Source of the DNA: Tianweitania sediminis
GTDB lineage: Bacteria > Pseudomonadota > Alphaproteobacteria > Rhizobiales > Rhizobiaceae
Reading direction: 5' to 3'
NCBI RefSeq assembly: GCF_017813335.1
Contig: NZ_JAGIYY010000002.1
Span: forward strand, 124,001 to 188,000
DNA: 64,000 bases
How positions within the stretch are numbered: position 1 is the stretch's first letter; each line of letters begins with the position of its first letter. The translations under genes were made by a program, and so were the position numbers. Below the pieces are notes generated by a model, which was not told the origin of the DNA, did not search any database, and saw nothing but the letters and a program-made list of their open reading frames with translations. Positions 1 to 64,000 of the stretch are shown in pieces.

Positions 1-822
1 GGGGATGGCGCGCAAGATGTGGCGGATCACCGCGATGCGGGCACGCCGCTTGTCGTTGGAGCGCACGATCGTCCACGGAGCATGCTCGCTGTGGGTGCGC
101 TCGAACATTTCGTTGCGCGCTTGCGTGTAATCGTCCCACCGCGTCAGTCCGGCGATGTCGATGGGTGAAAACTTCCAGCTCTTCAGGATGCTTTGCCGCC
201 GGTCGTGAAAGCGCTTCAACTGCGTTTCCCGGCCGATTTCGAGCCAGATCTTGAAGAAGTGGATGCCGTCGCGCACGATCATGCGTTCGAACAACGGCAC
301 TTCATCCATGAACTGCTCGTATTGTTCGGGGGAGCAGAAGCCCATTACGCGCTCGACGCCAGCGCGATTGTACCAGGAGCGGTCGAATGTCACCAATTCG
401 CTCCGCGTCGGGAAGTGCGCCACATAGCGTTGGAAGTACCACTGCCCCTGTTCCACTTCGCTTGGCTTTGGCAGCGCCACATTCCTCGCAGTGCGAGGAT
501 TGAGGTTCTCCCGAAGCGCGGCGATCGTTCCTCCTTTGCCGGCGGCGTCACGTCCCTCAAACAGGATCATGACCCGCTCGCCCGTGGTTTTCAGCCACTC
601 CTGCAGCCGAACCAACTCGACCTGGAGCGCCAGCATCGTGTCTTCGAATTCTGCTTTCTTCAGGGCCTTCTCGTAAGGGTAATCGCCCGAGGTGAGCGCA
701 CCGCCTTCCACCCAGTCTGGCAGCGCCTCGTCATCGACGTCGAAGATCTTGCTTTCGCCGTTGATCTCCAGCGTTACCGCCGGTGTGTCCGGAAAGTTTG
801 CCGGCGCGATTTTCTCGTTCAT
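1..822 (-). CDS. ppk2: Polyphosphate kinase 2 family protein (3' end cut by window edge)
   Basis: Reads from an ATG at 822 leftwards and is still open at base 1, so the C-terminus lies outside the window; 274 codons are visible. A Walker A loop, [12 protein letters not shown], sits near residues 88-99 and a Walker B/lid stretch, [17 protein letters not shown], near 146-162; both are hallmarks of PPK2 enzymes. PPK2 moves phosphate between polyphosphate and nucleotides (usually making GTP or ATP from the diphosphate), in the cytoplasm. An AAGGA ribosome site lies a few bases upstream of the ATG. It is divergent from phoR, so this corner of the genome is phosphate-related. Which nucleotide it prefers cannot be told from sequence. 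Confidence 0.93.
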
Positions 823-922
823 CGCCTGTCCTTCTGCAATCAGCCTGTCATGCTATGTGGTGCATGGACTTAGACGATGGCGCAAGGTCGATCCTCGATC
901 GGCGTGAAACAGTGTGAAAGCA

Positions 923-2218
923 ATGGCGCAGGTGGCGGTGCAACTGCCGGAACAAGAATCGAGCGGCGAAGAACAAGGAACGCGGAGCGCGATCTGGCTG
1001 ATGCTGGCGGCCGGGCTGGCTGGGGTGGCAGTGCTCTGCGCCATGGAACCGGCATTGCTATGGGCAGGCCTTGCCATTGCCGTCTTGCTTTCCCTGATCG
1101 CGATTATGGCCCTGCGCCCACGGCGTATCGTGCTGCGCGACGCGTCAGACGCGCTGGTGCGCACAAGCGATGTCCTTCCCGAAATATCGGCTATCGATCT
1201 CGCCCGCGCTGTCGCCGATCCGTTGATCGTATTTGATCGCGGCGGCGTTGTGGTGCACGCCAATCCTGCTGCCGTGGCTGTTTTCGGCGCAGTGCTGCCG
1301 GGCACGATGCTGCAGTTGCGCTTCAGGGCGCCGGAACTGCAGCACCTGATCGAGGACGCGCTCCACGGCAACGATCCAGGCACCGTCGTGGATTATGTGG
1401 AGCGGCTGCCCCTGGAGCAGTTGTACAGGGTCAGCGTGACACTTCTCGACCGGACATCGGGGTTGTCGGCGCTGGTGTTCCGCGACCAAAGCGAAGGGCG
1501 ACGCATCGACCGTATGCGGGCCGACTTCATCGCCAATGCGAGCCACGAGTTGCGCACGCCGCTTGCGTCCATCTCGGGTTTCATCGAGACCTTGCGCGGA
1601 CCTGCCAAGAACGATGTGGTCGCACGCGACCGGTTCCTGGGTATCATGCAGGAACAAACCGGCCGGATGGCGCGTCTCATCGACGACCTTCTGTCGCTTT
1701 CGCGCGTTGAAATGAAGCCCATGCTCAAGCCGGGCGAAACGGCCGACCTGCGGCCGATCCTCGAGCGGGTGATCGACACGATCGACCAGCGGGCGCGCGA
1801 AGCGGGGCTGAAGGTCGTGCCCAACTGGGGAGAGGACGGCTTTACGGTGCTCGGCAACAAGGACGAATTGTTTCAGGTCTTCGAGAACCTGCTTGAGAAT
1901 GCCTGCAAGTACGGCAGAGACGGAGGTCGGGTGGAAGTGTCTTTGGGGCGCCGGGACGATGCGGGCGAGCCCGGCATCGCCGCATCGATCCGTGATTTTG
2001 GGCCGGGCATCGCCGAAGAGCATATCCCCCGCATCACGGAACGGTTCTACCGCGTCGACGTCGAGGCAAGCCGCAGCCAGAAGGGCACCGGCCTTGGCCT
2101 TGCCATCGTCAAGCACATCGTGACGCGGCACAATGCGCGGCTCCTGATTAGGTCTCAGGTGGGCGAAGGAACCGAGTTCACGGTATTTTTCCCCGAACGG
2201 AAGAAGTTGCTTGAGTAA
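923..2218 (+). CDS. phoR: Phosphate regulon sensor histidine kinase PhoR
   Basis: Membrane sensor kinase of about 430 residues. Order of parts: short N-terminal tail, two hydrophobic segments within roughly residues 23-64, a PAS-like region (about 98-190), a HisKA domain whose H-box ASHELRTPLASISGF carries the phospho-accepting His near residue 208, and a HATPase domain with an N-box (FENLLENACKYG) and G-boxes (DFGPGIAE, GTGLGLAIVK). In the family it phosphorylates PhoB when phosphate is scarce. The start could be GTG at 914 or ATG at 923; I chose the ATG, but neither has a strong ribosome site. phoU follows after about 90 bases. The pstSCAB genes that normally lie between phoR and phoU in this group are absent here, and so is phoB. 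Confidence 0.88.
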   Translation: MAQVAVQLPEQESSGEEQGTRSAIWLMLAAGLAGVAVLCAMEPALLWAGLAIAVLLSLIAIMALRPRRIVLRDASDALVRTSDVLPEISAIDLARAVADPLIVFDRGGVVVHANPAAVAVFGAVLPGTMLQLRFRAPELQHLIEDALHGNDPGTVVDYVERLPLEQLYRVSVTLLDRTSGLSALVFRDQSEGRRIDRMRADFIANASHELRTPLASISGFIETLRGPAKNDVVARDRFLGIMQEQTGRMARLIDDLLSLSRVEMKPMLKPGETADLRPILERVIDTIDQRAREAGLKVVPNWGEDGFTVLGNKDELFQVFENLLENACKYGRDGGRVEVSLGRRDDAGEPGIAASIRDFGPGIAEEHIPRITERFYRVDVEASRSQKGTGLGLAIVKHIVTRHNARLLIRSQVGEGTEFTVFFPERKKLLE

Positions 2219-2308
2219 AAGCAGAGGTTTCGTCGTTCTGTCACGGGAATCAGCTAGCGACATCCGCTAGAGTCGTTGCCGACTGCCATTCTTGGGAAGA
2301 AGTCGCGT

Positions 2309-3043
2309 ATGGTCGCCCAGCAGCATAGTGTCCGTTCTTATGATGAGGAGCTGAAGTTCCTGGTGGCCCGCATCGGCGCGATGGGCGGCCATGCCGAACG
2401 CATGGTGGAGCGTGCCATTTCAGCACTCGTGACCTCGGACACAGCCCTGGCGCAGCGCATCATCCTCGACGACAAGTTGCTGGATGATGCCCAGCGCGAG
2501 ATTGACGAAAAGGCGGTGGTGATCATTGCCCGGCGTCAGCCGCTGGCGCACGACCTGCGGGAGATCATCGGCGCCATCCGTATCTCAAGCGATCTCGAGC
2601 GCGTGGGGGATCTCGGCAAGAACATCGCCAAGCGGGTGGTTGCCGTCAGCGAGGGCCTGCAGCCGCCGCGCTTGTTTCGTGGCCTCGAAGCCCTGTCCGA
2701 CCTCGCATTGACGCAGTTGAAGGAAGTGCTCGACATCTTCGCATCGCGTTCGGTCGACCGGATCTCGTCCTTGCGCGATCGCGACGACAACATCGACCAG
2801 ATGTACACATCGCTGTTTCGCGAGCTTCTGACCTATATGATGGAAGACCCGCGCAACATCGCGCCCTGCACCCATCTGCTGTTTTGCGCCAAGAACATCG
2901 AGCGCATCGGCGACCACGCAACAAACATCGCTGAAACGATTTTCTACACGGCGACCGGCCGCTTGTTGCCCGCAGAACGCGCCAAGGACGACAGGAGCCA
3001 CCACATCATGATGGCGCCGATGCTTCGCAAGGCCGGCGAATAA
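2309..3043 (+). CDS. phoU: Phosphate signalling protein PhoU
   Basis: About 244 residues, the normal PhoU length, built of two PhoU repeats. The two metal-binding motifs are visible: one around ISSDLERVGDLGKNIAKR and a second around NIERIGDHATNIAE, each with the E/D-rich pattern of the family. PhoU bridges the Pst transporter and PhoR and keeps the kinase quiet when phosphate is plentiful. The ATG at 2309 follows GGGAAG at a good distance; an in-frame TTG at 2276 is possible but less likely. It sits directly after phoR, which supports the assignment, although pst genes are missing from the interval. Confidence 0.95.
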   Translation: MVAQQHSVRSYDEELKFLVARIGAMGGHAERMVERAISALVTSDTALAQRIILDDKLLDDAQREIDEKAVVIIARRQPLAHDLREIIGAIRISSDLERVGDLGKNIAKRVVAVSEGLQPPRLFRGLEALSDLALTQLKEVLDIFASRSVDRISSLRDRDDNIDQMYTSLFRELLTYMMEDPRNIAPCTHLLFCAKNIERIGDHATNIAETIFYTATGRLLPAERAKDDRSHHIMMAPMLRKAGE

Positions 3044-3114
3044 GCCACGCTTGCGTGCGCCGGTGTTCCTCGCATAATGCGGGGAATGTCACTCTGGCTG
3101 GGAAGCGGCTTCAT

Positions 3115-3768
3115 TTGGGCACCGGCCTGAAATTCGTGGTTGCGGACGATCATCCGCTTTTCCGTGGCGCGCTGCGGAATGCCCTCGCCGGACTAGGCAG
3201 CGAAGTGGCTATTCTGGAAGCCGGCGACTTCGAGACCGCGCAAGCGTCGGCCGCCGACGAAGATGACATCGACCTGATGCTGCTCGATCTGTCCATGCCA
3301 GGCGGCAGCGGCCTGTCTGGGTTGGTGCGGATGCGCGCCGCTTTTGCGGATCTGCCGATCGTGGTTGTGTCGGCCCATGACGGCGCGGAAACCGTGCGCC
3401 GCACGCTCGCATTGGGCGCATCGGGGTTCATTTCCAAATCTGCCAGCATGGAAGAAATCCGCGCCGCGGTGCGCCAAGTTCTGGAAGGCGGCGTTGCGAT
3501 GCCCGCAAATCTGGAGCTCGGCACGGAAGGAGATCCCGAAATGCAGCAACTGATCCGACGGCTGCAAAGCCTGACGCCGCAGCAAACGCGCGTTCTCACC
3601 ATGCTGTCCTCGGGTCTGCTCAACAAGCAGATCGCTTATGAACTCGACGTGTCGGAAGCCACCGTGAAGGCGCATGTGTCAGCAGTGTTGCAGAAGCTCG
3701 GCGTCGACAGCCGCACACAGGCCGTGATCTTTTTGTCCAAGCTCGGCGCCGAACCACTTCCTGGCTGA
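3115..3768 (+). CDS. LuxR-family response regulator (receiver plus HTH)
   Basis: Receiver domain begins at once (VVADDHPLFRGAL) with the phosphorylated Asp in LLDLSMPGG; a LuxR-type helix-turn-helix closes the protein (LTPQQTRVLTMLSSGLLNKQ onward, then VSEATVKAHVSAVLQKL). The start is uncertain: the reading frame is open from 3055 (GTG), but the receiver fold begins near 3127, and TTG at 3115 after GGGAAG fits best. The gene ends three bases before the stop of the symporter-hybrid kinase on the other strand. That pairing resembles CrbS/CrbR (also called AcsR) of other proteobacteria, where the LuxR-type regulator switches on acetyl-CoA synthetase; the partnership here is inferred from position and domain type. 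Confidence 0.85.
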   Translation: MGTGLKFVVADDHPLFRGALRNALAGLGSEVAILEAGDFETAQASAADEDDIDLMLLDLSMPGGSGLSGLVRMRAAFADLPIVVVSAHDGAETVRRTLALGASGFISKSASMEEIRAAVRQVLEGGVAMPANLELGTEGDPEMQQLIRRLQSLTPQQTRVLTMLSSGLLNKQIAYELDVSEATVKAHVSAVLQKLGVDSRTQAVIFLSKLGAEPLPG

Positions 3769-3771
3769 GAA

Positions 3772-6700
3772 TCACTCCGCCGCTTCCTCCATGCGGCGGA
3801 GCCGCGACAGGGTCAGGCGCAGAACGGCCGGTTTTACCGGCTTGTTGATGACCCGCATGTCCAGGGCTTCCGCCGCCGCCCGGACCTCCGCGCTGCGATC
3901 AGCCGTAATCAGCACGGCCGGAACAAACAGCTTGTGATGCGCGCGCACGGCACGAACGGCATCCAAACCGGTTTCTCTGTCCAGATGGTAATCCACAAGC
4001 AGCACATCGGGAGGCGGGCCATCCAGAGAGGAGGCGCTGTCGGCACCAACCCGGACCGTGCAGCCCCAGCCTTCAAGAAGCTGGCGCATGGCATCCAGGA
4101 TGCGCGGATCATTGTCGATGCACAGCACCAACAATCCTCCAAGCTCCCCGGCGGCTAGGCTCAAGGGCAGCATGTTCCCATCACCGGCTGTGGCGGGGGC
4201 TTCTGCGACCGGCAACAGCACCGAAAAGCGGGTGCCGCGTCCCTTGAAAGACCGAACCTGGATCTCCAATCGCAAAACCCGCGCGATGCGATCCACGATG
4301 GAAAGCCCGAGCCCCAGCCCCTGCGCCTCGCGCATGCCGTCATCGAGCCGCGTGAACTCGCGGAACACGGTGTTGAGTTCGGCTGGCGCGATGCCGATGC
4401 CGGAATCCAGCACCTGGATCTCCAGCAGGGCGCCCCGGCGGCGAACACCCACCAGCACGCGGCCGGCGCGCGTGTACTTCACCGCGTTGGAAACAAGGTT
4501 TTGAATGACGCGGCGCAGCAGATTGCGGTCGGTATGAACTGCAAGCGACGAAGGCAGCGTCCGCAACTCAAGGCCTTTTTCTGCCGCCACGGGAAGAAAG
4601 TCGGTGTGGATCTGCTTCAACAAGCCGTCGAGCCGGAAGGTGGTTTCAGCGGGTTTGAGCGCGCCGGCATCGAGCCGCGAAATGTCCAGAACCGCGCCGA
4701 GGATGGTTTCAACTGACTCCAGCGCAGATTCGATGTTCTGGGCAGCATCGGCGGTTGATCCCTTGCCGGCTTGTTCGATCAACGATGTGCAGTACAGCCG
4801 GGCAGCGTTGAGCGGCTGAAGGATGTCGTGGCCGGCGCCCGCAAGGAAGCGCGTCTTGGAAAGGTTGGCTTCTTCGGCCAGCTCCTGGGCTTGTGCCAGT
4901 TCCTCGTTGACGCGAACGAGCTCCGCCGTGCGGCTCACCACGCGCTGTTCGAGCGTTTCGTTGACCCGCTTCAGCGCAGCGTCAGCGGCAACCGCTGCGG
5001 TGACGTCGGAATAGGTCGCGACCATGCCTCCATCCGGCATGGGATTGGAGCGCAGTTCGATGATGCGGCCGCTGCCCTGCAGTTCGATGCGCCACGGGGT
5101 GCCGAAGCTGCTCAAGCGGTTCAGCGCGGTGATCTCGAAGCGCGGAGCCAGGTCGCCACGCTCAACCAGATGGCGCAGGATGTGATGCAAGGAGACGCCG
5201 ACCTGGCCCAGGTCTTCCGGGAGGTCGAACAGCGCGCGAAATTGCAGGTTCCAGTTGGTCAGCCGCAGGTCCTTGTCGAAAACGGTGATCCCCTGATCCA
5301 TCTGGTCAAGGGCCGTTTGAAGGAGGTCGCGGTTCTGCTGCAGGGCCTCCGACGCGTCATCGAGCAGCCGGAAGGCATCCTTGGGCGAGCGGTCGTTGCG
5401 TCCGAGGAGCAGCGACAGGATCAGGCGAGCCGATGAGGAGCCGACGGCGCTCGCCAGCAGTTGCTCCGAGAAGCGAACAACGGTCATGCTGGCCGGCTCG
5501 TTGCCATGCAGGCGGCGCCCCTGGCCGGCTTCGAAGGCCTCGAAGGAGCGCTCGGTTCGTTCCACGCCGAGATAGCGGGCGATCGTGTCCTTGAGCTCAT
5601 CGACGGTAACGGTCGTGCGGAAGCGCCGAAGACCCGGCACGGGATTAATGTCGCGCGGCACGAAGATGGCGGCCTGGATGCGCTCCAGGGGACGAGCCGC
5701 GCGTGACAAGGAACCGAGCACGAAGAACAGTGTGTTGATGCACAGGCTCCAAAGCACACCGTGGTTCAACGGTTCACCGACGGTGCCGAACAGGGACTGC
5801 GGCCGCAGCGCCTCCATTCCAAACAACCCATGCGTGAGAATGCTTGTGTTGGCAGGCGCAAGCGAAGGCAGGAGCAGGGTGTAGGCCCACAAGGACGTGC
5901 CGGCCAGCATGCCGAGAACGGCGCCGCGCCCGTTGGCACCGCGCCAAAGGAGCCCGCCGAGGAAAGCTGGTGCGAACTGCGCAACGGCTGCAAAGGAGAT
6001 CAGCCCGATCGACGCCAGCCGCGTGTTCCCGGTTGTTTCCCGGTAATAAAGAAAGGCCGCGAGAAGAACGATGAAGATGGAAGCGCGGCGGATGTTGAGG
6101 ATCAGGCGCGACCAGTCCTCGGAGCCTCGCCTGTCGGGCTGCACCATGCGGCGCACGAAAAGCGGGATCACGAGATCATTCGAGATCATGATCGAAAGAG
6201 CCACGCTGGCCACGATCACCATGGCCGTTGCTGCTGAAAGGCCGCCGATGAAGGCAATCATCGCCAGCCAGTCCTGCCCGGCCGCAAGGGGCAGTGCGAC
6301 AACATAAAGGTCGGCGCTCGTTGCATCGCCCACGAAGGTTAGACCGGCAAAGGCGATCGGCAGAACAAAGATGTTGATGGCGATCAGGTAAAGCGGAAAC
6401 ACCCGTGTCGCCGTCCGGAGCTCGGCATCCGTGCGGTTTTCCACCACGGTCACGTGGAACTGGCGCGGCAGCATCAGGATGGCAAAGCCTGACAGCATGG
6501 TGGTCACGATCCAGGTGGGCAGCGAGGTGCTGTAGCTCACCGCCTCCATCACCGCCGGGTTTTCGCCGATCGCGCTGACAATCGGGCCGACCCCTCCAAA
6601 CAAGAAGAAGGTGACCGCCAGGCCCACGGTCAGGAAGGCTACGAGCTTGACGATGGATTCCACCGCAACGGCGAGAATCAGCCCGTTTTGATGCTCCGTC

Positions 6701-7248
6701 GCGTCGGCCTGCCGCGTGCCGAACAGGGCGGCAAACACGGCGAGCAGCAGCGCGATGATCAGGGACAGGTCGCCGACGAAGAACTGCACGTCGGGCGGCT
6801 GCGTGTTGTAGTGCGCAACCATCAATCCGACGGTTTCGGAAATCGCCTTCAGTTGCAGGGCGATGTAGGGGATCGTGCCGAGGGTCGCGATCAGGGTGGC
6901 GATGGACGCAACGGCGAAGCTCTTGCCGTAGCGGGCGGCGAGGAAGTCCGCGATGGAGGTGATCTTCTCGGATTTCGCGATACGCACGATGCGCCTGAGA
7001 AGCGGAAAGCCGAACACGAACACCAGAATAGGCCCGATGTAGATCGCCAGAAATTCCAGGTTGCGCTCGGAGGCCAAGCCGACGGAGCCGAAGAAGGTCC
7101 ACGACGTGCAGTAGATCGCGAGGCTGAGCGCATAAATCAGCGGCCTGCCGCCGCTGCTGCGTTGCCCGCGGCGGTCGCCCAAACTCGCGACCACGAACAG
7201 CAGCGTTACATATGCAAGCGCGGCTAAAACAACGGCCCAGCCCTGCAC
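3772..7248 (-). CDS. Sodium/solute symporter-hybrid sensor histidine kinase (CrbS/CbrA type)
   Basis: Very large membrane kinase of 1158 residues. The first 500 or so residues are a chain of hydrophobic helices of the sodium:solute symporter (SLC5) family. They are followed by a PAS region ([20 protein letters not shown]), a coiled linker, a HisKA domain with H-box [13 protein letters not shown] (His near residue 785), a HATPase domain ([21 protein letters not shown]), and a C-terminal receiver with Asp in LLVDYHLD and Lys in INKPVKP. This layout is shared by CrbS and NahK/CbrA-like proteins. GTG at 7248 was chosen because AAGGAGA precedes it; the frame is open further upstream to 7335, without similarity. 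Whether the symporter part carries a substrate is unknown. Confidence 0.9.
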
Positions 7249-7425
7249 GCTTGTCTCCTTCCGATGCAATCGGCAGCAAAGCATGGGCAGGCGGATCTTG
7301 TCCAACAACACGAGGCTGGGAACAAGCCGATCCACCCCTTGCTTTCCTCGCCGTGCTTCATCTTATGCTGCGGTGAGGCCGCAGGAGGCGGTCGCGTCGT
7401 CGGAAGCATCAAGGGGTGGCTTCTC

Positions 7426-7860
7426 ATGCTGAGAGAGTTTCAGGAATTCATCGCCAAGGGCAACGTCATGGATCTCGCAGTGGGCGTGATCATCGGCGGG
7501 GCCTTCGGGCGGATCGTGACCTCGCTGGTGGACGACATCATCATGCCATTTGTGGGCGCGATCTTCGGCGGGTTCGATTTCTCGGACTACTTCCTGCCCC
7601 TGTCATCTGCTGTGACGGCGCCCACGTTGGCTGCAGCGCGCGAACAGGGCGCCGTTTTCGCCTATGGCAGCTTCATCACGGTGATCATCAATTTCCTGAT
7701 CCTGGCTTTCATCATTTTTCTGATGGTCAAGGCCGTCAACAACATGCGCCGCCGGATCGAACGGGAAGAAAAAGCAGCGGTTGCTCCCGCGGCACCACCA
7801 CCCCCGGACGTCATGCTGCTGACGGAGATTCGCGATCTTCTGGCCAAGCGTCCGGTCTGA
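7426..7860 (+). CDS. mscL: Large-conductance mechanosensitive channel MscL
   Basis: 144 residues, the family's usual size. The N-terminal amphipathic helix and first membrane helix are clear ([20 protein letters not shown], then [20 protein letters not shown]), followed by a periplasmic loop, a second helix ([19 protein letters not shown]) and a charged C-terminal helix after a proline run. Opens under membrane tension to release solutes on osmotic downshock. The frame is open from 7264, but similarity starts at the ATG at 7426, which has AGGGG upstream. Divergent from the symporter-kinase. Confidence 0.97.
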
Positions 7861-7899
7861 TCTTGGCCTAGCGTACCGCTTGGGGAGGCGCTAACGAGG

Positions 7900-7920
7900 G
7901 CGCGACCCTGCAGGGCGCGC
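7900..7920 (+). terminator. Possible weak terminator after mscL
   Basis: A hairpin with a GCGCG / CGCGC outer stem, a bulged A, a CCC / GGG inner stem and TGCA loop is followed by a broken T-rich run (TCCTTTCGTTTT). It lies between mscL and the aminotransferase gene. The T tract is interrupted, so read-through is possible. Confidence 0.4.
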
Positions 7921-7944
7921 TCCTTTCGTTTTCGAGGTTTTCCC

Positions 7945-9120
7945 GTGAGCATCCTTCAACATTTGAGATCGGAAGCCCGCAACGCGCCGGAAAGCGACAT
8001 CGTGGCGGCGATGAACTACGGCCGCGCACGAGCGGGAACCATCCCGCTGTGGGCGGGGGAAGGCGACCTGCCGACGCCCGGCTTCATCACGCAGGCCGCG
8101 CAGGCCGCGTTGGCGGCGGGGGAAACCTTTTACACCTGGCAGCGCGGTATACCGGAACTCCGGCAAGCCCTCGCGGGCTACCATGAACGCCATTTCGGTC
8201 GCAGCTTTGCACCGGAAGAGTTTCTGATCACGGGCAGCGGAATGCACGCGATCCAGCTTGCGCTGCAGGCAACGACGGGCGCGGGCGACGAGGCCATCTA
8301 CCTGACGCCGGCCTGGCCAAATTTCGCAGGAGCAACGGGCCTGGCGGGAGCAATGCCCGTCCCGGTGCCGCTCCGTGAAACTGACAATGGCTGGATCTGC
8401 GACATTGATCGCGTGGCAGATGCCATCACCGAGCGGACACGCGTGCTTTTCATCAACACGCCTTCCAACCCGACGGGGTGGACGGCTGACCTCGACACGC
8501 TGCGGCAGCTGTTGAATCTCGCCCGAGAGCGCAACCTTTGGATCATTGCCGACGAGATCTACACCCTGTTTTACTATTCCGGCGGCCGCGCACCATCTTT
8601 CCTCGACGTGATGGAGCCGGACGATCGGGTGCTGTTCGTGAACAGTTTCTCGAAGAACTGGGCGATGACGGGCTGGCGGATCGGCTGGCTCCGCACCCAC
8701 CCGGACCTGCAGCAGGTCTTTGAAAACCTGATTCAGTATTCCACCTCCGGCGTCGCGCAGTTCATGCAGCGCGGCGCCATTGCAGCGCTTGAACAGGGCG
8801 AAGGCTTCATCCAGGAGCAGGTCGAGCGGGCGCACAAAGCGCGGGACATTCTGGCCAGCGCACTGCTCGACACCGGGCGCGTGCGCGTGAGCGTGCCGCA
8901 AGGCGCGTTCTATGCCTTTTTCGCGGTGGACGGGATCGTCGATTCCAGAAGCGCAACCTTCGAGATCATCGACAAGGCTGGAGTCGGGTTGGCACCAGGA
9001 ACCGCGTTCGGCGCAGGGGGCGAAGCGCATTTCCGCCTGTGCTTCCACCGCCGCCTTGACCAGATCGAGCAGGCGACGGAGCGACTGACCGACTGGATCA
9101 GGACACTTCCCGCCGCTTGA
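7945..9120 (+). CDS. Pyridoxal-phosphate aminotransferase, class I/II
   Basis: 391 residues, fold type I aminotransferase. The PLP lysine is in SFSKNWAMTGWRIGW near residues 236-250; other family marks are the substrate loop FYTWQRGIPELR, INTPSNPTGW and ADEIYTLFYYS. Such proteins move amino groups between an amino acid and a keto acid in the cytoplasm; the closest named group would be aspartate or aromatic/branched-chain aminotransferases, but the substrate cannot be fixed from sequence. The start is GTG at 7945. It is convergent with hemA, with 15 bases between the stops. Confidence 0.85.
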   Translation: MSILQHLRSEARNAPESDIVAAMNYGRARAGTIPLWAGEGDLPTPGFITQAAQAALAAGETFYTWQRGIPELRQALAGYHERHFGRSFAPEEFLITGSGMHAIQLALQATTGAGDEAIYLTPAWPNFAGATGLAGAMPVPVPLRETDNGWICDIDRVADAITERTRVLFINTPSNPTGWTADLDTLRQLLNLARERNLWIIADEIYTLFYYSGGRAPSFLDVMEPDDRVLFVNSFSKNWAMTGWRIGWLRTHPDLQQVFENLIQYSTSGVAQFMQRGAIAALEQGEGFIQEQVERAHKARDILASALLDTGRVRVSVPQGAFYAFFAVDGIVDSRSATFEIIDKAGVGLAPGTAFGAGGEAHFRLCFHRRLDQIEQATERLTDWIRTLPAA

Positions 9121-9135
9121 CCGGCGGTGGTTCGC

Positions 9136-10413
9136 TTAACCGCCGGCTGCAGGCACCACGAGCGGGATGATGCGGTCGGTGCGTTGCTGCGCCGGACGCT
9201 GGTCGCGGGCAAACGGAATGCCGAGCGCTTCCCATGTTTCGCGGAGCGCCGCGGCAAGCTCGCCGATCAGCGCATCCGAATGGAACGGCGTAGGCGTGAT
9301 CCGCAGCCGCTCTGTGCCGCGCGGCACGGTGGGGTAGTTGATCGGCTGGATGTAAAGGCCGTGCTTCTCCAGCAGGTGATCGCTGGCGCGCTTGCAGAGT
9401 TCGGGATCGCCCACCAGAACCGGCACGATATGCGTGTCAGAGGACATCACCGGCAGCCCTGCGGCGGCGAGCCGCTCCTTGGTGTGCTGGGCCTGTCGCT
9501 GGTGCTGGTCGCGCTCGGTGTGCGACGCCTTGAGGTGGCGAATGGAAGCCGTTGCGGCCGCGGCAATCGCCGGCGGCAACGCTGTTGTGAAGATAAAGCC
9601 CGGTGCATAAGAGCGCACGGCATCGATCACCGAGCGGGGACCGGCAATATAGCCGCCCAGCGTGCCGAACGCCTTGGCAAGCGTCCCTTCGATCACATCG
9701 ATCTCGTCCGCCAATCCTTCCCGGTCGGTGATGCCGCCGCCGCGCGCACCATACATGCCAACCGCATGGACCTCGTCGATATAGGTCATGGCGTTGTAGC
9801 GCCGCGCCAGTTCGGCAATCTCTGCAATGGGAGCCACATCGCCATCCATCGAGTAAACGGATTCGAACACGATCAGCTTGGCACGCTCGCGCGGTGCCAC
9901 TGCGAGCAATCGCTCAAGGTGCTGGAGGTCGTTGTGGCGGAACACCTTCTTGTCGGCACCCGAGCGCCGCACGCCCTCGATCATGGACGCGTGGTTCAAC
10001 TCGTCCGACAGGATCAGGCAGTCCGGCAACAGTCGTGCAATGGTGGAGATCGACGCCTCGTTCGACACGAAGCCGGAGGTGAACACCAACGCGGCTTCCT
10101 TGCCATGCAAGTCCGCCAGTTCCTGCTCGAGTTCGACGAGCGGATGGTTCGTGCCGGAAATGTTGCGCGTGCCACCGGCCCCGGAGCCCATGTTGCCGGC
10201 AGCCTGCTGCATCGCCGTAATCACATCCGGGTGCTGGCCCATGCCGAGATAATCGTTGGAGCACCAAACGGTGATTTCGCGTGCTTCGCCGCTGGAGCGC
10301 CAGATGGCGCGGGGAAACCGCCCCACGATGCGCTCGAGGTCGGCGAAAACGCGGTAGCGCTTTTCTGCCTGGACCTGGTCAACCGCTTCTTCGAAAAAAC
10401 GCTGGTAATTCAT
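9136..10413 (-). CDS. hemA: 5-aminolevulinate synthase
   Basis: 425 residues. N-terminal [20 protein letters not shown] and [14 protein letters not shown] are typical of alphaproteobacterial ALA synthase; the PLP lysine sits in [16 protein letters not shown]. Condenses glycine with succinyl-CoA to give 5-aminolevulinate, the first step of the C4 heme pathway. An in-frame ATG three codons upstream (10422) exists; I chose 10413 because it matches the family N-terminus and has AGGG at a proper distance. A perfect FNR/FixK-type box lies about 85 bases upstream, suggesting oxygen control of heme synthesis, as known for Rhodobacter hemA. Confidence 0.97.
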
Positions 10414-10490
10414 TCCATCCACCCTGCTAGCAGGTGCCGCAAATATACGCCTGTGTGCTCATCCCGTAAACTTTCAGCGTCTTGGTCATA

Positions 10491-10504
10491 TTGACCCACA
10501 TCAA
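10491..10504. promoter_or_regulatory. FNR/FixK/FnrL-type box upstream of hemA
   Basis: TTGACCCACATCAA fits the alphaproteobacterial consensus TTGAY-N4-RTCAA at every fixed position. Its centre is about 85 bases upstream of the hemA ATG, in the gap between hemA and the zinc-ribbon gene, both on the minus strand. FnrL control of hemA is documented in Rhodobacter; here the link is inferred from the match and position. Confidence 0.65.
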
Positions 10505-10523
10505 ACGATGGCAGTTTTGGCGC

Positions 10524-10778
10524 CTACATCACGGTCGGACGCCAGATCACCACCTCGTTTTCGCGCTTGCGCGGCAACTCAAACGCCGACACGGTGATTT
10601 CGCGCGCGCCGCACTCCTTGCACACCATGCGCAGTGCCTCCAGTCCGCGACCGGCCGGCTGGAAGCGGACAATGTCAGATGCGAGATAATCTGCAGTGCG
10701 CTTGCAGGCTTTACAGCCAATGCGCAGCGCCATGTTGTGACGCGCTGCTTCTCCAAGGGTTCGAATCGGTCCAGCCAT
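10524..10778 (-). CDS. Small protein with two CxxC pairs (zinc-ribbon-like), unknown function
   Basis: 84 residues. Two cysteine pairs, CKAC near residue 22 and CKEC near residue 53, could bind one zinc ion; the segment between contains a putative helix ending at GRGLEAL. I do not recognise a named family. ATG start at 10778. It lies between the HPP-CBS gene and hemA on the same strand, 60 bases after the former's stop. Cysteine spacing and an uninterrupted, codon-biased frame argue it is real; the FNR-type box lies just past its stop, so hemA probably has its own promoter. Confidence 0.65.
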   Translation of the reverse strand: MAGPIRTLGEAARHNMALRIGCKACKRTADYLASDIVRFQPAGRGLEALRMVCKECGAREITVSAFELPRKRENEVVIWRPTVM

Positions 10779-10838
10779 CCAGCGACTGTAGGAAAAAAGA
10801 CCTAAGTTGCAAGGCGCAGGAGTCCTGACGCTACGGCT

Positions 10839-11912
10839 TTATGAAGCCTTCTGCAGAAGCCGTCCGGCGGCAGCCAGCAGATCTGTTTGGGTGATCAAGC
10901 CGGCCACGCGACTTTCGGGATCGGTGATCACCACCGCGTGGGAGCGGCCGTCGGTTAGTGTTGGCAGAAGACTGAGAGCCGACTGCTCGGGCAGTGCGGT
11001 TGCCGGGCGCGACATCAGCTCGCCCAGGCTCACTGCCTCGCGCTGCAGTTCCCGCAGGCCTGCCACACCCACCAGCCGTCCCTCGGGATCAACCACCGGC
11101 AGGGTTCGGATGTTGTGGCGCAGGAGAAGCTCGCGCGCAGCTGCCGGGGTTGCATGGACAGGAATGCTGACGACGTCGCGCGACATGACCAAGGCGCAGG
11201 TCAGATCACCATGTTGGCGCAAGATGGCCTGCAGCTCGATGCGCCGGAGGAGGGCATCCAGGTCATCGCGGTCGATGTCGAAGGTTTCGTTGGCGGCTGC
11301 AAGCGCGGCATCCACATCGGCCGGCGTGAAGCCGAGCCGCAAGGACGCCGGCACATCCGCGGTTTTCTGCGCCGACGTCAGCGGTGCCGCGGCAATGTGC
11401 GGGTAAAGGCGGCCGGACAGGCGGTGGAACCCCACGCCGAGCAGAACAAGCACGACCGAGTTCAGGGCAACGGGGACCAGCGGATAAAAGAAGCCGGCGG
11501 ATGTGATGGCAGACCCGCCGATCACCGCGGTCAGCGCGGTGGCGCCACCTGGCGGGTGGAGGCTCCGTGTGAACGACATTGCAAGGATCGCAAGGGATAC
11601 GGCCAGCCCACTCGCCAGGGTAAGATCCGGAACAAGCCGGGCCACGAGAACCCCAACCAGCGCTGAGATTGTGTTGCCGCCGACAATGGACCAGGGCTGC
11701 GCAAGCGGGCTTGCCGGCACGGCAAACAGCAGCACGGCGGAAGCGCCAACGGGAGCAACCATCAGCGGCACGGCGCCATCGGTGCCGCGGGCGAGCGCGC
11801 ACAGCAGTCCTGTTAAAGTGATAGCCAGCAGCGTGCCCAAACACGCCACCAACCGGTCCTTCAGCGTTGCGCCAGCCAGGATCGGAACGAAGGCGAGGGC
11901 ACGATGAAACAC
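10839..11912 (-). CDS. HPP family membrane protein with tandem CBS domains
   Basis: 357 residues. The N-terminal half has four or so membrane helices and the HPP signature SLHPPGGATALTAVIGG near residues 116-132; the C-terminal half carries two CBS motifs (MSRDVVSIPVHATPAAAREL and a second starting MSRPATALPEQ), which often sense adenine nucleotides. HPP proteins are membrane proteins, some linked to nitrite transport; the substrate here is unknown. Start is GTG at 11912 with AAGGA upstream. No partner gene suggests the role. Confidence 0.85.
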   Translation of the reverse strand: MFHRALAFVPILAGATLKDRLVACLGTLLAITLTGLLCALARGTDGAVPLMVAPVGASAVLLFAVPASPLAQPWSIVGGNTISALVGVLVARLVPDLTLASGLAVSLAILAMSFTRSLHPPGGATALTAVIGGSAITSAGFFYPLVPVALNSVVLVLLGVGFHRLSGRLYPHIAAAPLTSAQKTADVPASLRLGFTPADVDAALAAANETFDIDRDDLDALLRRIELQAILRQHGDLTCALVMSRDVVSIPVHATPAAARELLLRHNIRTLPVVDPEGRLVGVAGLRELQREAVSLGELMSRPATALPEQSALSLLPTLTDGRSHAVVITDPESRVAGLITQTDLLAAAGRLLQKAS

Positions 11913-12154
11913 GAGAGGTCCTTCAGGCTGAACACGGCTTTCTCTGCCCCGCCACCCATCCAGCTGGCAAACAAAAACTACACGGCCTGCAACGCGTTCG
12001 TGATGAGCAGCCGGTCTTGAACGGCGGTCAGAAGCTTTTGTTGATGTCGCAAGGGAGGATCACGTCATAGACCGTATGGCCGCAATCACCGTGAAAGAAA
12101 CATGCGGCGGTCGGAAGGATAAGAAGAAGAAGCAGCAGCCTCGGCAGGGAGAAA
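11913..12154. other. Intergenic, nothing recognised
   Basis: About 240 bases between the HPP-CBS gene start and the 3' end of tRNA-Phe. Short open frames occur but lack ribosome sites and family signs. It should contain the HPP gene promoter; I cannot point to it. Confidence 0.5.
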
Positions 12155-12230
12155 TGGTGCCCAAGGGCGGAATCGAACCACCGACACTACGATTTTCAGT
12201 CGCATGCTCTACCAACTGAGCTACTTGGGC
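12155..12230 (-). tRNA. tRNA-Phe (GAA)
   Basis: 76 bases including an encoded CCA. Acceptor arms GCCCAAG and CTTGGGC pair fully; the anticodon loop has GAA at 12197-12195; the T-arm GGTTCGATTCC is standard. It lies upstream of, and reads away from, the yacG end of the housekeeping run. Confidence 0.98.
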
Positions 12231-12288
12231 ACTGTCCAAGACAAAAGTCTCGGGTCGGCGGGGTTGGCGCTCCGCCGGAAGCGGGCGG

Positions 12289-12316
12289 GTTATAACACGT
12301 GGTTTTGCCCTGTCCA
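12289..12316 (-). promoter_or_regulatory. Probable sigma-70 promoter for tRNA-Phe
   Basis: On the minus strand TGGACA and TATAAC are separated by 16 bases, about 50 bases before the 5' end of tRNA-Phe. The spacing and both hexamers are close to the housekeeping consensus. Confidence 0.45.
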
Positions 12317-12432
12317 GCGCCCGATCACCGATTTCAAGACATTCACATGTTTAGCTGGGGAGCCGGAGCCGGCTTACAACCAACAAGGGTGACGCCCAGC
12401 CTTTTTCGCAAGCCGGCAAACGCGACAGCTCA

Positions 12433-12660
12433 TCAGGGGCGCGTCAGCCGCTCGTCCGGCTCTGCCCCGGCCAGACCTTGGTTTTCCTGGTCGTCCTCGT
12501 CGTCGCGCACGGGAATGGCGTAGGCGCCAGACAGCCAGCGATTGAGATCAACGTCCTTGCATCGCGGAGAGCAAAACGGAAAGGTCGCGCGTTGCGACGC
12601 GCGGCCGCATTCAGGGCAGGGTCGCTTGGGGCGCAGCGGAGTTACAACGGCTTCAGCCAT
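12433..12660 (-). CDS. yacG: DNA gyrase inhibitor YacG (zinc-binding)
   Basis: 75 residues. Four zinc ligands are in CPECG and [17 protein letters not shown], the YacG signature; the acidic C-terminal tail (DDEDDQENQ) is also usual. In E. coli YacG binds GyrB and blocks gyrase. The ATG at 12660 was chosen; a TTG four codons upstream is in frame. It follows maf by about 80 bases on the same strand, a conserved order in rhizobia-like genomes. Confidence 0.92.
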
Positions 12661-12743
12661 GGCACCATTCAACGCGTGGGTGAAAACAGGTCAAGCCGAC
12701 AAGTAGGAAGGCCAGCCGGCGCTGCAAAGGGTTGGCGGCTGCT

Positions 12744-13370
12744 TCAGCTCGCCGCGGGCGAAAGGCGCGGTTCCGTGTTGAAGCCATCGCCGGCCAGGAG
12801 CCCCAGCGCTTCATAAAGCGGCAGCCCCACCACATTGGTATAGGAACCGATGAGCTTCACCACCCAGCTGCCGGCCAGGCCCTGGATCGCGTAGCCGCCG
12901 GCCTTGCCGCGCCATTCTCCTGATTCCAGGTAGCGATCGATCTCGCGGCGCGACAAACGCTTGAAGCGCAGCCGGGTTTCCACAAGCTTCTGCCGAATCT
13001 TGCCGCCCGGCGTGATGACGCAGATCCCCGTGTAAACGCGGTGCGAGCGGCCCGACAGAAGTTGCAAACAATCAACCGCCTCGTCCGAGATGGCAGCCTT
13101 GGGTAGCACGCGCCGTCCTACCGCAACCACGGTGTCGGCTGCCAGAATGAAGGCGTCATCGCTGTCATTCTCTGCCTTGAGAATGGACAGCGCCCGTTCG
13201 GCCTTTTCTCGGGACAGGCGCTTGGCCAAGGACCGCGGGATCTCGTTCCTTGCGGGCGTTTCATCCACATCGGCAGGCAGGATCCGGTCAGGCTCCAAAC
13301 CCGCCTGCTGCAGGAGCTCAATGCGCCGCGGAGAACCGGACGCCAGAACAAGCTTGGCCACGTTGCTCAT
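12744..13370 (-). CDS. maf: Maf-like nucleotide pyrophosphatase
   Basis: 208 residues. Starts [16 protein letters not shown], the Maf phosphate-binding loop, and carries [11 protein letters not shown] and [10 protein letters not shown] motifs of the family. Maf proteins hydrolyse modified or canonical nucleoside triphosphates and are tied to septum control. The frame is open to 13409, but similarity begins at the ATG at 13370. Lies between infA and yacG on one strand, probably one transcript. Confidence 0.95.
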
Positions 13371-13445
13371 GGGAGGACGGTCCGGGGAAGGGCGAGGAGA
13401 CAAAAGCACAGGCGGGCGCCCAGCGCGAGCCGTGCTGCAAAGGCG

Positions 13446-13664
13446 CTATTTGAAACGATAGGTGATGCGACCCTTGGTGAGGTCATAGGGCGTCATCTCG
13501 ACCAGAACCTTATCGCCGGTGAGAACACGGATGCGGTTCTTCCGCATGCGGCCTGCCGTATGTGCGATAATCTCATGCTCGTTCTCAAGCTTGACGCGAA
13601 ACATCGCATTCGGCAGCAGTTCCGTGACCGTGCCGGGAAATTCGAGGACTTCTTCCTTCGCCAT
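13446..13664 (-). CDS. infA: Translation initiation factor IF-1
   Basis: 72 residues, full length for IF-1. [19 protein letters not shown] and [16 protein letters not shown] are near-universal; a single S1/OB fold. Binds the ribosomal A site during initiation. A ribosome site (AAAGGAT) precedes the ATG. Placed between the phosphatase gene and maf, an arrangement often seen in Hyphomicrobiales. Confidence 0.99.
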
Positions 13665-13747
13665 TCGTATCCTTTCTGCGGCCGTTCAGAAGAAGGGCCT
13701 GGAATCTGCGGCCACACCTATATGATGCAGCATGCCTTGTGAACGTC

Positions 13748-14245
13748 TTATTTGGTGTGCGCAGCGCCACTTTTCGAGCCGAAACGTTCCGCAATGCGCG
13801 CTTCCAGCCGGTCCCGGACGTCCCGATAAGCCGCAAGGATCTGGTCTCGGGTGCCGGACATCGTGGTGGGATCGGCGGTGGGCCAATATTCCACCTGGAC
13901 CGCGAGCGTACGCGTCAGCTCCAGCGCGCGATGGTGGGCTTCCGGTGCAAGCGTGATGATGAGGTCGAAATAGTCGTCTTCCAGTTGATCCAGCGTACGG
14001 GGCTGGCGATCGGCGAGATCCAAACCTTTTTCGGCCAGGACGGTGTCGACAAAGGGATCACGCTCGCCGGGCCGAACGCCGGCGGACGCAACAAAGACGG
14101 AGGCGGGCAGGTGCTGGCGTGCAAGCTCCTCGGCCATGGGCGAGCGCACGGCGTTCATGCCGCAAAGAAAAAGCACGGAACTCGGCCTGTTTGCTGCCGC
14201 GCCGTTGGCATCCGGGGGCTTGTCGGAGCGGGAAGGGTCGTCCAA
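13748..14245 (-). CDS. Low-molecular-weight phosphatase (ArsC/Wzb-like)
   Basis: 165 residues. P-loop CGMNAVRS near residues 28-35 supplies the catalytic Cys and Arg; the general-acid region YWPTADPT near 120 is atypical compared with the DPY motif of tyrosine phosphatases but keeps the Asp. The start appears to be TTG at 14245, four bases past the UPF0262 stop, suggesting coupled translation; no ATG lies before the P-loop. A 20-residue, Asn/Ala/Pro-rich N-terminal tail precedes the fold. Substrate unknown. Confidence 0.85.
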   Translation of the reverse strand: MDDPSRSDKPPDANGAAANRPSSVLFLCGMNAVRSPMAEELARQHLPASVFVASAGVRPGERDPFVDTVLAEKGLDLADRQPRTLDQLEDDYFDLIITLAPEAHHRALELTRTLAVQVEYWPTADPTTMSGTRDQILAAYRDVRDRLEARIAERFGSKSGAAHTK

Positions 14246-14249
14246 CGGA

Positions 14250-14729
14250 TCAGCCGCGCCAATGCAAAACGCAGATCAGCGTGAACAAGCGCCGCGCCGT
14301 GTCGAAATCCACGTCGATCTTGCCCGATAATCGGTCGAGCAGGGTCTGCGAACCCTCGTTGTGCAGACCCCGGCGACCCATGTCGATAGCCTCGATCTGG
14401 CTGGGGGAGGAGGAGCGGATCGCGTCGTAATAGCTTTCGCAGATCAGGAAATAATCTTTGACGATCCGCCGAAACGGCGTCAGCGACAGGATGTGCGTGA
14501 CCACGGGGTCGTTGTTTTCGCGGGCAATGGCGAAAACGAGCTTGCTTTCCACCAGCGAGAGCCTGAGCCGGTAAGGCCCGCCATTATCATCCGCGACCGG
14601 CCGGAACGTGTTTTCTTCGATCAGGTCGAAGATGGCCACCGCGCGCTCGTGCTCGACATCCGGCGTGGAGCGGCCGATCGACTCGTCGAGCTCGACTTCA
14701 ACCAGGCGGCAGTCCGGCGGGATTGTCAT
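14250..14729 (-). CDS. UPF0262 family protein
   Basis: 159 residues and recognisable as UPF0262 throughout (for example [19 protein letters not shown] and [20 protein letters not shown]). The family is nearly confined to alphaproteobacteria and has no known role. It starts five bases after the hisD stop and ends just before the phosphatase start, so the three are almost certainly co-transcribed. Confidence 0.93.
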
Positions 14730-14734
14730 GGCCC

Positions 14735-16024
14735 TCAGATATTCATGCGGATCGCAACCGAACGCGCATGGGCATCCAGCCCCTCCGCCCTCGCCAATGT
14801 GATCGCGACAGGCCCCAGCTGACGCAGCTGATCGGGTCCAAGCTTCAGGATCGACGTTCGCTTCACGAAGTCAAGCACGGATAGACCTGATGAAAAACGT
14901 GCGGAGCGGGCTGTGGGCAGAACGTGGTTGGAACCGCCAACATAATCTCCAATGACTTCCGGCGTATGGGCGCCAAGAAAGATGGCGCCGGCATTGCGGA
15001 TGCCCCCTAGCAGCGCTTCCGGATCGGCGACGGCGAGTTCCAGGTGTTCCGCCGCAAGCCGGTTCACAAGGGGCAGGGCTGCCTGCAAGTCTGGTACCGT
15101 GATCAGTGCGCCGAAATCGTCCCAGCTTTGCCGGGCGATGGCGCCGCGCGGCAGCGTCCGCAACTGGCGCTCGACGGCACCGGCCACAGCCTCGGCCAAG
15201 TCGGGATCATCCGTGATCAGGATCGATTGTGCCGACACGTCATGTTCGGCCTGGGCGAGCAGGTCAGCGGCGATCCAGTCGGGATTGGCGGTGTTGTCGG
15301 CCAGGACGAGCACTTCCGATGGCCCCGCCACCATGTCTATGCCCACCGTTCCGAACACCTGCCGCTTGGCGGCGGCAACATACGCGTTGCCGGGCCCGAC
15401 GATCTTGGCCACCGCCGGGAGGGTTTCGGTTCCGAACGCCAGCGCTGCGATCGCCTGCGCGCCGCCGATGCGATAGATCTCCGTCACGCCCGCAATGTCG
15501 GCGGCAACCAGCACCAGGGGGTTCAGGGCGCCGTCCGGCGCGGGCACGACCATGGCGATCCGCTCCACACCCGCAACCACGGCCGGAACAGCGTTCATGA
15601 GAACCGAGCTCGGGTAACTGGCCGTGCCGCCCGGCACATAAAGGCCGACAGACTCAACGGCCGTCCAAAGCGAACCGAGCTCAACGCCGAGCGGATCGCG
15701 GTAGCGGTCGTTCTCAGGCTTCTGGCGGGCGTGATGGCTGGCAATGCGCTCGCGAGCCAGGCGCAGCGCGTCAACCGTGGCCGCGTCTGCCTTTTCATAA
15801 GCTTCCGCGACTTCCTGCGCCGTAACGCGCAGGCGCCCGGTAACATCGGCCCGGTCGAAGCGCGATGTGTAGTCGATCAGCGCCGCATCACCACGCGCGC
15901 GAACATCAGCCACGATGTCGCGTACCACCCGGTCCACATCTTCCGACACTTCGCGCTTGGCGGAAAGAAGTGCGGAGAAATCAGCTTCGAACGTGCTGTC
16001 GGCAAGGCTCAGGCGAAAAACCAT
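14735..16024 (-). CDS. hisD: Histidinol dehydrogenase
   Basis: 429 residues, the normal length. Family marks include [44 protein letters not shown] and [20 protein letters not shown]. Zinc enzyme that oxidises histidinol to histidine in two NAD-dependent steps, the last in the histidine pathway. The true start is the ATG at 16024 ([16 protein letters not shown]); the frame stays open to 16069. No other his genes are nearby. Ends five bases before UPF0262. Confidence 0.98.
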
Positions 16025-16032
16025 AGGGCAGA

Positions 16033-16464
16033 TCAGCCTATGTGGCGGGGGCGGTTGCGCGTTTCCCAAGCAGCCCCGAGATCCGTCAAGCGCGCTTCGA
16101 CAAAGTCGACCTCGAGCCGCAGTGCGGCATTGCCGGCGAAGGTCAGGGTGATGAAGCCGCCCGGTGCTTGGCCGGGCTCAAAGGTGATCGACAACAGCAC
16201 AAGCACCTCGTCCTGCTTGATGGGGGACAGACCCGTCGCGCGAACAGCGGTGACGCCATCGAAATGCAGCACGGAGCGCCGCCGCTCATAGCGCTGACGG
16301 AACAACCAGCGCGGGCGCTTTTCCCACACGAAGCGGTTCATCTCGATCAGCACGCGGCCGGCTTGCTTGTCCCACCGGATGGCCTTGACCTGAATCGCCG
16401 CGTCCTGGGCATGCGCCGACACGATCTTCAGGTCTTCCTCGTCCAAGGCGGCAAGTCTGAGCAT
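16033..16464 (-). CDS. DUF2948 family protein
   Basis: 143 residues starting MLRLAALDEEDLKIVSAHAQ. The pattern WEKRPRWLFRQRYERRRSVL is characteristic of DUF2948, a small alphaproteobacterial family without known function, usually found between murA and hisD, as here. Start ATG at 16464; eight bases separate it from hisD. Confidence 0.9.
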   Translation of the reverse strand: MLRLAALDEEDLKIVSAHAQDAAIQVKAIRWDKQAGRVLIEMNRFVWEKRPRWLFRQRYERRRSVLHFDGVTAVRATGLSPIKQDEVLVLLSITFEPGQAPGGFITLTFAGNAALRLEVDFVEARLTDLGAAWETRNRPRHIG

Positions 16465-16567
16465 CGTGATGGTCCCGTTTCGCTCCGTGCGTGTTAATGC
16501 GTCCCGCGGCCAAGAACAATTACGCCTCGTCGCGGCTTCTGGCGAATGCCGCAGGACGGCTGAAGGT

Positions 16568-17857
16568 TCAGCCGGAAACGCGCTCGATCTGCGCGCCGCA
16601 GCGGGACAGCTTTTCTTCCAGCCGCTCAAAGCCGCGATCGAGATGGTAGACCCGGTTCACCACCGTTTCGCCTTCCGCGGCGAGCCCCGCAATCACCAGC
16701 GAAACGGAAGCGCGCAGATCCGTTGCCATCACGGGTGCGCCGCGCAGCTTGGACACGCCGTCAACGATGGCCGTTTGCCCGGACAAGCTGATCTGCGCGC
16801 CGAGCCGCGCCAGTTCCTGCACATGCATGAAGCGGTTTTCAAAGATGGTTTCGGTGATGCGGGAGCGCCCGGCTGCCATGGTCATCAAGCCCATGAACTG
16901 TGCTTGAAGATCCGTCGGGAAGCCTGGAAAGGGCTCGGTGGTAATGTCCACGGGAAGAATTCCGTTGCCGTTGCGCTTGATGCGAAGCCCTGCGGATTCG
17001 CTGCTGATCGTCGCGCCCGTGCTGCCCAGAACATCGAGGGCCGCTTGCAGATATTCGGCGCGGGCACCCTCCAAGAGAACATCGCCGCCCGTCATGGCCA
17101 CCGCCATGGCATAGGTGCCGGTCTCGATGCGATCCGGAATCACCGCATGGCGCGCGCCATGGAGCGATTCGACGCCCTCGATCGTGATGGTTGTCGTTCC
17201 TGCACCACTCACCCGTGCACCCATGGCGTTGAGGCAATCGGCGAGGTTGACGACTTCCGGTTCGCGCGCCGCATTTTCGAGCACGGTTGTACCCTTGGCG
17301 AGCGAGGCTGCCATCATCAGCACATGCGTGGCGCCCACCGAAACCTTGGGGAACACGTAGCGGTTGCCCATGAGCCCCTCGGGTGCGCTGGCATTGATGT
17401 AGCCGCCATCCACGTCGATTGTGGCACCGAGCGTTTGCAGGCCCTCAAGGAAAAGATCCACCGGCCGCGTGCCAATGGCGCACCCACCGGGCAAAGACAC
17501 GCGCGCTTCGCGGCAGCGGGCAAGGAGCGGCCCGATCACCCAGAAGCTCGCCCGCATCTTGGACACGAGTTCATAGGGCGCGGTGGTGGAAACCACGTTG
17601 CGTGCCGTGAAGCTCACCGTGCGGGAATACCCCTCGGCCTGCTTTTCGCGTCGGCCGCTCACGGCATAATCCACGCCGTGGTTGCCCAGGATGCGGATCA
17701 ACTGCTCGACGTCGGCGAGGTGCGGCACGTTGTCCAGCGTCAGCGTGTCGTCGGTCAGCAGCGACGCGATCATCAGGGGCAGGGCAGCGTTCTTCGCGCC
17801 GGAAATCGGGATGGTGCCATTCAGCGGATTGCCGCCGATCAATCTGATACGGTCCAT
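16568..17857 (-). CDS. murA: UDP-N-acetylglucosamine 1-carboxyvinyltransferase
   Basis: 429 residues. Begins [20 protein letters not shown] with the KNAALP motif that follows; the PEP-binding Cys loop is in [14 protein letters not shown], so the enzyme should be sensitive to fosfomycin-type inactivation. Transfers enolpyruvate to UDP-GlcNAc, the first committed step of peptidoglycan synthesis. First gene of the minus-strand run murA-DUF2948-hisD-UPF0262-phosphatase-infA-maf-yacG. Confidence 0.98.
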
Positions 17858-17953
17858 GGGAAGCTTTCACGGTAGGCCGCAGGTCTTCGAGAGACGAGGG
17901 CAAGAACGGCAAACTGGATCAAGGGCTGCACCTACCTGATCGCGGGGACCACT

Positions 17954-18166
17954 TCAAGGAACGGGTTTCCTCGACCCTGGACCCGGCGCAGGAGCAGGAC
18001 CATCCTGATCTGCTCCGGCGCCGGAGACGGCCACGCCATCAGGGCGGCCATCGGCCTCGCCTTTTCGCCGCGAACGGGCCTGTTCCTTCCGACGCGCGAG
18101 GTTGGCGCGCAACTGCTCGGCCACGCGTTCTTCCCGTGTTTTGCCGGATCGAGGTTGCTGGGTCAT
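17954..18166 (-). CDS. Small basic protein, unknown function
   Basis: 70 residues. The N-terminal half is strongly basic and helical (KTREERVAEQLRANLARRKE, then QARSRRKG), the rest is Gly/Pro/Ala-rich and probably disordered. Short proteins of this KTREERLAEALRANL kind are common in alphaproteobacteria next to murA; no function is known to me. ATG at 18166; it is 96 bases upstream of murA on the same strand. Confidence 0.7.
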   Translation of the reverse strand: MTQQPRSGKTREERVAEQLRANLARRKEQARSRRKGEADGRPDGVAVSGAGADQDGPAPAPGPGSRKPVP

Positions 18167-18307
18167 GAGGGTCCTACCTACGGAATGCGCTTTATAGAAC
18201 CGCGACTCGATCCGAGAAAGGCGGAAGGAGCCGGCTTCATTTTGACCGGTTCTGTTGCTTGCGCTTCACCCGTTCCTGTGGCAGAAGCCAGCCGCATTCA
18301 AGGACCG

Positions 18308-18382
<75 letters not shown>

Positions 18383-18532
18383 TTTTCCTTCCCTCCATTG
18401 AGCATCAAGGCTGGATCGCCAGCAAGTGGCACGATCGGGCTGTCTATCCTCCGGCAGCTCCGGGAGGTGGTTTCGCTACGCGCGCGAACGGAAGCGGGAG
18501 ACGCACGCGCGAAACCCGGTTATTGCTGGAGT

Positions 18533-19327
18533 ATGCTGCCGCTGCCCCACGCCTCAATTCTCGCCGCTTTCGAAACACTCGCCCTCGAGGCGGGACGCGC
18601 GATCATGGAGGTCTTCAACGAAGATTTCGCCGTGGAAACCAAGGCGGACGCATCACCGGTGACGCAGGCCGATTCGCGTGCCGAAGCCATCATCCTCAAG
18701 GGTTTGCGGAAAAGCTTTCCGGATATCCCCTGCGTGGCGGAAGAAGAAGCGTCGGCCGGGATCTGCCCGCCTGATCTTAAGGGCCCGTTTTTCCTCGTGG
18801 ATCCGCTGGACGGAACGCGTGAATTTATTAGCCGCAATCCCGATTTCACCGTCAATCTGGCTTTGATTCAGGATGGCGTTCCAGTGGTCGGTGTCGTTTA
18901 TGCGCCGGCACGCGATATTTTCTATGCCGGCTCCCCTGCGGGGGCCTATGTAGCGTCAACCGAGGGGCATCAACTCCGCGAACGCCGCCCGATCCACGCC
19001 CGCCTGCGGCCCTCGGTTCCGACGGTTCTGGCCAGCCGTTCCCACCGAACTGAGGAAACAAATGGCTTCATTGCGTCCTTGGGGGCGGTGGAACTCGTTT
19101 CGATCGGCTCGTCGCTGAAGTTCTGCCTGATCGCGGCAGGAGAAGCCGACATCTACCCCCGGTTCGGCCGCACCATGGAATGGGACACCGCCGCAGGCGA
19201 CGCGATTTTGCGTGCGGTTGGCGGCGCAACTCGCTGCTGCGATGGTTCGCTGCTCCGATATGGGAAACGCAACCAACCGGACGATTGCGATTTTGCAAAT
19301 CCCCACTTCATTGCCACCGGTGCTTGA
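18533..19327 (+). CDS. cysQ: 3'(2'),5'-bisphosphate nucleotidase CysQ
   Basis: 264 residues of the inositol-monophosphatase superfamily. Metal and substrate motifs: VTQADSRAE, the E-E-E stretch VAEEEAS, DPLDGTREFISR and the C-terminal EWDTAAGDAILRAVGG-like block (MEWDTAAGDAILRAVGG). Removes the 3' phosphate from PAP/PAPS, recycling a by-product of sulfate assimilation. The open frame extends back into tRNA-Thr, but similarity starts at the ATG at 18533. The crotonase gene follows after 22 bases and may be co-transcribed. Confidence 0.93.
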   Translation: MLPLPHASILAAFETLALEAGRAIMEVFNEDFAVETKADASPVTQADSRAEAIILKGLRKSFPDIPCVAEEEASAGICPPDLKGPFFLVDPLDGTREFISRNPDFTVNLALIQDGVPVVGVVYAPARDIFYAGSPAGAYVASTEGHQLRERRPIHARLRPSVPTVLASRSHRTEETNGFIASLGAVELVSIGSSLKFCLIAAGEADIYPRFGRTMEWDTAAGDAILRAVGGATRCCDGSLLRYGKRNQPDDCDFANPHFIATGA

Positions 19328-19349
19328 AAGCCAGAAAGGGAGGGGCCGC

Positions 19350-20264
19350 ATGGCCGCGCTTGAACCAAGTGTTTACGAGGCGATCCGCTGGGACGTTGCC
19401 GACCGGATCCTGACAATCACGCTGAACCGTCCGGACAAGCTCAACGCCTTTACCGTCCGCATGGCCGATGAATTGGTGGATGCTTTCGAGCGTGCCAGCG
19501 ATGATGCCGCAATCCGCGCCATCGTTGTCACGGGGGCTGGAAAAGCATTCTGCGCGGGCATGGATCTGTCCGAGGTCAACCCGACCGGAAACGTCTTCGG
19601 CCTGGATGAAGCGATGAAGCCGACGCTGGAGGATCTTGAACAACGCTCCGACCACCCGGCGATCTTGAGCGGTGTGCGCGATACCGGCGGCCGCGTCGTG
19701 CTCGCCATCTTCAACTGCAAGAAACCGGTGATCGCGGCCGTGAACGGTGTGTCCGTGGGGGTCGGCGCCACGATGCAGCTTGCCATGGACATTCGGCTTG
19801 CATCCCAAAAAGCGCGCTTTGGCTTCGTGTTCGGCAAGATCGGGATCGTGCCGGATGCGTGTTCGAGCTGGTTCCTGCCCAAGGTGGTGGGGATCGCGAA
19901 AGCGCTGGAATGGACCTACACGGCAGAAATCTTTGGCGCCGACGAAGCCCTGCGGAGTGGGTTGGTCAAGGAAGTCTTGGCGCCGGAGGACCTCCTGGCG
20001 CGCGCTTATGAGCTTGCTGGCATTCTGGCCAATGAGCGGTCGCCGATGTCCACGGCGCTGATCCGCCAGATGATGTACCGCAATTCCGGCGAGCCTTCGC
20101 CCTGGCAGGCGCACAAGATCGAGTCCCTTGCGATGTTCTACGCCAGCCAGCGCGACGGCAAGGAGGGGGTGCGAAGCTTCAACGAGAAGCGCGCGCCGCA
20201 TTTTACCGACGACACCTCGCAGATGCCGGATTTCTACCCCTGGTGGGATGAGCCGAACGGCTGA
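19350..20264 (+). CDS. Enoyl-CoA hydratase/isomerase (crotonase) family protein
   Basis: 304 residues, slightly long for the family. The CoA-binding oxyanion region is GAGKAFCAGMDLSE (about residues 64-77), and the second block is NGVSVGVGATMQLAMDIRLA followed by GIVPDACSSWFLPK. The two Glu residues of true hydratases are not at their expected places; the Asp in VPDACSSWFLP is like that of the isomerase branch. It may therefore be an isomerase or hydratase of a less usual substrate. ATG at 19350 has AGGGAGGGG upstream. Confidence 0.85.
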   Translation: MAALEPSVYEAIRWDVADRILTITLNRPDKLNAFTVRMADELVDAFERASDDAAIRAIVVTGAGKAFCAGMDLSEVNPTGNVFGLDEAMKPTLEDLEQRSDHPAILSGVRDTGGRVVLAIFNCKKPVIAAVNGVSVGVGATMQLAMDIRLASQKARFGFVFGKIGIVPDACSSWFLPKVVGIAKALEWTYTAEIFGADEALRSGLVKEVLAPEDLLARAYELAGILANERSPMSTALIRQMMYRNSGEPSPWQAHKIESLAMFYASQRDGKEGVRSFNEKRAPHFTDDTSQMPDFYPWWDEPNG

Positions 20265-20274
20265 CCACCGCGAA

Positions 20275-20312
20275 AACAAAAACGGCGGAGCACCAGCTCC
20301 GCCGTTTTTGTT
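20275..20312. terminator. Strong bidirectional terminator
   Basis: A perfect 17-base inverted repeat with a four-base loop (ACCA): a GC-rich core GGCGGAGC / GCTCCGCC flanked by AAAAAC on the left and GTTTTT on the right, so a U-run follows the hairpin in both directions. It sits between the convergent crotonase and gcd genes. Confidence 0.92.
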
Positions 20313-20325
20313 CCTTCAGCCGCGA

Positions 20326-22875
20326 TCAGCGCTGCGGCAAGGCATAGGCGATGTAATAATCGCCGATCGGCGTTTCCATGAAGTGATGGCCACCGGCTTG
20401 GATCACCAGGTAGTCGCGTCCATCCTGCTGATAGATGATCGGGTTCGCCTGGCCGCCTGCCGGCAGGACGTCCGACCACAGCACTTCGCCTGTTTCGGTG
20501 TCGATCGCGCGGATCAAGTTGTCCGTGGCTGCAGCGATAAAGGTCAGCCCGCCGCGGGTCACAACCGAACCACCGTTGTTCGGCGTTCCGATTGTGATGG
20601 GGAGATATGACGGGATGCCGAATGGACCGTTGCGGCGTGCCGTGCCAAGCGGCTGATCCCAAAGAGTTTCACCGGAAGCAAGATCGATTGCGCGAATGCC
20701 GCCGAGCGGTGGCTGTTTGCAAGGAATACCCGTGAACGGTGCACGCCAGCCGGCATTGACGTCGATGCCATAGGGCGCGCCGACCTGCGGGTCTCCTTCA
20801 CCTTCCGCATTCGATCCGCCACTCGACCCGGACTCTTCCGCGTAGATCGGCTGGAGGTTGCGTTCTTCCGCTTCTTCACGTGGGATGAGGCGGTTATAGT
20901 TTGGCACGTCGTTGTAGTTGGCAACGATGATGCCACGCTCGGTGTCAACTGCGACACTGCCCCAGTCCGAGCCGCCATTGTAGCCCGGATACTGGATCCA
21001 GCGTGTATCGGCTGTGGGTGGCGTGTAGATGCCCTGGTACGTCGCTTGGCGGAATGCGATGCGGCAGAACAACTGGTCAAGCGGCGTCACCCCCCACATG
21101 TCGGCTTCAACGAGGTCGGGCTTGCGCAGCGTGTGATAACCGGAAGCCGGCTGGCTGTCGGCAACATAGTCCGGTTCCACTCCGCCTTGTGGCGCCTCGA
21201 TTTCTTCCATGGGAACCAGCGATTCCCCGGTTTCGAGGTCGAGGATGTAGATGTCGCCCTGCTTTGATGGCAAAACAACGGCCCGCGTGGTGCCGCCATC
21301 CTGCCCGGCCCAGTCAATGATCGTCGCCTGGCTGCCGAGGTCGTAGTCCCAAACGTCATGGCGCACCGTTTGGAAGCGCCAGCGCGGTTGCCCCGTCGTG
21401 ACATCGAGCGCCACGAGGGACGTCGCCCACTCATTTTCAGCTTCGGAACGGTTGCTGCCATAATAATCCACGGACGAATTGCCCATGGGCAGCAACACTA
21501 AACCGGTTTCCTCGTCGCCGGTGGCGGTGGTCCACATATTGGGTGTGCCGCGGGTGTAGGTTTCACCTTCCGGCGGCAGACCGGTAAGGTCAGTATTGCC
21601 GAGATCCCATGCCCAGGCAAGTTCACCCGTCACGGCATCATAGCCGCGGATCACACCAGAAGGCGCGTCTTCTGCCTGGCCATCCTTCACCTGCGCGCCC
21701 GTCACGACAATGCCGCGGACGATCGCCGGCGGGGCTGTCACGGCATACCAGCCGGGCACCTTCTCACCAATGCCGGTCCAAAGATCCACCATTCCGCCCT
21801 CGCCGAAATCCTCGCAGGGCTGGCCAGTGCGCGCGTCCACGGCTATCAAGCGTGCGTCGAGCGTTCCCTCGATCACGCGAGCGGCACAGGCTTGATCGGG
21901 AGCCGCGTCTGGGTTTTCGTAGAACGCAACGCCCCGGCAGGAGGCGCCGTAAGGGATCGCTTCCGCTGGAACTTTTGGATCATAGCGCCAGCGTTCCTGC
22001 CCGGTTGCGGCATCCACAGCGGTCAGGATGTTCATGGCCGAGCAGATATAAAGCGTATCGCCGATCTTCAGCGGCGTGCCTTCCGGTGAATATTTGCCTT
22101 CTGTCGCGCCGGAGGGCATGTCGCCGGTGCGATATGTCCAGACCTTCTCAAGGCGCCCCACATTTTCAGGGGTAATCTGATCAAGAGGGGAATAGCGGGT
22201 CGCCCGTTCATCTCCGCCCCAGAATGGCCAATCAACGCCGACTTCACGGGGCTGAACCGGCGGTCGCGCCGCGGCGACAGATCCCGAGTCCTGATCTGTT
22301 GAAGACGCGGGGCCCGCGGCGGAAGCGTCTTCGGAGCTTTCCGACGCACTACCAGGCTGCGTGTTCAGGTCGGTGGGCAAAGGTTCCGGTTGTTCCTCGC
22401 CTGGTTCTGCAGGCTGTGCCGGTGTTGGCTGCTCACCGCTGGTGCCGGGTGTGGATGCATCCGGTTGCGTATTCTGCGGGGCAGGTTGTTGCGGCTCTTG
22501 TTGGCTCGGCGCCGGCGCTTCGGGAGCGGGAGCAGACCCAGCGGCCGGTGCCGGAGCGGCATCAGAGCCAGGTGCCGGTGCCGGAGCGGCATCAGAGCCA
22601 GGTGCCGGAGCCGCATCGGGCCCTTCTTCTGCCGGCGCTTGGGGCGCAGCTTGCGTTTCGGAAGGAATGCCCGCCGGCTGCTCGTCCCGTGGGGCGATCA
22701 CTCCTGGCGGCAAAGTTGCCGCGTTTGGCTGCGTTGATGCCGGTGGCACGGGGCTCGGCGTTGCTGTGCTCGGCGCGGTGGGCGTCGACTGCGCTTGAGC
22801 AGGCAAGGCAGACAGCGAAAGGGACAACCCGATAAGGCTCAGGGCCGTCGAGCGCGCTAGGAGTTTCGCTTTCAT
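20326..22875 (-). CDS. gcd: PQQ-dependent glucose dehydrogenase, periplasmic catalytic chain with long Pro/Ala linker
   Basis: 849 residues. A signal peptide (about residues 1-28, ending ALPAQAQS) is followed by some 185 residues of Pro/Ala/Gln/Ser-rich low complexity, then the eight-bladed quinoprotein propeller from about residue 217 (VDWPFWGGDERATRYSPLDQ) to the end. Membrane glucose dehydrogenase marks are DQITPENVGRLEKVWTYRTG, WRYDPKV and VVTRGGLTFIAAATDNLIRA. It should oxidise glucose to gluconolactone in the periplasm and pass electrons to ubiquinone. The membrane anchor that is normally fused to the N-terminus is a separate gene immediately upstream (22903-23295). The linker is not usual for Gcd. 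Confidence 0.88.
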   Translation of the reverse strand: MKAKLLARSTALSLIGLSLSLSALPAQAQSTPTAPSTATPSPVPPASTQPNAATLPPGVIAPRDEQPAGIPSETQAAPQAPAEEGPDAAPAPGSDAAPAPAPGSDAAPAPAAGSAPAPEAPAPSQQEPQQPAPQNTQPDASTPGTSGEQPTPAQPAEPGEEQPEPLPTDLNTQPGSASESSEDASAAGPASSTDQDSGSVAAARPPVQPREVGVDWPFWGGDERATRYSPLDQITPENVGRLEKVWTYRTGDMPSGATEGKYSPEGTPLKIGDTLYICSAMNILTAVDAATGQERWRYDPKVPAEAIPYGASCRGVAFYENPDAAPDQACAARVIEGTLDARLIAVDARTGQPCEDFGEGGMVDLWTGIGEKVPGWYAVTAPPAIVRGIVVTGAQVKDGQAEDAPSGVIRGYDAVTGELAWAWDLGNTDLTGLPPEGETYTRGTPNMWTTATGDEETGLVLLPMGNSSVDYYGSNRSEAENEWATSLVALDVTTGQPRWRFQTVRHDVWDYDLGSQATIIDWAGQDGGTTRAVVLPSKQGDIYILDLETGESLVPMEEIEAPQGGVEPDYVADSQPASGYHTLRKPDLVEADMWGVTPLDQLFCRIAFRQATYQGIYTPPTADTRWIQYPGYNGGSDWGSVAVDTERGIIVANYNDVPNYNRLIPREEAEERNLQPIYAEESGSSGGSNAEGEGDPQVGAPYGIDVNAGWRAPFTGIPCKQPPLGGIRAIDLASGETLWDQPLGTARRNGPFGIPSYLPITIGTPNNGGSVVTRGGLTFIAAATDNLIRAIDTETGEVLWSDVLPAGGQANPIIYQQDGRDYLVIQAGGHHFMETPIGDYYIAYALPQR
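22535..22620. repeat. Tandem repeat inside the gcd linker
   Basis: A unit of about 30 bases (GCCGGTGCCGGAGCGGCATC followed by AGAGCCAG) recurs nearly exactly at least twice and decays at the edges. In protein it codes for GSDAAPAPAP-type repeats in the disordered linker of the quinoprotein, so copy number may vary between strains. Confidence 0.75.
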
Positions 22876-22902
22876 GGGCGAGATCCTTGTTGGTCGTGGA
22901 AA

Positions 22903-23295
22903 TTAGCGGCGGCGGCGGCGCGGACTGCGCGACAGTCGCGACAACACTGGCATGCTGAGGAGCACAAGAAGCAGGATTATGGTTGGTGCAACCAGGCGCG
23001 GAACCTGCGCCCACCAGTCCAATCCGACTTCCCAGAAAGCCCAGATCACCGTGCCGATATAGGTCAGCAGGTAAACGGAAACGGCCGCCAGGGAGCCGCG
23101 CAACAGAAGCAATGCCGTGACCAGAAGCCCCAGCCCTGCGAAAACGTAATACCAGGAGCCCCCCAACAGGATGAGGTAGGCGCCTCCGCCGAAGATCGGC
23201 AGTCCGAACAGAACCAAAACAAGCGCAAGCAGCGCCACCGCCCAATATCCAGCACCGCGCTTTCGGGTTACGGATGCAGCTTGAAGGGAACTCAC
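22903..23295 (-). CDS. Membrane anchor domain of PQQ glucose dehydrogenase (separate gene)
   Basis: 130 residues with about four or five hydrophobic helices and an Arg-rich tail. It looks like the N-terminal membrane part of single-chain Gcd (LPIFGGGAYLILLGGSWYYV and AFWEVGLDWWAQVPRLVAP), which holds the ubiquinone site. It ends 27 bases before the start of the catalytic chain, so the two form an operon. In E. coli and most relatives the two parts are one protein. I infer that the two products assemble in the membrane and periplasm. Confidence 0.85.
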   Translation of the reverse strand: MSSLQAASVTRKRGAGYWAVALLALVLVLFGLPIFGGGAYLILLGGSWYYVFAGLGLLVTALLLLRGSLAAVSVYLLTYIGTVIWAFWEVGLDWWAQVPRLVAPTIILLLVLLSMPVLSRLSRSPRRRRR

Positions 23296-23515
23296 CGCGT
23301 TCTCCTGTTTCTTTGATCTAGGGGCAGCACGAATGGCATGCCGGTGCCGTCACAGTTAAGGCAGCAGGCAGGAACGACAATGGCAGTTCTAGCTGAGATT
23401 CGTTAGCGCCAACGCCGAATATGAAGGTTATCCCACGCTGAGATCGTCCCCAGCGATCTCGGAACCGGCTCAGAGAATCGGCATTGATTGCTCATGATAT
23501 GGGCACAGATTTTTA

Positions 23516-23544
23516 TTGCCCCTTCGGCGAGCAGAAGCTATAAC
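23516..23544 (+). promoter_or_regulatory. Sigma-70 promoter of the small RNA
   Basis: TTGCCC and TATAAC separated by exactly 17 bases; the expected start of transcription is near 23551, at the very foot of the first hairpin. Confidence 0.75.
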
Positions 23545-23550
23545 AGCGAT

Positions 23551-23628
23551 GTTGATTGTCCGACCTCCTCCCCGGACAATCACCTGAAAAAGCGCCCACC
23601 GGACCTCCTCCCCCGGTGGGCGTTTTCC
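23551..23628 (+). ncRNA. Small RNA with two anti-Shine-Dalgarno hairpin loops (alpha-r14/suhB/cuckoo-like)
   Basis: About 78 nucleotides. Hairpin 1 has a 9-base-pair stem (GATTGTCCG / CGGACAATC, 23554-23581), hairpin 2 a 10-base-pair stem (CGCCCACCGG / CCGGTGGGCG, 23593-23622). Both loops are the identical ten bases ACCTCCTCCC, complementary to the ribosome-binding AGGAGG. The second hairpin ends in TTTT and doubles as terminator. Rhizobial alpha-r14 RNAs (NfeR1 of Sinorhizobium; Rfam suhB) and the Rhodobacter cuckoo RNAs have the same CCUCCUCCC loops, and act by masking ribosome sites in mRNAs. The two-hairpin form here is shorter than NfeR1. It lies between the divergent-looking ends of galE (3' end) and the gcd operon (5' end). 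Confidence 0.8.
23593..23626 (+). terminator. Intrinsic terminator formed by hairpin 2 of the small RNA
   Basis: Ten perfect GC-rich base pairs, a ten-base loop and TTTT. In the other direction AAAAA (23587-23591) gives a short U-run, so it could also stop transcription arriving on the minus strand. Confidence 0.8.
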
Positions 23629-23649
23629 GTTGCAGGGGCGTGAGCGCAA

Positions 23650-24663
23650 TCAGGCGAGCGGGCGCATTTGCGCAGCAACGCTGTTGCGCTTCGACAAAGA
23701 CGCTTCCCAGGCGAGGGCATGCTCTACGATCCTGTCAAGATCGTCGTAGCGCGGCACCCACTGGAGCGATTGTCGAGCGACGCCGGCATCTGCGACCACC
23801 GCGGCGGCGTCACCGGGCCTACGCGGTGCCATCTCGACGGTGAAGTCGACGCCACTGACCCGCTTCACACTGTCGATCACGTCCAAAACGGAATAGCCGT
23901 GGCCATAGCCGCAATTGGCCACGAGGCTTCCGCCCCCATTGCGCAGCCGTGCCAAGGCAAGGCGGTGCGCTGCTACCAGGTCGGACACATGGATGTAATC
24001 GCGCACGCAGGTGCCGTCCGCAGTTTCGTAATCCGTGCCAAAAACGGCCATCTTGGGCCGCTTGCCGAGCGCGGTTTCGCTGGCCACCTTGATCAGGTGA
24101 GTGGCGCCAGGCGTGGATTGCCCGGTACGCGCCTGCGGGTCCGCGCCGGCGACGTTGAAATAGCGCAGTGCTGTGTAGGCGAAGGGATGCGCTGCGGCCG
24201 CGTCCCGCAGCATCCATTCCGTCATCAGCTTGGACAACCCGTAAGGGGATTCCGGCTGCTTCGGAGCGTCCTCCACTACCGGTTCAGCGCCGGCGCCGCC
24301 GTAAACAGCTGCGGTGGATGAGAAGATGAAGTGCGGGACCTTGGCGCGCACCGCGCTTTCAATCAGCGCCCGCGATTTGCAGGTGTTGTTTTCGTAGTAG
24401 CCGAGCGGGTCCGCCACGGACTCCGGCACAACAATGGAGCCCGCGAAGTGGATGATGGCATCAACCTCGTGCTCCTGCAGAAGCGCTTCCACCAGCGGCT
24501 GGTCGGCGATGTCGCCCTCAACAAGCTTCGCTTCGGGGGCGACAGCCCACTCGAAGCCGGTGGAAAGACGATCGAGAACAACGACGTTCTCGCCGGAATC
24601 CAGAAGTTCCCACACCATGTGGCTGCCAATATACCCGGCGCCGCCCGTCACCAGAACTGCCAT
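23650..24663 (-). CDS. galE: UDP-glucose 4-epimerase
   Basis: 337 residues. Rossmann start MAVLVTGGAGYIGSHMVWEL; catalytic Ser/Tyr/Lys in FSSTAAVYGG and PYGLSKLMTE; YFNVAGADP follows. Interconverts UDP-glucose and UDP-galactose, feeding galactose into surface polysaccharide. No sugar genes adjoin, though a polysaccharide cluster lies at the right end of the window. ATG at 24663 starts the fold. Confidence 0.95.
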   Translation of the reverse strand: MAVLVTGGAGYIGSHMVWELLDSGENVVVLDRLSTGFEWAVAPEAKLVEGDIADQPLVEALLQEHEVDAIIHFAGSIVVPESVADPLGYYENNTCKSRALIESAVRAKVPHFIFSSTAAVYGGAGAEPVVEDAPKQPESPYGLSKLMTEWMLRDAAAAHPFAYTALRYFNVAGADPQARTGQSTPGATHLIKVASETALGKRPKMAVFGTDYETADGTCVRDYIHVSDLVAAHRLALARLRNGGGSLVANCGYGHGYSVLDVIDSVKRVSGVDFTVEMAPRRPGDAAAVVADAGVARQSLQWVPRYDDLDRIVEHALAWEASLSKRNSVAAQMRPLA

Positions 24664-24907
24664 GTCTTCTCGCTTCGGCTAAGTGTTGATCTCGAACCTA
24701 TAGAGTTTTCGTCTTACATAAAGAAGACGCTTCTAGATGGATTTGACCGATGCGTCCGCGAGTGGAAAGCCAGAGCGCGGCGCCCGGACAGTTGGCGCGC
24801 ACCCCTCGGTTCTTTCTCTTAAACGGCATGGTGCGCCGTTGTTGCGGAAGTGCTAGTGCCGCGATCCGCGTAAACACGCGCACAGGAAAAACGAAGCGGG
24901 GCAACTC
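24664..24907. other. Intergenic between galE and folD
   Basis: About 240 bases between two divergent genes. It must carry both promoters; no clear hexamer pair or conserved element stands out to me. Confidence 0.5.
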
Positions 24908-25801
24908 ATGGCCGAGATTATCGACGGCAAGGCAGCAGGCGAGGAAGTCGTCGCCAAGGTCAAGGAGCGCACCGCGCAGCTGATCGCCGAAGCGGGTGTG
25001 CAGCCCGGTCTGGCCGTGGTGATCGTGGGGGAAGACCCCGCCAGCCAGGTTTACGTCAACTCCAAGTCCAAGAAGGCCAAGGATTGCGGCTTTCATTCGG
25101 AACAGCACACGCTTCCGGCCGAAACAAGCGAAGCGGAGCTCCTGGCGCTTGTGGAGAAGCTGAACGCGGATCCCAAGATCCATGGCATTCTGGTGCAGTT
25201 GCCGCTGCCATCCCAGATGGACGCGGGCAAGGTGATCCAGACCATTGCACCGGAAAAGGACGTCGACGGCTTCCATTTCAACAATGTCGGCAGGCTCGGC
25301 ACGGGCGAACTCGACGCGGCTTTCGTGCCCTGCACGCCAGCCGGCTGCATGCTTCTCGTGGAGAAGATTCGCGGGGCCGATCTTTCCGGTTTGAGCGCGG
25401 TGGTGATCGGTCGTTCCAACATTGTTGGCAAGCCGATGGCCAACTTGCTTCTGGCGGCAAACTGCACCGTGACGATCGCGCACAGCCGCACCAAGGATTT
25501 GCCGGCCTTGGCCCGCACGGCCGACATTCTCGTTGCCGCAGTAGGACGCCCGGAAATGGTGAAGGGCGATTGGGTGAAGCCGGGTGCAACCGTGATCGAC
25601 GTGGGCATCAACCGCGTCATCGCAGCGGAAGGAGAGAAGGCCAAGCTTGTGGGCGACGTTGCCTTCGCCGAAGCGAGCGAGCATGCCGGCGCCATCACGC
25701 CGGTGCCGGGCGGCGTTGGGCCCATGACCATCGCGCTGCTGATGGCCAACACGCTGAAATCCGCATATCGCGCAGCCGGCCGCAAGCCTCCGAAGTTCTG
25801 A
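24908..25801 (+). CDS. folD: Bifunctional methylene-THF dehydrogenase / methenyl-THF cyclohydrolase
   Basis: 297 residues. Active-site lysine and tyrosine regions [20 protein letters not shown] and GILVQLPLP, the substrate block [16 protein letters not shown], and the NADP loop [18 protein letters not shown] are all intact, ending in [16 protein letters not shown]. Converts methylene-THF to formyl-THF precursors for purine synthesis. ATG at 24908; 45 bases ahead of the GlxA-type regulator. Confidence 0.98.
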
Positions 25802-25846
25802 GGCAGGCCTGTTTGTTGCAGCGGGGATCAGGTAAAAGCGCCCACT

Positions 25847-26809
25847 ATGTCTGATCCCCTGCAAGGTAGCAGGCACTTCGCCTTCCTGCTCGTCGACAAG
25901 TTTTCCATGTTTTCCTTGGCTGCCGCGATCGACGTCGTGCGCTCCGCCAATCGGACGCTTGGGCGGGACTACTACCGCTGGACCACCATCTCCGCCGATG
26001 GCGAGGCGGTGATGGCCTCCAACGGACTGCCTTTGAAGATCGACTACAGCGTGGCCGACATTCCGCCGGCCGATATCCTGTTCGTTTGCGTCGGTCTGTC
26101 CACAGAGTTCCCGGGCAAAAGCAAGGTGCTGGGCGCGCTACGCAACTGGGGTCGCCGCGGTGGCGCGCTCGGAGCGCTGTCGGTCGGCTCGCACCTTCTC
26201 GCTGAGGCAGGCCAGCTGGAAGGCTATCGCTGCACGATCCATTGGGAAAACCGCGCCGGTTTTCGCGAGCGCTTCCCCGACATCGAGTGTACGGGCAACG
26301 TTTATGAGATTGACCGCAAGCGCTACACCTGCGCCGGCGGCACCACCTCCATCGACCTGATGCTCGAGATCCTGCGCAGCGACTTCGGGCAGGGGCTTGC
26401 CAATGAGATAGCCAACCAGTTCCAGCACGAGCGAATCCGCGGGGCAAGCGACCGCCAGCGCGTGGGTCCAGAGCGTGACCTCACCGGCAAGTCGGAGAAG
26501 CTGAAGAAGATCGTCGAACTCATGGCCGACAAGCTGGACGAGCCGCTGTCTGCCGTGCAGCTCGCGAAGTCCGCGGGTCTTTCGGTGCGCCAGGTGGAGC
26601 GCTTGTTCCTGCGCCACCTCAACATGACGCCGGGCCGCTATTACATGCGGCTGCGGCTGGAACGTGCGCGCGAACTTCTGCGCCAAACCAACATGCCGAT
26701 CCTCGATGTGGCAATCTCGACCGGCTTCACGTCGCATTCCTATTTCGCGCAAAGCTACCGCCTGCAGTTCGGCCGGCCGCCCAGCGAGGAGCGGCGGACG
26801 ACCTACTAG
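25847..26809 (+). CDS. GlxA-type transcriptional regulator (PfpI-like sensor plus AraC HTH)
   Basis: 320 residues. Residues 1-190 form a DJ-1/PfpI-like fold; where the amidotransferase Cys would sit the sequence reads ALSVGSHLLAEAG, so the enzyme nucleophile is gone, as in other regulators of this group. Residues 215-315 are a double AraC helix-turn-helix (LAKSAGLSVRQVERLFLRH and ISTGFTSHSYFAQSYRLQFG). Relatives such as GbdR and ArgR of pseudomonads respond to glycine betaine or arginine. The inducer here is unknown; the convergent SAF-dehydrogenase and nearby proC hint at amino-acid metabolism, but only weakly. Confidence 0.88.
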   Translation: MSDPLQGSRHFAFLLVDKFSMFSLAAAIDVVRSANRTLGRDYYRWTTISADGEAVMASNGLPLKIDYSVADIPPADILFVCVGLSTEFPGKSKVLGALRNWGRRGGALGALSVGSHLLAEAGQLEGYRCTIHWENRAGFRERFPDIECTGNVYEIDRKRYTCAGGTTSIDLMLEILRSDFGQGLANEIANQFQHERIRGASDRQRVGPERDLTGKSEKLKKIVELMADKLDEPLSAVQLAKSAGLSVRQVERLFLRHLNMTPGRYYMRLRLERARELLRQTNMPILDVAISTGFTSHSYFAQSYRLQFGRPPSEERRTTY

Positions 26810-26824
26810 GCGGCTCGCGACCAG

Positions 26825-28153
26825 CTAGCCTGCAACCGAGCTTCCGAACACCATCTGGTCCTGTTTGACGCGCAGGTCGAACAAGCGGGTGGTGCGGTCG
26901 GGTTCTGCGTTCTCATAGGTGATCAGCGCACCTTTGGCGATCGCCGCGGTGACGGTGCCGCCCTCAAGGAGACCGCAAGGAACGGCGCGCGCCGATCGTG
27001 CTTCGTTGGCGCTCATGATCCACGAACGATAGGTGTACTCGCCGATCGCGTCGAACCGGTCGCCCGGCTTGAGGTCGCGCTTTGCGACCGCGCAAACTTC
27101 CGCCACCGGCCGATCCAGTGGCACCATGTCTGCTTTTCCATGCAGCACCACGCGGGCGCAGGTCAGCGGCACTTCGAGGCTGGTCAGGTGGAACGGTCGG
27201 TAGAAAGTGAAATAGGGACCTTCGCCGAGCTTCAGGTCGTTCATGCGTTCGCGCAGGCGCGGATGCGCCATTTCGGCGATGACGAAAACGCCCGGCGCCA
27301 CGCCCTTGCCGATGGAGAAGTCCACCACGCCCTTGCGCGACAACACACCACCATCTTCCACCGGGCAAAGCACGCGGGGCAGATCATCGAGCGTCGCCGC
27401 TGGGCCATGCATCCCGGCCTTGTCGGGAACCAGACCCGTGGCATTGGCAATGGCGCACATCTCCACCATCGTCTTGGAGCCGTCCACGAACTCCACGAGC
27501 ATGCGTGGGTTCATGTTCCGGCGTTCCGCTTCCGCGCGGTATTCGTCCGGCGTCGCGTCATGGTTGAGCGGGTTGTTCTTGCCCTTGCCCGCCGCCACGA
27601 TCGTGTAGCCCAGCGCTGAAACAAGCTCGATCAGTTCCATGCAGGACGAAGGCTCGTCGCCAGCACCCACGGAATAGATCACCCCCAGCCGGTCGGCCGT
27701 TTGCCGCAGGTAGGCGCCGATGGTGACGTCGGCTTCCACATTCATCATCACGAGATGCTTGCCATGTTCCATGGCGCGCATGCCGATGTCCGCTCCGGCA
27801 GTCGGCTTGCCCGTTGCATCCACAACGACATCCACCTCCTCGCTGGAAATCACCAGTTCCGCATCCGGCACGATGGCCATCTGGCCGGAGCGAACCGCGT
27901 CGCCCACGGCTGACGCGTTTTGCGCTTCCTTCGCGCTGCTGCTTTCCAGTCCGGCGATCGCCACGGCTTCGCGCGCGCGGTAACCGGACCGATCCGCCAC
28001 CGCCGCAACGCGGATGCCCTGCATCTGCGCGACTTGCGTGATGATGTCCGTCCCCATCTCGCCGCAGCCGATCAGTCCAATGCGAACCGGCTTGCCGTCT
28101 CGCTCCCGTTGCGCCAGTTCGCGAGCAAGTCCGGTGGGCGCAACATTAAGCAT
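26825..28153 (-). CDS. Homoserine-dehydrogenase-like NAD(P) oxidoreductase with SAF domain
   Basis: 442 residues. N-terminal Rossmann fold (IGLIGCGEMGTDIITQVAQM), a middle part like homoserine dehydrogenase (VDVVVDATGKPTAGADIGMR, VIYSVGAGDEPSSCMELIEL), and a C-terminal SAF-like segment (CAVAKRDLKPGDRFDAIGEY). Such proteins are widespread in alphaproteobacteria beside sugar-acid or polyol genes and are often misnamed homoserine dehydrogenase; the reaction is not known to me. ATG at 28153 with AGGAA upstream. It shares a divergent promoter region with proC. Confidence 0.75.
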   Translation of the reverse strand: MLNVAPTGLARELAQRERDGKPVRIGLIGCGEMGTDIITQVAQMQGIRVAAVADRSGYRAREAVAIAGLESSSAKEAQNASAVGDAVRSGQMAIVPDAELVISSEEVDVVVDATGKPTAGADIGMRAMEHGKHLVMMNVEADVTIGAYLRQTADRLGVIYSVGAGDEPSSCMELIELVSALGYTIVAAGKGKNNPLNHDATPDEYRAEAERRNMNPRMLVEFVDGSKTMVEMCAIANATGLVPDKAGMHGPAATLDDLPRVLCPVEDGGVLSRKGVVDFSIGKGVAPGVFVIAEMAHPRLRERMNDLKLGEGPYFTFYRPFHLTSLEVPLTCARVVLHGKADMVPLDRPVAEVCAVAKRDLKPGDRFDAIGEYTYRSWIMSANEARSARAVPCGLLEGGTVTAAIAKGALITYENAEPDRTTRLFDLRVKQDQMVFGSSVAG

Positions 28154-28317
28154 GGATCATTCCTGTGGCGGTGCCTTCTGGGTGGGGGAGATAGACGAAG
28201 TGCGGCCGGGAATGTCAACGCGCCGCTGCATCAACTTGGGGCGATGCAGCGCCTGCGAAGCGTGACAGTCGGCCCAATCCTGGTTTATGCCAGCCTTGGA
28301 CACGGGGGATGCCTGAC

Positions 28318-29133
28318 ATGACGATCGACCTCATTCTGGTGGGCTGCGGCAACATGGGCCACGCAATGCTTGCCGGCTGGATCACCGCCGGCCGCATCCC
28401 CGCAGCGCGGGTGGTCGTGGTGGAGCCCAACGAAAGTCTGCGCCTGCGTGCGGCGGCCCTTGGCCTGTCGGCCCATGCTACCGCGCAGGAGATTGCGCCC
28501 GATTGCCAGCCAAGGGTGGTGATCTTCGCCGTCAAGCCTCAGGTCATGCGGCAGGTTGTGCCCGACTACAGTCGCTTCAAGGCAGGCGGTGCAGCTTTCG
28601 TGAGCATCGCCGCCGGCACGCCCGTGGGAACCTTCGAAGAACTGCTCGGCGCCGACGCTCCGATCATCCGCTGCATGCCGAACACGCCCGCGGCCATAGG
28701 CAAGGGCATGATGGTGCTTTTCGCAAACAACAACATCTCGCCCGAGCAGGATGAGTTCGTCCGGGATCTCCTCTCCGCTAACGGGGCTATCGCCTCGATC
28801 GACGACGAGGACCTGATGGACGCCGTGACGGCTGTTTCGGGTTCGGGTCCCGCTTATGTGTTCCACTTCATCGAGTGCCTGACCGAAGCTGCGCGCACCG
28901 CCGGCCTGCCGGACGACGTGGCGAAACTGCTTGCCATGCAGACGGTCTACGGCGCGGGCGCGCTTGCCGCGGAAAGCGACGAGGAGCCTGGAAAGCTGCG
29001 CCAGAACGTCACCAGCCCGAACGGCACAACGGCCGCCGGTCTCGCCGTGCTCATGGGCGGTGACCGGTTGAAGCAACTCCTAGCTGAGACAGTGGAAGCC
29101 GCCAAGCAACGCGGCATCGAACTGCGCGACTGA
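28318..29133 (+). CDS. proC: Pyrroline-5-carboxylate reductase
   Basis: 271 residues. NAD(P) loop LVGCGNMGHAMLAGW, RCMPNTPAAIGKG, and the C-terminal signature VTAVSGSGPAYVFHFIECL with VTSPNGTTAAGL. Makes proline from pyrroline-5-carboxylate. ATG at 28318 was preferred over the one at 28309 because GGGGGA then lies at a normal distance. The stop is two bases from that of edd on the other strand. Confidence 0.96.
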   Translation: MTIDLILVGCGNMGHAMLAGWITAGRIPAARVVVVEPNESLRLRAAALGLSAHATAQEIAPDCQPRVVIFAVKPQVMRQVVPDYSRFKAGGAAFVSIAAGTPVGTFEELLGADAPIIRCMPNTPAAIGKGMMVLFANNNISPEQDEFVRDLLSANGAIASIDDEDLMDAVTAVSGSGPAYVFHFIECLTEAARTAGLPDDVAKLLAMQTVYGAGALAAESDEEPGKLRQNVTSPNGTTAAGLAVLMGGDRLKQLLAETVEAAKQRGIELRD

Positions 29134-29135
29134 AG

Positions 29136-30962
29136 CTAGACTTCCATTCCGAAGCTCGCCGCGCCTTCGTCCGCGCGTAGCGCCAGTTGGCGGAACCCGG
29201 CAAACAGTTCGCGGCCCATGCCAAAGCCGTTGGCTGAAAGATCCGGCACCACCAGGGGTCGGCTGTCGAGTTCTTCCTGCGCAACCAGGATCTCGAGCGT
29301 GCCTCGCTCCCCGTCGAGGCGGATCATGTCGCCATCGCGGATGCGTCCGATCGCGCCGTTGTCGAGTGCTTCCGGGGTCACGTGAATGGCCGCGGGCACC
29401 TTGCCGGATGCGCCGGACATCCGACCGTCGGTGACGAGCGCGACCTTGCGGCCGCGGTCCTGCAGCACGCCAAGCACCGTTGTGAGGCGATGCAGTTCCG
29501 GCATGCCATTGGCTTTTGGCCCCTGGAACCGCACAACAGCGACGAAGTCCCGATCCAGGTCGCCATCCTTGAACGCCTGGTTGAGCGCTTCCTGGTTCTC
29601 AAACACGATGGCCGGCGCTTCCACGAAGCGCTTTTCGGGCTTTACAGCCGACGTCTTGATGATGGCATGGCCCAGATTCCCCTTCAGGACCTTCAGGCCG
29701 CCCGATGCCTGGAAGGCATTCGGAACGCCGATCAGGACCCTTTCATCGCCGCTCTTTTCCGGCGCCGGATAGCGTTCCACACTGCCATCCTGAGCAAGCC
29801 CCGGCTCGGTCGCGTAGGAGCGCAGGCCGTTGCCCCAGATGGTTTGCACGTCTTCATGCGCAAACCCGGCGTCAAGCAGTTCGCGGATCAGGAACCCCAT
29901 TCCGCCGGCGGCATGGAAATGATTCACATCCGCCAAACCGTTGGGATAAACGCGCGCAAGCAGCGGAACGACGTCGGAGAGGTCGGAAATGTCTTGCCAG
30001 GTCAGACGGATACCAGCGGCAGCAGCCATGGCGATCAGGTGGATGGTGTGGTTGGTGGAGCCGCCGGTGGCATGCAGCCCCACAACTGCATTCACGATCG
30101 AGCGCTCGTCGATCATGCGGCCAGCCGGCGTGAACGCATTGCCAAGAGCGGTGATGGCCAGAGCCCGCTGCGTGGCTTCGCGGGTCATTGCATCGCGCAA
30201 GGGCGTGCCGGGGTTGATGAAGGAGGAGCCCGGCGTATGCAGGCCCATCATCTCCATCATCATCTGGTTGGAATTGGCGGTGCCATAAAAGGTGCAGGTG
30301 CCGGGCGAATGGTAGGACTTCGACTCGGCCTCGAGGAGCTCGGCGCGGCCGACCTTGCCTTCTGCATAAAGCTGACGCGTCTTCGCCTTCTCGTCGTTGG
30401 GCAGCCCGGAGGGCATGGGGCCGGCGGGTATGAACACGGCCGGAAGATGCCCGAAGGTCAAAGCGGCGATGGTGAGACCGGGTACGATCTTGTCGCAGAT
30501 GCCGAGGTAAACGGCTGCATCGAACATGTTGTGCGACAAGCCGATGCCGGCTGCCATGGCGATCACGTCGCGCGAAAACAGCGAAAGCTCCATGCCAGGC
30601 TGGCCTTGCGTGACGCCGTCGCACATGGCCGGCACGCCGCCCGCGACCTGGGCCACGCCGCCAGCATCCGCGGCAGCCCGCCGGATCAAGGCAGGGTAGG
30701 TTTCGTAGGGCGCATGCGCCGAAAGCATGTCGTTATAGGCCGTGATGATGCCGAGGTTGGGCACGACGTCTCCGGCCAGCGCGGCTTTCTCCGAAACCGC
30801 GCAGGCGGCGAAGCCATGAGCAAGGTTGCCGCATGACAGGGTGGAGCGGTGCACGCCCCGGCTGACGGCGGCCTCAAGACGAGCGAGATAGGCTTCGCGA
30901 CGGTCGCGGGAGCGTTCACGGATCCGCTCCGTGATGGTGGCGATGTCCTTGCGCACGGTCAT
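29136..30962 (-). CDS. edd: Phosphogluconate dehydratase
   Basis: 608 residues, the usual length. Iron-sulfur cysteines are in SCGNLAHG, the [15 protein letters not shown] block and [20 protein letters not shown]; ending region [19 protein letters not shown] is typical of the ilvD/edd family. Dehydrates 6-phosphogluconate to KDPG in the Entner-Doudoroff path. Its ATG overlaps the pgl stop by four bases (translational coupling). The aldolase gene eda is not in the window. Confidence 0.97.
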
Positions 30963-31675
30963 GACAGTTCGCTTTCCTTTGGCGCCCAGTAGACATCGAC
31001 CGGACGCGGACTTTGCTCGATGACGATGCCGATCGGCTTGTCTTGACGCTCTCGCAGGATCGTTTCGAAGAGCGTGCGCTTGTCATTGCCTTCGATGTGG
31101 AGGGTGAGCCGACGGGCGGCAACAACAACCGGCAAGGTCAGGGTCAGGCGCGGCTCGTTTGCGCTAGGCGCGTCGGCCGACAACACGAGCCGCGGCGTTT
31201 TCGGGTCGAGAACATCGGCGAGATGAGGGGAGTCGGGGAAGAAGGAGGCCGTATGGCCATCCCCGCCCATGCCCAGGATGAGCATGTCGAAGGGCAGGGG
31301 CAGTACGCTTATACCGCGTTCCGCCGCAATCGCCGCTTCCTGGACCGTCATGGTCTCGTGGTACAGCGGGGTGAAGGATGCAGCCGCTGCCTTGTTGATC
31401 AGGAGGTTCTCTCGGATCAGCTTTTCGTTTGAGCGTTCCGAGGTTATCGGAACGAAACGCTCATCGACCGGTGCGACATGAATCTTCGACCAATCGAGCT
31501 CGCGTTGCGACAAAGCGCGAAAAAACGGGGCAGGCGTTGTGCCGCCCGAAACCGCAAGAAGAGCGAGGCCGCGATCTGCCATTGCCGCTCCGAGTGCGGC
31601 CGCCACGTCGTCGGCGAAGCGCTCAGCCAGAAGCGTCGGTGTGTCGAAGTCGTGCCAGATCGGTTCGGGTCTCAT
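30959..31675 (-). CDS. pgl: 6-phosphogluconolactonase
   Basis: 238 residues of the SugarP isomerase fold. [40 protein letters not shown] and [18 protein letters not shown] are clear family marks. Hydrolyses the lactone made by Zwf. It follows zwf by three bases and overlaps edd by four, a tight operon. Confidence 0.95.
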
Positions 31676-31678
31676 GGC

Positions 31679-33151
<1,473 letters not shown>

Positions 33152-33180
33152 GCGGTTTCCTAGCTGGCGGTGCCGCGGAA

Positions 33181-33196
33181 ATCAAATCGATTAGAT
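33181..33196. promoter_or_regulatory. Palindrome upstream of zwf, candidate operator
   Basis: ATCAAATCGATTAGAT reads the same on both strands except for one mismatched pair, around an AATCGATT core. It is about 30 bases upstream of the zwf ATG. RpiR/HexR and LacI-type regulators commonly control zwf operons, but the sequence does not tell which, if any, binds. Confidence 0.35.
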
Positions 33197-33364
33197 CAAG
33201 CAAGCGGGTGCTCTTGCAGCGCAACATAGGGAGCGTCCGGCATCGAGCAAACCCCAGCAGCGTCTTCTCGACGGGCGCTTCTTGCTGGGCCAGATGCAAG
33301 TTGCGGATGACTTTTTGCGCTACCTGGTGCAGGGACGCGCAAACACTTCGAAAAGGATCGTCGC

Positions 33365-34840
33365 ATGGGACAGCATCTGTCGCGCACCGTGGCTGAGGGC
33401 CGCGCTTTCATGCAAGTCATCAACGGCCAGCCTGCAGACGCCATGAGCGGCGGACGCATCGACGTCGTGTCGCCCTCCGATGGAAAGGTATTCGCGTCCA
33501 TTCCAGCGGCCGGCGCAGCCGATGTGGACCGCGCGGTAAAATCATCGAAGAAGGCCTTTGAAGAAGGGCCGTGGAGCCGCATGCCCGCTTTCGAGCGCGG
33601 ACGGCTTCTGACCAAGCTTGGTCAGCTGATCGAGAAGAACGGCGACGAACTGGCCGCTCTTGAGTCTCGTGATACCGGCAAGCCGATCCGTCAGGGCAAG
33701 GCCGACGTGGTTGCCACCATGCGCTACTATGAGTTCTATGGTGGCGCTGCCGACAAGATCCATGGCGACACGATCCCGTTTCTCGACGGCTACACGGCGC
33801 TGACGCTTCGCGAGCCGCATGGTGTGGTCGCCGGCATCATTCCCTGGAACTATCCGATGCAGATCCTCGCGCGGGTTGCCGGCGCGGCGCTTGCAATGGG
33901 CAACACGCTGGTTGTGAAGCCAGCGGAGGATGCGTCCTTGACGACGATCCGCATTGCGGAACTTGCGCTCGAAGCCGGCTTCCCGGAGGGCGTCTTCAAC
34001 GTCGTGACCGGTTATGGCCGGGATGCGGGTGCGGCCCTGTCGGCCCATCCGGAAATCGACTATGTGACCTTCACCGGTTCAACGATGACGGGAACCGCGA
34101 TCCAGCAGGCCGCTGCAATCAACAACCGTGGCGTCACCATGGAACTCGGCGGCAAGTCACCGCAGATCGTGTTTGCCGATGCGGATCTCGAAAAGGCGCT
34201 CCCGGTTCTGGTCAACGCCATCATCCAGAACGGCGGCCAGACCTGTTCGGCCGGCAGCCGCGTGCTGCTGGAAAAGCCGATCTACGAAACAGTCGCCAAG
34301 GAACTCGCCGCCCGCTTCGGTGCATTGGTGGCAAAGCCACACGATGCGGACGGCGACCTGGGACCGATGGTGAACAAGAAGCAGCAGGGACAGGTGCGGA
34401 ACCTGGTTGCTGCCGCCGAAGAAGCAGGCGTTTCGGTTCTGGCCCGCGGGTCGATTGATCCCACTGCACCGGAAGCAGGTTTTTATGTCGAGCCGACCTT
34501 GTTTGGTTCGGTCGACCCTCTGGCCAACATCGCGCAGCAGGAGGTGTTCGGGCCTGTGCTGACCCTGTTTGCCTTCGACGGCGAAGCAGAAGCCGTGCGG
34601 CTTGCGAATAGCACGGACTATGGCCTTGTCGCCGGCATCTGGACAAAGGACGGCGCGCTGCAACATCGCATGGCCAAGCGCGTGCGCGCCGGACAGGTGT
34701 TCGTGAATGGCTACGGCGCCGGCGGCGGCATCGAGCTGCCCTTTGGCGGCTTCAAGAAGTCAGGTCACGGCCGCGAAAAGGGCTTCGAGGCCCTTTTCGA
34801 CATGTCGGCAACGAAGACGATCGTGTTCAACCACGGCTGA
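33365..34840 (+). CDS. Aldehyde dehydrogenase (PuuC/BetB-like)
   Basis: 491 residues. NAD-binding and catalytic motifs: IPWNYPMQILARVAGAALA, VTFTGSTMTGTAIQ, MELGGKSPQIVFADAD with catalytic Glu, and NGGQTCSAGSRVL with the catalytic Cys; ends PFGGFKKSGHGREKGFEAL. Oxidises an aldehyde to its acid with NAD. Gene neighbours (PuuB-like oxidase, PuuA-like ligase, potFGHI) suggest gamma-glutamyl-aminobutyraldehyde or aminobutyraldehyde as substrate; betaine aldehyde is the alternative. AAAGGA precedes the ATG at 33365. It is convergent with the DUF2188 gene. Confidence 0.9.
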   Translation: MGQHLSRTVAEGRAFMQVINGQPADAMSGGRIDVVSPSDGKVFASIPAAGAADVDRAVKSSKKAFEEGPWSRMPAFERGRLLTKLGQLIEKNGDELAALESRDTGKPIRQGKADVVATMRYYEFYGGAADKIHGDTIPFLDGYTALTLREPHGVVAGIIPWNYPMQILARVAGAALAMGNTLVVKPAEDASLTTIRIAELALEAGFPEGVFNVVTGYGRDAGAALSAHPEIDYVTFTGSTMTGTAIQQAAAINNRGVTMELGGKSPQIVFADADLEKALPVLVNAIIQNGGQTCSAGSRVLLEKPIYETVAKELAARFGALVAKPHDADGDLGPMVNKKQQGQVRNLVAAAEEAGVSVLARGSIDPTAPEAGFYVEPTLFGSVDPLANIAQQEVFGPVLTLFAFDGEAEAVRLANSTDYGLVAGIWTKDGALQHRMAKRVRAGQVFVNGYGAGGGIELPFGGFKKSGHGREKGFEALFDMSATKTIVFNHG

Positions 34841-34849
34841 AGACTACGA

Positions 34850-34882
34850 AAGACACTCAGCCCTTGCGGGGCTCAGTGTCTT
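34850..34882. terminator. Hairpin between the aldehyde dehydrogenase and DUF2188 genes
   Basis: AAGACACT / AGTGTCTT outer stem and a GCCC / GGGC inner stem around TTGC, with one internal mismatch. It includes the stop codon of the convergent DUF2188 gene, so it probably serves both; T-tracts are short. Confidence 0.5.
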
Positions 34883-35300
34883 CCACGCCGGTATCCGGGC
34901 GATCATCCCCGCTGGCGTCTTCCTGGCGCCAGGTGCCCGACTCGTCCTGATACTCGATCGGTTCCGGCTCGCCGGCAAGCTGCTGGGCGCGCGCCGCCGC
35001 ATTGGCCGCCTTCAGCGCGTCGTCATGGGTTCCGAAGGTCTCGGAAAATACGTCGCCGACCTTGTAGGCCCACCCGCCATCATGTTCGACAACGCGGTAG
35101 GTCACTTTTCCGGCGTCACCCTGTTCTTCTGGAGTGGCATCCGAACGGGTTGGCGATCGCCCTCCGCTCGAACGGCCGCTTCCCCCCGACCACCGCGGCT
35201 GAGCACCTCGATCCATGGTTTGCGGCATTCTGTCCTCTGCAGGCGAGCTCAGCCAGCGATAGGCGGCATAACCAAGGGCCAGAAGAAGCAATTTGCGCAT
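34857..35300 (-). CDS. DUF2188-containing membrane-anchored protein
   Basis: 147 residues. A single N-terminal hydrophobic segment (MRKLLLLALGYAAYRWLSSP) is followed by a Ser/Gly/Arg-rich linker and then a DUF2188-like domain (VVEHDGGWAYKVGDVFSETF, THDDALKAANAAARAQQLAG), and an acidic tail. DUF2188 is a small domain of unknown role. The start at 35300 has GGAG at the right distance; the frame is open to 35318. Confidence 0.75.
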   Translation of the reverse strand: MRKLLLLALGYAAYRWLSSPAEDRMPQTMDRGAQPRWSGGSGRSSGGRSPTRSDATPEEQGDAGKVTYRVVEHDGGWAYKVGDVFSETFGTHDDALKAANAAARAQQLAGEPEPIEYQDESGTWRQEDASGDDRPDTGVEDTEPRKG

Positions 35301-35374
35301 GAGGGATCTCCGGAACAATGTCGCCGGGATAAGCGCGGAAGGATAGGAATCGTTCCCGTGCCGCGCGAGAGAGC

Positions 35375-36658
35375 TCAGATCCGATCGCGCAAAGCGTACC
35401 AGTTCATGGCAAGCAGGAGTAGCGGTGTGCGAAACCGCCGCCCTCCCGGAAAAGCCGGCACCTTCAGGTCCCGGAAATGTTGTAGCCGGTCGCGATTGCC
35501 CGCCACGCTCTCTGCATAAAGCTTGCCAACGAAGTTCGACAGCATCACGCCGTGACCGGAAAAGCCTGCGGCAGAGATCACGTTGGGCATGACCTCGCGA
35601 ACAAAGGGCCGGCGCGGAATGGTGATGCCGACATATCCGCCCCAGGCATGGGTGAACGCGACATCGTGCAGGGCCGGATAGACTTCAACCATCTGCGCGC
35701 GAACCGCGGCAGCGATATCCTTCGGGTCGGCCGTTGAATAGGTTTCACTGCCGCCAAAAAGCAGGCGGTGGTCCTTCGTGCGCCGAAAATATCGAACCAC
35801 GAAGCGTGAGTCGCTGACGGACTCACCACCCGGCAAGATCGGGCTGTCCTCCGGCAATGGAACGGTTGCCCCGATAAAAGAGCCGATCGGCATGACATGC
35901 GCGGCACTGACCGGCTCCACGTCGCCACCATAGGCGTTGACTGCTAGGAGCGCCTTGTTTGCGGTGATCGTGCCGCTTGCGGTTTCCACGAAAACCTTGC
36001 CGCCACTATGTGTGATCCGCGTCGCCTTTGTATTTTCATGCAGCACCGCTCCTGCGGCAGCGGCCGCCCTTGCGGTTCCAACCACCAGCTTCAGTGGATG
36101 GATATGTCCGGTTCCCGTGTCGAGCGTTCCACCGAAATAGCGATCTGAACCGATGCGTGACGCCGTTTCCTGCGCGTCGATGTAGCGGATCTGGGTGTAG
36201 CCGTAGCGGGTGGCCATCGCTTCCGCGTGGCGCTGGTAGTCGTCGACGTAGCGCTTCTTGTGCACGACCGACAGTTGGCCCGGCACGTAGTCGATCTCGA
36301 TGTTGTGCGACTTGGCAAACCCGAGCAGATGCGCCTTGGCTTCTTCGGCAAGGTCGAACAAGGCCTTGGCGCGTTCGAAGCCGAGCTCTTCTTCCTGTTC
36401 TTCGGGCCATGCGCGTTGGCCGGTGTTCAACTGGCCACCATTGCGCCCCGAAGCGGCATCGCCAAACCTTGAGCCGTCAATCAGAACCACGCGCGTGCCC
36501 ATCGCGGCCAGGTGGTAGGCGGCTGAAAGTCCTGTGAACCCACCGCCGATGACAACAACATCTGCGTTCACCGAGCCGTCCAGTGCGGGATAAGCGGGGC
36601 GATCACCGACGCTGTCTTCGTACCAAGAACGGCCGGGGGAGATTGGGGAAGAGTACAT
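35375..36658 (-). CDS. FAD-dependent oxidoreductase (PuuB/OrdL-like)
   Basis: 427 residues. FAD-binding start VVVIGGGFTGLSAAYHLAAM, RNGGQLNTGQRA, and the C-terminal AAGFSGHGVMLSNFVGKL are the marks of gamma-glutamylputrescine oxidase and related DAO-family enzymes. By analogy it oxidises gamma-glutamylputrescine to the aldehyde, releasing ammonia and peroxide. The start MYSSPISPGRSWYEDS matches that subfamily. Downstream of the PuuA-like ligase on the same strand, separated by the four-helix-bundle gene. Confidence 0.85.
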   Translation of the reverse strand: MYSSPISPGRSWYEDSVGDRPAYPALDGSVNADVVVIGGGFTGLSAAYHLAAMGTRVVLIDGSRFGDAASGRNGGQLNTGQRAWPEEQEEELGFERAKALFDLAEEAKAHLLGFAKSHNIEIDYVPGQLSVVHKKRYVDDYQRHAEAMATRYGYTQIRYIDAQETASRIGSDRYFGGTLDTGTGHIHPLKLVVGTARAAAAAGAVLHENTKATRITHSGGKVFVETASGTITANKALLAVNAYGGDVEPVSAAHVMPIGSFIGATVPLPEDSPILPGGESVSDSRFVVRYFRRTKDHRLLFGGSETYSTADPKDIAAAVRAQMVEVYPALHDVAFTHAWGGYVGITIPRRPFVREVMPNVISAAGFSGHGVMLSNFVGKLYAESVAGNRDRLQHFRDLKVPAFPGGRRFRTPLLLLAMNWYALRDRI

Positions 36659-36660
36659 GC

Positions 36661-36690
36661 GATTAGGCGATTGCGCGATAAGGTGAGAAG
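36661..36690. repeat. Left flank of the four-helix-bundle gene: short inverted motifs
   Basis: Contains GATTAGGCGATT and GGTGAGAAG. The complements of both motifs recur on the other side of the gene at 37031-37063. Such A/G-rich short phrases around these genes are common; they suggest the gene came in as a unit. Confidence 0.5.
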
Positions 36691-36694
36691 GGGA

Positions 36695-37027
36695 TCATGG
36701 AGCGCTCCTGCTGAGGCTGCCAACGAGCCGTTGAAGTAGCTCCCCCACGCTTTCGCTCAACGTCAGTGCCGGCTGGATCGATCCCGCTGATGCGATCCGA
36801 ACACGCTCTGCGATGAGCAGATGGGTTTCAGCCTCCTTCAGGGATCCTTGTGCGGTCTTGAGGAAGTTCTGAAAAGCTGCGGCGGCGCGACGTACTTGGC
36901 TTGTGAGACCATAGATCTCGTCGCGAGGCCAGGATCGGGTCAGTGAGTGGATCGAGGCAGCCAAGTCCATGGCCTGCTGCCAGACCAGGAGATCTGTGTA
37001 GGAACGGATCGTCGGCCCGTCGTTCAT
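36695..37027 (-). CDS. Four-helix-bundle (S23/IVS-like) protein lacking the family signature
   Basis: 110 residues. The N-terminal part (SYTDLLVWQQAMDLAASIHS, then YGLTSQVRRAAAA) and the later part (LKTAQGSLKEAETHLLIAER) match the four-helix-bundle protein family first seen as ORFs in 23S rRNA intervening sequences. The stretch that normally joins them, with the SIPANIAEG motif, is missing: RRAA is followed almost at once by FQNFLKTAQGS. That is an in-frame loss of roughly 20 residues. No function is known for the family. It sits between the PuuA-like and PuuB-like genes on the same strand and is bracketed by short inverted motifs. Confidence 0.8.
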   Translation of the reverse strand: MNDGPTIRSYTDLLVWQQAMDLAASIHSLTRSWPRDEIYGLTSQVRRAAAAFQNFLKTAQGSLKEAETHLLIAERVRIASAGSIQPALTLSESVGELLQRLVGSLSRSAP

Positions 37028-37030
37028 TTA

Positions 37031-37063
37031 CCTAATCGCCTGCTCACCTAAAGGCTTCTCACC
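37031..37063. repeat. Right flank of the four-helix-bundle gene: short inverted motifs
   Basis: Contains CCTAATCGCC and CTTCTCACC, the complements of motifs at 36661-36690. It fills the whole gap between the start of this gene and the stop of the PuuA-like gene. Confidence 0.5.
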
Positions 37064-38500
37064 TCACACATTCAACAACAGATATTCGCGCTCCCAAGGG
37101 CTGATCACCTCCATGAAGGTTTCGAACTCAGCCTTCTTGATCGCTGCATATGTCGCGACGAACTGGGAACCCAGCAAAGCCCTCAGTTCCTCGTCGGCTT
37201 CAAAGAGCTGCACGGCTTCGAGAAGGCTTCGCGGCAGTTCGATGTCGTCCTTGTTCACGGTGCGCCCGACCGGTGCATCCGGCTTGATGGCGTTGCGAAG
37301 CCCGATCAAGCCGCATGCGAGCGAGGCGGCCAGCGCGAGGTAAGGGTTCGCGTCGGACGAGGGAATGCGGTTTTCCACGCGCCGGGCCGCTGGATCGGAC
37401 CGTGGCACACGAAAAGCCGTGGTGCGGTTGTCATAGCCCCATTTCGTGTTCACCGGCGCCGAAGCTGCCTGCGTGAGGCGGCGGTAGGAGTTCACGTAAG
37501 GCGCAAACATCACCAGCGCGTTCGGAACGTGGCGCTGCATGCCGCCAATGAAATGGTGAAACGCATCGGTTTCTTCGCCGCCGGCGGCAGCAAAGATGTT
37601 TTTGCCGGTCTTGGCGTCGATGATGGACTGGTGGATATGCATGGCCGAACCGGGCTGGCCCTGGATGGGCTTGGCCATGAAGGTCGCATAGGTTTCATGC
37701 TTCAGCGCGGCTTCGCGGATGGTGCGCTTGAAGAGGAATACCTGGTCCGCGAGCTGGACCGGATCACCGTGACGCAGGTTAATTTCGAGCTGCCCGGCCC
37801 CTTCTTCGTGGATCAGCGTGTCGATCTCGAGGCCCTGGCCTTCGGAGAAGTGGTAGATGTCGTCGATCAACTCGTCGAACTCGTTGACGCCGGCGATCGA
37901 ATAGCCTTGTCCGCCGCCGATCGGCCGACCCGAGCGCCCCACGGGAGGAGTCAACGGGTAATCCGGATCGGGGTTCTTGCGCACGAGGTAGAACTCGATT
38001 TCAGGCGCAACCACTGGACGCCAGCCTAGTTCGGCATAAGCGGCGACCACCCGCTTCAAAACGTTGCGCGGCGTGAATTCCACCGTGCGTCCGTCCTGGT
38101 GCACGAGATCGCAGATCACCTGCGCAGTTTGGTCGGTTTCCCACGGCACGGCTGACAACGTGCTGAGATCGGGCATCAGCTTCAGGTCGCCATCGTCTTC
38201 GGGATAAGCGAAGCCATTGCCGTCTTCGGGGTATCCGCCCGAGATGGTGGTCATGAAAACGGCGGATGGCAGGGCGAGCGAGGTGTTGGACGTGAACTTC
38301 TTGGACGGCATCATCTTGCCGCGCGCGACGCCTGCCTGGTCAGGTGTGATGCACTCGATATCTTCGATGCCGCGCCATTCGAGCCATTCGGACGCTTCCT
38401 TCCAGCTTTTCACGCCGCGGAGGTTCTGCAGAAAGGCGGGCGTTTGAACGCGGCCGCCCTTTTTAGCGGCCGGACGAGTTTCCTTCTTCGCGACAGGCAT
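37064..38500 (-). CDS. puuA: Gamma-glutamylputrescine synthetase (glutamine synthetase family)
   Basis: 478 residues. Glutamine-synthetase fold with PEIEFYLVRKNP, the metal-binding EEGAGQLEINLRHGDP, HIHQSIIDAKTGKNIF and the phosphate loop RTTAFRVPRSDPAARRVENR with PSSDANPYLALAA. The N-terminus is Lys-rich (MPVAKKETRPAAKKGG). PuuA-type enzymes join glutamate to putrescine to start its breakdown; the neighbours (oxidase, aldehyde dehydrogenase, polyamine importer) favour this over ordinary GlnA. ATG at 38500; a TTG just upstream is also in frame. Confidence 0.87.
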   Translation of the reverse strand: MPVAKKETRPAAKKGGRVQTPAFLQNLRGVKSWKEASEWLEWRGIEDIECITPDQAGVARGKMMPSKKFTSNTSLALPSAVFMTTISGGYPEDGNGFAYPEDDGDLKLMPDLSTLSAVPWETDQTAQVICDLVHQDGRTVEFTPRNVLKRVVAAYAELGWRPVVAPEIEFYLVRKNPDPDYPLTPPVGRSGRPIGGGQGYSIAGVNEFDELIDDIYHFSEGQGLEIDTLIHEEGAGQLEINLRHGDPVQLADQVFLFKRTIREAALKHETYATFMAKPIQGQPGSAMHIHQSIIDAKTGKNIFAAAGGEETDAFHHFIGGMQRHVPNALVMFAPYVNSYRRLTQAASAPVNTKWGYDNRTTAFRVPRSDPAARRVENRIPSSDANPYLALAASLACGLIGLRNAIKPDAPVGRTVNKDDIELPRSLLEAVQLFEADEELRALLGSQFVATYAAIKKAEFETFMEVISPWEREYLLLNV

Positions 38501-38611
38501 CAATCACCATTGTTAGACAGGCCAGCAATATAGCCTGTCGCGAAGAAGGAAGGGAAGAGCGGGAGAGCGGGCGAGAAAATTGCGCCTGCAAGGGCAGATC
38601 GCCCGTCCTCC

Positions 38612-38654
38612 AAAAGGCTGCGGGGCGGCACGGGAAAACCCTTGCCGCCCCAGC
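38612..38654 (-). terminator. Terminator of the aceA operon
   Basis: On the minus strand, GGGGCGGCA and TGCCGCCCC pair over nine bases around a 12-base loop with an extra AGC / GCT closure, followed by TTTT. It lies just past the stop of the small gene after aceA. Confidence 0.8.
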
Positions 38655-38675
38655 TTCTCAGCCCTTAAAGGCGGA

Positions 38676-38936
38676 TCAATCCCGGCGGGTGACGATCACC
38701 GGCGTAAGCAGGTCACCCCAGTTTCCGTCGCCGCCATGGTGACGCGCGGATCGCACGAGCTCGACCGAAACGCCGGCTTCCACGGCTTTCATCACGGACT
38801 GGTTCAAACGGTGCAGGTCGTTGGCAAGCATCCGGATCGCCGACTGCTGGTCGCCTGACATGGTGGATGCCTGTTCCTCCGCGCGTTCCTTCACGCGTGT
38901 CTTGGGCTTGGTGGTTTCTTGAACGGTATCGAGCAT
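38676..38936 (-). CDS. Small conserved protein downstream of aceA, unknown function
   Basis: 86 residues, soluble. A Lys/Glu-rich N-terminus (TKPKTRVKERAEEQAS) is followed by a helix (AIRMLANDLHRLNQSVMKAV) and a short C-terminal part ending TPVIVTRRD. I know no family name. A good ribosome site (AAGGAAG) and its position 36 bases after the aceA stop, before the operon terminator, support a real, co-transcribed gene. Confidence 0.7.
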   Translation of the reverse strand: MLDTVQETTKPKTRVKERAEEQASTMSGDQQSAIRMLANDLHRLNQSVMKAVEAGVSVELVRSARHHGGDGNWGDLLTPVIVTRRD

Positions 38937-38972
38937 GGGTCGCTTCCTTTGCTGTCTACGCTTGTTTGGCGC

Positions 38973-40292
<1,320 letters not shown>

Positions 40293-40436
40293 GGTGGATC
40301 TCCAAATCAGCTTTGACATGCCTTGCAAGTCTGGGCAGGCACCGTCCATTTGCGCGCTTCTGCTCTGAAAATCGAGGTTTTCGCTTGCATTGTGTTCGGA
40401 AAAGGAGTGGCTCTGTCACGTCCTTGACCGTACGCT

Positions 40437-40459
40437 TTGTCATATTGTAAATCTTGTCA
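40437..40459. promoter_or_regulatory. Direct repeat TTGTCA in the aceA/regulator intergenic region
   Basis: Two copies of TTGTCA start 17 bases apart, just upstream of the regulator's ribosome site; CTGTCA occurs once more about 25 bases further left. Candidate operator for autoregulation by the neighbouring XRE protein; evidence is positional only. Confidence 0.3.
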
Positions 40460-40471
40460 CGAGGGGGCGAC

Positions 40472-41905
40472 ATGGCTGAACGCAAGATCTTTGCCGGCCC
40501 GCGGATTCGCCGCATCAGGGTCGATCGCGGCCTGACCCAGTCGGCGATGGCCGACGCGCTGGGTGTTTCGCCCTCCTATCTCAACCTCATCGAACGTAAC
40601 CAGCGGCCGCTCACCGTACCGCTGCTGATCAAGTTGGCGGCCACCTACAAGGTGGACATCGACCTTCTGCAAGGGGATGACGCGCCCCTTGTCGCCTTGC
40701 GCGAAGTATTTGCCGATCCGCTTCTCGCCGGCGAACTGCCGGGCGACCAGGAACTGGTGGAGGTGGCGCAGGCCGCCCCCAACGCGGCGGCTGGCATGAT
40801 CAAGCTTTACCGCGCTTACAAGGAGCAGGCGGAGCGGCTTTCCGATCTGTCCGACATGCTGGCGCGCGAAGGCAAGGGAACGAGCCTCGCCGGCGCGCGC
40901 CTGCCGCTCGACGCGGTGCGCGATGCCATGGAGCGCCGCGCCAACTATTTCGCGGCGCTGGAAGAAGAAGCGGAAGCCTTCAGCAAGATCCTGCAGCCCG
41001 GCGACGATCTCGGCGCTGCCCTGAAGGCTTGGTTGCAGCGCGACCACGGCATTGTGGTGAAAGTGCTGCCTGTTGCCACCATGCCGAACTGGCGCCGGCG
41101 CTATGACCGGCATTCGCACCGCTTGTTCATTTCCGAGCGCTTGTCGCCGCAGGACCAGCTTCGCGAGATCGCAATCGAAGCAGGCCTCATCCGTGCGCAG
41201 GTGGCGATCGCGGCCGAGGTGCAGGCGCTGAAGCTTGGCTCCGATGAAGCGCGGCGCATCGCGCGGTTCGAACTTGGGCGCTATTTCGCGCATGCCTTGA
41301 TGATGCCCTATGCGCCGTTCCTCACCGCTGCCAAGCGGGCGCGCTACGACATCGACGTGCTGCGCTCGCGCTTCAGTGTTTCCTTCGAACAAGCGGCCAC
41401 GCGCCTCACCATGCTGGCCCGCCCCGGTCAAACAGGGGTTCCCTTCTTCATGATGGAGGTGGATCACGCCGGCACGCGGTTCCGGCGGGCGGGCACGTCG
41501 GCCTTTCCGCATGGCCGGTTCGGCGGCGGGTGCCCAAAGCTCCCGGTGCATGCCGCTTTCGCGCAAGCCGGACAGATCCTGATCGAAGCCGCAGAAATGC
41601 CGGACGGTGCAACCTTCCTGGTTCTGGCGCGCACCTTGGAAGGACCGCAGGGAAGCTTTGCAGAACGTCCCCGGCGCACGGCCGTTCTGATTGGCTGCGA
41701 CATCGAACACCGCGACGCCGTGATCTATGGCGATGCATTGCCGATGTTATCGGGGGAGGGCAGGCCCGTTGCACCCGTGCTGATCGGTCCGGCCTGCCGC
41801 CTTTGTGAGCGCGTAGGTTGCTTGTCGCGAGCCGAGCCGCCCCTCACGCGACCCCTCGGCCTGGACGAGATGGTGACGGGGCTGAGCGCCTTCGACTTTC
41901 AATGA
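40472..41905 (+). CDS. ScfR/RamB-type XRE regulator with ImmA/IrrE-like and C-terminal sensor domain
   Basis: 477 residues. An N-terminal helix-turn-helix (RIRRIRVDRGLTQSAMADAL, VSPSYLNLIERNQRPL), a middle IrrE-like segment lacking a clear HExxH zinc motif (RLSPQDQLREIAIEAGL), and a C-terminal DUF2083 domain with Cys clusters (GGGCPKLPVHAAF, PACRLCERVGC). RamB of corynebacteria, with this layout, controls aceA; ScfR and MccR relatives respond to short-chain acyl-CoA. Divergence from aceA fits. GAGGGGG lies just before the ATG at 40472. Confidence 0.9.
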   Translation: MAERKIFAGPRIRRIRVDRGLTQSAMADALGVSPSYLNLIERNQRPLTVPLLIKLAATYKVDIDLLQGDDAPLVALREVFADPLLAGELPGDQELVEVAQAAPNAAAGMIKLYRAYKEQAERLSDLSDMLAREGKGTSLAGARLPLDAVRDAMERRANYFAALEEEAEAFSKILQPGDDLGAALKAWLQRDHGIVVKVLPVATMPNWRRRYDRHSHRLFISERLSPQDQLREIAIEAGLIRAQVAIAAEVQALKLGSDEARRIARFELGRYFAHALMMPYAPFLTAAKRARYDIDVLRSRFSVSFEQAATRLTMLARPGQTGVPFFMMEVDHAGTRFRRAGTSAFPHGRFGGGCPKLPVHAAFAQAGQILIEAAEMPDGATFLVLARTLEGPQGSFAERPRRTAVLIGCDIEHRDAVIYGDALPMLSGEGRPVAPVLIGPACRLCERVGCLSRAEPPLTRPLGLDEMVTGLSAFDFQ

Positions 41906-42059
41906 GCGTGGAACGCTCGGACAGGCTCGCTGCAACGGGGGCCCGGCCTCCACGATCAGCAGCCTTTGGCACTTGCCGCTGCCGTGAAACGTTAATAGGC
42001 TCCGAACCTGAGAAGCCGAGCACCCGACCCGCCGGCGAAGAAAAGAGATCGGAGACCTG

Positions 42060-43151
42060 ATGATGAAGAGAACTTTCTGGCTAGCTGCAGCCGCCCTTGT
42101 TTTCGCTGCGCCGGCTGGCGCGCAAGAGAAGGTGGTCAACGTCTACAACTGGTCGGACTATATCGACTCTTCCATCATCGATGATTTCACGAAGGAAACC
42201 GGGATAAAGGTCGTTTACGACGTCTACGACTCCAACGAGATCCTCGAAACCAAGCTCCTGGCCGGCAGCAGCGGCTACGATGTCGTGGTGCCGACCGCCA
42301 GCCCGTTCCTGGCTCGGCAGATCCAGGCTGGCGTGTACCAGAAGCTCGACAAGTCCAAGCTGCCGAACCTCAACAACATGTGGGACGTGGTAACGGAGCG
42401 CGTCGCCGCCTTTGATCCCGGCAACGAATATTCTGTCAATTACATGTGGGGCACCACCGGCATCGGCTACAACGTCGAGAAGGTCAAGGAAGCACTCGGC
42501 ATCGACAAGATCACCAGCTGGGATGTCGTATTCAAGCCCGAGGTGATCGAGAAGCTTGCGGACTGTGGGGTTTACATCCTGGACTCGCCCACCGACGTCC
42601 TTCCCACCGCACTCAACTATCTGGGCCTTCCACCCGCTTCGACGGACGCGGATGATCTCGCCAAGGCGCAAGAGCTGATGATGAGCATCCGCCCCTCGGT
42701 GCGCAAATTCCACTCGTCCGAATACATCAACGCTTTGGCCAATGGCGATATTTGCCTTGCCGTTGGCTTCTCAGGCGATCTCTTCCAGGCGCGTGACCGT
42801 GCGGCCGAAGCCAACCGGGGCGTCGAAATCGATTATGTCATTCCGGCCGAAGGCGCCCAGATGTGGTTCGACCAGATGGCCATTCCGGCCGATGCGCGCA
42901 ACGTGGAAGAAGCGCATGCCTTCATCAACTACATGATGAAGCCGGAAGTCGCCGCCAAGGCCTCGAACTATGTGTTCTATGCTAACGGCAATAAGGCAGC
43001 GCAGCCGTTGCTGGATGAAGAAATCATCGAAGATCCGGCGATCTATCCGGATGAAGCAACGCTCGAGAAGCTGTTCACGGTTCAACCCTACGGCCCGCGG
43101 GAGCAACGCCTGGTGACGCGCGCCTGGACGACAATCGTCACCGGCCAGTAA
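42060..43151 (+). CDS. potF: Polyamine ABC transporter, periplasmic binding protein
   Basis: 363 residues with a signal peptide (MMKRTFWLAAAALVFAAPAG, cut near AQEK). The mature start VVNVYNWSDYIDSSIIDDFT and the block KLLAGSSGYDVVVPTASPFL are typical of PotF/SpuD-like putrescine or spermidine binders. Followed by potG, potH, potI on the same strand. Two ATGs stand in tandem (42060 and 42063). Whether putrescine or spermidine is preferred cannot be read with certainty. Confidence 0.95.
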   Translation: MMKRTFWLAAAALVFAAPAGAQEKVVNVYNWSDYIDSSIIDDFTKETGIKVVYDVYDSNEILETKLLAGSSGYDVVVPTASPFLARQIQAGVYQKLDKSKLPNLNNMWDVVTERVAAFDPGNEYSVNYMWGTTGIGYNVEKVKEALGIDKITSWDVVFKPEVIEKLADCGVYILDSPTDVLPTALNYLGLPPASTDADDLAKAQELMMSIRPSVRKFHSSEYINALANGDICLAVGFSGDLFQARDRAAEANRGVEIDYVIPAEGAQMWFDQMAIPADARNVEEAHAFINYMMKPEVAAKASNYVFYANGNKAAQPLLDEEIIEDPAIYPDEATLEKLFTVQPYGPREQRLVTRAWTTIVTGQ

Positions 43152-43171
43152 AACAGCAGCAGCATCGCTGG

Positions 43172-43195
43172 GCGGCACCCTTCTAATGGTGCCGC
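43172..43195 (+). other. Stable hairpin between potF and potG
   Basis: GCGGCACC and GGTGCCGC pair over eight bases around an eight-base loop; no T-run follows. It sits 20 bases after the potF stop. In such operons a hairpin here often protects the binding-protein mRNA from decay, giving more of it than of the other parts. Confidence 0.5.
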
Positions 43196-43297
43196 TCAGG
43201 ATGATGCTCGCAGCCAGGCACGAGCAGATCTGGCACAAATCTAAAATCTTGCTCATCCATAAAGGGCGGCCCGAGGGGCTTAAACAGGAAACGCGGC

Positions 43298-44443
43298 ATG
43301 GCGTTGCAATCGCTGAACAGCATCCGCCGCGGCTTCGAACCCTGGAATGATCCGGCAGCCAGACCCTACATTCATTTCGACCGCGTCACCAAGAAGTTCG
43401 GCGACTTCGCTGCTGTCAACGATCTGTCGCTGACGATCTTCGAACGAGAGTTCTTCGCGCTGCTTGGCGCCTCGGGCTGCGGCAAGTCCACATTGTTGCG
43501 CATGCTGGCCGGCTTCGAGGAGCCCACGAGCGGGCGAATCCTCTTGGATGGGCAGGACCTGCGGGGCGTGCCGCCCTACAGGCGCCCGGTGAACATGATG
43601 TTCCAGTCGTACGCCTTGTTTCCGCACATGACGGTGGAAAAGAACATCGCCTTCGGCCTGAAGCAGGATGGAATGCCGGCAGCAGACATTGCTGCGCGGG
43701 TGGCCGAGATGTTGCGCCTGGTGAAGCTGGAAGAGTTTGCCAAGCGCAAGCCGCACCAGCTTTCGGGCGGCCAACGCCAGCGTGTGGCGCTTGCGCGCTC
43801 GGTGGCCAAACGCCCGAAGGTCTTGCTGCTGGACGAACCGCTCGGCGCTTTGGACAAGAAGCTGCGTGAAGAAACGCAGTTTGAATTGATGGACCTGCAG
43901 CAGGATCTCGGGCTCACCTTCCTTGTTGTGACCCATGATCAGGAAGAGGCCATGACCATGGCTGATCGCATCGCCATCCTCGACAAGGGCGAAGTGATGC
44001 AGGTCGCCACGCCGCCTGAAATCTATGAAGCGCCAGGGTCGCGCTTCGTGGCGGACTTCGTGGGCAGCGTGAACCTCTTTCAAGGGCAGGTCACCCGCCG
44101 CGATGCAGGCCGGGCGGAGATCGCCGGCCCGGGCCTGGTGATCCATACTGCCAATCCGGGCGATGCCGAGCAGGGCAAGACGGTGCATTATGCCATCCGG
44201 CCGGAAAAGATCCGGCTGTCCTCCTTCCCGCCGGAGAACGCCCGCGCGAATGCAGCGCAAGGCGAGATCTACGACATCGCCTATCTCGGCGACGTGACGA
44301 TCTACAATGTGAAGCTCGACAGCGGGCAGATCGTGAAGTCCACCGTGATCAACAGCCAGCGCTCGGCGGATGACCCGCTCACATGGGGGGACCGTGCCTG
44401 GATCGCGTTTCAGCCCGATTCCGGCGTTGTTCTGACGCGCTGA
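43298..44443 (+). CDS. potG: Polyamine ABC transporter, ATPase
   Basis: 381 residues. Walker A GASGCGKSTLLRMLAGF, signature LSGGQRQRVALARSVAKRP, Walker B LLLDEPLGALDKKLRE and the switch His in VVTHDQEEAMTMADRIAIL; a C-terminal TOBE domain follows. Drives polyamine uptake. Starts after AGGAAACG; potH begins 11 bases after its stop. Confidence 0.97.
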   Translation: MALQSLNSIRRGFEPWNDPAARPYIHFDRVTKKFGDFAAVNDLSLTIFEREFFALLGASGCGKSTLLRMLAGFEEPTSGRILLDGQDLRGVPPYRRPVNMMFQSYALFPHMTVEKNIAFGLKQDGMPAADIAARVAEMLRLVKLEEFAKRKPHQLSGGQRQRVALARSVAKRPKVLLLDEPLGALDKKLREETQFELMDLQQDLGLTFLVVTHDQEEAMTMADRIAILDKGEVMQVATPPEIYEAPGSRFVADFVGSVNLFQGQVTRRDAGRAEIAGPGLVIHTANPGDAEQGKTVHYAIRPEKIRLSSFPPENARANAAQGEIYDIAYLGDVTIYNVKLDSGQIVKSTVINSQRSADDPLTWGDRAWIAFQPDSGVVLTR

Positions 44444-44454
44444 GGGAGGTCTGC

Positions 44455-45420
44455 ATGACGATCCCGGTGGCGCCTGGAACCGACATCCCGACCAAGAACG
44501 AATCGCGCCCCGTCTGGTCGCGTGGAATCCTTCGCGCCCTGTCGAGCCGGCTCGTGATCCTTGTTCCTTATCTTTGGCTGCTCGCCTTCTTTCTGGTCCC
44601 CTTCGCCATCGTGGTGAAGATCTCCTTCTCGCAAACAACACTCGCGATCCCGCCGTACACGCCGGTTTTGGAGGGGGTGGGCAGCCTATGGCAGAACCTG
44701 CGGGAGTTCTCCTTCGACAACTACCTGTGGCTCACGCAAGACGCGCTCTACTTCAACGCTTATGTCACCAGCGTGGTAATCGCCGCGGTGTCCACTGTCC
44801 TCGCCCTCCTGGTCGGCTACCCGCTGGCCTACGGCGTGGCGCGCGCACCGTCTGCCCTGCGCCCTTTGCTCCTGATGCTGGTGATCCTGCCGTTCTGGAC
44901 GAGCTTCCTGATCCGCGTTTATGCCTGGATCGGCATCCTGAAGCCTGAAGGACTGCTCAACCAGTTCCTGATGGCGATCGGTCTGATCGACCAGCCGCTG
45001 CTCATCATGAACACCTACACCGCGATCTTCATCGGGATCGTTTACTCCTATCTGCCTTTCATGGTGCTCCCGCTCTATGCGGCGCTTGAAAAGATGGACT
45101 ATTCGCTCATCGAAGCGGCGCAGGATCTCGGCTGCACCAGGAGCAGCGCGTTCTGGAAGATCACCTTTCCTTTGTCGCGCCCAGGCATCATTGCCGGTTG
45201 CATGCTGGTGTTCATTCCTGCTGTCGGCGAATTCGTGATCCCTGACCTTCTCGGAGGATCGCAAACGCTGATGATCGGCAAAACGCTTTGGAACGAGTTC
45301 TTCGCCAATCGTGACTGGCCGGTGTCTTCCGCGGTAGCGGTGATCCTCCTGCTGCTCCTCGTGGTGCCAATCATGATCTTCCAGCAGGCCCAGGCCCGAC
45401 AACAGGAGCAGGGCCGATGA
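44455..45420 (+). CDS. potH: Polyamine ABC transporter, permease 1
   Basis: 321 residues and about six membrane helices, with the ABC permease EAA motif EAAQDLGCTRSSAFWKITFP. The N-terminal hydrophobic segment is LVILVPYLWLLAFFLVPFAI. GGAGG precedes the ATG at 44455; the frame is open to 44383, overlapping potG. Overlaps potI by four bases (ATGA). Confidence 0.95.
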   Translation: MTIPVAPGTDIPTKNESRPVWSRGILRALSSRLVILVPYLWLLAFFLVPFAIVVKISFSQTTLAIPPYTPVLEGVGSLWQNLREFSFDNYLWLTQDALYFNAYVTSVVIAAVSTVLALLVGYPLAYGVARAPSALRPLLLMLVILPFWTSFLIRVYAWIGILKPEGLLNQFLMAIGLIDQPLLIMNTYTAIFIGIVYSYLPFMVLPLYAALEKMDYSLIEAAQDLGCTRSSAFWKITFPLSRPGIIAGCMLVFIPAVGEFVIPDLLGGSQTLMIGKTLWNEFFANRDWPVSSAVAVILLLLLVVPIMIFQQAQARQQEQGR

Positions 45421-46238
45421 ACACGGGCGGCTGGAGCCGGTTCAACATCGCGTCCGTGACGCTGGGCTTTGCTTTTCTTTACCTGCCGATCCTTCTGCTG
45501 GTAATCTATTCCTTCAACGCGTCGCGGCTTGTGACGGTGTGGGGTGGGTTTTCCACGCAATGGTATGCCGCTCTGCTGCAGAACCAGGGGCTGCTTGATG
45601 CCGCCTGGGTGACGCTGCAGGTGGCGCTTGTGTCGGCGACCGTGGCAACGGTGCTCGGCACTCTGGCCGCCCTCGCTCTGACGCGCTACACGCGCTTTCG
45701 AGGACGGATCCTCTTTTCCGGCATGGTGTTTGCGCCGCTGGTGATGCCGGAAGTGATCACAGGGCTGTCGCTGCTGTTGTTGTTTGTGGCAATTGGGCTT
45801 GACCGCGGCATGCTGACGGTGACGCTGGCGCACATCACCTTCGCCATGTGTTTCGTGGCTGTGGTCGTGCAATCGCGCTTGTTGACCTTCGACCGCAGCC
45901 TTGAAGAAGCGGCGATGGATCTCGGCGCCACACCGGTGAAGACCTTCTTCGCCATCACCCTGCCGGTGATTGCACCCGCGATCATTTCTGGCTGGATGCT
46001 CGCCTTCACGCTGTCGCTCGATGACCTGGTGATTGCGAGCTTCACGTCCGGTCCAGGTGCGACCACGCTGCCCATGAAGATCTACAGTCAGGTGCGGCTT
46101 GGTGTGACACCGGAAATCAACGCGATCTGCACAATCCTGATCGCCATCGTGGCCACCGGCGTGATCATCGCGTCGCTGGTCAACAAGCGGCGGGAAGTCC
46201 AGCGTCTCAGGGACGAGCAGGCGGCTGGCCGCGCCTGA
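45417..46238 (+). CDS. potI: Polyamine ABC transporter, permease 2
   Basis: 273 residues, six membrane helices, and EAA motif EEAAMDLGATPVKTFFAITL. PotI-like wording includes YSFNASRLVTVWGGFSTQWY. Starts in the stop codon of potH, so translation is coupled. Convergent with the asmA-like gene, three bases between stops. Confidence 0.95.
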   Translation: MNTGGWSRFNIASVTLGFAFLYLPILLLVIYSFNASRLVTVWGGFSTQWYAALLQNQGLLDAAWVTLQVALVSATVATVLGTLAALALTRYTRFRGRILFSGMVFAPLVMPEVITGLSLLLLFVAIGLDRGMLTVTLAHITFAMCFVAVVVQSRLLTFDRSLEEAAMDLGATPVKTFFAITLPVIAPAIISGWMLAFTLSLDDLVIASFTSGPGATTLPMKIYSQVRLGVTPEINAICTILIAIVATGVIIASLVNKRREVQRLRDEQAAGRA

Positions 46239-46241
46239 GGG

Positions 46242-48080
46242 TCAGGGCAGCGTCCACGGCGTCGCGGGAGACACGAAAGGCGCCGACCAGGATCCGCCGA
46301 CAAAGAATGCGGCCAAAGGCCGAAAGGCACTCGCTTCGCCTTCTATTTGCGCCGGGATCTGAGCACCTGCGGCATGAACGCTGCCTGTCAGCGCCAAACC
46401 ACCGTCGTAAGGCACGATGCCGTTGATCAGGATAGTGTTGTTTGCGGTGCGCACCGTTGTTTCGCCGATCTGAGCGATCCCTTTCTGCGCGATGGCCTTG
46501 AGTTGCAGGGCCTCGATCGGAACGGTGCCCTCAGCGACGTCATTGATCGCGAAGACAGCCCCCTCCTGAAGGCGCAGAAGAAAATCCTGCAGGTCGAACT
46601 GGCGCAGCGTGCCTGCTGCGAAATCGGCAGAGAACGTGCCGCTGGCTGAGCCGAAAACCTCCTGCCAGTTTGCGCCATTCCCCGTCAGCATCAAGGATAG
46701 TGTTCCGCGCGATGTCGGAAGCAGGCGCGCGAGCCCCAATGCGTCGCCTGCCGCCTGTCCGTTGATGTCGGTCGCAAGCATGCGCAACTCGACCATGTTG
46801 GAACCGTTGCCTGGAGTGACGCGGAGGCCGGCTTGCACAATGCCGCCGAACGCAGTGGCGTCAGACAGGTCGAGCACGGTCAGCCCCGGCCTCACCTGAG
46901 CTGTGGCGGCAACTTCGTTCAGCGTCACCGTGCCCACCGTCGCCACGGAGGCGGAAAGCCGAAGGTCGAAGGCAAGCGCGGGGAGACGCGAAGTTCCCAC
47001 TGGCGCGCCGTCTGGCAGCACAGGGGAAAACAGGGCCAGAAGGGCCGCCAGATCGATCGTCTCGAAGGCCATTCCGCCAGACAAGACCGGCGCTGTCTGC
47101 CCCCATGTAAGTTCCAGGCTTCCGATGCCGGGGCTGCCGGCAACAAGGAGGGAGGCGTTGTTGAACTTGAGGCGTCCGGGAGTGCCGGACACCTGACTGT
47201 TGAATTCCAGCGCGCCTTCCGTGAACGTCAAATCTTGCGTCGGATGCAGCCAGTCCACAGCGCCCCGGACAGAAGGGGTGGCTACACGCAAGGTCCCATC
47301 AACGAGCCCGTCCTGGTCCAGCCCGGCGCGCCCATCGAAAGCCGCTGTCAAGCGGCTCGACGTCAGACTGGCCTGAAGCTCGCTGGTCCCTCCCGCCAAG
47401 TGAAGGAGAGGCTGTGCCGACTCGACTTTCAAGGCGAGGCGCTCACCGTTCCACAGGCCCTCCAGGTTCAGGCTGCCGCGCCGGTTTAGCGCTGGCCATT
47501 CAACCGCTCCGGACAGATCGGAGGCAAGAATGCTGGTGCCGGACTGGTTCTGCAAAACGATCTGGCCGTTCAGGAACTCAACCGTGCCGAATGCATCCTT
47601 CGGCAAGGCAGCCGGATCCGGTTTGATTGGCTCGGCTTCGCGGGCGACGCGGGCGGCCTGAACGGAGCGCGAGATTTTGCCGCCGCGCGGAAGAAGAGAT
47701 CTGTAGTCGTCACCGGCCGCTTCCAGATGCACGACCGGATTGATCAAGCGCACGCGCTTGAAGTCGATGTTCCCGCGCAACGCCGCCACAGCCGACATGT
47801 CGATCTCGACGCGCTCAGCGTGCAGCACGGCTGGAGCGGAGGTATCGGGATCCGAAAACGACACGTCGTGAAGCACGGCCCGAAGGCTCGGCCACACCTC
47901 GATCTCCGGTCGGGCGCCCACATCCACGTTGTAACCAGTCCAGAAGCTGATTTCTTGCCCGATCCGATCTCGCACAAGGTGAGTGGAAGCGGCAAAAGGC
48001 AGGGCCACGATCACCGCGCCAGTGATGACCGCCAACAGGACGAGCGACAAAAGGGTTTTGCGCAGCAGCGGTTTCGGCAT
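46242..48080 (-). CDS. AsmA family protein
   Basis: 612 residues. One N-terminal membrane helix (LLSLVLLAVITGAVIVALPF), then a long beta-rich periplasmic part; the AsmA opening is VRDRIGQEISFWTGYNVDVG and the C-terminal AsmA part includes GTLSLMLTGNGANWQEVFGS and SGTFSADFAAGTLRQFDLQD. AsmA-like proteins are thought to be bridge-like carriers of lipids to the outer membrane. It is on the opposite strand from the genes either side. Confidence 0.85.
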   Translation of the reverse strand: MPKPLLRKTLLSLVLLAVITGAVIVALPFAASTHLVRDRIGQEISFWTGYNVDVGARPEIEVWPSLRAVLHDVSFSDPDTSAPAVLHAERVEIDMSAVAALRGNIDFKRVRLINPVVHLEAAGDDYRSLLPRGGKISRSVQAARVAREAEPIKPDPAALPKDAFGTVEFLNGQIVLQNQSGTSILASDLSGAVEWPALNRRGSLNLEGLWNGERLALKVESAQPLLHLAGGTSELQASLTSSRLTAAFDGRAGLDQDGLVDGTLRVATPSVRGAVDWLHPTQDLTFTEGALEFNSQVSGTPGRLKFNNASLLVAGSPGIGSLELTWGQTAPVLSGGMAFETIDLAALLALFSPVLPDGAPVGTSRLPALAFDLRLSASVATVGTVTLNEVAATAQVRPGLTVLDLSDATAFGGIVQAGLRVTPGNGSNMVELRMLATDINGQAAGDALGLARLLPTSRGTLSLMLTGNGANWQEVFGSASGTFSADFAAGTLRQFDLQDFLLRLQEGAVFAINDVAEGTVPIEALQLKAIAQKGIAQIGETTVRTANNTILINGIVPYDGGLALTGSVHAAGAQIPAQIEGEASAFRPLAAFFVGGSWSAPFVSPATPWTLP

Positions 48081-48252
48081 TGGCCCTTCTTGCGTGTGGG
48101 GCAGTGGAAGCGGTTAGGGTTGTCGACGCGGTTTAACGCACAATGGACTGCGGTTCCAAGTGTGCGGAAAGACGGCGCTGATGCGTCGTGCAGGACATTG
48201 ATCCGCGCGAAGCGCACGGGCATAACATGCCGCAAGTTGGGAGGACGTGACT

Positions 48253-50211
48253 ATGACTTCGACACAGCCGCTTTGGACGCCTTCGCGCGAACGCATCGAA
48301 CATCATCCGATGACGCGCTTCATGGCGGAAGCGGCGGCAATCGCCAAGCGCGACATGGCGGATTACGAAGCGCTTCACCGCTGGTCGATTGAGGATCCCG
48401 AAGCGTTCTGGCAACTGATCTGGAACTTCACCGGCGTGGTCGGTGAGCCCGGTGAGCGCGTGCTCGAAAACGGCGATAAGATGCCCGGCGCGCAGTTCTT
48501 TCCAGATGCGAAACTGAGCTTCGCAGAAAACCTCCTGAAACACACCGGTCCAGAAGAGGCGATGGTGTTTCGCGGCGAAGACAAGGTCGAGCGCCGCATG
48601 AGCTGGGACGACCTGCATGCGCTGGTGTCGCGCCTGCAGCAGCTGTTCGAAACGGCCGGCGTGACAGTTGGCGACCGCGTCGCTGCGATGATGCCCAACA
48701 TGCCCGAAACCGTTGCCGTGATGTTGGCGGCCTCCTCGCTTGGGGCGATCTTCTCGTCCTGTTCCCCTGATTTCGGCGAACAAGGCGTGCTCGATCGCTT
48801 CGGGCAGATCGAACCGACCATTTTCGTGGCCCCAGATGGCTACTGGTACAACGGCAAGGCCATCGATGTGGGTGGGAAGGTGGCGGCAATTGCGAAACGG
48901 CTGCCGAGCGCCCGCAAGGTGTTGATCGTTGATTACCTTGGCCGGGGCGGGGACGTCGCCGCTGCCATCCCAAACGGAGAGGTCTTCGAAAAAGCCTTGA
49001 GCGAGTTTGCGGCCAAGCCGGTGCGCTTTACCCGGCTGCCTTTCGCCCAGCCGCTCTACATCCTGTTTTCGTCCGGCACTACGGGCATCCCGAAATGCAT
49101 CGTGCATGCGCAGGGCGGGGTGCTTCTGCAGCACGTGAAGGAGCACCAGTTGCACGGCGGCATCGAGCCGGGCGACCGCTTCTTCCATTACACCACTTGC
49201 GGCTGGATGATGTGGAACTGGCTGGTGTCGGGCCTGGCAAGCGGGGCCACGCTTGTTCTTTATGACGGGTCGCCCTTCTACCCCGGCAACACCGCGATGT
49301 TCGACCTCGCCGAACAAGAGCGACTGACCTATTTCGGCACGTCCGCGAAGTTCATTGACGCCGCGCGCAAGGCTGGCCTGCGTCCTAGCGAAACGCATGA
49401 CCTGTCAGCGCTGAAGACATTGTCGTCCACCGGCTCACCTCTGTCGCCGGAAGGTTTCGACTTCGTGTATGACGGCATCAAGAAGGACGTGCATCTGGCA
49501 TCCATGTCCGGCGGCACCGACCTTTGCGCCTGCTTCGTGATCGGCATCCCCATCAAGCCCGTGTGGTCTGGCGAAATCCAGGGTCCGGCGATCGGCATGG
49601 CCACCGACGTCTGGAACGACGAAGGCCAGCACGTGGTGGGCGAAAAGGGAGAACTCGTTTGCCCACGGCCGTTCCCGTCCATGCCGGTGATGTTCTGGGC
49701 CGACCCGGATGGCAGGAAATATCATGATGCGTATTTCGACCGCTTCCCCAATGTCTGGTGCCACGGCGATTTCGCGGAATGGACGAACCATGGCGGCCTC
49801 ATCATCCATGGCCGCTCGGACGCGACGCTCAACCCGGGCGGCGTACGCATCGGCACGGCCGAGATCTACAATGTCGTGGAGCAGATGGACGAGGTGGTGG
49901 AGGCGCTCTGCATCGGCCAGAACTGGGACAACGACGTGCGGGTGGTGCTGTTTGTGCGGTTGGCCGAAGGGTTGACCCTCGACGCGGCTCTGGAGGACCG
50001 GATCAAGGCCAAGGTGCGTTCAGGTGCGACCCCGCGGCATGTGCCGGCCAAGGTCGTGCAGGTCGGGGATATCCCGCGCACCAAGTCGGGCAAGATCGTG
50101 GAACTCGCGGTGCGGCAGGTGGTTCACGGCGACACCGTGCGCAACAAGGAAGCGCTCGCCAACCCCGAAGCGCTCGAGCTTTTCCGGGATCGCCAAGAGC
50201 TCGCGAGCTAG
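48253..50211 (+). CDS. Acetoacetyl-CoA synthetase
   Basis: 652 residues of the acyl-CoA synthetase family. ATP loop YILFSSGTTGIPKCIVHAQG, N-terminal block DPEAFWQLIWNFTGVVGEPG, and the catalytic lysine near the C-terminus in PRTKSGKIVELAV. The subfamily turns acetoacetate into acetoacetyl-CoA, used for growth on 3-hydroxybutyrate and when polyhydroxybutyrate is broken down. GGGAGG precedes the ATG at 48253; a GTG two codons upstream is in frame. A phasin gene lies 4 kb away, in keeping with PHB turnover. Confidence 0.93.
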   Translation: MTSTQPLWTPSRERIEHHPMTRFMAEAAAIAKRDMADYEALHRWSIEDPEAFWQLIWNFTGVVGEPGERVLENGDKMPGAQFFPDAKLSFAENLLKHTGPEEAMVFRGEDKVERRMSWDDLHALVSRLQQLFETAGVTVGDRVAAMMPNMPETVAVMLAASSLGAIFSSCSPDFGEQGVLDRFGQIEPTIFVAPDGYWYNGKAIDVGGKVAAIAKRLPSARKVLIVDYLGRGGDVAAAIPNGEVFEKALSEFAAKPVRFTRLPFAQPLYILFSSGTTGIPKCIVHAQGGVLLQHVKEHQLHGGIEPGDRFFHYTTCGWMMWNWLVSGLASGATLVLYDGSPFYPGNTAMFDLAEQERLTYFGTSAKFIDAARKAGLRPSETHDLSALKTLSSTGSPLSPEGFDFVYDGIKKDVHLASMSGGTDLCACFVIGIPIKPVWSGEIQGPAIGMATDVWNDEGQHVVGEKGELVCPRPFPSMPVMFWADPDGRKYHDAYFDRFPNVWCHGDFAEWTNHGGLIIHGRSDATLNPGGVRIGTAEIYNVVEQMDEVVEALCIGQNWDNDVRVVLFVRLAEGLTLDAALEDRIKAKVRSGATPRHVPAKVVQVGDIPRTKSGKIVELAVRQVVHGDTVRNKEALANPEALELFRDRQELAS

Positions 50212-50449
50212 GCGCTGGTTAACAGATCCCTTCGGTGATATTTACCACCACTTCACAGCTCATGCCGAAATGTAAAAACGGGAAGAGTCTGGTAAGGTCT
50301 TGTTAAGGGCTGATCGCGATAGTGAGGCTAACTTGATCGGAGCAATCCGAATGCCGGATCCCCAGCCGGACAGTTCAAGCCCCTCGCGTAACAGCCTTCT
50401 AACTTCAAGCGCCCTCGGGCGCTTTTTTCTTGCCCGCGGCTTGCCTGTG
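50212..50449. other. Intergenic after the acetoacetyl-CoA synthetase gene, possible small RNA
   Basis: About 240 bases between convergent genes. It ends in a clear terminator (50407-50428) which is some 200 bases past the synthetase stop, further than needed for that gene. A TTGTTA at 50303 could be a -35 element, but I see no convincing -10. An independent small RNA is possible, not shown. Confidence 0.3.
50407..50428 (+). terminator. Intrinsic terminator
   Basis: AAGCGCC and GGCGCTT with a short CTCG loop, then TTTTTT. Ends transcription coming from the acetoacetyl-CoA synthetase gene, or from an unseen small RNA. Confidence 0.85.
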
Positions 50450-53400
50450 TCAATCGGCAAGCACGCGCGTGGATGGAAAGGTGATTTCCACCAATGTGCC
50501 GTCGCCCGGGCGTGAGTCGATCACGAAGCGTGCGCGGTTGGCTTCAACCATGGCCTTTGTGAGCGGAAGCCCGAGCCCGGTCCCGTCGCCGCGGGCGCGC
50601 CTCAGGGCGTTGATCTGCTTGAATGGGCGGAGTGCCTGGTCGATCTCGGCGCTGGACATGCCGACACCAGTGTCGCGGATCCGCAGGATGACCTCGCCAT
50701 GAGGTTCGTAAACCGTGGACACGATGACCTGCCCGCCGGCCTGGGTATAGCGCACGGCGTTTGACAGCAGGTTCAGCGCAATCTGGCGGATGCTGCGGAG
50801 GTCGGCAACGACATCTGGCAAGCGCGACGCGAAACTGGAGCGGATGATCACGCGTTCGCGGTTGGCTTGCGGCTGCATGATCGCCACGGCTTCGGCAAGC
50901 GCGTCGTTCAGTGACACCGCGGTGTAGCTCAGTTCCTGTTCGCCCGCTTCGATCTTCGAAATGTCGAGGAGGTCGTTGACGAGGTCGAGAACATGGGTGC
51001 CGGAGCGATTGATGTCTCGGAGGTATTCGCGGTACCGCTCGTTGCCGACGGGTCCGAACCGCTCCTCCATCATCAGTTCCGAAAACCCGATAATGGCGTT
51101 GAGCGGCGTCCGGATCTCATGGCTGACGCGCGCCAGAAAATCGCTCTTCTGGGACGACGAGCGCTCCGCCTGCGCCCGGGCCTGCGTCAGTTCCTCTTCC
51201 GCGCGCTTCCACTGGGTGATTTCCCGCAAAACGGCGCAGAATCCGCCCTGAGCCGGAAGACGTCCGATGGTGATGAAAAGCGGAATGAAACCGCCCTGCT
51301 TTTCGCGCCCGATCACCTCGCGGCCATCGTTGAGAACGCTGGCTACGCCATGGTCGGTCAGACCGTGGAGGTACTCCTTGATCGCCCGCTGGCTTTCGAT
51401 CGCGAACAGGGACGAGAACGGCTGCCCTTCAACACCGGCCGAATCGACGCCGAACAAGGCTTCGGCCGGCTGGCTCAAACTGCGGATGCGCGAATCGGGT
51501 GTGATCAGAACGACGCCATCCGTTGCCGTGTCGATGATGGCCCGCATCTCCTCCAAGAGTGCCTGGGTACGCGACAGCGCGTCCTCGTCCACCGAGGCGA
51601 CTTCAGGCACGGCCTGTTGCGGTGGCGTCACCAGGGTCAGGGGCAGCCGGGTCACGTTGTCGCCGAGGTTCTCCGGATTCTGTGCGATGTCCGTGTCATG
51701 CAAGTCCTGCAGGGCCGACCATTCACTTTGCGGCTCTCCTTCGGCCCGCCGCAACGAGAGCATCAGCGACTTGCCGCCTCCCCAGGGCACCGACTGCAGA
51801 TGGGCATGCACCGGGATCTGTTCGCCGTCGAAGCGGCGCACAAACAGGCGCCGGTCCTTTGCGGCGGTTTCCTTTCCCACCGGTGCGGGAAACAGCGCTT
51901 CCAGACCGCCGGCAGCAGAAATCGCCGCAAGCGAGTCGAAGCCGGTCAGCGAAAAGAACTCACGATTGGCGAAATCGAGACGGTCACCGGCATGGATGAT
52001 CAGCGCAATCGGTAGCGCATCGATCAGCTCGCGTTCCGCATCAGGCAGTTTGGTGAAGTTGGGCTGCTCGCCGAAGCGACCTGAAACCTCTTCATCGTCG
52101 CCGAAGGCAGGTTCGGATTGCAGATCCGCAAAATCCTCCAGGAGAGAGTCGGCGGCTTGGACGTCGTGGTCCACTGTCGGGGGAAGCGCAACCGGCGCAT
52201 CCGCGGCCAGTGGCTCGATCCCAACGAACGGCGCGGGGGAGGCATCCGTCGTTTCCACGAGCTCCGTTGGCGACACCTCGTCGCCAGATTCTCCGTGCTC
52301 CTCCTCGATTGCGGCAACTTCGGCGGGGGTGGCACCGCCGTCGAGCGAAGGCGACACGGCATCCTCCTCCAGCGCGGCAGCCGTGTCCCCGCCGTCTTCA
52401 TCAACCGAGCCGTCATGAGCAACCGATTGCGCCGGCTCTTCCATCCGCGCGCTTGGTGGCAGCTCAAGCACGCGATCAGCCAGCGGAATCTTGGTTGCGC
52501 GCGGCCAACTGCCTTCCACGGCAGCGCGGGCCAATACATCCTCGTTTTCTTCTGCCGCAAGCTCATCTGCCGGCTGCGCATCGCGCCGGGGTTCTGAACC
52601 AGCAGCGTTAACGTCGCTGTCCTGCGGGGCAATGGCCGGTGCCGGGGCGGCTGATGGCGCGACAGGGATCACCGGGAGAGCGCTCGCCTCGGCGGAGGGT
52701 TGTTGCGGCACGTCGGTCACGATGCTCATCACCTTTTCCGATTCCGGCGCGGCTTCATCGGCGGCCTTCAATCGATGTCCGATTTCTTGAAACGCGATGC
52801 GTTCACTGCTGCTCAAAGCAGCCCGTTCGGCCAGCGCCTGCCGGTGTGCTGCAAGGCGCACCACCTTCTCGATGGTTGAAGAAGGGGAAGAAGGACGCCC
52901 GTTTGCTGCTTCCGTGGAAACAAGAACCGGCGGTTCACCCCGGAACGGATCTTCTTCCACGTCGCCGGACGCTTCGTCATCAATGGTGGGGACAGCCTGG
53001 GGATCGGCTGTGGACGGGGCAGGCCCAGCAACCGGATCAGCCGCAACGGCATCAATAAAGCGGGCCACGCCGAACCCGCGAAAACCCTCGAAACCGCGGT
53101 TGCGGTCGTAAACGGGAAGCGCGGCGAGATCCACCGGCGCACGCATGGAGCCGTTGCCGGGCAGGGGCCAAAGCACGGACCGGCCCGACCAGGTGTCTCG
53201 TCGCTCCAGGAGCCCGGTGATTTCCCCATCCTCGTCGAAGCCGAGGGCGGCGGCGATCTCGCGAAACGACCGCCCGATCACGGCTCCCTCATCGGAACCC
53301 ATGGCTTCGAGGAATTCGGGAGATATCGCGCTGAAGCAACCCTGAGCGTCCGTGCGCCACACGAACCGCAGCGATCCCTTCCGCCTCGCGGAACCCGCCG

Positions 53401-54166
53401 CCACATGGGCTGAGGCCGGAATAGCGGCCTCCTCCATTGTTGCTGCGTCATCCGCTGCGTCGCTGGCCGCCATCTCGCTTGTTGGTACGCTTGCCGGAGT
53501 GTCGCCGGGTTCAGCCCCTTCGCTCACGGCGATCAACAAAAACAGCGCCGGATCGTCGCCGAGCTTCGCAAGGCCGGCGGGCAAAAGGCCGCGCCTCGAC
53601 GGCAGTCGGCGCTTGGCAACCTGGCCACGCGCGTGAGCAGCGCTTGCGGCGAGCGCCGCCAAATCCGCGTCATGGAAGCCCGCTTCTTCGAACGAAGACG
53701 TGGCGGCCAGTGCCTTGCCGCCATCGTCGAGGATCGCAGCTGCGTGATCATCCACCGCGAACCCCGCGATCGCCTGCTGCCATGCCTTGTCCGGTTCCGC
53801 GGCAAGGTCGAGAAACGACACAAGAACGGCAACTTCACCGTCGGGCAAGGTCACCGGCTCAAGCGCCAAGCGCGACAAGCGGCTCAACAACGTGGCGGCG
53901 GACCGCACCACGATCGTGCGATTCGGCTGAACGTGGGGAAAGCCCGGCGTTGCCGCAATCTGGCGCCGCGCAATGGCCGGCAGCGGATTGGCCGCCCCCA
54001 TCGCCTCATCGATGGCTTGGAAGCCCAGCGCCTTGGCGCCTGCACCATTGGCCCACAGGATCTCGTCCAGATCAGCGTCGAACACGACCAATGCTTCACC
54101 GGCGGCAAAGCGCGTCCGGACAGGCTCGAGCGCGACCACGTCGATGAAGGAGTAGACCTGGTTCAT
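50450..54166 (-). CDS. pdhS: PdhS-like PAS-domain sensor histidine kinase
   Basis: 1238 residues, no membrane helix. The N-terminus is a PAS-like sensor (SFIDVVALEPVRTRF, ALVVFDADLDEILWANGAGA). The middle, about residues 375-700, is Ala/Glu/Pro/Val-rich low complexity. Two further PAS domains follow (ALIIHAGDRLDFANREFFSL and ATDGVVLITPDSRIRSLSQP). The H-box SHEIRTPLNAIIGFSELMME has its His near residue 1018, then NLLSNAVRYTQAGG and GDGTGLGLPLTKA. This layout matches Brucella PdhS, a PleC/DivJ relative that acts on DivK in the cell-cycle path to CtrA. A TTAA-N7-TTAA box sits just upstream. PleC/DivJ-type kinases in general are the alternative. Confidence 0.85.
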   Translation of the reverse strand: MNQVYSFIDVVALEPVRTRFAAGEALVVFDADLDEILWANGAGAKALGFQAIDEAMGAANPLPAIARRQIAATPGFPHVQPNRTIVVRSAATLLSRLSRLALEPVTLPDGEVAVLVSFLDLAAEPDKAWQQAIAGFAVDDHAAAILDDGGKALAATSSFEEAGFHDADLAALAASAAHARGQVAKRRLPSRRGLLPAGLAKLGDDPALFLLIAVSEGAEPGDTPASVPTSEMAASDAADDAATMEEAAIPASAHVAAGSARRKGSLRFVWRTDAQGCFSAISPEFLEAMGSDEGAVIGRSFREIAAALGFDEDGEITGLLERRDTWSGRSVLWPLPGNGSMRAPVDLAALPVYDRNRGFEGFRGFGVARFIDAVAADPVAGPAPSTADPQAVPTIDDEASGDVEEDPFRGEPPVLVSTEAANGRPSSPSSTIEKVVRLAAHRQALAERAALSSSERIAFQEIGHRLKAADEAAPESEKVMSIVTDVPQQPSAEASALPVIPVAPSAAPAPAIAPQDSDVNAAGSEPRRDAQPADELAAEENEDVLARAAVEGSWPRATKIPLADRVLELPPSARMEEPAQSVAHDGSVDEDGGDTAAALEEDAVSPSLDGGATPAEVAAIEEEHGESGDEVSPTELVETTDASPAPFVGIEPLAADAPVALPPTVDHDVQAADSLLEDFADLQSEPAFGDDEEVSGRFGEQPNFTKLPDAERELIDALPIALIIHAGDRLDFANREFFSLTGFDSLAAISAAGGLEALFPAPVGKETAAKDRRLFVRRFDGEQIPVHAHLQSVPWGGGKSLMLSLRRAEGEPQSEWSALQDLHDTDIAQNPENLGDNVTRLPLTLVTPPQQAVPEVASVDEDALSRTQALLEEMRAIIDTATDGVVLITPDSRIRSLSQPAEALFGVDSAGVEGQPFSSLFAIESQRAIKEYLHGLTDHGVASVLNDGREVIGREKQGGFIPLFITIGRLPAQGGFCAVLREITQWKRAEEELTQARAQAERSSSQKSDFLARVSHEIRTPLNAIIGFSELMMEERFGPVGNERYREYLRDINRSGTHVLDLVNDLLDISKIEAGEQELSYTAVSLNDALAEAVAIMQPQANRERVIIRSSFASRLPDVVADLRSIRQIALNLLSNAVRYTQAGGQVIVSTVYEPHGEVILRIRDTGVGMSSAEIDQALRPFKQINALRRARGDGTGLGLPLTKAMVEANRARFVIDSRPGDGTLVEITFPSTRVLAD

Positions 54167-54185
54167 GCAGCGCCTTGGTTCGCTC

Positions 54186-54200
54186 TTAACGCATTATTAA
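54186..54200. promoter_or_regulatory. CtrA-type box upstream of the PdhS-like gene
   Basis: TTAACGCATTATTAA is an exact TTAA-N7-TTAA, the full CtrA recognition pattern. It lies 20 bases from the PdhS-like start codon (minus strand) and some 220 bases from the phasin start. It overlaps a 14-base palindrome, CATTATTAATAATG (54192-54205), in an AT-rich patch. Confidence 0.55.
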
Positions 54201-54418
54201 TAATGAGAAAGCGTCCCGAAATCCACTCGCGTTCGGCCTGAACCGCACACCGATCGGCGAAGTGGTTAACAGGCCAGTTTCCGGTCGAACAACCGCAATG
54301 CAGCAAAAATGTTGCGGTGCACAATAAAATGCGCTATAGAATTGGGCAATGCGCCGCTTGGAGCGGCACGGCAGTGACAAGCACTCGACAAAACTCATCC
54401 CTTTCCAGGAGTAGCGGA

Positions 54419-54871
54419 ATGTCCGAAGCTTTCCCCAAATCGACTGAAACGCCTTTCCCCACGTTCGACGCCAACCCGGCTGTTGATCAGTTTCGTGCCT
54501 TTGCCGAAAAGGGTATGGAACAGTCCCGCGAAGCCTATAGCCGCTTCAAGGAAGGTGCCGAAGATGCCCAGAAGGCTGTGGAGGCGTCTTTCGAAAATGC
54601 CCGCGCCGTTTCAAGCGAACTGTCGCTGAAGTCGCTTGCCGCCATGCGCGCCAACACGGAACTTTCCTTCTCGCATCTTGAGGCTCTCATGGGCGTCAAG
54701 ACCGTCTCCGATTTCGTGGAACTGCAGTCTTCCTTTATGCGCAAGCAGATGGAACTCGCCATGAACCAGGCGAAGGAGATCCAGACCGTGTCCACCAAAA
54801 GTGTGGAAGAATTGACGCGTCCCTTGAAGGACGTGGTCGGCAAGAACTGGACGGACCTGAAGGTCGCCTGA
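54419..54871 (+). CDS. Phasin family protein
   Basis: 150 residues, almost wholly helical. FRAFAEKGMEQSREAYSRFK and SVEELTRPLKDVVGKNW are typical of the alphaproteobacterial phasin (TIGR01841-like) group. Phasins coat polyhydroxybutyrate granules; some serve as stress-related proteins. ATG at 54419 follows AGGAG. The open frame extends to 54317 without similarity. Confidence 0.92.
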   Translation: MSEAFPKSTETPFPTFDANPAVDQFRAFAEKGMEQSREAYSRFKEGAEDAQKAVEASFENARAVSSELSLKSLAAMRANTELSFSHLEALMGVKTVSDFVELQSSFMRKQMELAMNQAKEIQTVSTKSVEELTRPLKDVVGKNWTDLKVA

Positions 54872-54943
54872 TCGCGCCGCAGGTCGGCCATTCTCAGCAG
54901 CGAAAGCTGACAGGCCGGCTCCGCGCAGCGAAGGCACGAAACC

Positions 54944-54968
54944 AAGGCCGGCGTTCAACGCCGGTCTT
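54944..54968 (+). terminator. Terminator of the phasin gene
   Basis: An 11-base-pair stem (core GGCCGGCGT / ACGCCGGTC, with one G-T pair) around a TCA loop, followed by TCTCTT. It lies 75 bases past the phasin stop and before tRNA-His. Confidence 0.75.
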
Positions 54969-55061
54969 TCTCTTGAGGCGTCCGCGTCTTCGGTCTTGAA
55001 TTCGGCACCGTTTGTCGGTAGTGGAGCCCCGAAGCCGCCTTGCATGAAAAGGCGTGCGCTT

Positions 55062-55138
55062 GCGGTTGTAGCTCAGTTGGTTAGAGCGCCGGATTGTGGA
55101 TCCGGAGGTCGGTGGTTCGAGCCCACCCAACCGTACCA
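55062..55138 (+). tRNA. tRNA-His (GTG)
   Basis: 77 bases with encoded CCA. Acceptor GCGGTTG pairs with CAACCGT (G1-U72), followed by A73; anticodon stem CCGGA / TCCGG with loop TTGTGGA gives GTG at 55096-55098. There is no encoded extra 5' G and position 73 is A, not C: the known alphaproteobacterial exception to the usual tRNA-His identity rule. Confidence 0.97.
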
Positions 55139-55277
55139 CTCCACACCTTTGGAAATCCTGTTAAAGGGCGGACGCTCACCACGTGAGACGTTGCCGATGC
55201 CTCGCGCACCCCGCGCTCGGCGATGAGATCCTCTCCTTCACCGAGCGTTCGGGCACTCCCCAATGGGGGTCTGGTTT

Positions 55278-55349
55278 TCAGCGTCCGCTGCGGCGAAGCA
55301 CCTTTTTCATGATCCAGCCCAGCAACAATGTCTTCAAGATCCTGCCCAT
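55278..55349 (-). CDS. Possible 23-residue membrane-associated peptide
   Basis: MGRILKTLLLGWIMKKVLRR and three more residues: a short amphipathic or membrane-spanning segment with a basic tail. AAGGAA lies seven bases upstream of the ATG at 55349; a second ATG two codons earlier is in frame. Small and unproven, but the ribosome site and the basic-hydrophobic pattern make it worth noting. No named relative. Confidence 0.35.
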   Translation of the reverse strand: MGRILKTLLLGWIMKKVLRRSGR

Positions 55350-55560
55350 AGCCATTTCCTTTTTTCGGCTTCCGTGGGCGGTCAACTTGGAACAAGCCGT
55401 GCAGGTTCCGCTGTGTACCTCCCCATGATGTGAAACGGATTGGCAGGCTTGGTTCGCCCTCGTTGTTCCCGCTGGACGGCAGCGGGCCGATGTTGGATGA
55501 AGCGTCAGGAGTCGTTCCCGCTGGGAACGGCGCAAACAGCTTTCGCGTGAGGAGACGGGA

Positions 55561-56661
55561 ATGGAAGGTCCGCTGGCGGGGGTCCGCATCATCGATCTGA
55601 CAACGGTTATCGCCGGCCCTTACGCGACCCAGATCCTTGGCGACATGGGCGCCGATGTTCTCAAGGTGGAGCCTGCCGGCGGCGACATCATGCGGGCTCC
55701 CGGCCCGTCCCGGTCGCCGGAAATGGGTGCCGCCTTTCTCAACTGCAACCGCAACAAGGACAGCCTGCGCCTCGACTTGCGCCAACAGGCAGATCGCGAC
55801 CGCTTGACCGAACTGGTGGCATCGGCGGACGTGTTTGTTCACAACATGCGCATGAATGCGGCGCGTCGGGCAGGGCTCGACGCTCAAACGCTGCTCGAGC
55901 GCAACCCGAAGCTCATTTACTGCGCCATCGTCGGCTTCGGCCAGGACGGACCCTACCGCGATCGACCAGCCTACGATGACGTCATCCAGGCGGCGTCCGG
56001 CTGGGCAGAACTCACGGCACGGACCGGCGGCGAACCGCGCTATGCACCCACCATCGTGGCCGACAAGACAACGGGGCTGTTTGCTGTGTCAGCGATCAAC
56101 GCCGCCCTTTTCAGTCGCTCGCAAACGGGCCGGGGCCAGGCCATCGAAATCCCGATGTTCGAGACCATGGCCTCCTTTTTGATGGTTGAACATCTTTCCG
56201 GGCTGACGTTCGTGCCGCCGGATGGTGGTTCCGGTTATTCCCGCATCTTGTCGCGCCATCGCCGGCCCTTCAAAACGGCGGACAGCTATATCGGCGTGAT
56301 GCCTTACACGGCAGCGCACTGGAACGCCGTGTTCAGCGCCGCGGGCCGGGCCGATTGGGCGAAGGAAGCGGCAACGATCTCTAACCGCGAACGCGCGGAA
56401 AGGATCGAAACACTGTATGAGCGCCTTGCCACGTGCCTGCTGGAAAAAACCAGTGCCGAATGGCTGGCTGCGCTGGAAGAGCTGCAGGTGCCAAGCGCCC
56501 CGGTGAATGCCTTGGACGATCTTCTTGAAGACCCTCACCTGCAGGCGGTCGGGTTGTTCGAGAAAGTGACGCATCCGACCGAAGGCGAGATCATCAATGT
56601 TCGTTCGCCCATTCGCTTTTCCGGCACACCGACAACAACGCGGAAATTCGCGCCCAAATAG
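55561..56661 (+). CDS. Family III CoA-transferase (CaiB/BaiF type)
   Basis: 366 residues. Opening GPLAGVRIIDLTTVIAGPYA with ILGDMGADVLKVEPAGGD; the catalytic Asp is in PTIVADKTTGLFAVSAI. These enzymes move CoA from one acid to another; the acids here are not known. GGAG lies before the ATG at 55561. No neighbouring gene indicates the substrate. Confidence 0.9.
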   Translation: MEGPLAGVRIIDLTTVIAGPYATQILGDMGADVLKVEPAGGDIMRAPGPSRSPEMGAAFLNCNRNKDSLRLDLRQQADRDRLTELVASADVFVHNMRMNAARRAGLDAQTLLERNPKLIYCAIVGFGQDGPYRDRPAYDDVIQAASGWAELTARTGGEPRYAPTIVADKTTGLFAVSAINAALFSRSQTGRGQAIEIPMFETMASFLMVEHLSGLTFVPPDGGSGYSRILSRHRRPFKTADSYIGVMPYTAAHWNAVFSAAGRADWAKEAATISNRERAERIETLYERLATCLLEKTSAEWLAALEELQVPSAPVNALDDLLEDPHLQAVGLFEKVTHPTEGEIINVRSPIRFSGTPTTTRKFAPK

Positions 56662-56720
56662 GGCAGGGGCGCGTCGTCGCCGCGCCAAGGCTCACGCGGC
56701 GACGCTCAGGCGTCGCTAGC

Positions 56721-58118
56721 CTAGGTCTTCACGATGTGGTCCGCGATCAGGTGGCGCCGCGCCATGGCGTTGCGCGTATCCACCACAAGCGGCGCAAGGG
56801 CAGCAAGCCGCGTATAATCCACCGCGTCGTGATCGGTCACGATCAAGATTGCATCGTAGCGCTCCTCGAGCGGAACCGATTTCTGCCCTTCAAGGGTTGC
56901 GTGCTCACGGGTGCGGGGGATTTCCGGTACATGCGGGTCGTGGTAGGCCGCCGGGCAGCCGCGTTGAAGCAGGGTCGCCAGGATCGCAAGGGCAGGGCTT
57001 TCGCGGATATCCGAAACGTTCTTCTTGTACGCCAAACCAATCACAAGCAGCCGTGCGCGGCTGAGCGACAAGCCGAGTCGACGGTCAAGCTCGCGTTCCA
57101 AGCGCGCCAGAACATAGCCCGGCATGGAGGCGTTGATCTCGCCGGCAAGCTCGATGAACTTCGTGTTGATCCCGAACTCCTTGCTTTTCCAGGTGAGGTA
57201 GAAGGGATCGATGGGGATGCAGTGGCCGCCGAGACCGGGCCCAGGGTAGAACGGCATGAAGCCGAAAGGCTTCGTGGCGGCCGCGTCGATCACATCCCAA
57301 ACGTCCACGCCCATCGCGTCGTAGATGATCTTGAGCTCGTTCACGAGCGCGATGTTGACAGCTCGGAAGATGTTTTCCGTGACTTTGGAGGCTTCCGCGA
57401 TCTTGAGCGAATTGACGCGCACGATGCGCTCCACCACGAGCGAATAAAAGTGCTCAGCAAGCCCGCCGGCCACGTCCCCGTCGCCGCCCACCACTTTCGG
57501 AATGGTGGTGGTGGAAAACTGGGTGGCGCCGGGGTCTTCCCGTTCGGGCGAAAAGGCCAGAAAGAAATCCGCGCCCGAAATCAGCCCGGTGGTTTGGAGA
57601 AGCGGTTTTACGACCTCCTCGGTGGTGCCGGGGTAAGTGGTGGACTCCAGCACGACAAGTTGGCCAAGGCGCAGACTGTCGGCAATGGTCGCAGCCGTGG
57701 TGACGACATAGCGAAGGTCTGGCTCCCTGTGATGCGAAAGTGGCGTGGGCACGCAGATCACGATGACGTCGCAATCGCGCAGCCGCCTGAAATCGTCTGT
57801 TGCCGCGAACCGGCCCGCATCGAGGAGCCGCTGTAGCTCACTCGATGGAAGCGCATCGATATGGGACCGGCCGGCATTGAGCCCATCGACCTTCACCGGA
57901 TCTATATCGAACCCCGTCACCGCAAACCCGCTCCGACCACAGGCGGCGGCGAGCGGCAGGCCGACATAGCCCAGTCCGATGATGCCGATCTGAGCGGTGC
58001 GCGCTTGAAGCCGCGCCGTCAGTTGGGCAGCCACATCCGGTTGAGGATTTGCAGCGAGTGCGCCACCCGCCGAACTCCGTCCTGGGCGAAGAAGATCGTG
58101 AAGTAGGTCGAGCGTCAT
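56721..58118 (-). CDS. UDP-N-acetyl sugar 6-dehydrogenase (WbpA/TviB-like)
   Basis: 465 residues. NAD loop IGIIGLGYVGLPLAAACG, LESTTYPGTTEEVVKPLL, and the catalytic Cys in GPGLGGHCIPIDPFYLTWK; three-domain nucleotide-sugar dehydrogenase. The subfamily oxidises UDP-GlcNAc or UDP-ManNAc to the uronic acid. An N-terminal extension of about 40 residues precedes the fold. Its start overlaps the glycosyltransferase stop by four bases. With the WecB-type epimerase in the same cluster, a ManNAcA- or GlcNAcA-containing polysaccharide is likely. Confidence 0.92.
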   Translation of the reverse strand: MTLDLLHDLLRPGRSSAGGALAANPQPDVAAQLTARLQARTAQIGIIGLGYVGLPLAAACGRSGFAVTGFDIDPVKVDGLNAGRSHIDALPSSELQRLLDAGRFAATDDFRRLRDCDVIVICVPTPLSHHREPDLRYVVTTAATIADSLRLGQLVVLESTTYPGTTEEVVKPLLQTTGLISGADFFLAFSPEREDPGATQFSTTTIPKVVGGDGDVAGGLAEHFYSLVVERIVRVNSLKIAEASKVTENIFRAVNIALVNELKIIYDAMGVDVWDVIDAAATKPFGFMPFYPGPGLGGHCIPIDPFYLTWKSKEFGINTKFIELAGEINASMPGYVLARLERELDRRLGLSLSRARLLVIGLAYKKNVSDIRESPALAILATLLQRGCPAAYHDPHVPEIPRTREHATLEGQKSVPLEERYDAILIVTDHDAVDYTRLAALAPLVVDTRNAMARRHLIADHIVKT

Positions 58119-59371
58119 GGAAGAACGATCTCCTGGGCCGCGCGGCGCGAAGGAACAGCGGCTTCGATCGCCAGCAGCATGAGCCTTGCAAGAACGGGAC
58201 GCGTGTAATTGCGGATGGCAGCGGTGCAGTTCACCCGCATGCGGGCGCGACCCTGCGGGTCGTTCTTGAGCGCAAGGATCGCGGCAGCCAGAGCGGCCGG
58301 ATCTTCCGGTGGTACCGGCAATCCGACCCCATGGCGCGCCACAATGTCCGCGGCTTCTCCGCGCACGCCGAGCAGGGTGGGGATGCCCATCGCCATGGCC
58401 TCAAACAGCTTGGACGGGATCACGGCTTCGAAAAGTGGATCGCGGCGCAAGTGGATCACCGAAAGGTCGAGCAGGGACCAGAAGCGAGCGACCTGATCCT
58501 TCGGCACACTGTCGAGGAAAAGAAGGTTGGACAGGCCCTCATCCGCTGCGCGGGCTTGCAGCGTGCGTTTTTCGGCGCCGTCGCCGAGCATCAGGATGCG
58601 GATATCGTTCGCGCCGCGTTCCCGCAGCAGCCTTGCGGTGTCGATCAGCGCGTCCAAGCCGTGCGCCAGCCCGTGAGTGCCGATGTAGCCGACCACGAAG
58701 GTGTCGCTGAGCCGCATCTGCGCGGAAAGCTGCGGATCTTTGGGCATGGGCTGGAAGCGTCGGAGATCCGCGCCATTGGTGACAACGGTGATCTTATCCG
58801 CATCGATCCCGCGTGCCGCGAGGATGCGCTTGGTGGCTCGGGTCACCGTCACGATCAGCGCCGCCCTACGGTAAAGAAAGAGCTCGACCTTCTCCATTAG
58901 TGCGAGGAGCCACGTGGATTTCATGGCACCCACGGCGCGGATCGACTCCGGCCAAAGATCGCGGACTTCCATTACGAAGTGGAGGCGTCGAACCGCGCCG
59001 ACAAGCCAGGCGGCACAAGCGGTGAAGAACTGCGGCGAGGTGCCGACCACCACATCGACGCGTCGCACGAAGCAGGCCGCGATGGCGGCGCTGAGCATGA
59101 AGCTCAGATAATCGAGGGTCCTCCACAAGAACCCTTCATTGGCGAAGATCAAGGTACCGACGCGGACCACCCGGATACCGCTGATGGTTTCGCTTTGCCA
59201 AAGCTTGTTGCGGTAGCCCGGATAAACGATGCCGCGTGGGAAGTTCGGCACTCCGGTGATCACCGTCACCTGGTGGCCTGCCGCGACCCATTCGCGGCAG
59301 TGCTCGTAGGTGCGGCTTGCCGGAGCATTGACCTCAGGAACGAAGTTGTCCGAAAGGAAAAGGATGTGCAT
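58115..59371 (-). CDS. Glycosyltransferase family 4 (WbuB-like)
   Basis: 418 residues. N-terminal MHILFLSDNFVPEVNAPASR and VITGVPNFPRGIVYPGYRNK, and the donor-binding VIPSKLFEAMAMGIPTLLGV, are those of GT4 enzymes such as WbuB (L-fucosamine transferase). Transfers a sugar from a nucleotide sugar to a lipid-linked glycan in the cytoplasm. Start ATG at 59371 matches the family; a GTG four codons up is in frame. A near-consensus CtrA-type site lies 28-42 bases upstream. Confidence 0.9.
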   Translation of the reverse strand: MHILFLSDNFVPEVNAPASRTYEHCREWVAAGHQVTVITGVPNFPRGIVYPGYRNKLWQSETISGIRVVRVGTLIFANEGFLWRTLDYLSFMLSAAIAACFVRRVDVVVGTSPQFFTACAAWLVGAVRRLHFVMEVRDLWPESIRAVGAMKSTWLLALMEKVELFLYRRAALIVTVTRATKRILAARGIDADKITVVTNGADLRRFQPMPKDPQLSAQMRLSDTFVVGYIGTHGLAHGLDALIDTARLLRERGANDIRILMLGDGAEKRTLQARAADEGLSNLLFLDSVPKDQVARFWSLLDLSVIHLRRDPLFEAVIPSKLFEAMAMGIPTLLGVRGEAADIVARHGVGLPVPPEDPAALAAAILALKNDPQGRARMRVNCTAAIRNYTRPVLARLMLLAIEAAVPSRRAAQEIVLP

Positions 59372-59398
59372 GTTGCACGACACTCAAGATACGCATGA

Positions 59399-59413
59399 CT
59401 AACGCAAAGTTAA
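59399..59413. promoter_or_regulatory. Near-consensus CtrA-type site upstream of the glycosyltransferase gene
   Basis: CTAACGCAAAGTTAA has the TTAA-N7-TTAA spacing with one mismatch in the first half. It lies in the 83-base gap between the glycosyltransferase start and the heparinase-like gene's stop. Confidence 0.3.
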
Positions 59414-59454
59414 CGTCTTGTAGTGTGACAAACATTATTCAGATTACAAGTAGC

Positions 59455-61086
59455 TCAGGAGGCTGAAGCGAAAATAAACTTCAAGGACGATCTGTTTCCT
59501 TCCAGCCTGACGCAAAGACACTGCGTCGGCATGCTTTCTCCGAAGCGAGGGTGGTAGGTGGCCGCCTCCACCCAGGCGGTGCCGGCATCGCAGGTCCACT
59601 GCAGGATTTCGCGGACCGCTCCGGTAGCGGACCCGGTCTGCCTGTGGTGAAGGAGTGTGATTTCCGGCGCAAAATGAAAACGTGCGATCGCCAGTCGTGG
59701 CGGTCCTGAAAGCTCGTCCGTCACTTGGAGGCTGTTGGTGTCCAGCACCCATTCACGTTTGTGGATCGGTTTGCCGCGGAGCCGAGCATACCCGTCATGA
59801 TCCGCAACGAGGCGCATCTGGTGCTCGCCGGCGCTGGCAAGATGCAGGCGTGGCCGCGCGCGACGGGCCACGCGAAAGGCAGCCCACACTTCCGACGAAT
59901 CCCGATCGTCCAACACAACCGTGTTGTGCGCTGCCGTTCCGCGCTGCCTTTGCCGTTCCAGGCCGGTGGCGTAGTCGGACGTGCCTGAGTTTACCAGCAC
60001 GCGCTCTCCGCCGAGCGACAGTTCGAAGGACAAGGTGTCGGCATGCGCATGGCCGGGCTGGTGATCCGGCCCGAGCTCGGCGACATCGGCCAGAAGAACG
60101 GCGCGGTGGGTTTGCAGCCGCCAGTAGCCCGATGCGGCAAAGCCTGACAGCCCGACCGGTGGCGGCGGGGGCGGCGTGAAGCCGAGGCGCTCCGCATAAG
60201 CCATCAGCGCGGAAGGCTGCGCCGCCACTTCCAGCGCTGTGTCGTTGAAGAAGCTGATGTCGCCGTCCGGATGCGTCATGCCTCGAAGCCAAGCAAGCAT
60301 CGGCTCGATGGTTGACGCCGCGAGAGCTGTAGGTGGGTCGGCGGTGGAAGCCAAACAGCGCCGAAGGTTTAGGAGATCCAGCAGATCCACCAGCACGAGG
60401 GAGTGATACATCGGGCTGCGCTCGTAATGGCCGCCATCCGGCAGGATCTGTTGGGGCAATTCGCGCAGCAGGATCGCGCTGCCCGTGGCATACCAATCTT
60501 CGGCTTCATCGCCCTGGAAGCGCAGCCCGGCGAAGCAAAGCGCAATCGCGTTCGCCAGGAGGTGATTGCCTGAAAGATGATGCTCGACGCGCGTCTTGAG
60601 CCAGCGCGCCTGCATGGCCAGGCTTGTCACGGCATCCGGCCCGAGCGGCAGGCCGGCTTGTTCCGCCTTGATCCAGTTCACGATGCGCCGCGCGGTCGGG
60701 TAGGGCTCCCAGCCAGTGCCGCGTGCGGGAGGATTGTCGCGGATCCAGAAGGCGATCAGCGCCGTGTGCCAGGCCCGCCGTTCCGCCGCGTCCGTTGCGG
60801 TGAGATCATCGAAGTAGTGGAGGTTGTAGCGCCAAAGTCGGGACTGGTTTGAAGGATTCCACCCGTCCACAACTGTGCCTTCCTGGCCGAGAAAGGAAAA
60901 GCTCTGCGGACCCGTCATGCTGGCAACCCGTTCTGCCGACGGGGTCCAGGAACCGAGGCGTGGCCGCAGCGGTGGCGGCGGACGCGTGTCTACGCCCGGG
61001 CGGATGAAGCGAAAACGGAGCCGGTGAAAAATCTGGCCGATGCGAAGATGGCGGACCGTTTGGCCGTAAAGCAGGACGCGCCACAT
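59455..61086 (-). CDS. Heparinase II/III-like (alginate lyase family) protein
   Basis: 543 residues. The N-terminal half is the alpha/alpha barrel (WRYNLHYFDDL, HHLSGNHLLANAIALCFAGL, GGHYERSPMYHSLVLVDLLD with Tyr and His that act in lyases); the C-terminal half is the beta sheet domain with GHAHADTLSFELSLGG. No signal peptide is visible (it starts MWRVLLYGQTVRHLRIGQIF), unlike secreted lyases. In polysaccharide clusters such proteins are common; they may trim or modify the chain. ATG at 61086 overlaps the wecB stop. Confidence 0.87.
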   Translation of the reverse strand: MWRVLLYGQTVRHLRIGQIFHRLRFRFIRPGVDTRPPPPLRPRLGSWTPSAERVASMTGPQSFSFLGQEGTVVDGWNPSNQSRLWRYNLHYFDDLTATDAAERRAWHTALIAFWIRDNPPARGTGWEPYPTARRIVNWIKAEQAGLPLGPDAVTSLAMQARWLKTRVEHHLSGNHLLANAIALCFAGLRFQGDEAEDWYATGSAILLRELPQQILPDGGHYERSPMYHSLVLVDLLDLLNLRRCLASTADPPTALAASTIEPMLAWLRGMTHPDGDISFFNDTALEVAAQPSALMAYAERLGFTPPPPPPVGLSGFAASGYWRLQTHRAVLLADVAELGPDHQPGHAHADTLSFELSLGGERVLVNSGTSDYATGLERQRQRGTAAHNTVVLDDRDSSEVWAAFRVARRARPRLHLASAGEHQMRLVADHDGYARLRGKPIHKREWVLDTNSLQVTDELSGPPRLAIARFHFAPEITLLHHRQTGSATGAVREILQWTCDAGTAWVEAATYHPRFGESMPTQCLCVRLEGNRSSLKFIFASAS

Positions 61087-62177
61087 CACGCGGGGAGCAA
61101 CCGGCCGAGTGCTGCAACGATGCGCGTGCCGGCTTGACCGTCCCAGAGCGGGGGAATGATGCCGGTCTTCCATTGTCCGGCAAGCACGCGGCGCATTGCA
61201 TCGCGAAGCCGGTCGGGATCGCTGCCAAGGATCTCGTTTGTTCCGAGGGCGACGGTTTCCGGCCGCTCGGTTGTGCTGCGCAAGGTGAGGCAGGGCACCT
61301 GCAACACGGTGGTTTCTTCTGAAACGCCGCCGGAGTCGGTGATCACCGCCTTGGCGTGCTCCACAAGGAAGTTGAAGGCAAGGTAAGGCTGCGGGTCCAC
61401 GGTTCTGAGCGTAACCGGCATCGGACCGCAGGCGGCAAGCACCGACCGCGTTCGGGGATGAACCGGAAAAATTACGGGCAGCCCGGCTGCGGCTTGGCAG
61501 ACCGTGTGCAGAAGCTGCGACAGCACCTGAGGGCAATCCACATTTGCGGGACGATGCAGCGTCAGAACGAAGTAGCGCCCCGGATGGAGGTCGCCCGCGA
61601 AAGCCGGTGCTCGGAACCGATCCCGATGGGCAAGCAGCGTGTCGATCATCGTGTTGCCGACAAAGAAGATGCGGCTCTCGGCAACACCGCCGGCCCGCAG
61701 GTTGGCGTTGGCCACTTCGCTCGTCGTGAAGAACCAGTTGGTGATGGCATCGGTGGCGAGCCGATTGATTTCTTCGGGCATCGACCAGTCGCCCGAGCGA
61801 ATGCCGCCTTCCACATGGGCAACCGGAATGCCGGCCTTCTGACTGACCAGCGCACAGGCCAGTGTCGAGGTGACATCGCCAACCACCACGCAGGCCGCAC
61901 TGCGCTGTCGGGCAAGCAGCGCCTCGTAGCCGATCATGATCGCGCCGGTCTGCGTCGCCTGGCTGCCGCTACCGGCGCCGAGGTTGATGTCCGGCTGCGG
62001 AATGCCGAGTTCGTCGAAGAAGCTCTGCGACATCGCCTGGTCGTAGTGCTGGCCGGTATGAACGAGGCGCGCGCGCAGGTGCCCCCCTGCCGCACGATGC
62101 GCCTCAAGTGCCGCCATGATGGCGGCGATCTTGATGAAGTTCGGCCGCGCGCCGGCAATCACGTCGATGAGCGTCAT
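61086..62177 (-). CDS. wecB: Non-hydrolysing UDP-N-acetylglucosamine 2-epimerase
   Basis: 363 residues. Family marks: GARPNFIKIAAIMAALE, HTGQHYDQAMSQSFFDELGI, HVEGGIRSGDWSMPEEINRL and the C-terminal TDSGGVSEETTVLQVPCLTL with RSTTERPET. Converts UDP-GlcNAc to UDP-ManNAc. Start ATG at 62177; the frame runs ten codons further. Seven bases after the bi-domain oxidoreductase; overlaps the next gene by one base. Confidence 0.96.
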   Translation of the reverse strand: MTLIDVIAGARPNFIKIAAIMAALEAHRAAGGHLRARLVHTGQHYDQAMSQSFFDELGIPQPDINLGAGSGSQATQTGAIMIGYEALLARQRSAACVVVGDVTSTLACALVSQKAGIPVAHVEGGIRSGDWSMPEEINRLATDAITNWFFTTSEVANANLRAGGVAESRIFFVGNTMIDTLLAHRDRFRAPAFAGDLHPGRYFVLTLHRPANVDCPQVLSQLLHTVCQAAAGLPVIFPVHPRTRSVLAACGPMPVTLRTVDPQPYLAFNFLVEHAKAVITDSGGVSEETTVLQVPCLTLRSTTERPETVALGTNEILGSDPDRLRDAMRRVLAGQWKTGIIPPLWDGQAGTRIVAALGRLLPA

Positions 62178-62184
62178 GAACGGA

Positions 62185-64000
62185 TTACCGGCGCAGGGTC
62201 TCGGCAAGGTCGAGCGTCACGCGCGCGACCTCAAACAGTTCCTCGGCGGGAATAGGCTCCGGGCCGTTGTTGCGGATCGCCTGCAGAAAGGCCGCTGCGC
62301 ACCCATCCTGGCCCTTGTTCTGCCGCCAAAGGGGCATCGGCCGTACGGCGGGACGTCCAAAGCTGCGGATGCGGCGGAAGTTGTCGATGACGGTGATGGT
62401 ACCGTCGCAGAACACTTCGAGCCGCTCCTTCGGAAAAGTGCTGGCGCCATTGGCAAGGTAATGCACGGTTCCGGTGCAGCCGTTCGTGAAGGCAAGCTGC
62501 AGCGTGGCGACATCGCCGCGGCCGCAAGCGCTTGCCTGCGTAATCGGAGCTCCTGCCAGATGGCGCAGGAGATCCACGAAGTGGCAGGCTTCGCCGGTGA
62601 TGCGCCCGCCTTCTTCGTCTTGTTGCGTCCAGTGGCTGGCAGGAACGATGCCGGCATTGACGGTCATTATGAGGGTTGCCGGACCGCTGCGCCGAACAAG
62701 CGTCTGCTTCACGGCCGCAACATGCGGGGCGAACCGACGGTTGAAACCGACGGTGAGCAGCGGCGGTTGTGACAGGCCGCGGCTTGCGGTCCATGCCTCT
62801 TGCACGGACGCAAGACCTTCGCGATCTACAGCAAGGGGCTTTTCAACAAAGACATGCTTGCCAGCGTTTAGAGCCGCGGCAACCAGTGCCGCGTGGGAGG
62901 AATGACGCGTGGCGATCACAACCGCTTCGACGGCGGCGTTGTGCAGCAGCGCCTCCACGCTTGTGCCCGCATGATGGAAACCGAACCTGCGCTGGGCGTG
63001 GAGTGCGGCAAGACCGTTGCGCGCCACGACCTCATGAAATGATGCGTCCGCGCGCTTGAATGCTGGGAGCAGGGTCCGCATCGCATAATCCCCAGCACCG
63101 ATGACCCCGACCGCGGGATTTCTTCCGGGCGAGGGTGGGCGAAACGGCACCACTTGGGGGGCGAGGGGTTTTGGCTCCTGCTGCCGCTCGGGATAGCTGA
63201 GCAGGATCCCGAGCGAGGGCGCCGCACTGTCCACCAACTCGTAGGCCGCTTCCGCCTGATCGATGGCGAAGCGATGGGAAATCAGCGGTTCCAGCTGCAG
63301 TTGGCCGGCCGCCATGGTGTCGAGGGCAGCTTCGAAGTTGCGCTGAGCAGTCCAGCGCACGAAAGGGGCAGGGTAATCCTGGCCGGCTTCTTCATAGGCT
63401 GGATCATGCCGGCCGGGCCCGTAGGAGCACGATACCTGGAACGACAGTTCTTTCTCGTAGAAGTCTGCCCGATCGAGCTGCAGCCCACTCACGCCCACAA
63501 GCACGATCCGCCCGCGTTTGCGTGACATCGTGGCTGCGAGGCGCACCGGATCGCTGCTGCGGGTGGCGGCTGCAATCACCACCGCGTCGATTCCGCGAGC
63601 TCGCGAAAAAGCCTGTGCAACAGGCAAGGGAGCCTGGCTTCCCAGTGTGACCGTTTCGGCGCCGAACTGCGCGGCCAGCGCGACGCGCGCAGGATCGAAG
63701 TCGAGGCCGAGCACGCGGCACCCCTGGGCGTGCAGCAGTTGCACCGTCAGCAAACCGACGAGCCCGAGGCCGATCACGGCCACGCACTCACCGAATGTGG
63801 GCTGCGCGAGGCGCAGCCCTTGTAAAGCGATGGCCGTGATCACCGTGAAGGCGGCTTGATCATCGCTCACGGCATCTGGAACGCGCGCGCAAAGCGTCGC
63901 GGGCACGGAAATGATCTCGGCATGGCTGCCGTTGGACGCAATGCGGTCGCCGACGCGCCATTCGCTGGTACCTGGGCCGGCATCAACCACGGTTCCGACG
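62185..64000 (-). CDS. Bi-domain oxidoreductase: zinc-alcohol dehydrogenase fused to Gfo/Idh/MocA (5' end cut by window)
   Basis: At least 605 codons; the frame is still open at base 64000, so the N-terminus lies outside. Residues near the visible start belong to the catalytic and NAD domains of an MDR alcohol dehydrogenase (VAVIGLGLVGLLTVQLLHAQ, GCRVLGLDFDPARVALAAQF). From about residue 290 a second Rossmann fold of the Gfo/Idh/MocA family begins (PAVGVIGAGDYAMRTLLPAF, HVFVEKPLAVDREGL, VGFNRRFAPH). Fused proteins of this type recur in surface-polysaccharide clusters with heparinase-like, WecB and GT4 genes, as here. The reaction is unknown; modification of a nucleotide sugar is the likely theme. 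Confidence 0.88.
   Translation of the reverse strand, partial: VGTVVDAGPGTSEWRVGDRIASNGSHAEIISVPATLCARVPDAVSDDQAAFTVITAIALQGLRLAQPTFGECVAVIGLGLVGLLTVQLLHAQGCRVLGLDFDPARVALAAQFGAETVTLGSQAPLPVAQAFSRARGIDAVVIAAATRSSDPVRLAATMSRKRGRIVLVGVSGLQLDRADFYEKELSFQVSCSYGPGRHDPAYEEAGQDYPAPFVRWTAQRNFEAALDTMAAGQLQLEPLISHRFAIDQAEAAYELVDSAAPSLGILLSYPERQQEPKPLAPQVVPFRPPSPGRNPAVGVIGAGDYAMRTLLPAFKRADASFHEVVARNGLAALHAQRRFGFHHAGTSVEALLHNAAVEAVVIATRHSSHAALVAAALNAGKHVFVEKPLAVDREGLASVQEAWTASRGLSQPPLLTVGFNRRFAPHVAAVKQTLVRRSGPATLIMTVNAGIVPASHWTQQDEEGGRITGEACHFVDLLRHLAGAPITQASACGRGDVATLQLAFTNGCTGTVHYLANGASTFPKERLEVFCDGTITVIDNFRRIRSFGRPAVRPMPLWRQNKGQDGCAAAFLQAIRNNGPEPIPAEELFEVARVTLDLAETLRR

Follow-up and report, generated by a model that had tools for sequence, protein, structure and literature searches.

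A predicted free-standing, two-hairpin anti-Shine-Dalgarno RNA of the cuckoo type in Tianweitania sediminis

Two adjacent hairpins with identical loops lie in Tianweitania sediminis between a gene for a putative small membrane protein and a galE-like gene, which raises the question of whether they form a regulatory RNA and, if so, to which known kind it belongs. The whole stretch of 64,000 nucleotides around them, referred to here as the window, was analyzed together with genomes of the genus and family and with viral contigs. The element is very probably a cuckoo-type anti-Shine-Dalgarno (anti-SD) small RNA (sRNA), free-standing in the genome, that would silence mRNAs by pairing with their ribosome-binding sites.

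The predicted fold of positions 23551–23628 consists of two hairpins whose ten-base loops both read ACCTCCTCCC. The minimum free energy of this 78-nt stretch is −39.9 kcal/mol (z −8.03), and none of 200 shuffles folded as well. The exact loop 10-mer has only two copies in the window, both strands counted, and both are in the candidate sRNA; the expectation is 0.10 per window, two copies appeared in 0/100 shuffles, and a close motif pair was absent from all 200 mononucleotide shuffles. The stem sequences, TGATTGTCCG in hairpin 1 and AAAGCGCCCACCGG in hairpin 2, bear no resemblance to each other. The original prediction, which described a TTGCCC-N17-TATAAC promoter followed by two hairpins with identical loops on unrelated stems, is thus borne out by sequence and fold, with the promoter absent from a generic scan and its spacing kept in relatives. 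The coordinates are collected in Table 1.

Table 1. Positions of the candidate sRNA, its parts, its flanking genes and the prophage element of the same genome
Feature	Position	Strand	Basis or remark
−35 element TTGCCC	23516–23521	+	Direct sequence; TTGCGC at the matching place in both genus relatives
−10 element TATAAC	23539–23544	+	17-base spacer from −35; TATACA and TACAAA in the relatives at equal spacing (counted by eye)
Candidate sRNA, two-hairpin, cuckoo/ar14-like	23551–23628	+	Ends predicted, unmapped; fold, ar14 score, orthologues
Hairpin 1, 10 pairs	23553–23582; loop 23563–23572, ACCUCCUCCC	+	Fold, motif count, covariation
Hairpin 2, 14 pairs	23589–23626; loop 23603–23612, ACCUCCUCCC	+	Short U-run after it; fold, motif count, scan
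Upstream flanking gene, 130 aa	22903–23295	-	Membrane protein by look; used as synteny marker
Downstream convergent gene, galE-like, 337 aa	23650–24663	-	NAD-dependent epimerase, PF01370
Prophage two-hairpin anti-SD element	G000:C16:376192-376234 (within L379, G000:C16:370000-384000)	-	Same genome, Mu-like prophage

The generic sigma-70 scan called no promoter at 23300–23800; it requires the −10 element to have T as its sixth base, and TATAAC ends in C. The promoter assignment therefore rests on conservation in two relatives from the genus, in which, by eye, the spacing of 17 bases is kept together with TTGC and the initial TA of the −10 element. Hairpin 2 is absent from the plus-strand list of a generic terminator scan, whose loop limit of 8 is shorter than the loop found here, and is listed as terminator-like on the minus strand by the same scan. 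The U-tract that follows it on the plus strand is short (UUUU, partly within the stem), and a T-run after the last hairpin is also visible by eye in many of 20 stretches from relatives. Hairpin 2 is the probable terminator of the candidate sRNA. The galE-like gene reads toward the candidate sRNA, and its stop lies just before hairpin 2 on the minus strand; given this convergence and the terminator call on the minus strand, hairpin 2 may serve as a shared terminator for the sRNA and galE-like transcripts. Read on the minus strand, hairpin 2 (23593–23622) has the loop sequence GGGAGGAGGT, exactly complementary to that of the sRNA, and, judged by complementarity, a galE-side transcript could pair with the candidate sRNA through this loop.

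Conservation was followed within the genus, sampled by three genomes in all (that of the window, G001 and G002), and beyond it. The two-hairpin RNA lies between the same two genes in both of the other genus genomes. In the three-species alignment, all 20 loop bases are identical and 10 of the 24 stem pairs have changed on both sides, a number that none of 500 shuffles reached and that compares with 1–2 in slid controls. These double changes involve 7 of the 10 pairs in hairpin 1 and 3 of the 14 in hairpin 2, and 95.8% of alignment cells are paired (3/72 unpaired). A measure of further pair types was unremarkable, the observed value being reached by 71/500 shuffles. Although the covariation evidence comprises three sequences only, the alignment plainly displays the design principle that the original prediction expected relatives to reveal, i.e., loops that are fixed and stems that are free but paired.

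Outside the genus, the paired motif was found at 0/80 galE-like loci of named relatives (protein identity at most 80%) and at 0/28 membrane-gene loci of other genera; the 130-aa gene used as the marker for the latter matches no Pfam family with E up to 10. Among the membrane-gene loci in the family, of which 30 of 41 matches were scanned, the only positives were the window and G001 (G002 lay outside this sample). Seven larger stretches added a single loose hit pair (L223), which was rejected as it lies in and around an open frame and has no such hairpins. Because no orthologue turned up outside the genus, the candidate sRNA locus looks to be of modest age on these sequence comparisons.

The element was then compared with covariance models of known RNAs. 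Rfam ar14 (RF02344) matches at 57.6 bits (E 5e-10), just under its gathering cut-off of 58.8, and CcsR1 (RF02791) matches over its full model at 35.9 bits (E 2.8e-7), with a gathering cut-off of 65.3; the orthologues score 57.6 (G001) and 60.1 bits (G002) with ar14. Of the two Rfam models named for checking in the original prediction, ar14 thus comes close, and suhB gives no match at 23350–23750 with E up to 10. As both scores are below gathering, the element belongs strictly to neither model, though the anatomy of the family is present. Like cuckoo RNAs, which carry CCUCCUCCC in the loops of two or more consecutive hairpins, the element has two such hairpins, and its loops are fixed on diverging yet paired stems (in three species only). 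The three aSD-loop hairpins of ar14 are represented by two, and the co-transcription behind a DUF1127 gene that marks CcsR1 at the CIN1 locus is absent, both flanking genes being on the opposite strand. By the tests run, the predicted RNA is an ordinary conserved representative of an already described kind of silencing sRNA from alphaproteobacteria.

These data bear on a reading without any regulatory sRNA, in which the hairpins simply form a terminator region that separates the convergent galE-like gene from whatever lies upstream. The position of hairpin 2 just beyond the galE-like stop, its terminator-like character on the minus strand and its less changed stem, with both-side changes in 3 of 14 pairs, would suit such a region; however, hairpin 1 and the identical fixed loops would be left unexplained, as would the conserved promoter core with its 17-base spacing and the ar14/CcsR1 matches, and we consider this reading very improbable.

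Relatives of the silencer are common in the family. The ar14 model matches at E ≤ 1 in 37 of 41 genomes, that of the window included, and above the cut-off in 25, compared with 1/14 and 0/14 control genomes, respectively. Exact paired motifs occur in 104 of 121 family genomes, the backward control giving 0–1 matches per strand and genome. On contig C17 (L031, G000:C17:270500-273200), the genome of the window itself carries a tandem pair of three-hairpin ar14 copies located behind a 46-aa DUF1127 gene (PF06568), which matches the published CIN1 arrangement (PMC10253847). G001 and G002 carry three tandem ar14 copies behind a similar frame (L147 and L148), and G001 has one more, cut by the contig end. 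Among apparently isolated motif pairs, 20 stretches were chosen by eye and non-randomly from the matches listed; with one mismatch allowed and chance hairpins included, 17/20 contained at least three hairpins and 3/20 contained two (L207, L209 and L216). A further TTCCTCCC hairpin is visible by eye upstream in L209, and L207 lies within L380, which has two stretches of 76–78% identity with the viral contig L320. Three hairpins thus look usual in this family of genomes and the two-hairpin form a minority, as far as these non-random picks indicate.

Paired motifs also occur in viral contigs. Both motifs lie in stems of at least six pairs in 35 of 120 motif-pair stretches among the matches listed, compared with 0/120 among the matches listed for the reversed-motif control, with six loci common to both sets. 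The viral stretches are L259–L378, and the hairpin loops there carry CCTCCTCCC. Of the 35, 21 have two hairpins, 13 have three (by appearance often ar14 genes of a host) and one, L341, is a repeat array; with a looser geometry, seven further loci qualify, for a total of 42 (25 two-hairpin, 16 three-hairpin and one array). When ten neighboring proteins were searched, one per locus from the prophage of the same genome and nine viral contigs, 8/10 matched a PHROG and 6/10 matched one with a named function, i.e., major head protein (the prophage, L379, and L359), RecE-like exonuclease (L318), anti-repressor (L294), single-strand annealing protein (L278) and DNA repair protein (L324). In the prophage, the first loop motif starts 18 bases past the stop of the major head gene (phrog_371) and before the next open frame; in the Mu-like L359, it starts 16 bases past the head-gene stop, on stems unrelated to those of the prophage. 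The prophage copy scores 45.2 bits with ar14, below the cut-off, and none of the 11 loci searched reached gathering for ar14 or CcsR. In L320, the viral contig also bearing paired hairpins, positions 883–1007 match the Rfam Phage_DGR RNA.

The position behind the Mu-like head gene holds the paired motif only sporadically. Of 25 loci, the gene was unplaced in three and the frame chosen was clearly wrong in several; among the remainder, two TCCTCC counts were obtained at just two loci, the prophage of this genome and L503, and in L503 a single hairpin accounts for both. The paired motif was found in 0/6 of the phages RC1, RS1, vB_ThpS-P1, vB_RhkS_P1, vB_PeaS-P1 and Fc02 in the 130 bases after a related head gene. 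A literature search for phage-borne or prophage forms found nothing, which is weak evidence of absence. It is conceivable, though unlikely in our judgment, that alphaproteobacterial genomes and their phages share paired anti-SD hairpins as a mobile module, which would act in the phages as cis or trans brakes on translation between structural or early genes, and that free-standing two-hairpin sRNAs may derive from phage copies by domestication. If they function, the pairs carried by phages would give the same module a further role.

For the window element in particular, domestication would mean that a prophage-borne paired hairpin was its source and not a three-hairpin ar14, and it would still be a silencing sRNA. 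Two-hairpin forms do stand beside phage genes, the genome's own Mu-like prophage included, but none of the five proteins near the candidate sRNA matches a phage-specific PHROGs family of named function, their results being no match or families that are unnamed or concern general metabolism or a regulator. Since the element also has a promoter-like site of its own, its synteny is stable within the genus, and the stem sequences carry no lineage signal, a phage source has only a very slight chance of being correct.

If the element is a cuckoo-type silencer, its mode of action, from transcription and the transcript ends to termination, target pairing and silencing, can be proposed by analogy with NfeR1 of S. 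meliloti. A housekeeping-type promoter would give a transcript of ~78 nt, in which two rigid stems of arbitrary sequence would each present one single-stranded 10-base copy of the ribosomal anti-SD sequence, and hairpin 2 would also stop transcription. Either loop may pair with the purine-rich Shine-Dalgarno sites of many mRNAs, block binding of the 30S subunit and thereby lower translation, so that the two loops would be interchangeable and silencing redundant, as in NfeR1. In the genome, GGAGGAGG occurs 3–11 bases before ATG at 32 sites vs 4 for the backward pattern; 10 of the 30 sites examined among these 32 precede a frame of at least 60 codons, and two of the ten frames resemble ABC transporter parts (named by eye). 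Of 52 CCTCCTCCC sites found, 30 were examined, and only 2 of these give GGGAGGAGG before the start of a frame of at least 60 codons. These counts are compatible with an NfeR1-like regulon and are not proof of one, and target prediction from them is weak. That the loops act instead as a sponge or decoy, with purine-rich RNAs of other kinds (for example GGGAGGAGGT in galE-side transcripts) as their main partners and not ribosome-binding sites, is barely plausible: a minus-strand transcript of hairpin 2 would bear the exact loop complement and the Caulobacter sponge RNA CrfA is reported to titrate the SisA–D sRNAs (PMC12559287), but there is no sign of galE-side transcripts extending to the hairpin, and the characterized relative NfeR1 acts at mRNA start regions (PMC10746234).

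Among known systems close to the silencer proposed here, the alpha-r14/NfeR1 RNAs (RF02344) share with it the anti-SD loops, the highly variable stems and a sigma-70-type promoter with N17 spacing. NfeR1 is reported to be Hfq-independent and to have three redundant aSD loops, which pair at the translation initiation region of ntrB and so silence it (PMC10746234); it is abundant in glutamate/mannitol medium, after salt shock and during symbiosis (PMC7143759). In contrast to its three hairpins, the window element has two, and the 5′ part of the ar14 model falls on the promoter here. The CcsR1–4/RS0680a RNAs of Rhodobacter share the two stem-loops with an aSD motif in each; unlike them, the window copy is neither clustered nor located behind a DUF1127 gene. 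The cuckoo RNA family (Reinkensmeier and Giegerich 2015) has a variable number of CCUCCUCCC hairpins, free stems and several copies per genome, and no difference from it appears among the features named in citing papers and in the 2011 paper of the same group. The kinship to alpha-r14/NfeR1 and cuckoo/CcsR RNAs that the original prediction proposed thus holds, whereas its suggestion of a possible new minimal type does not: according to Reinkensmeier et al. 2011, RS0680a of Rhodobacter consists of two stem-loops, each with an anti-SD motif, SmelC201 is a two-module form, three- and four-hairpin forms are also described in S. meliloti, and a single family in which the module count varies is proposed (PMC3927594), so the two-hairpin form is already in print. 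What the locus adds, found within its genus only in these searches, is a clean, solitary example with two hairpins for a silencer family already known. The C17 locus of the same genome has identical loops, but its copies, which score 93.5 and 91.9 bits with ar14, have three hairpins each and stand in tandem behind a gene; the copy in the window stands alone, with a promoter-like site of its own.
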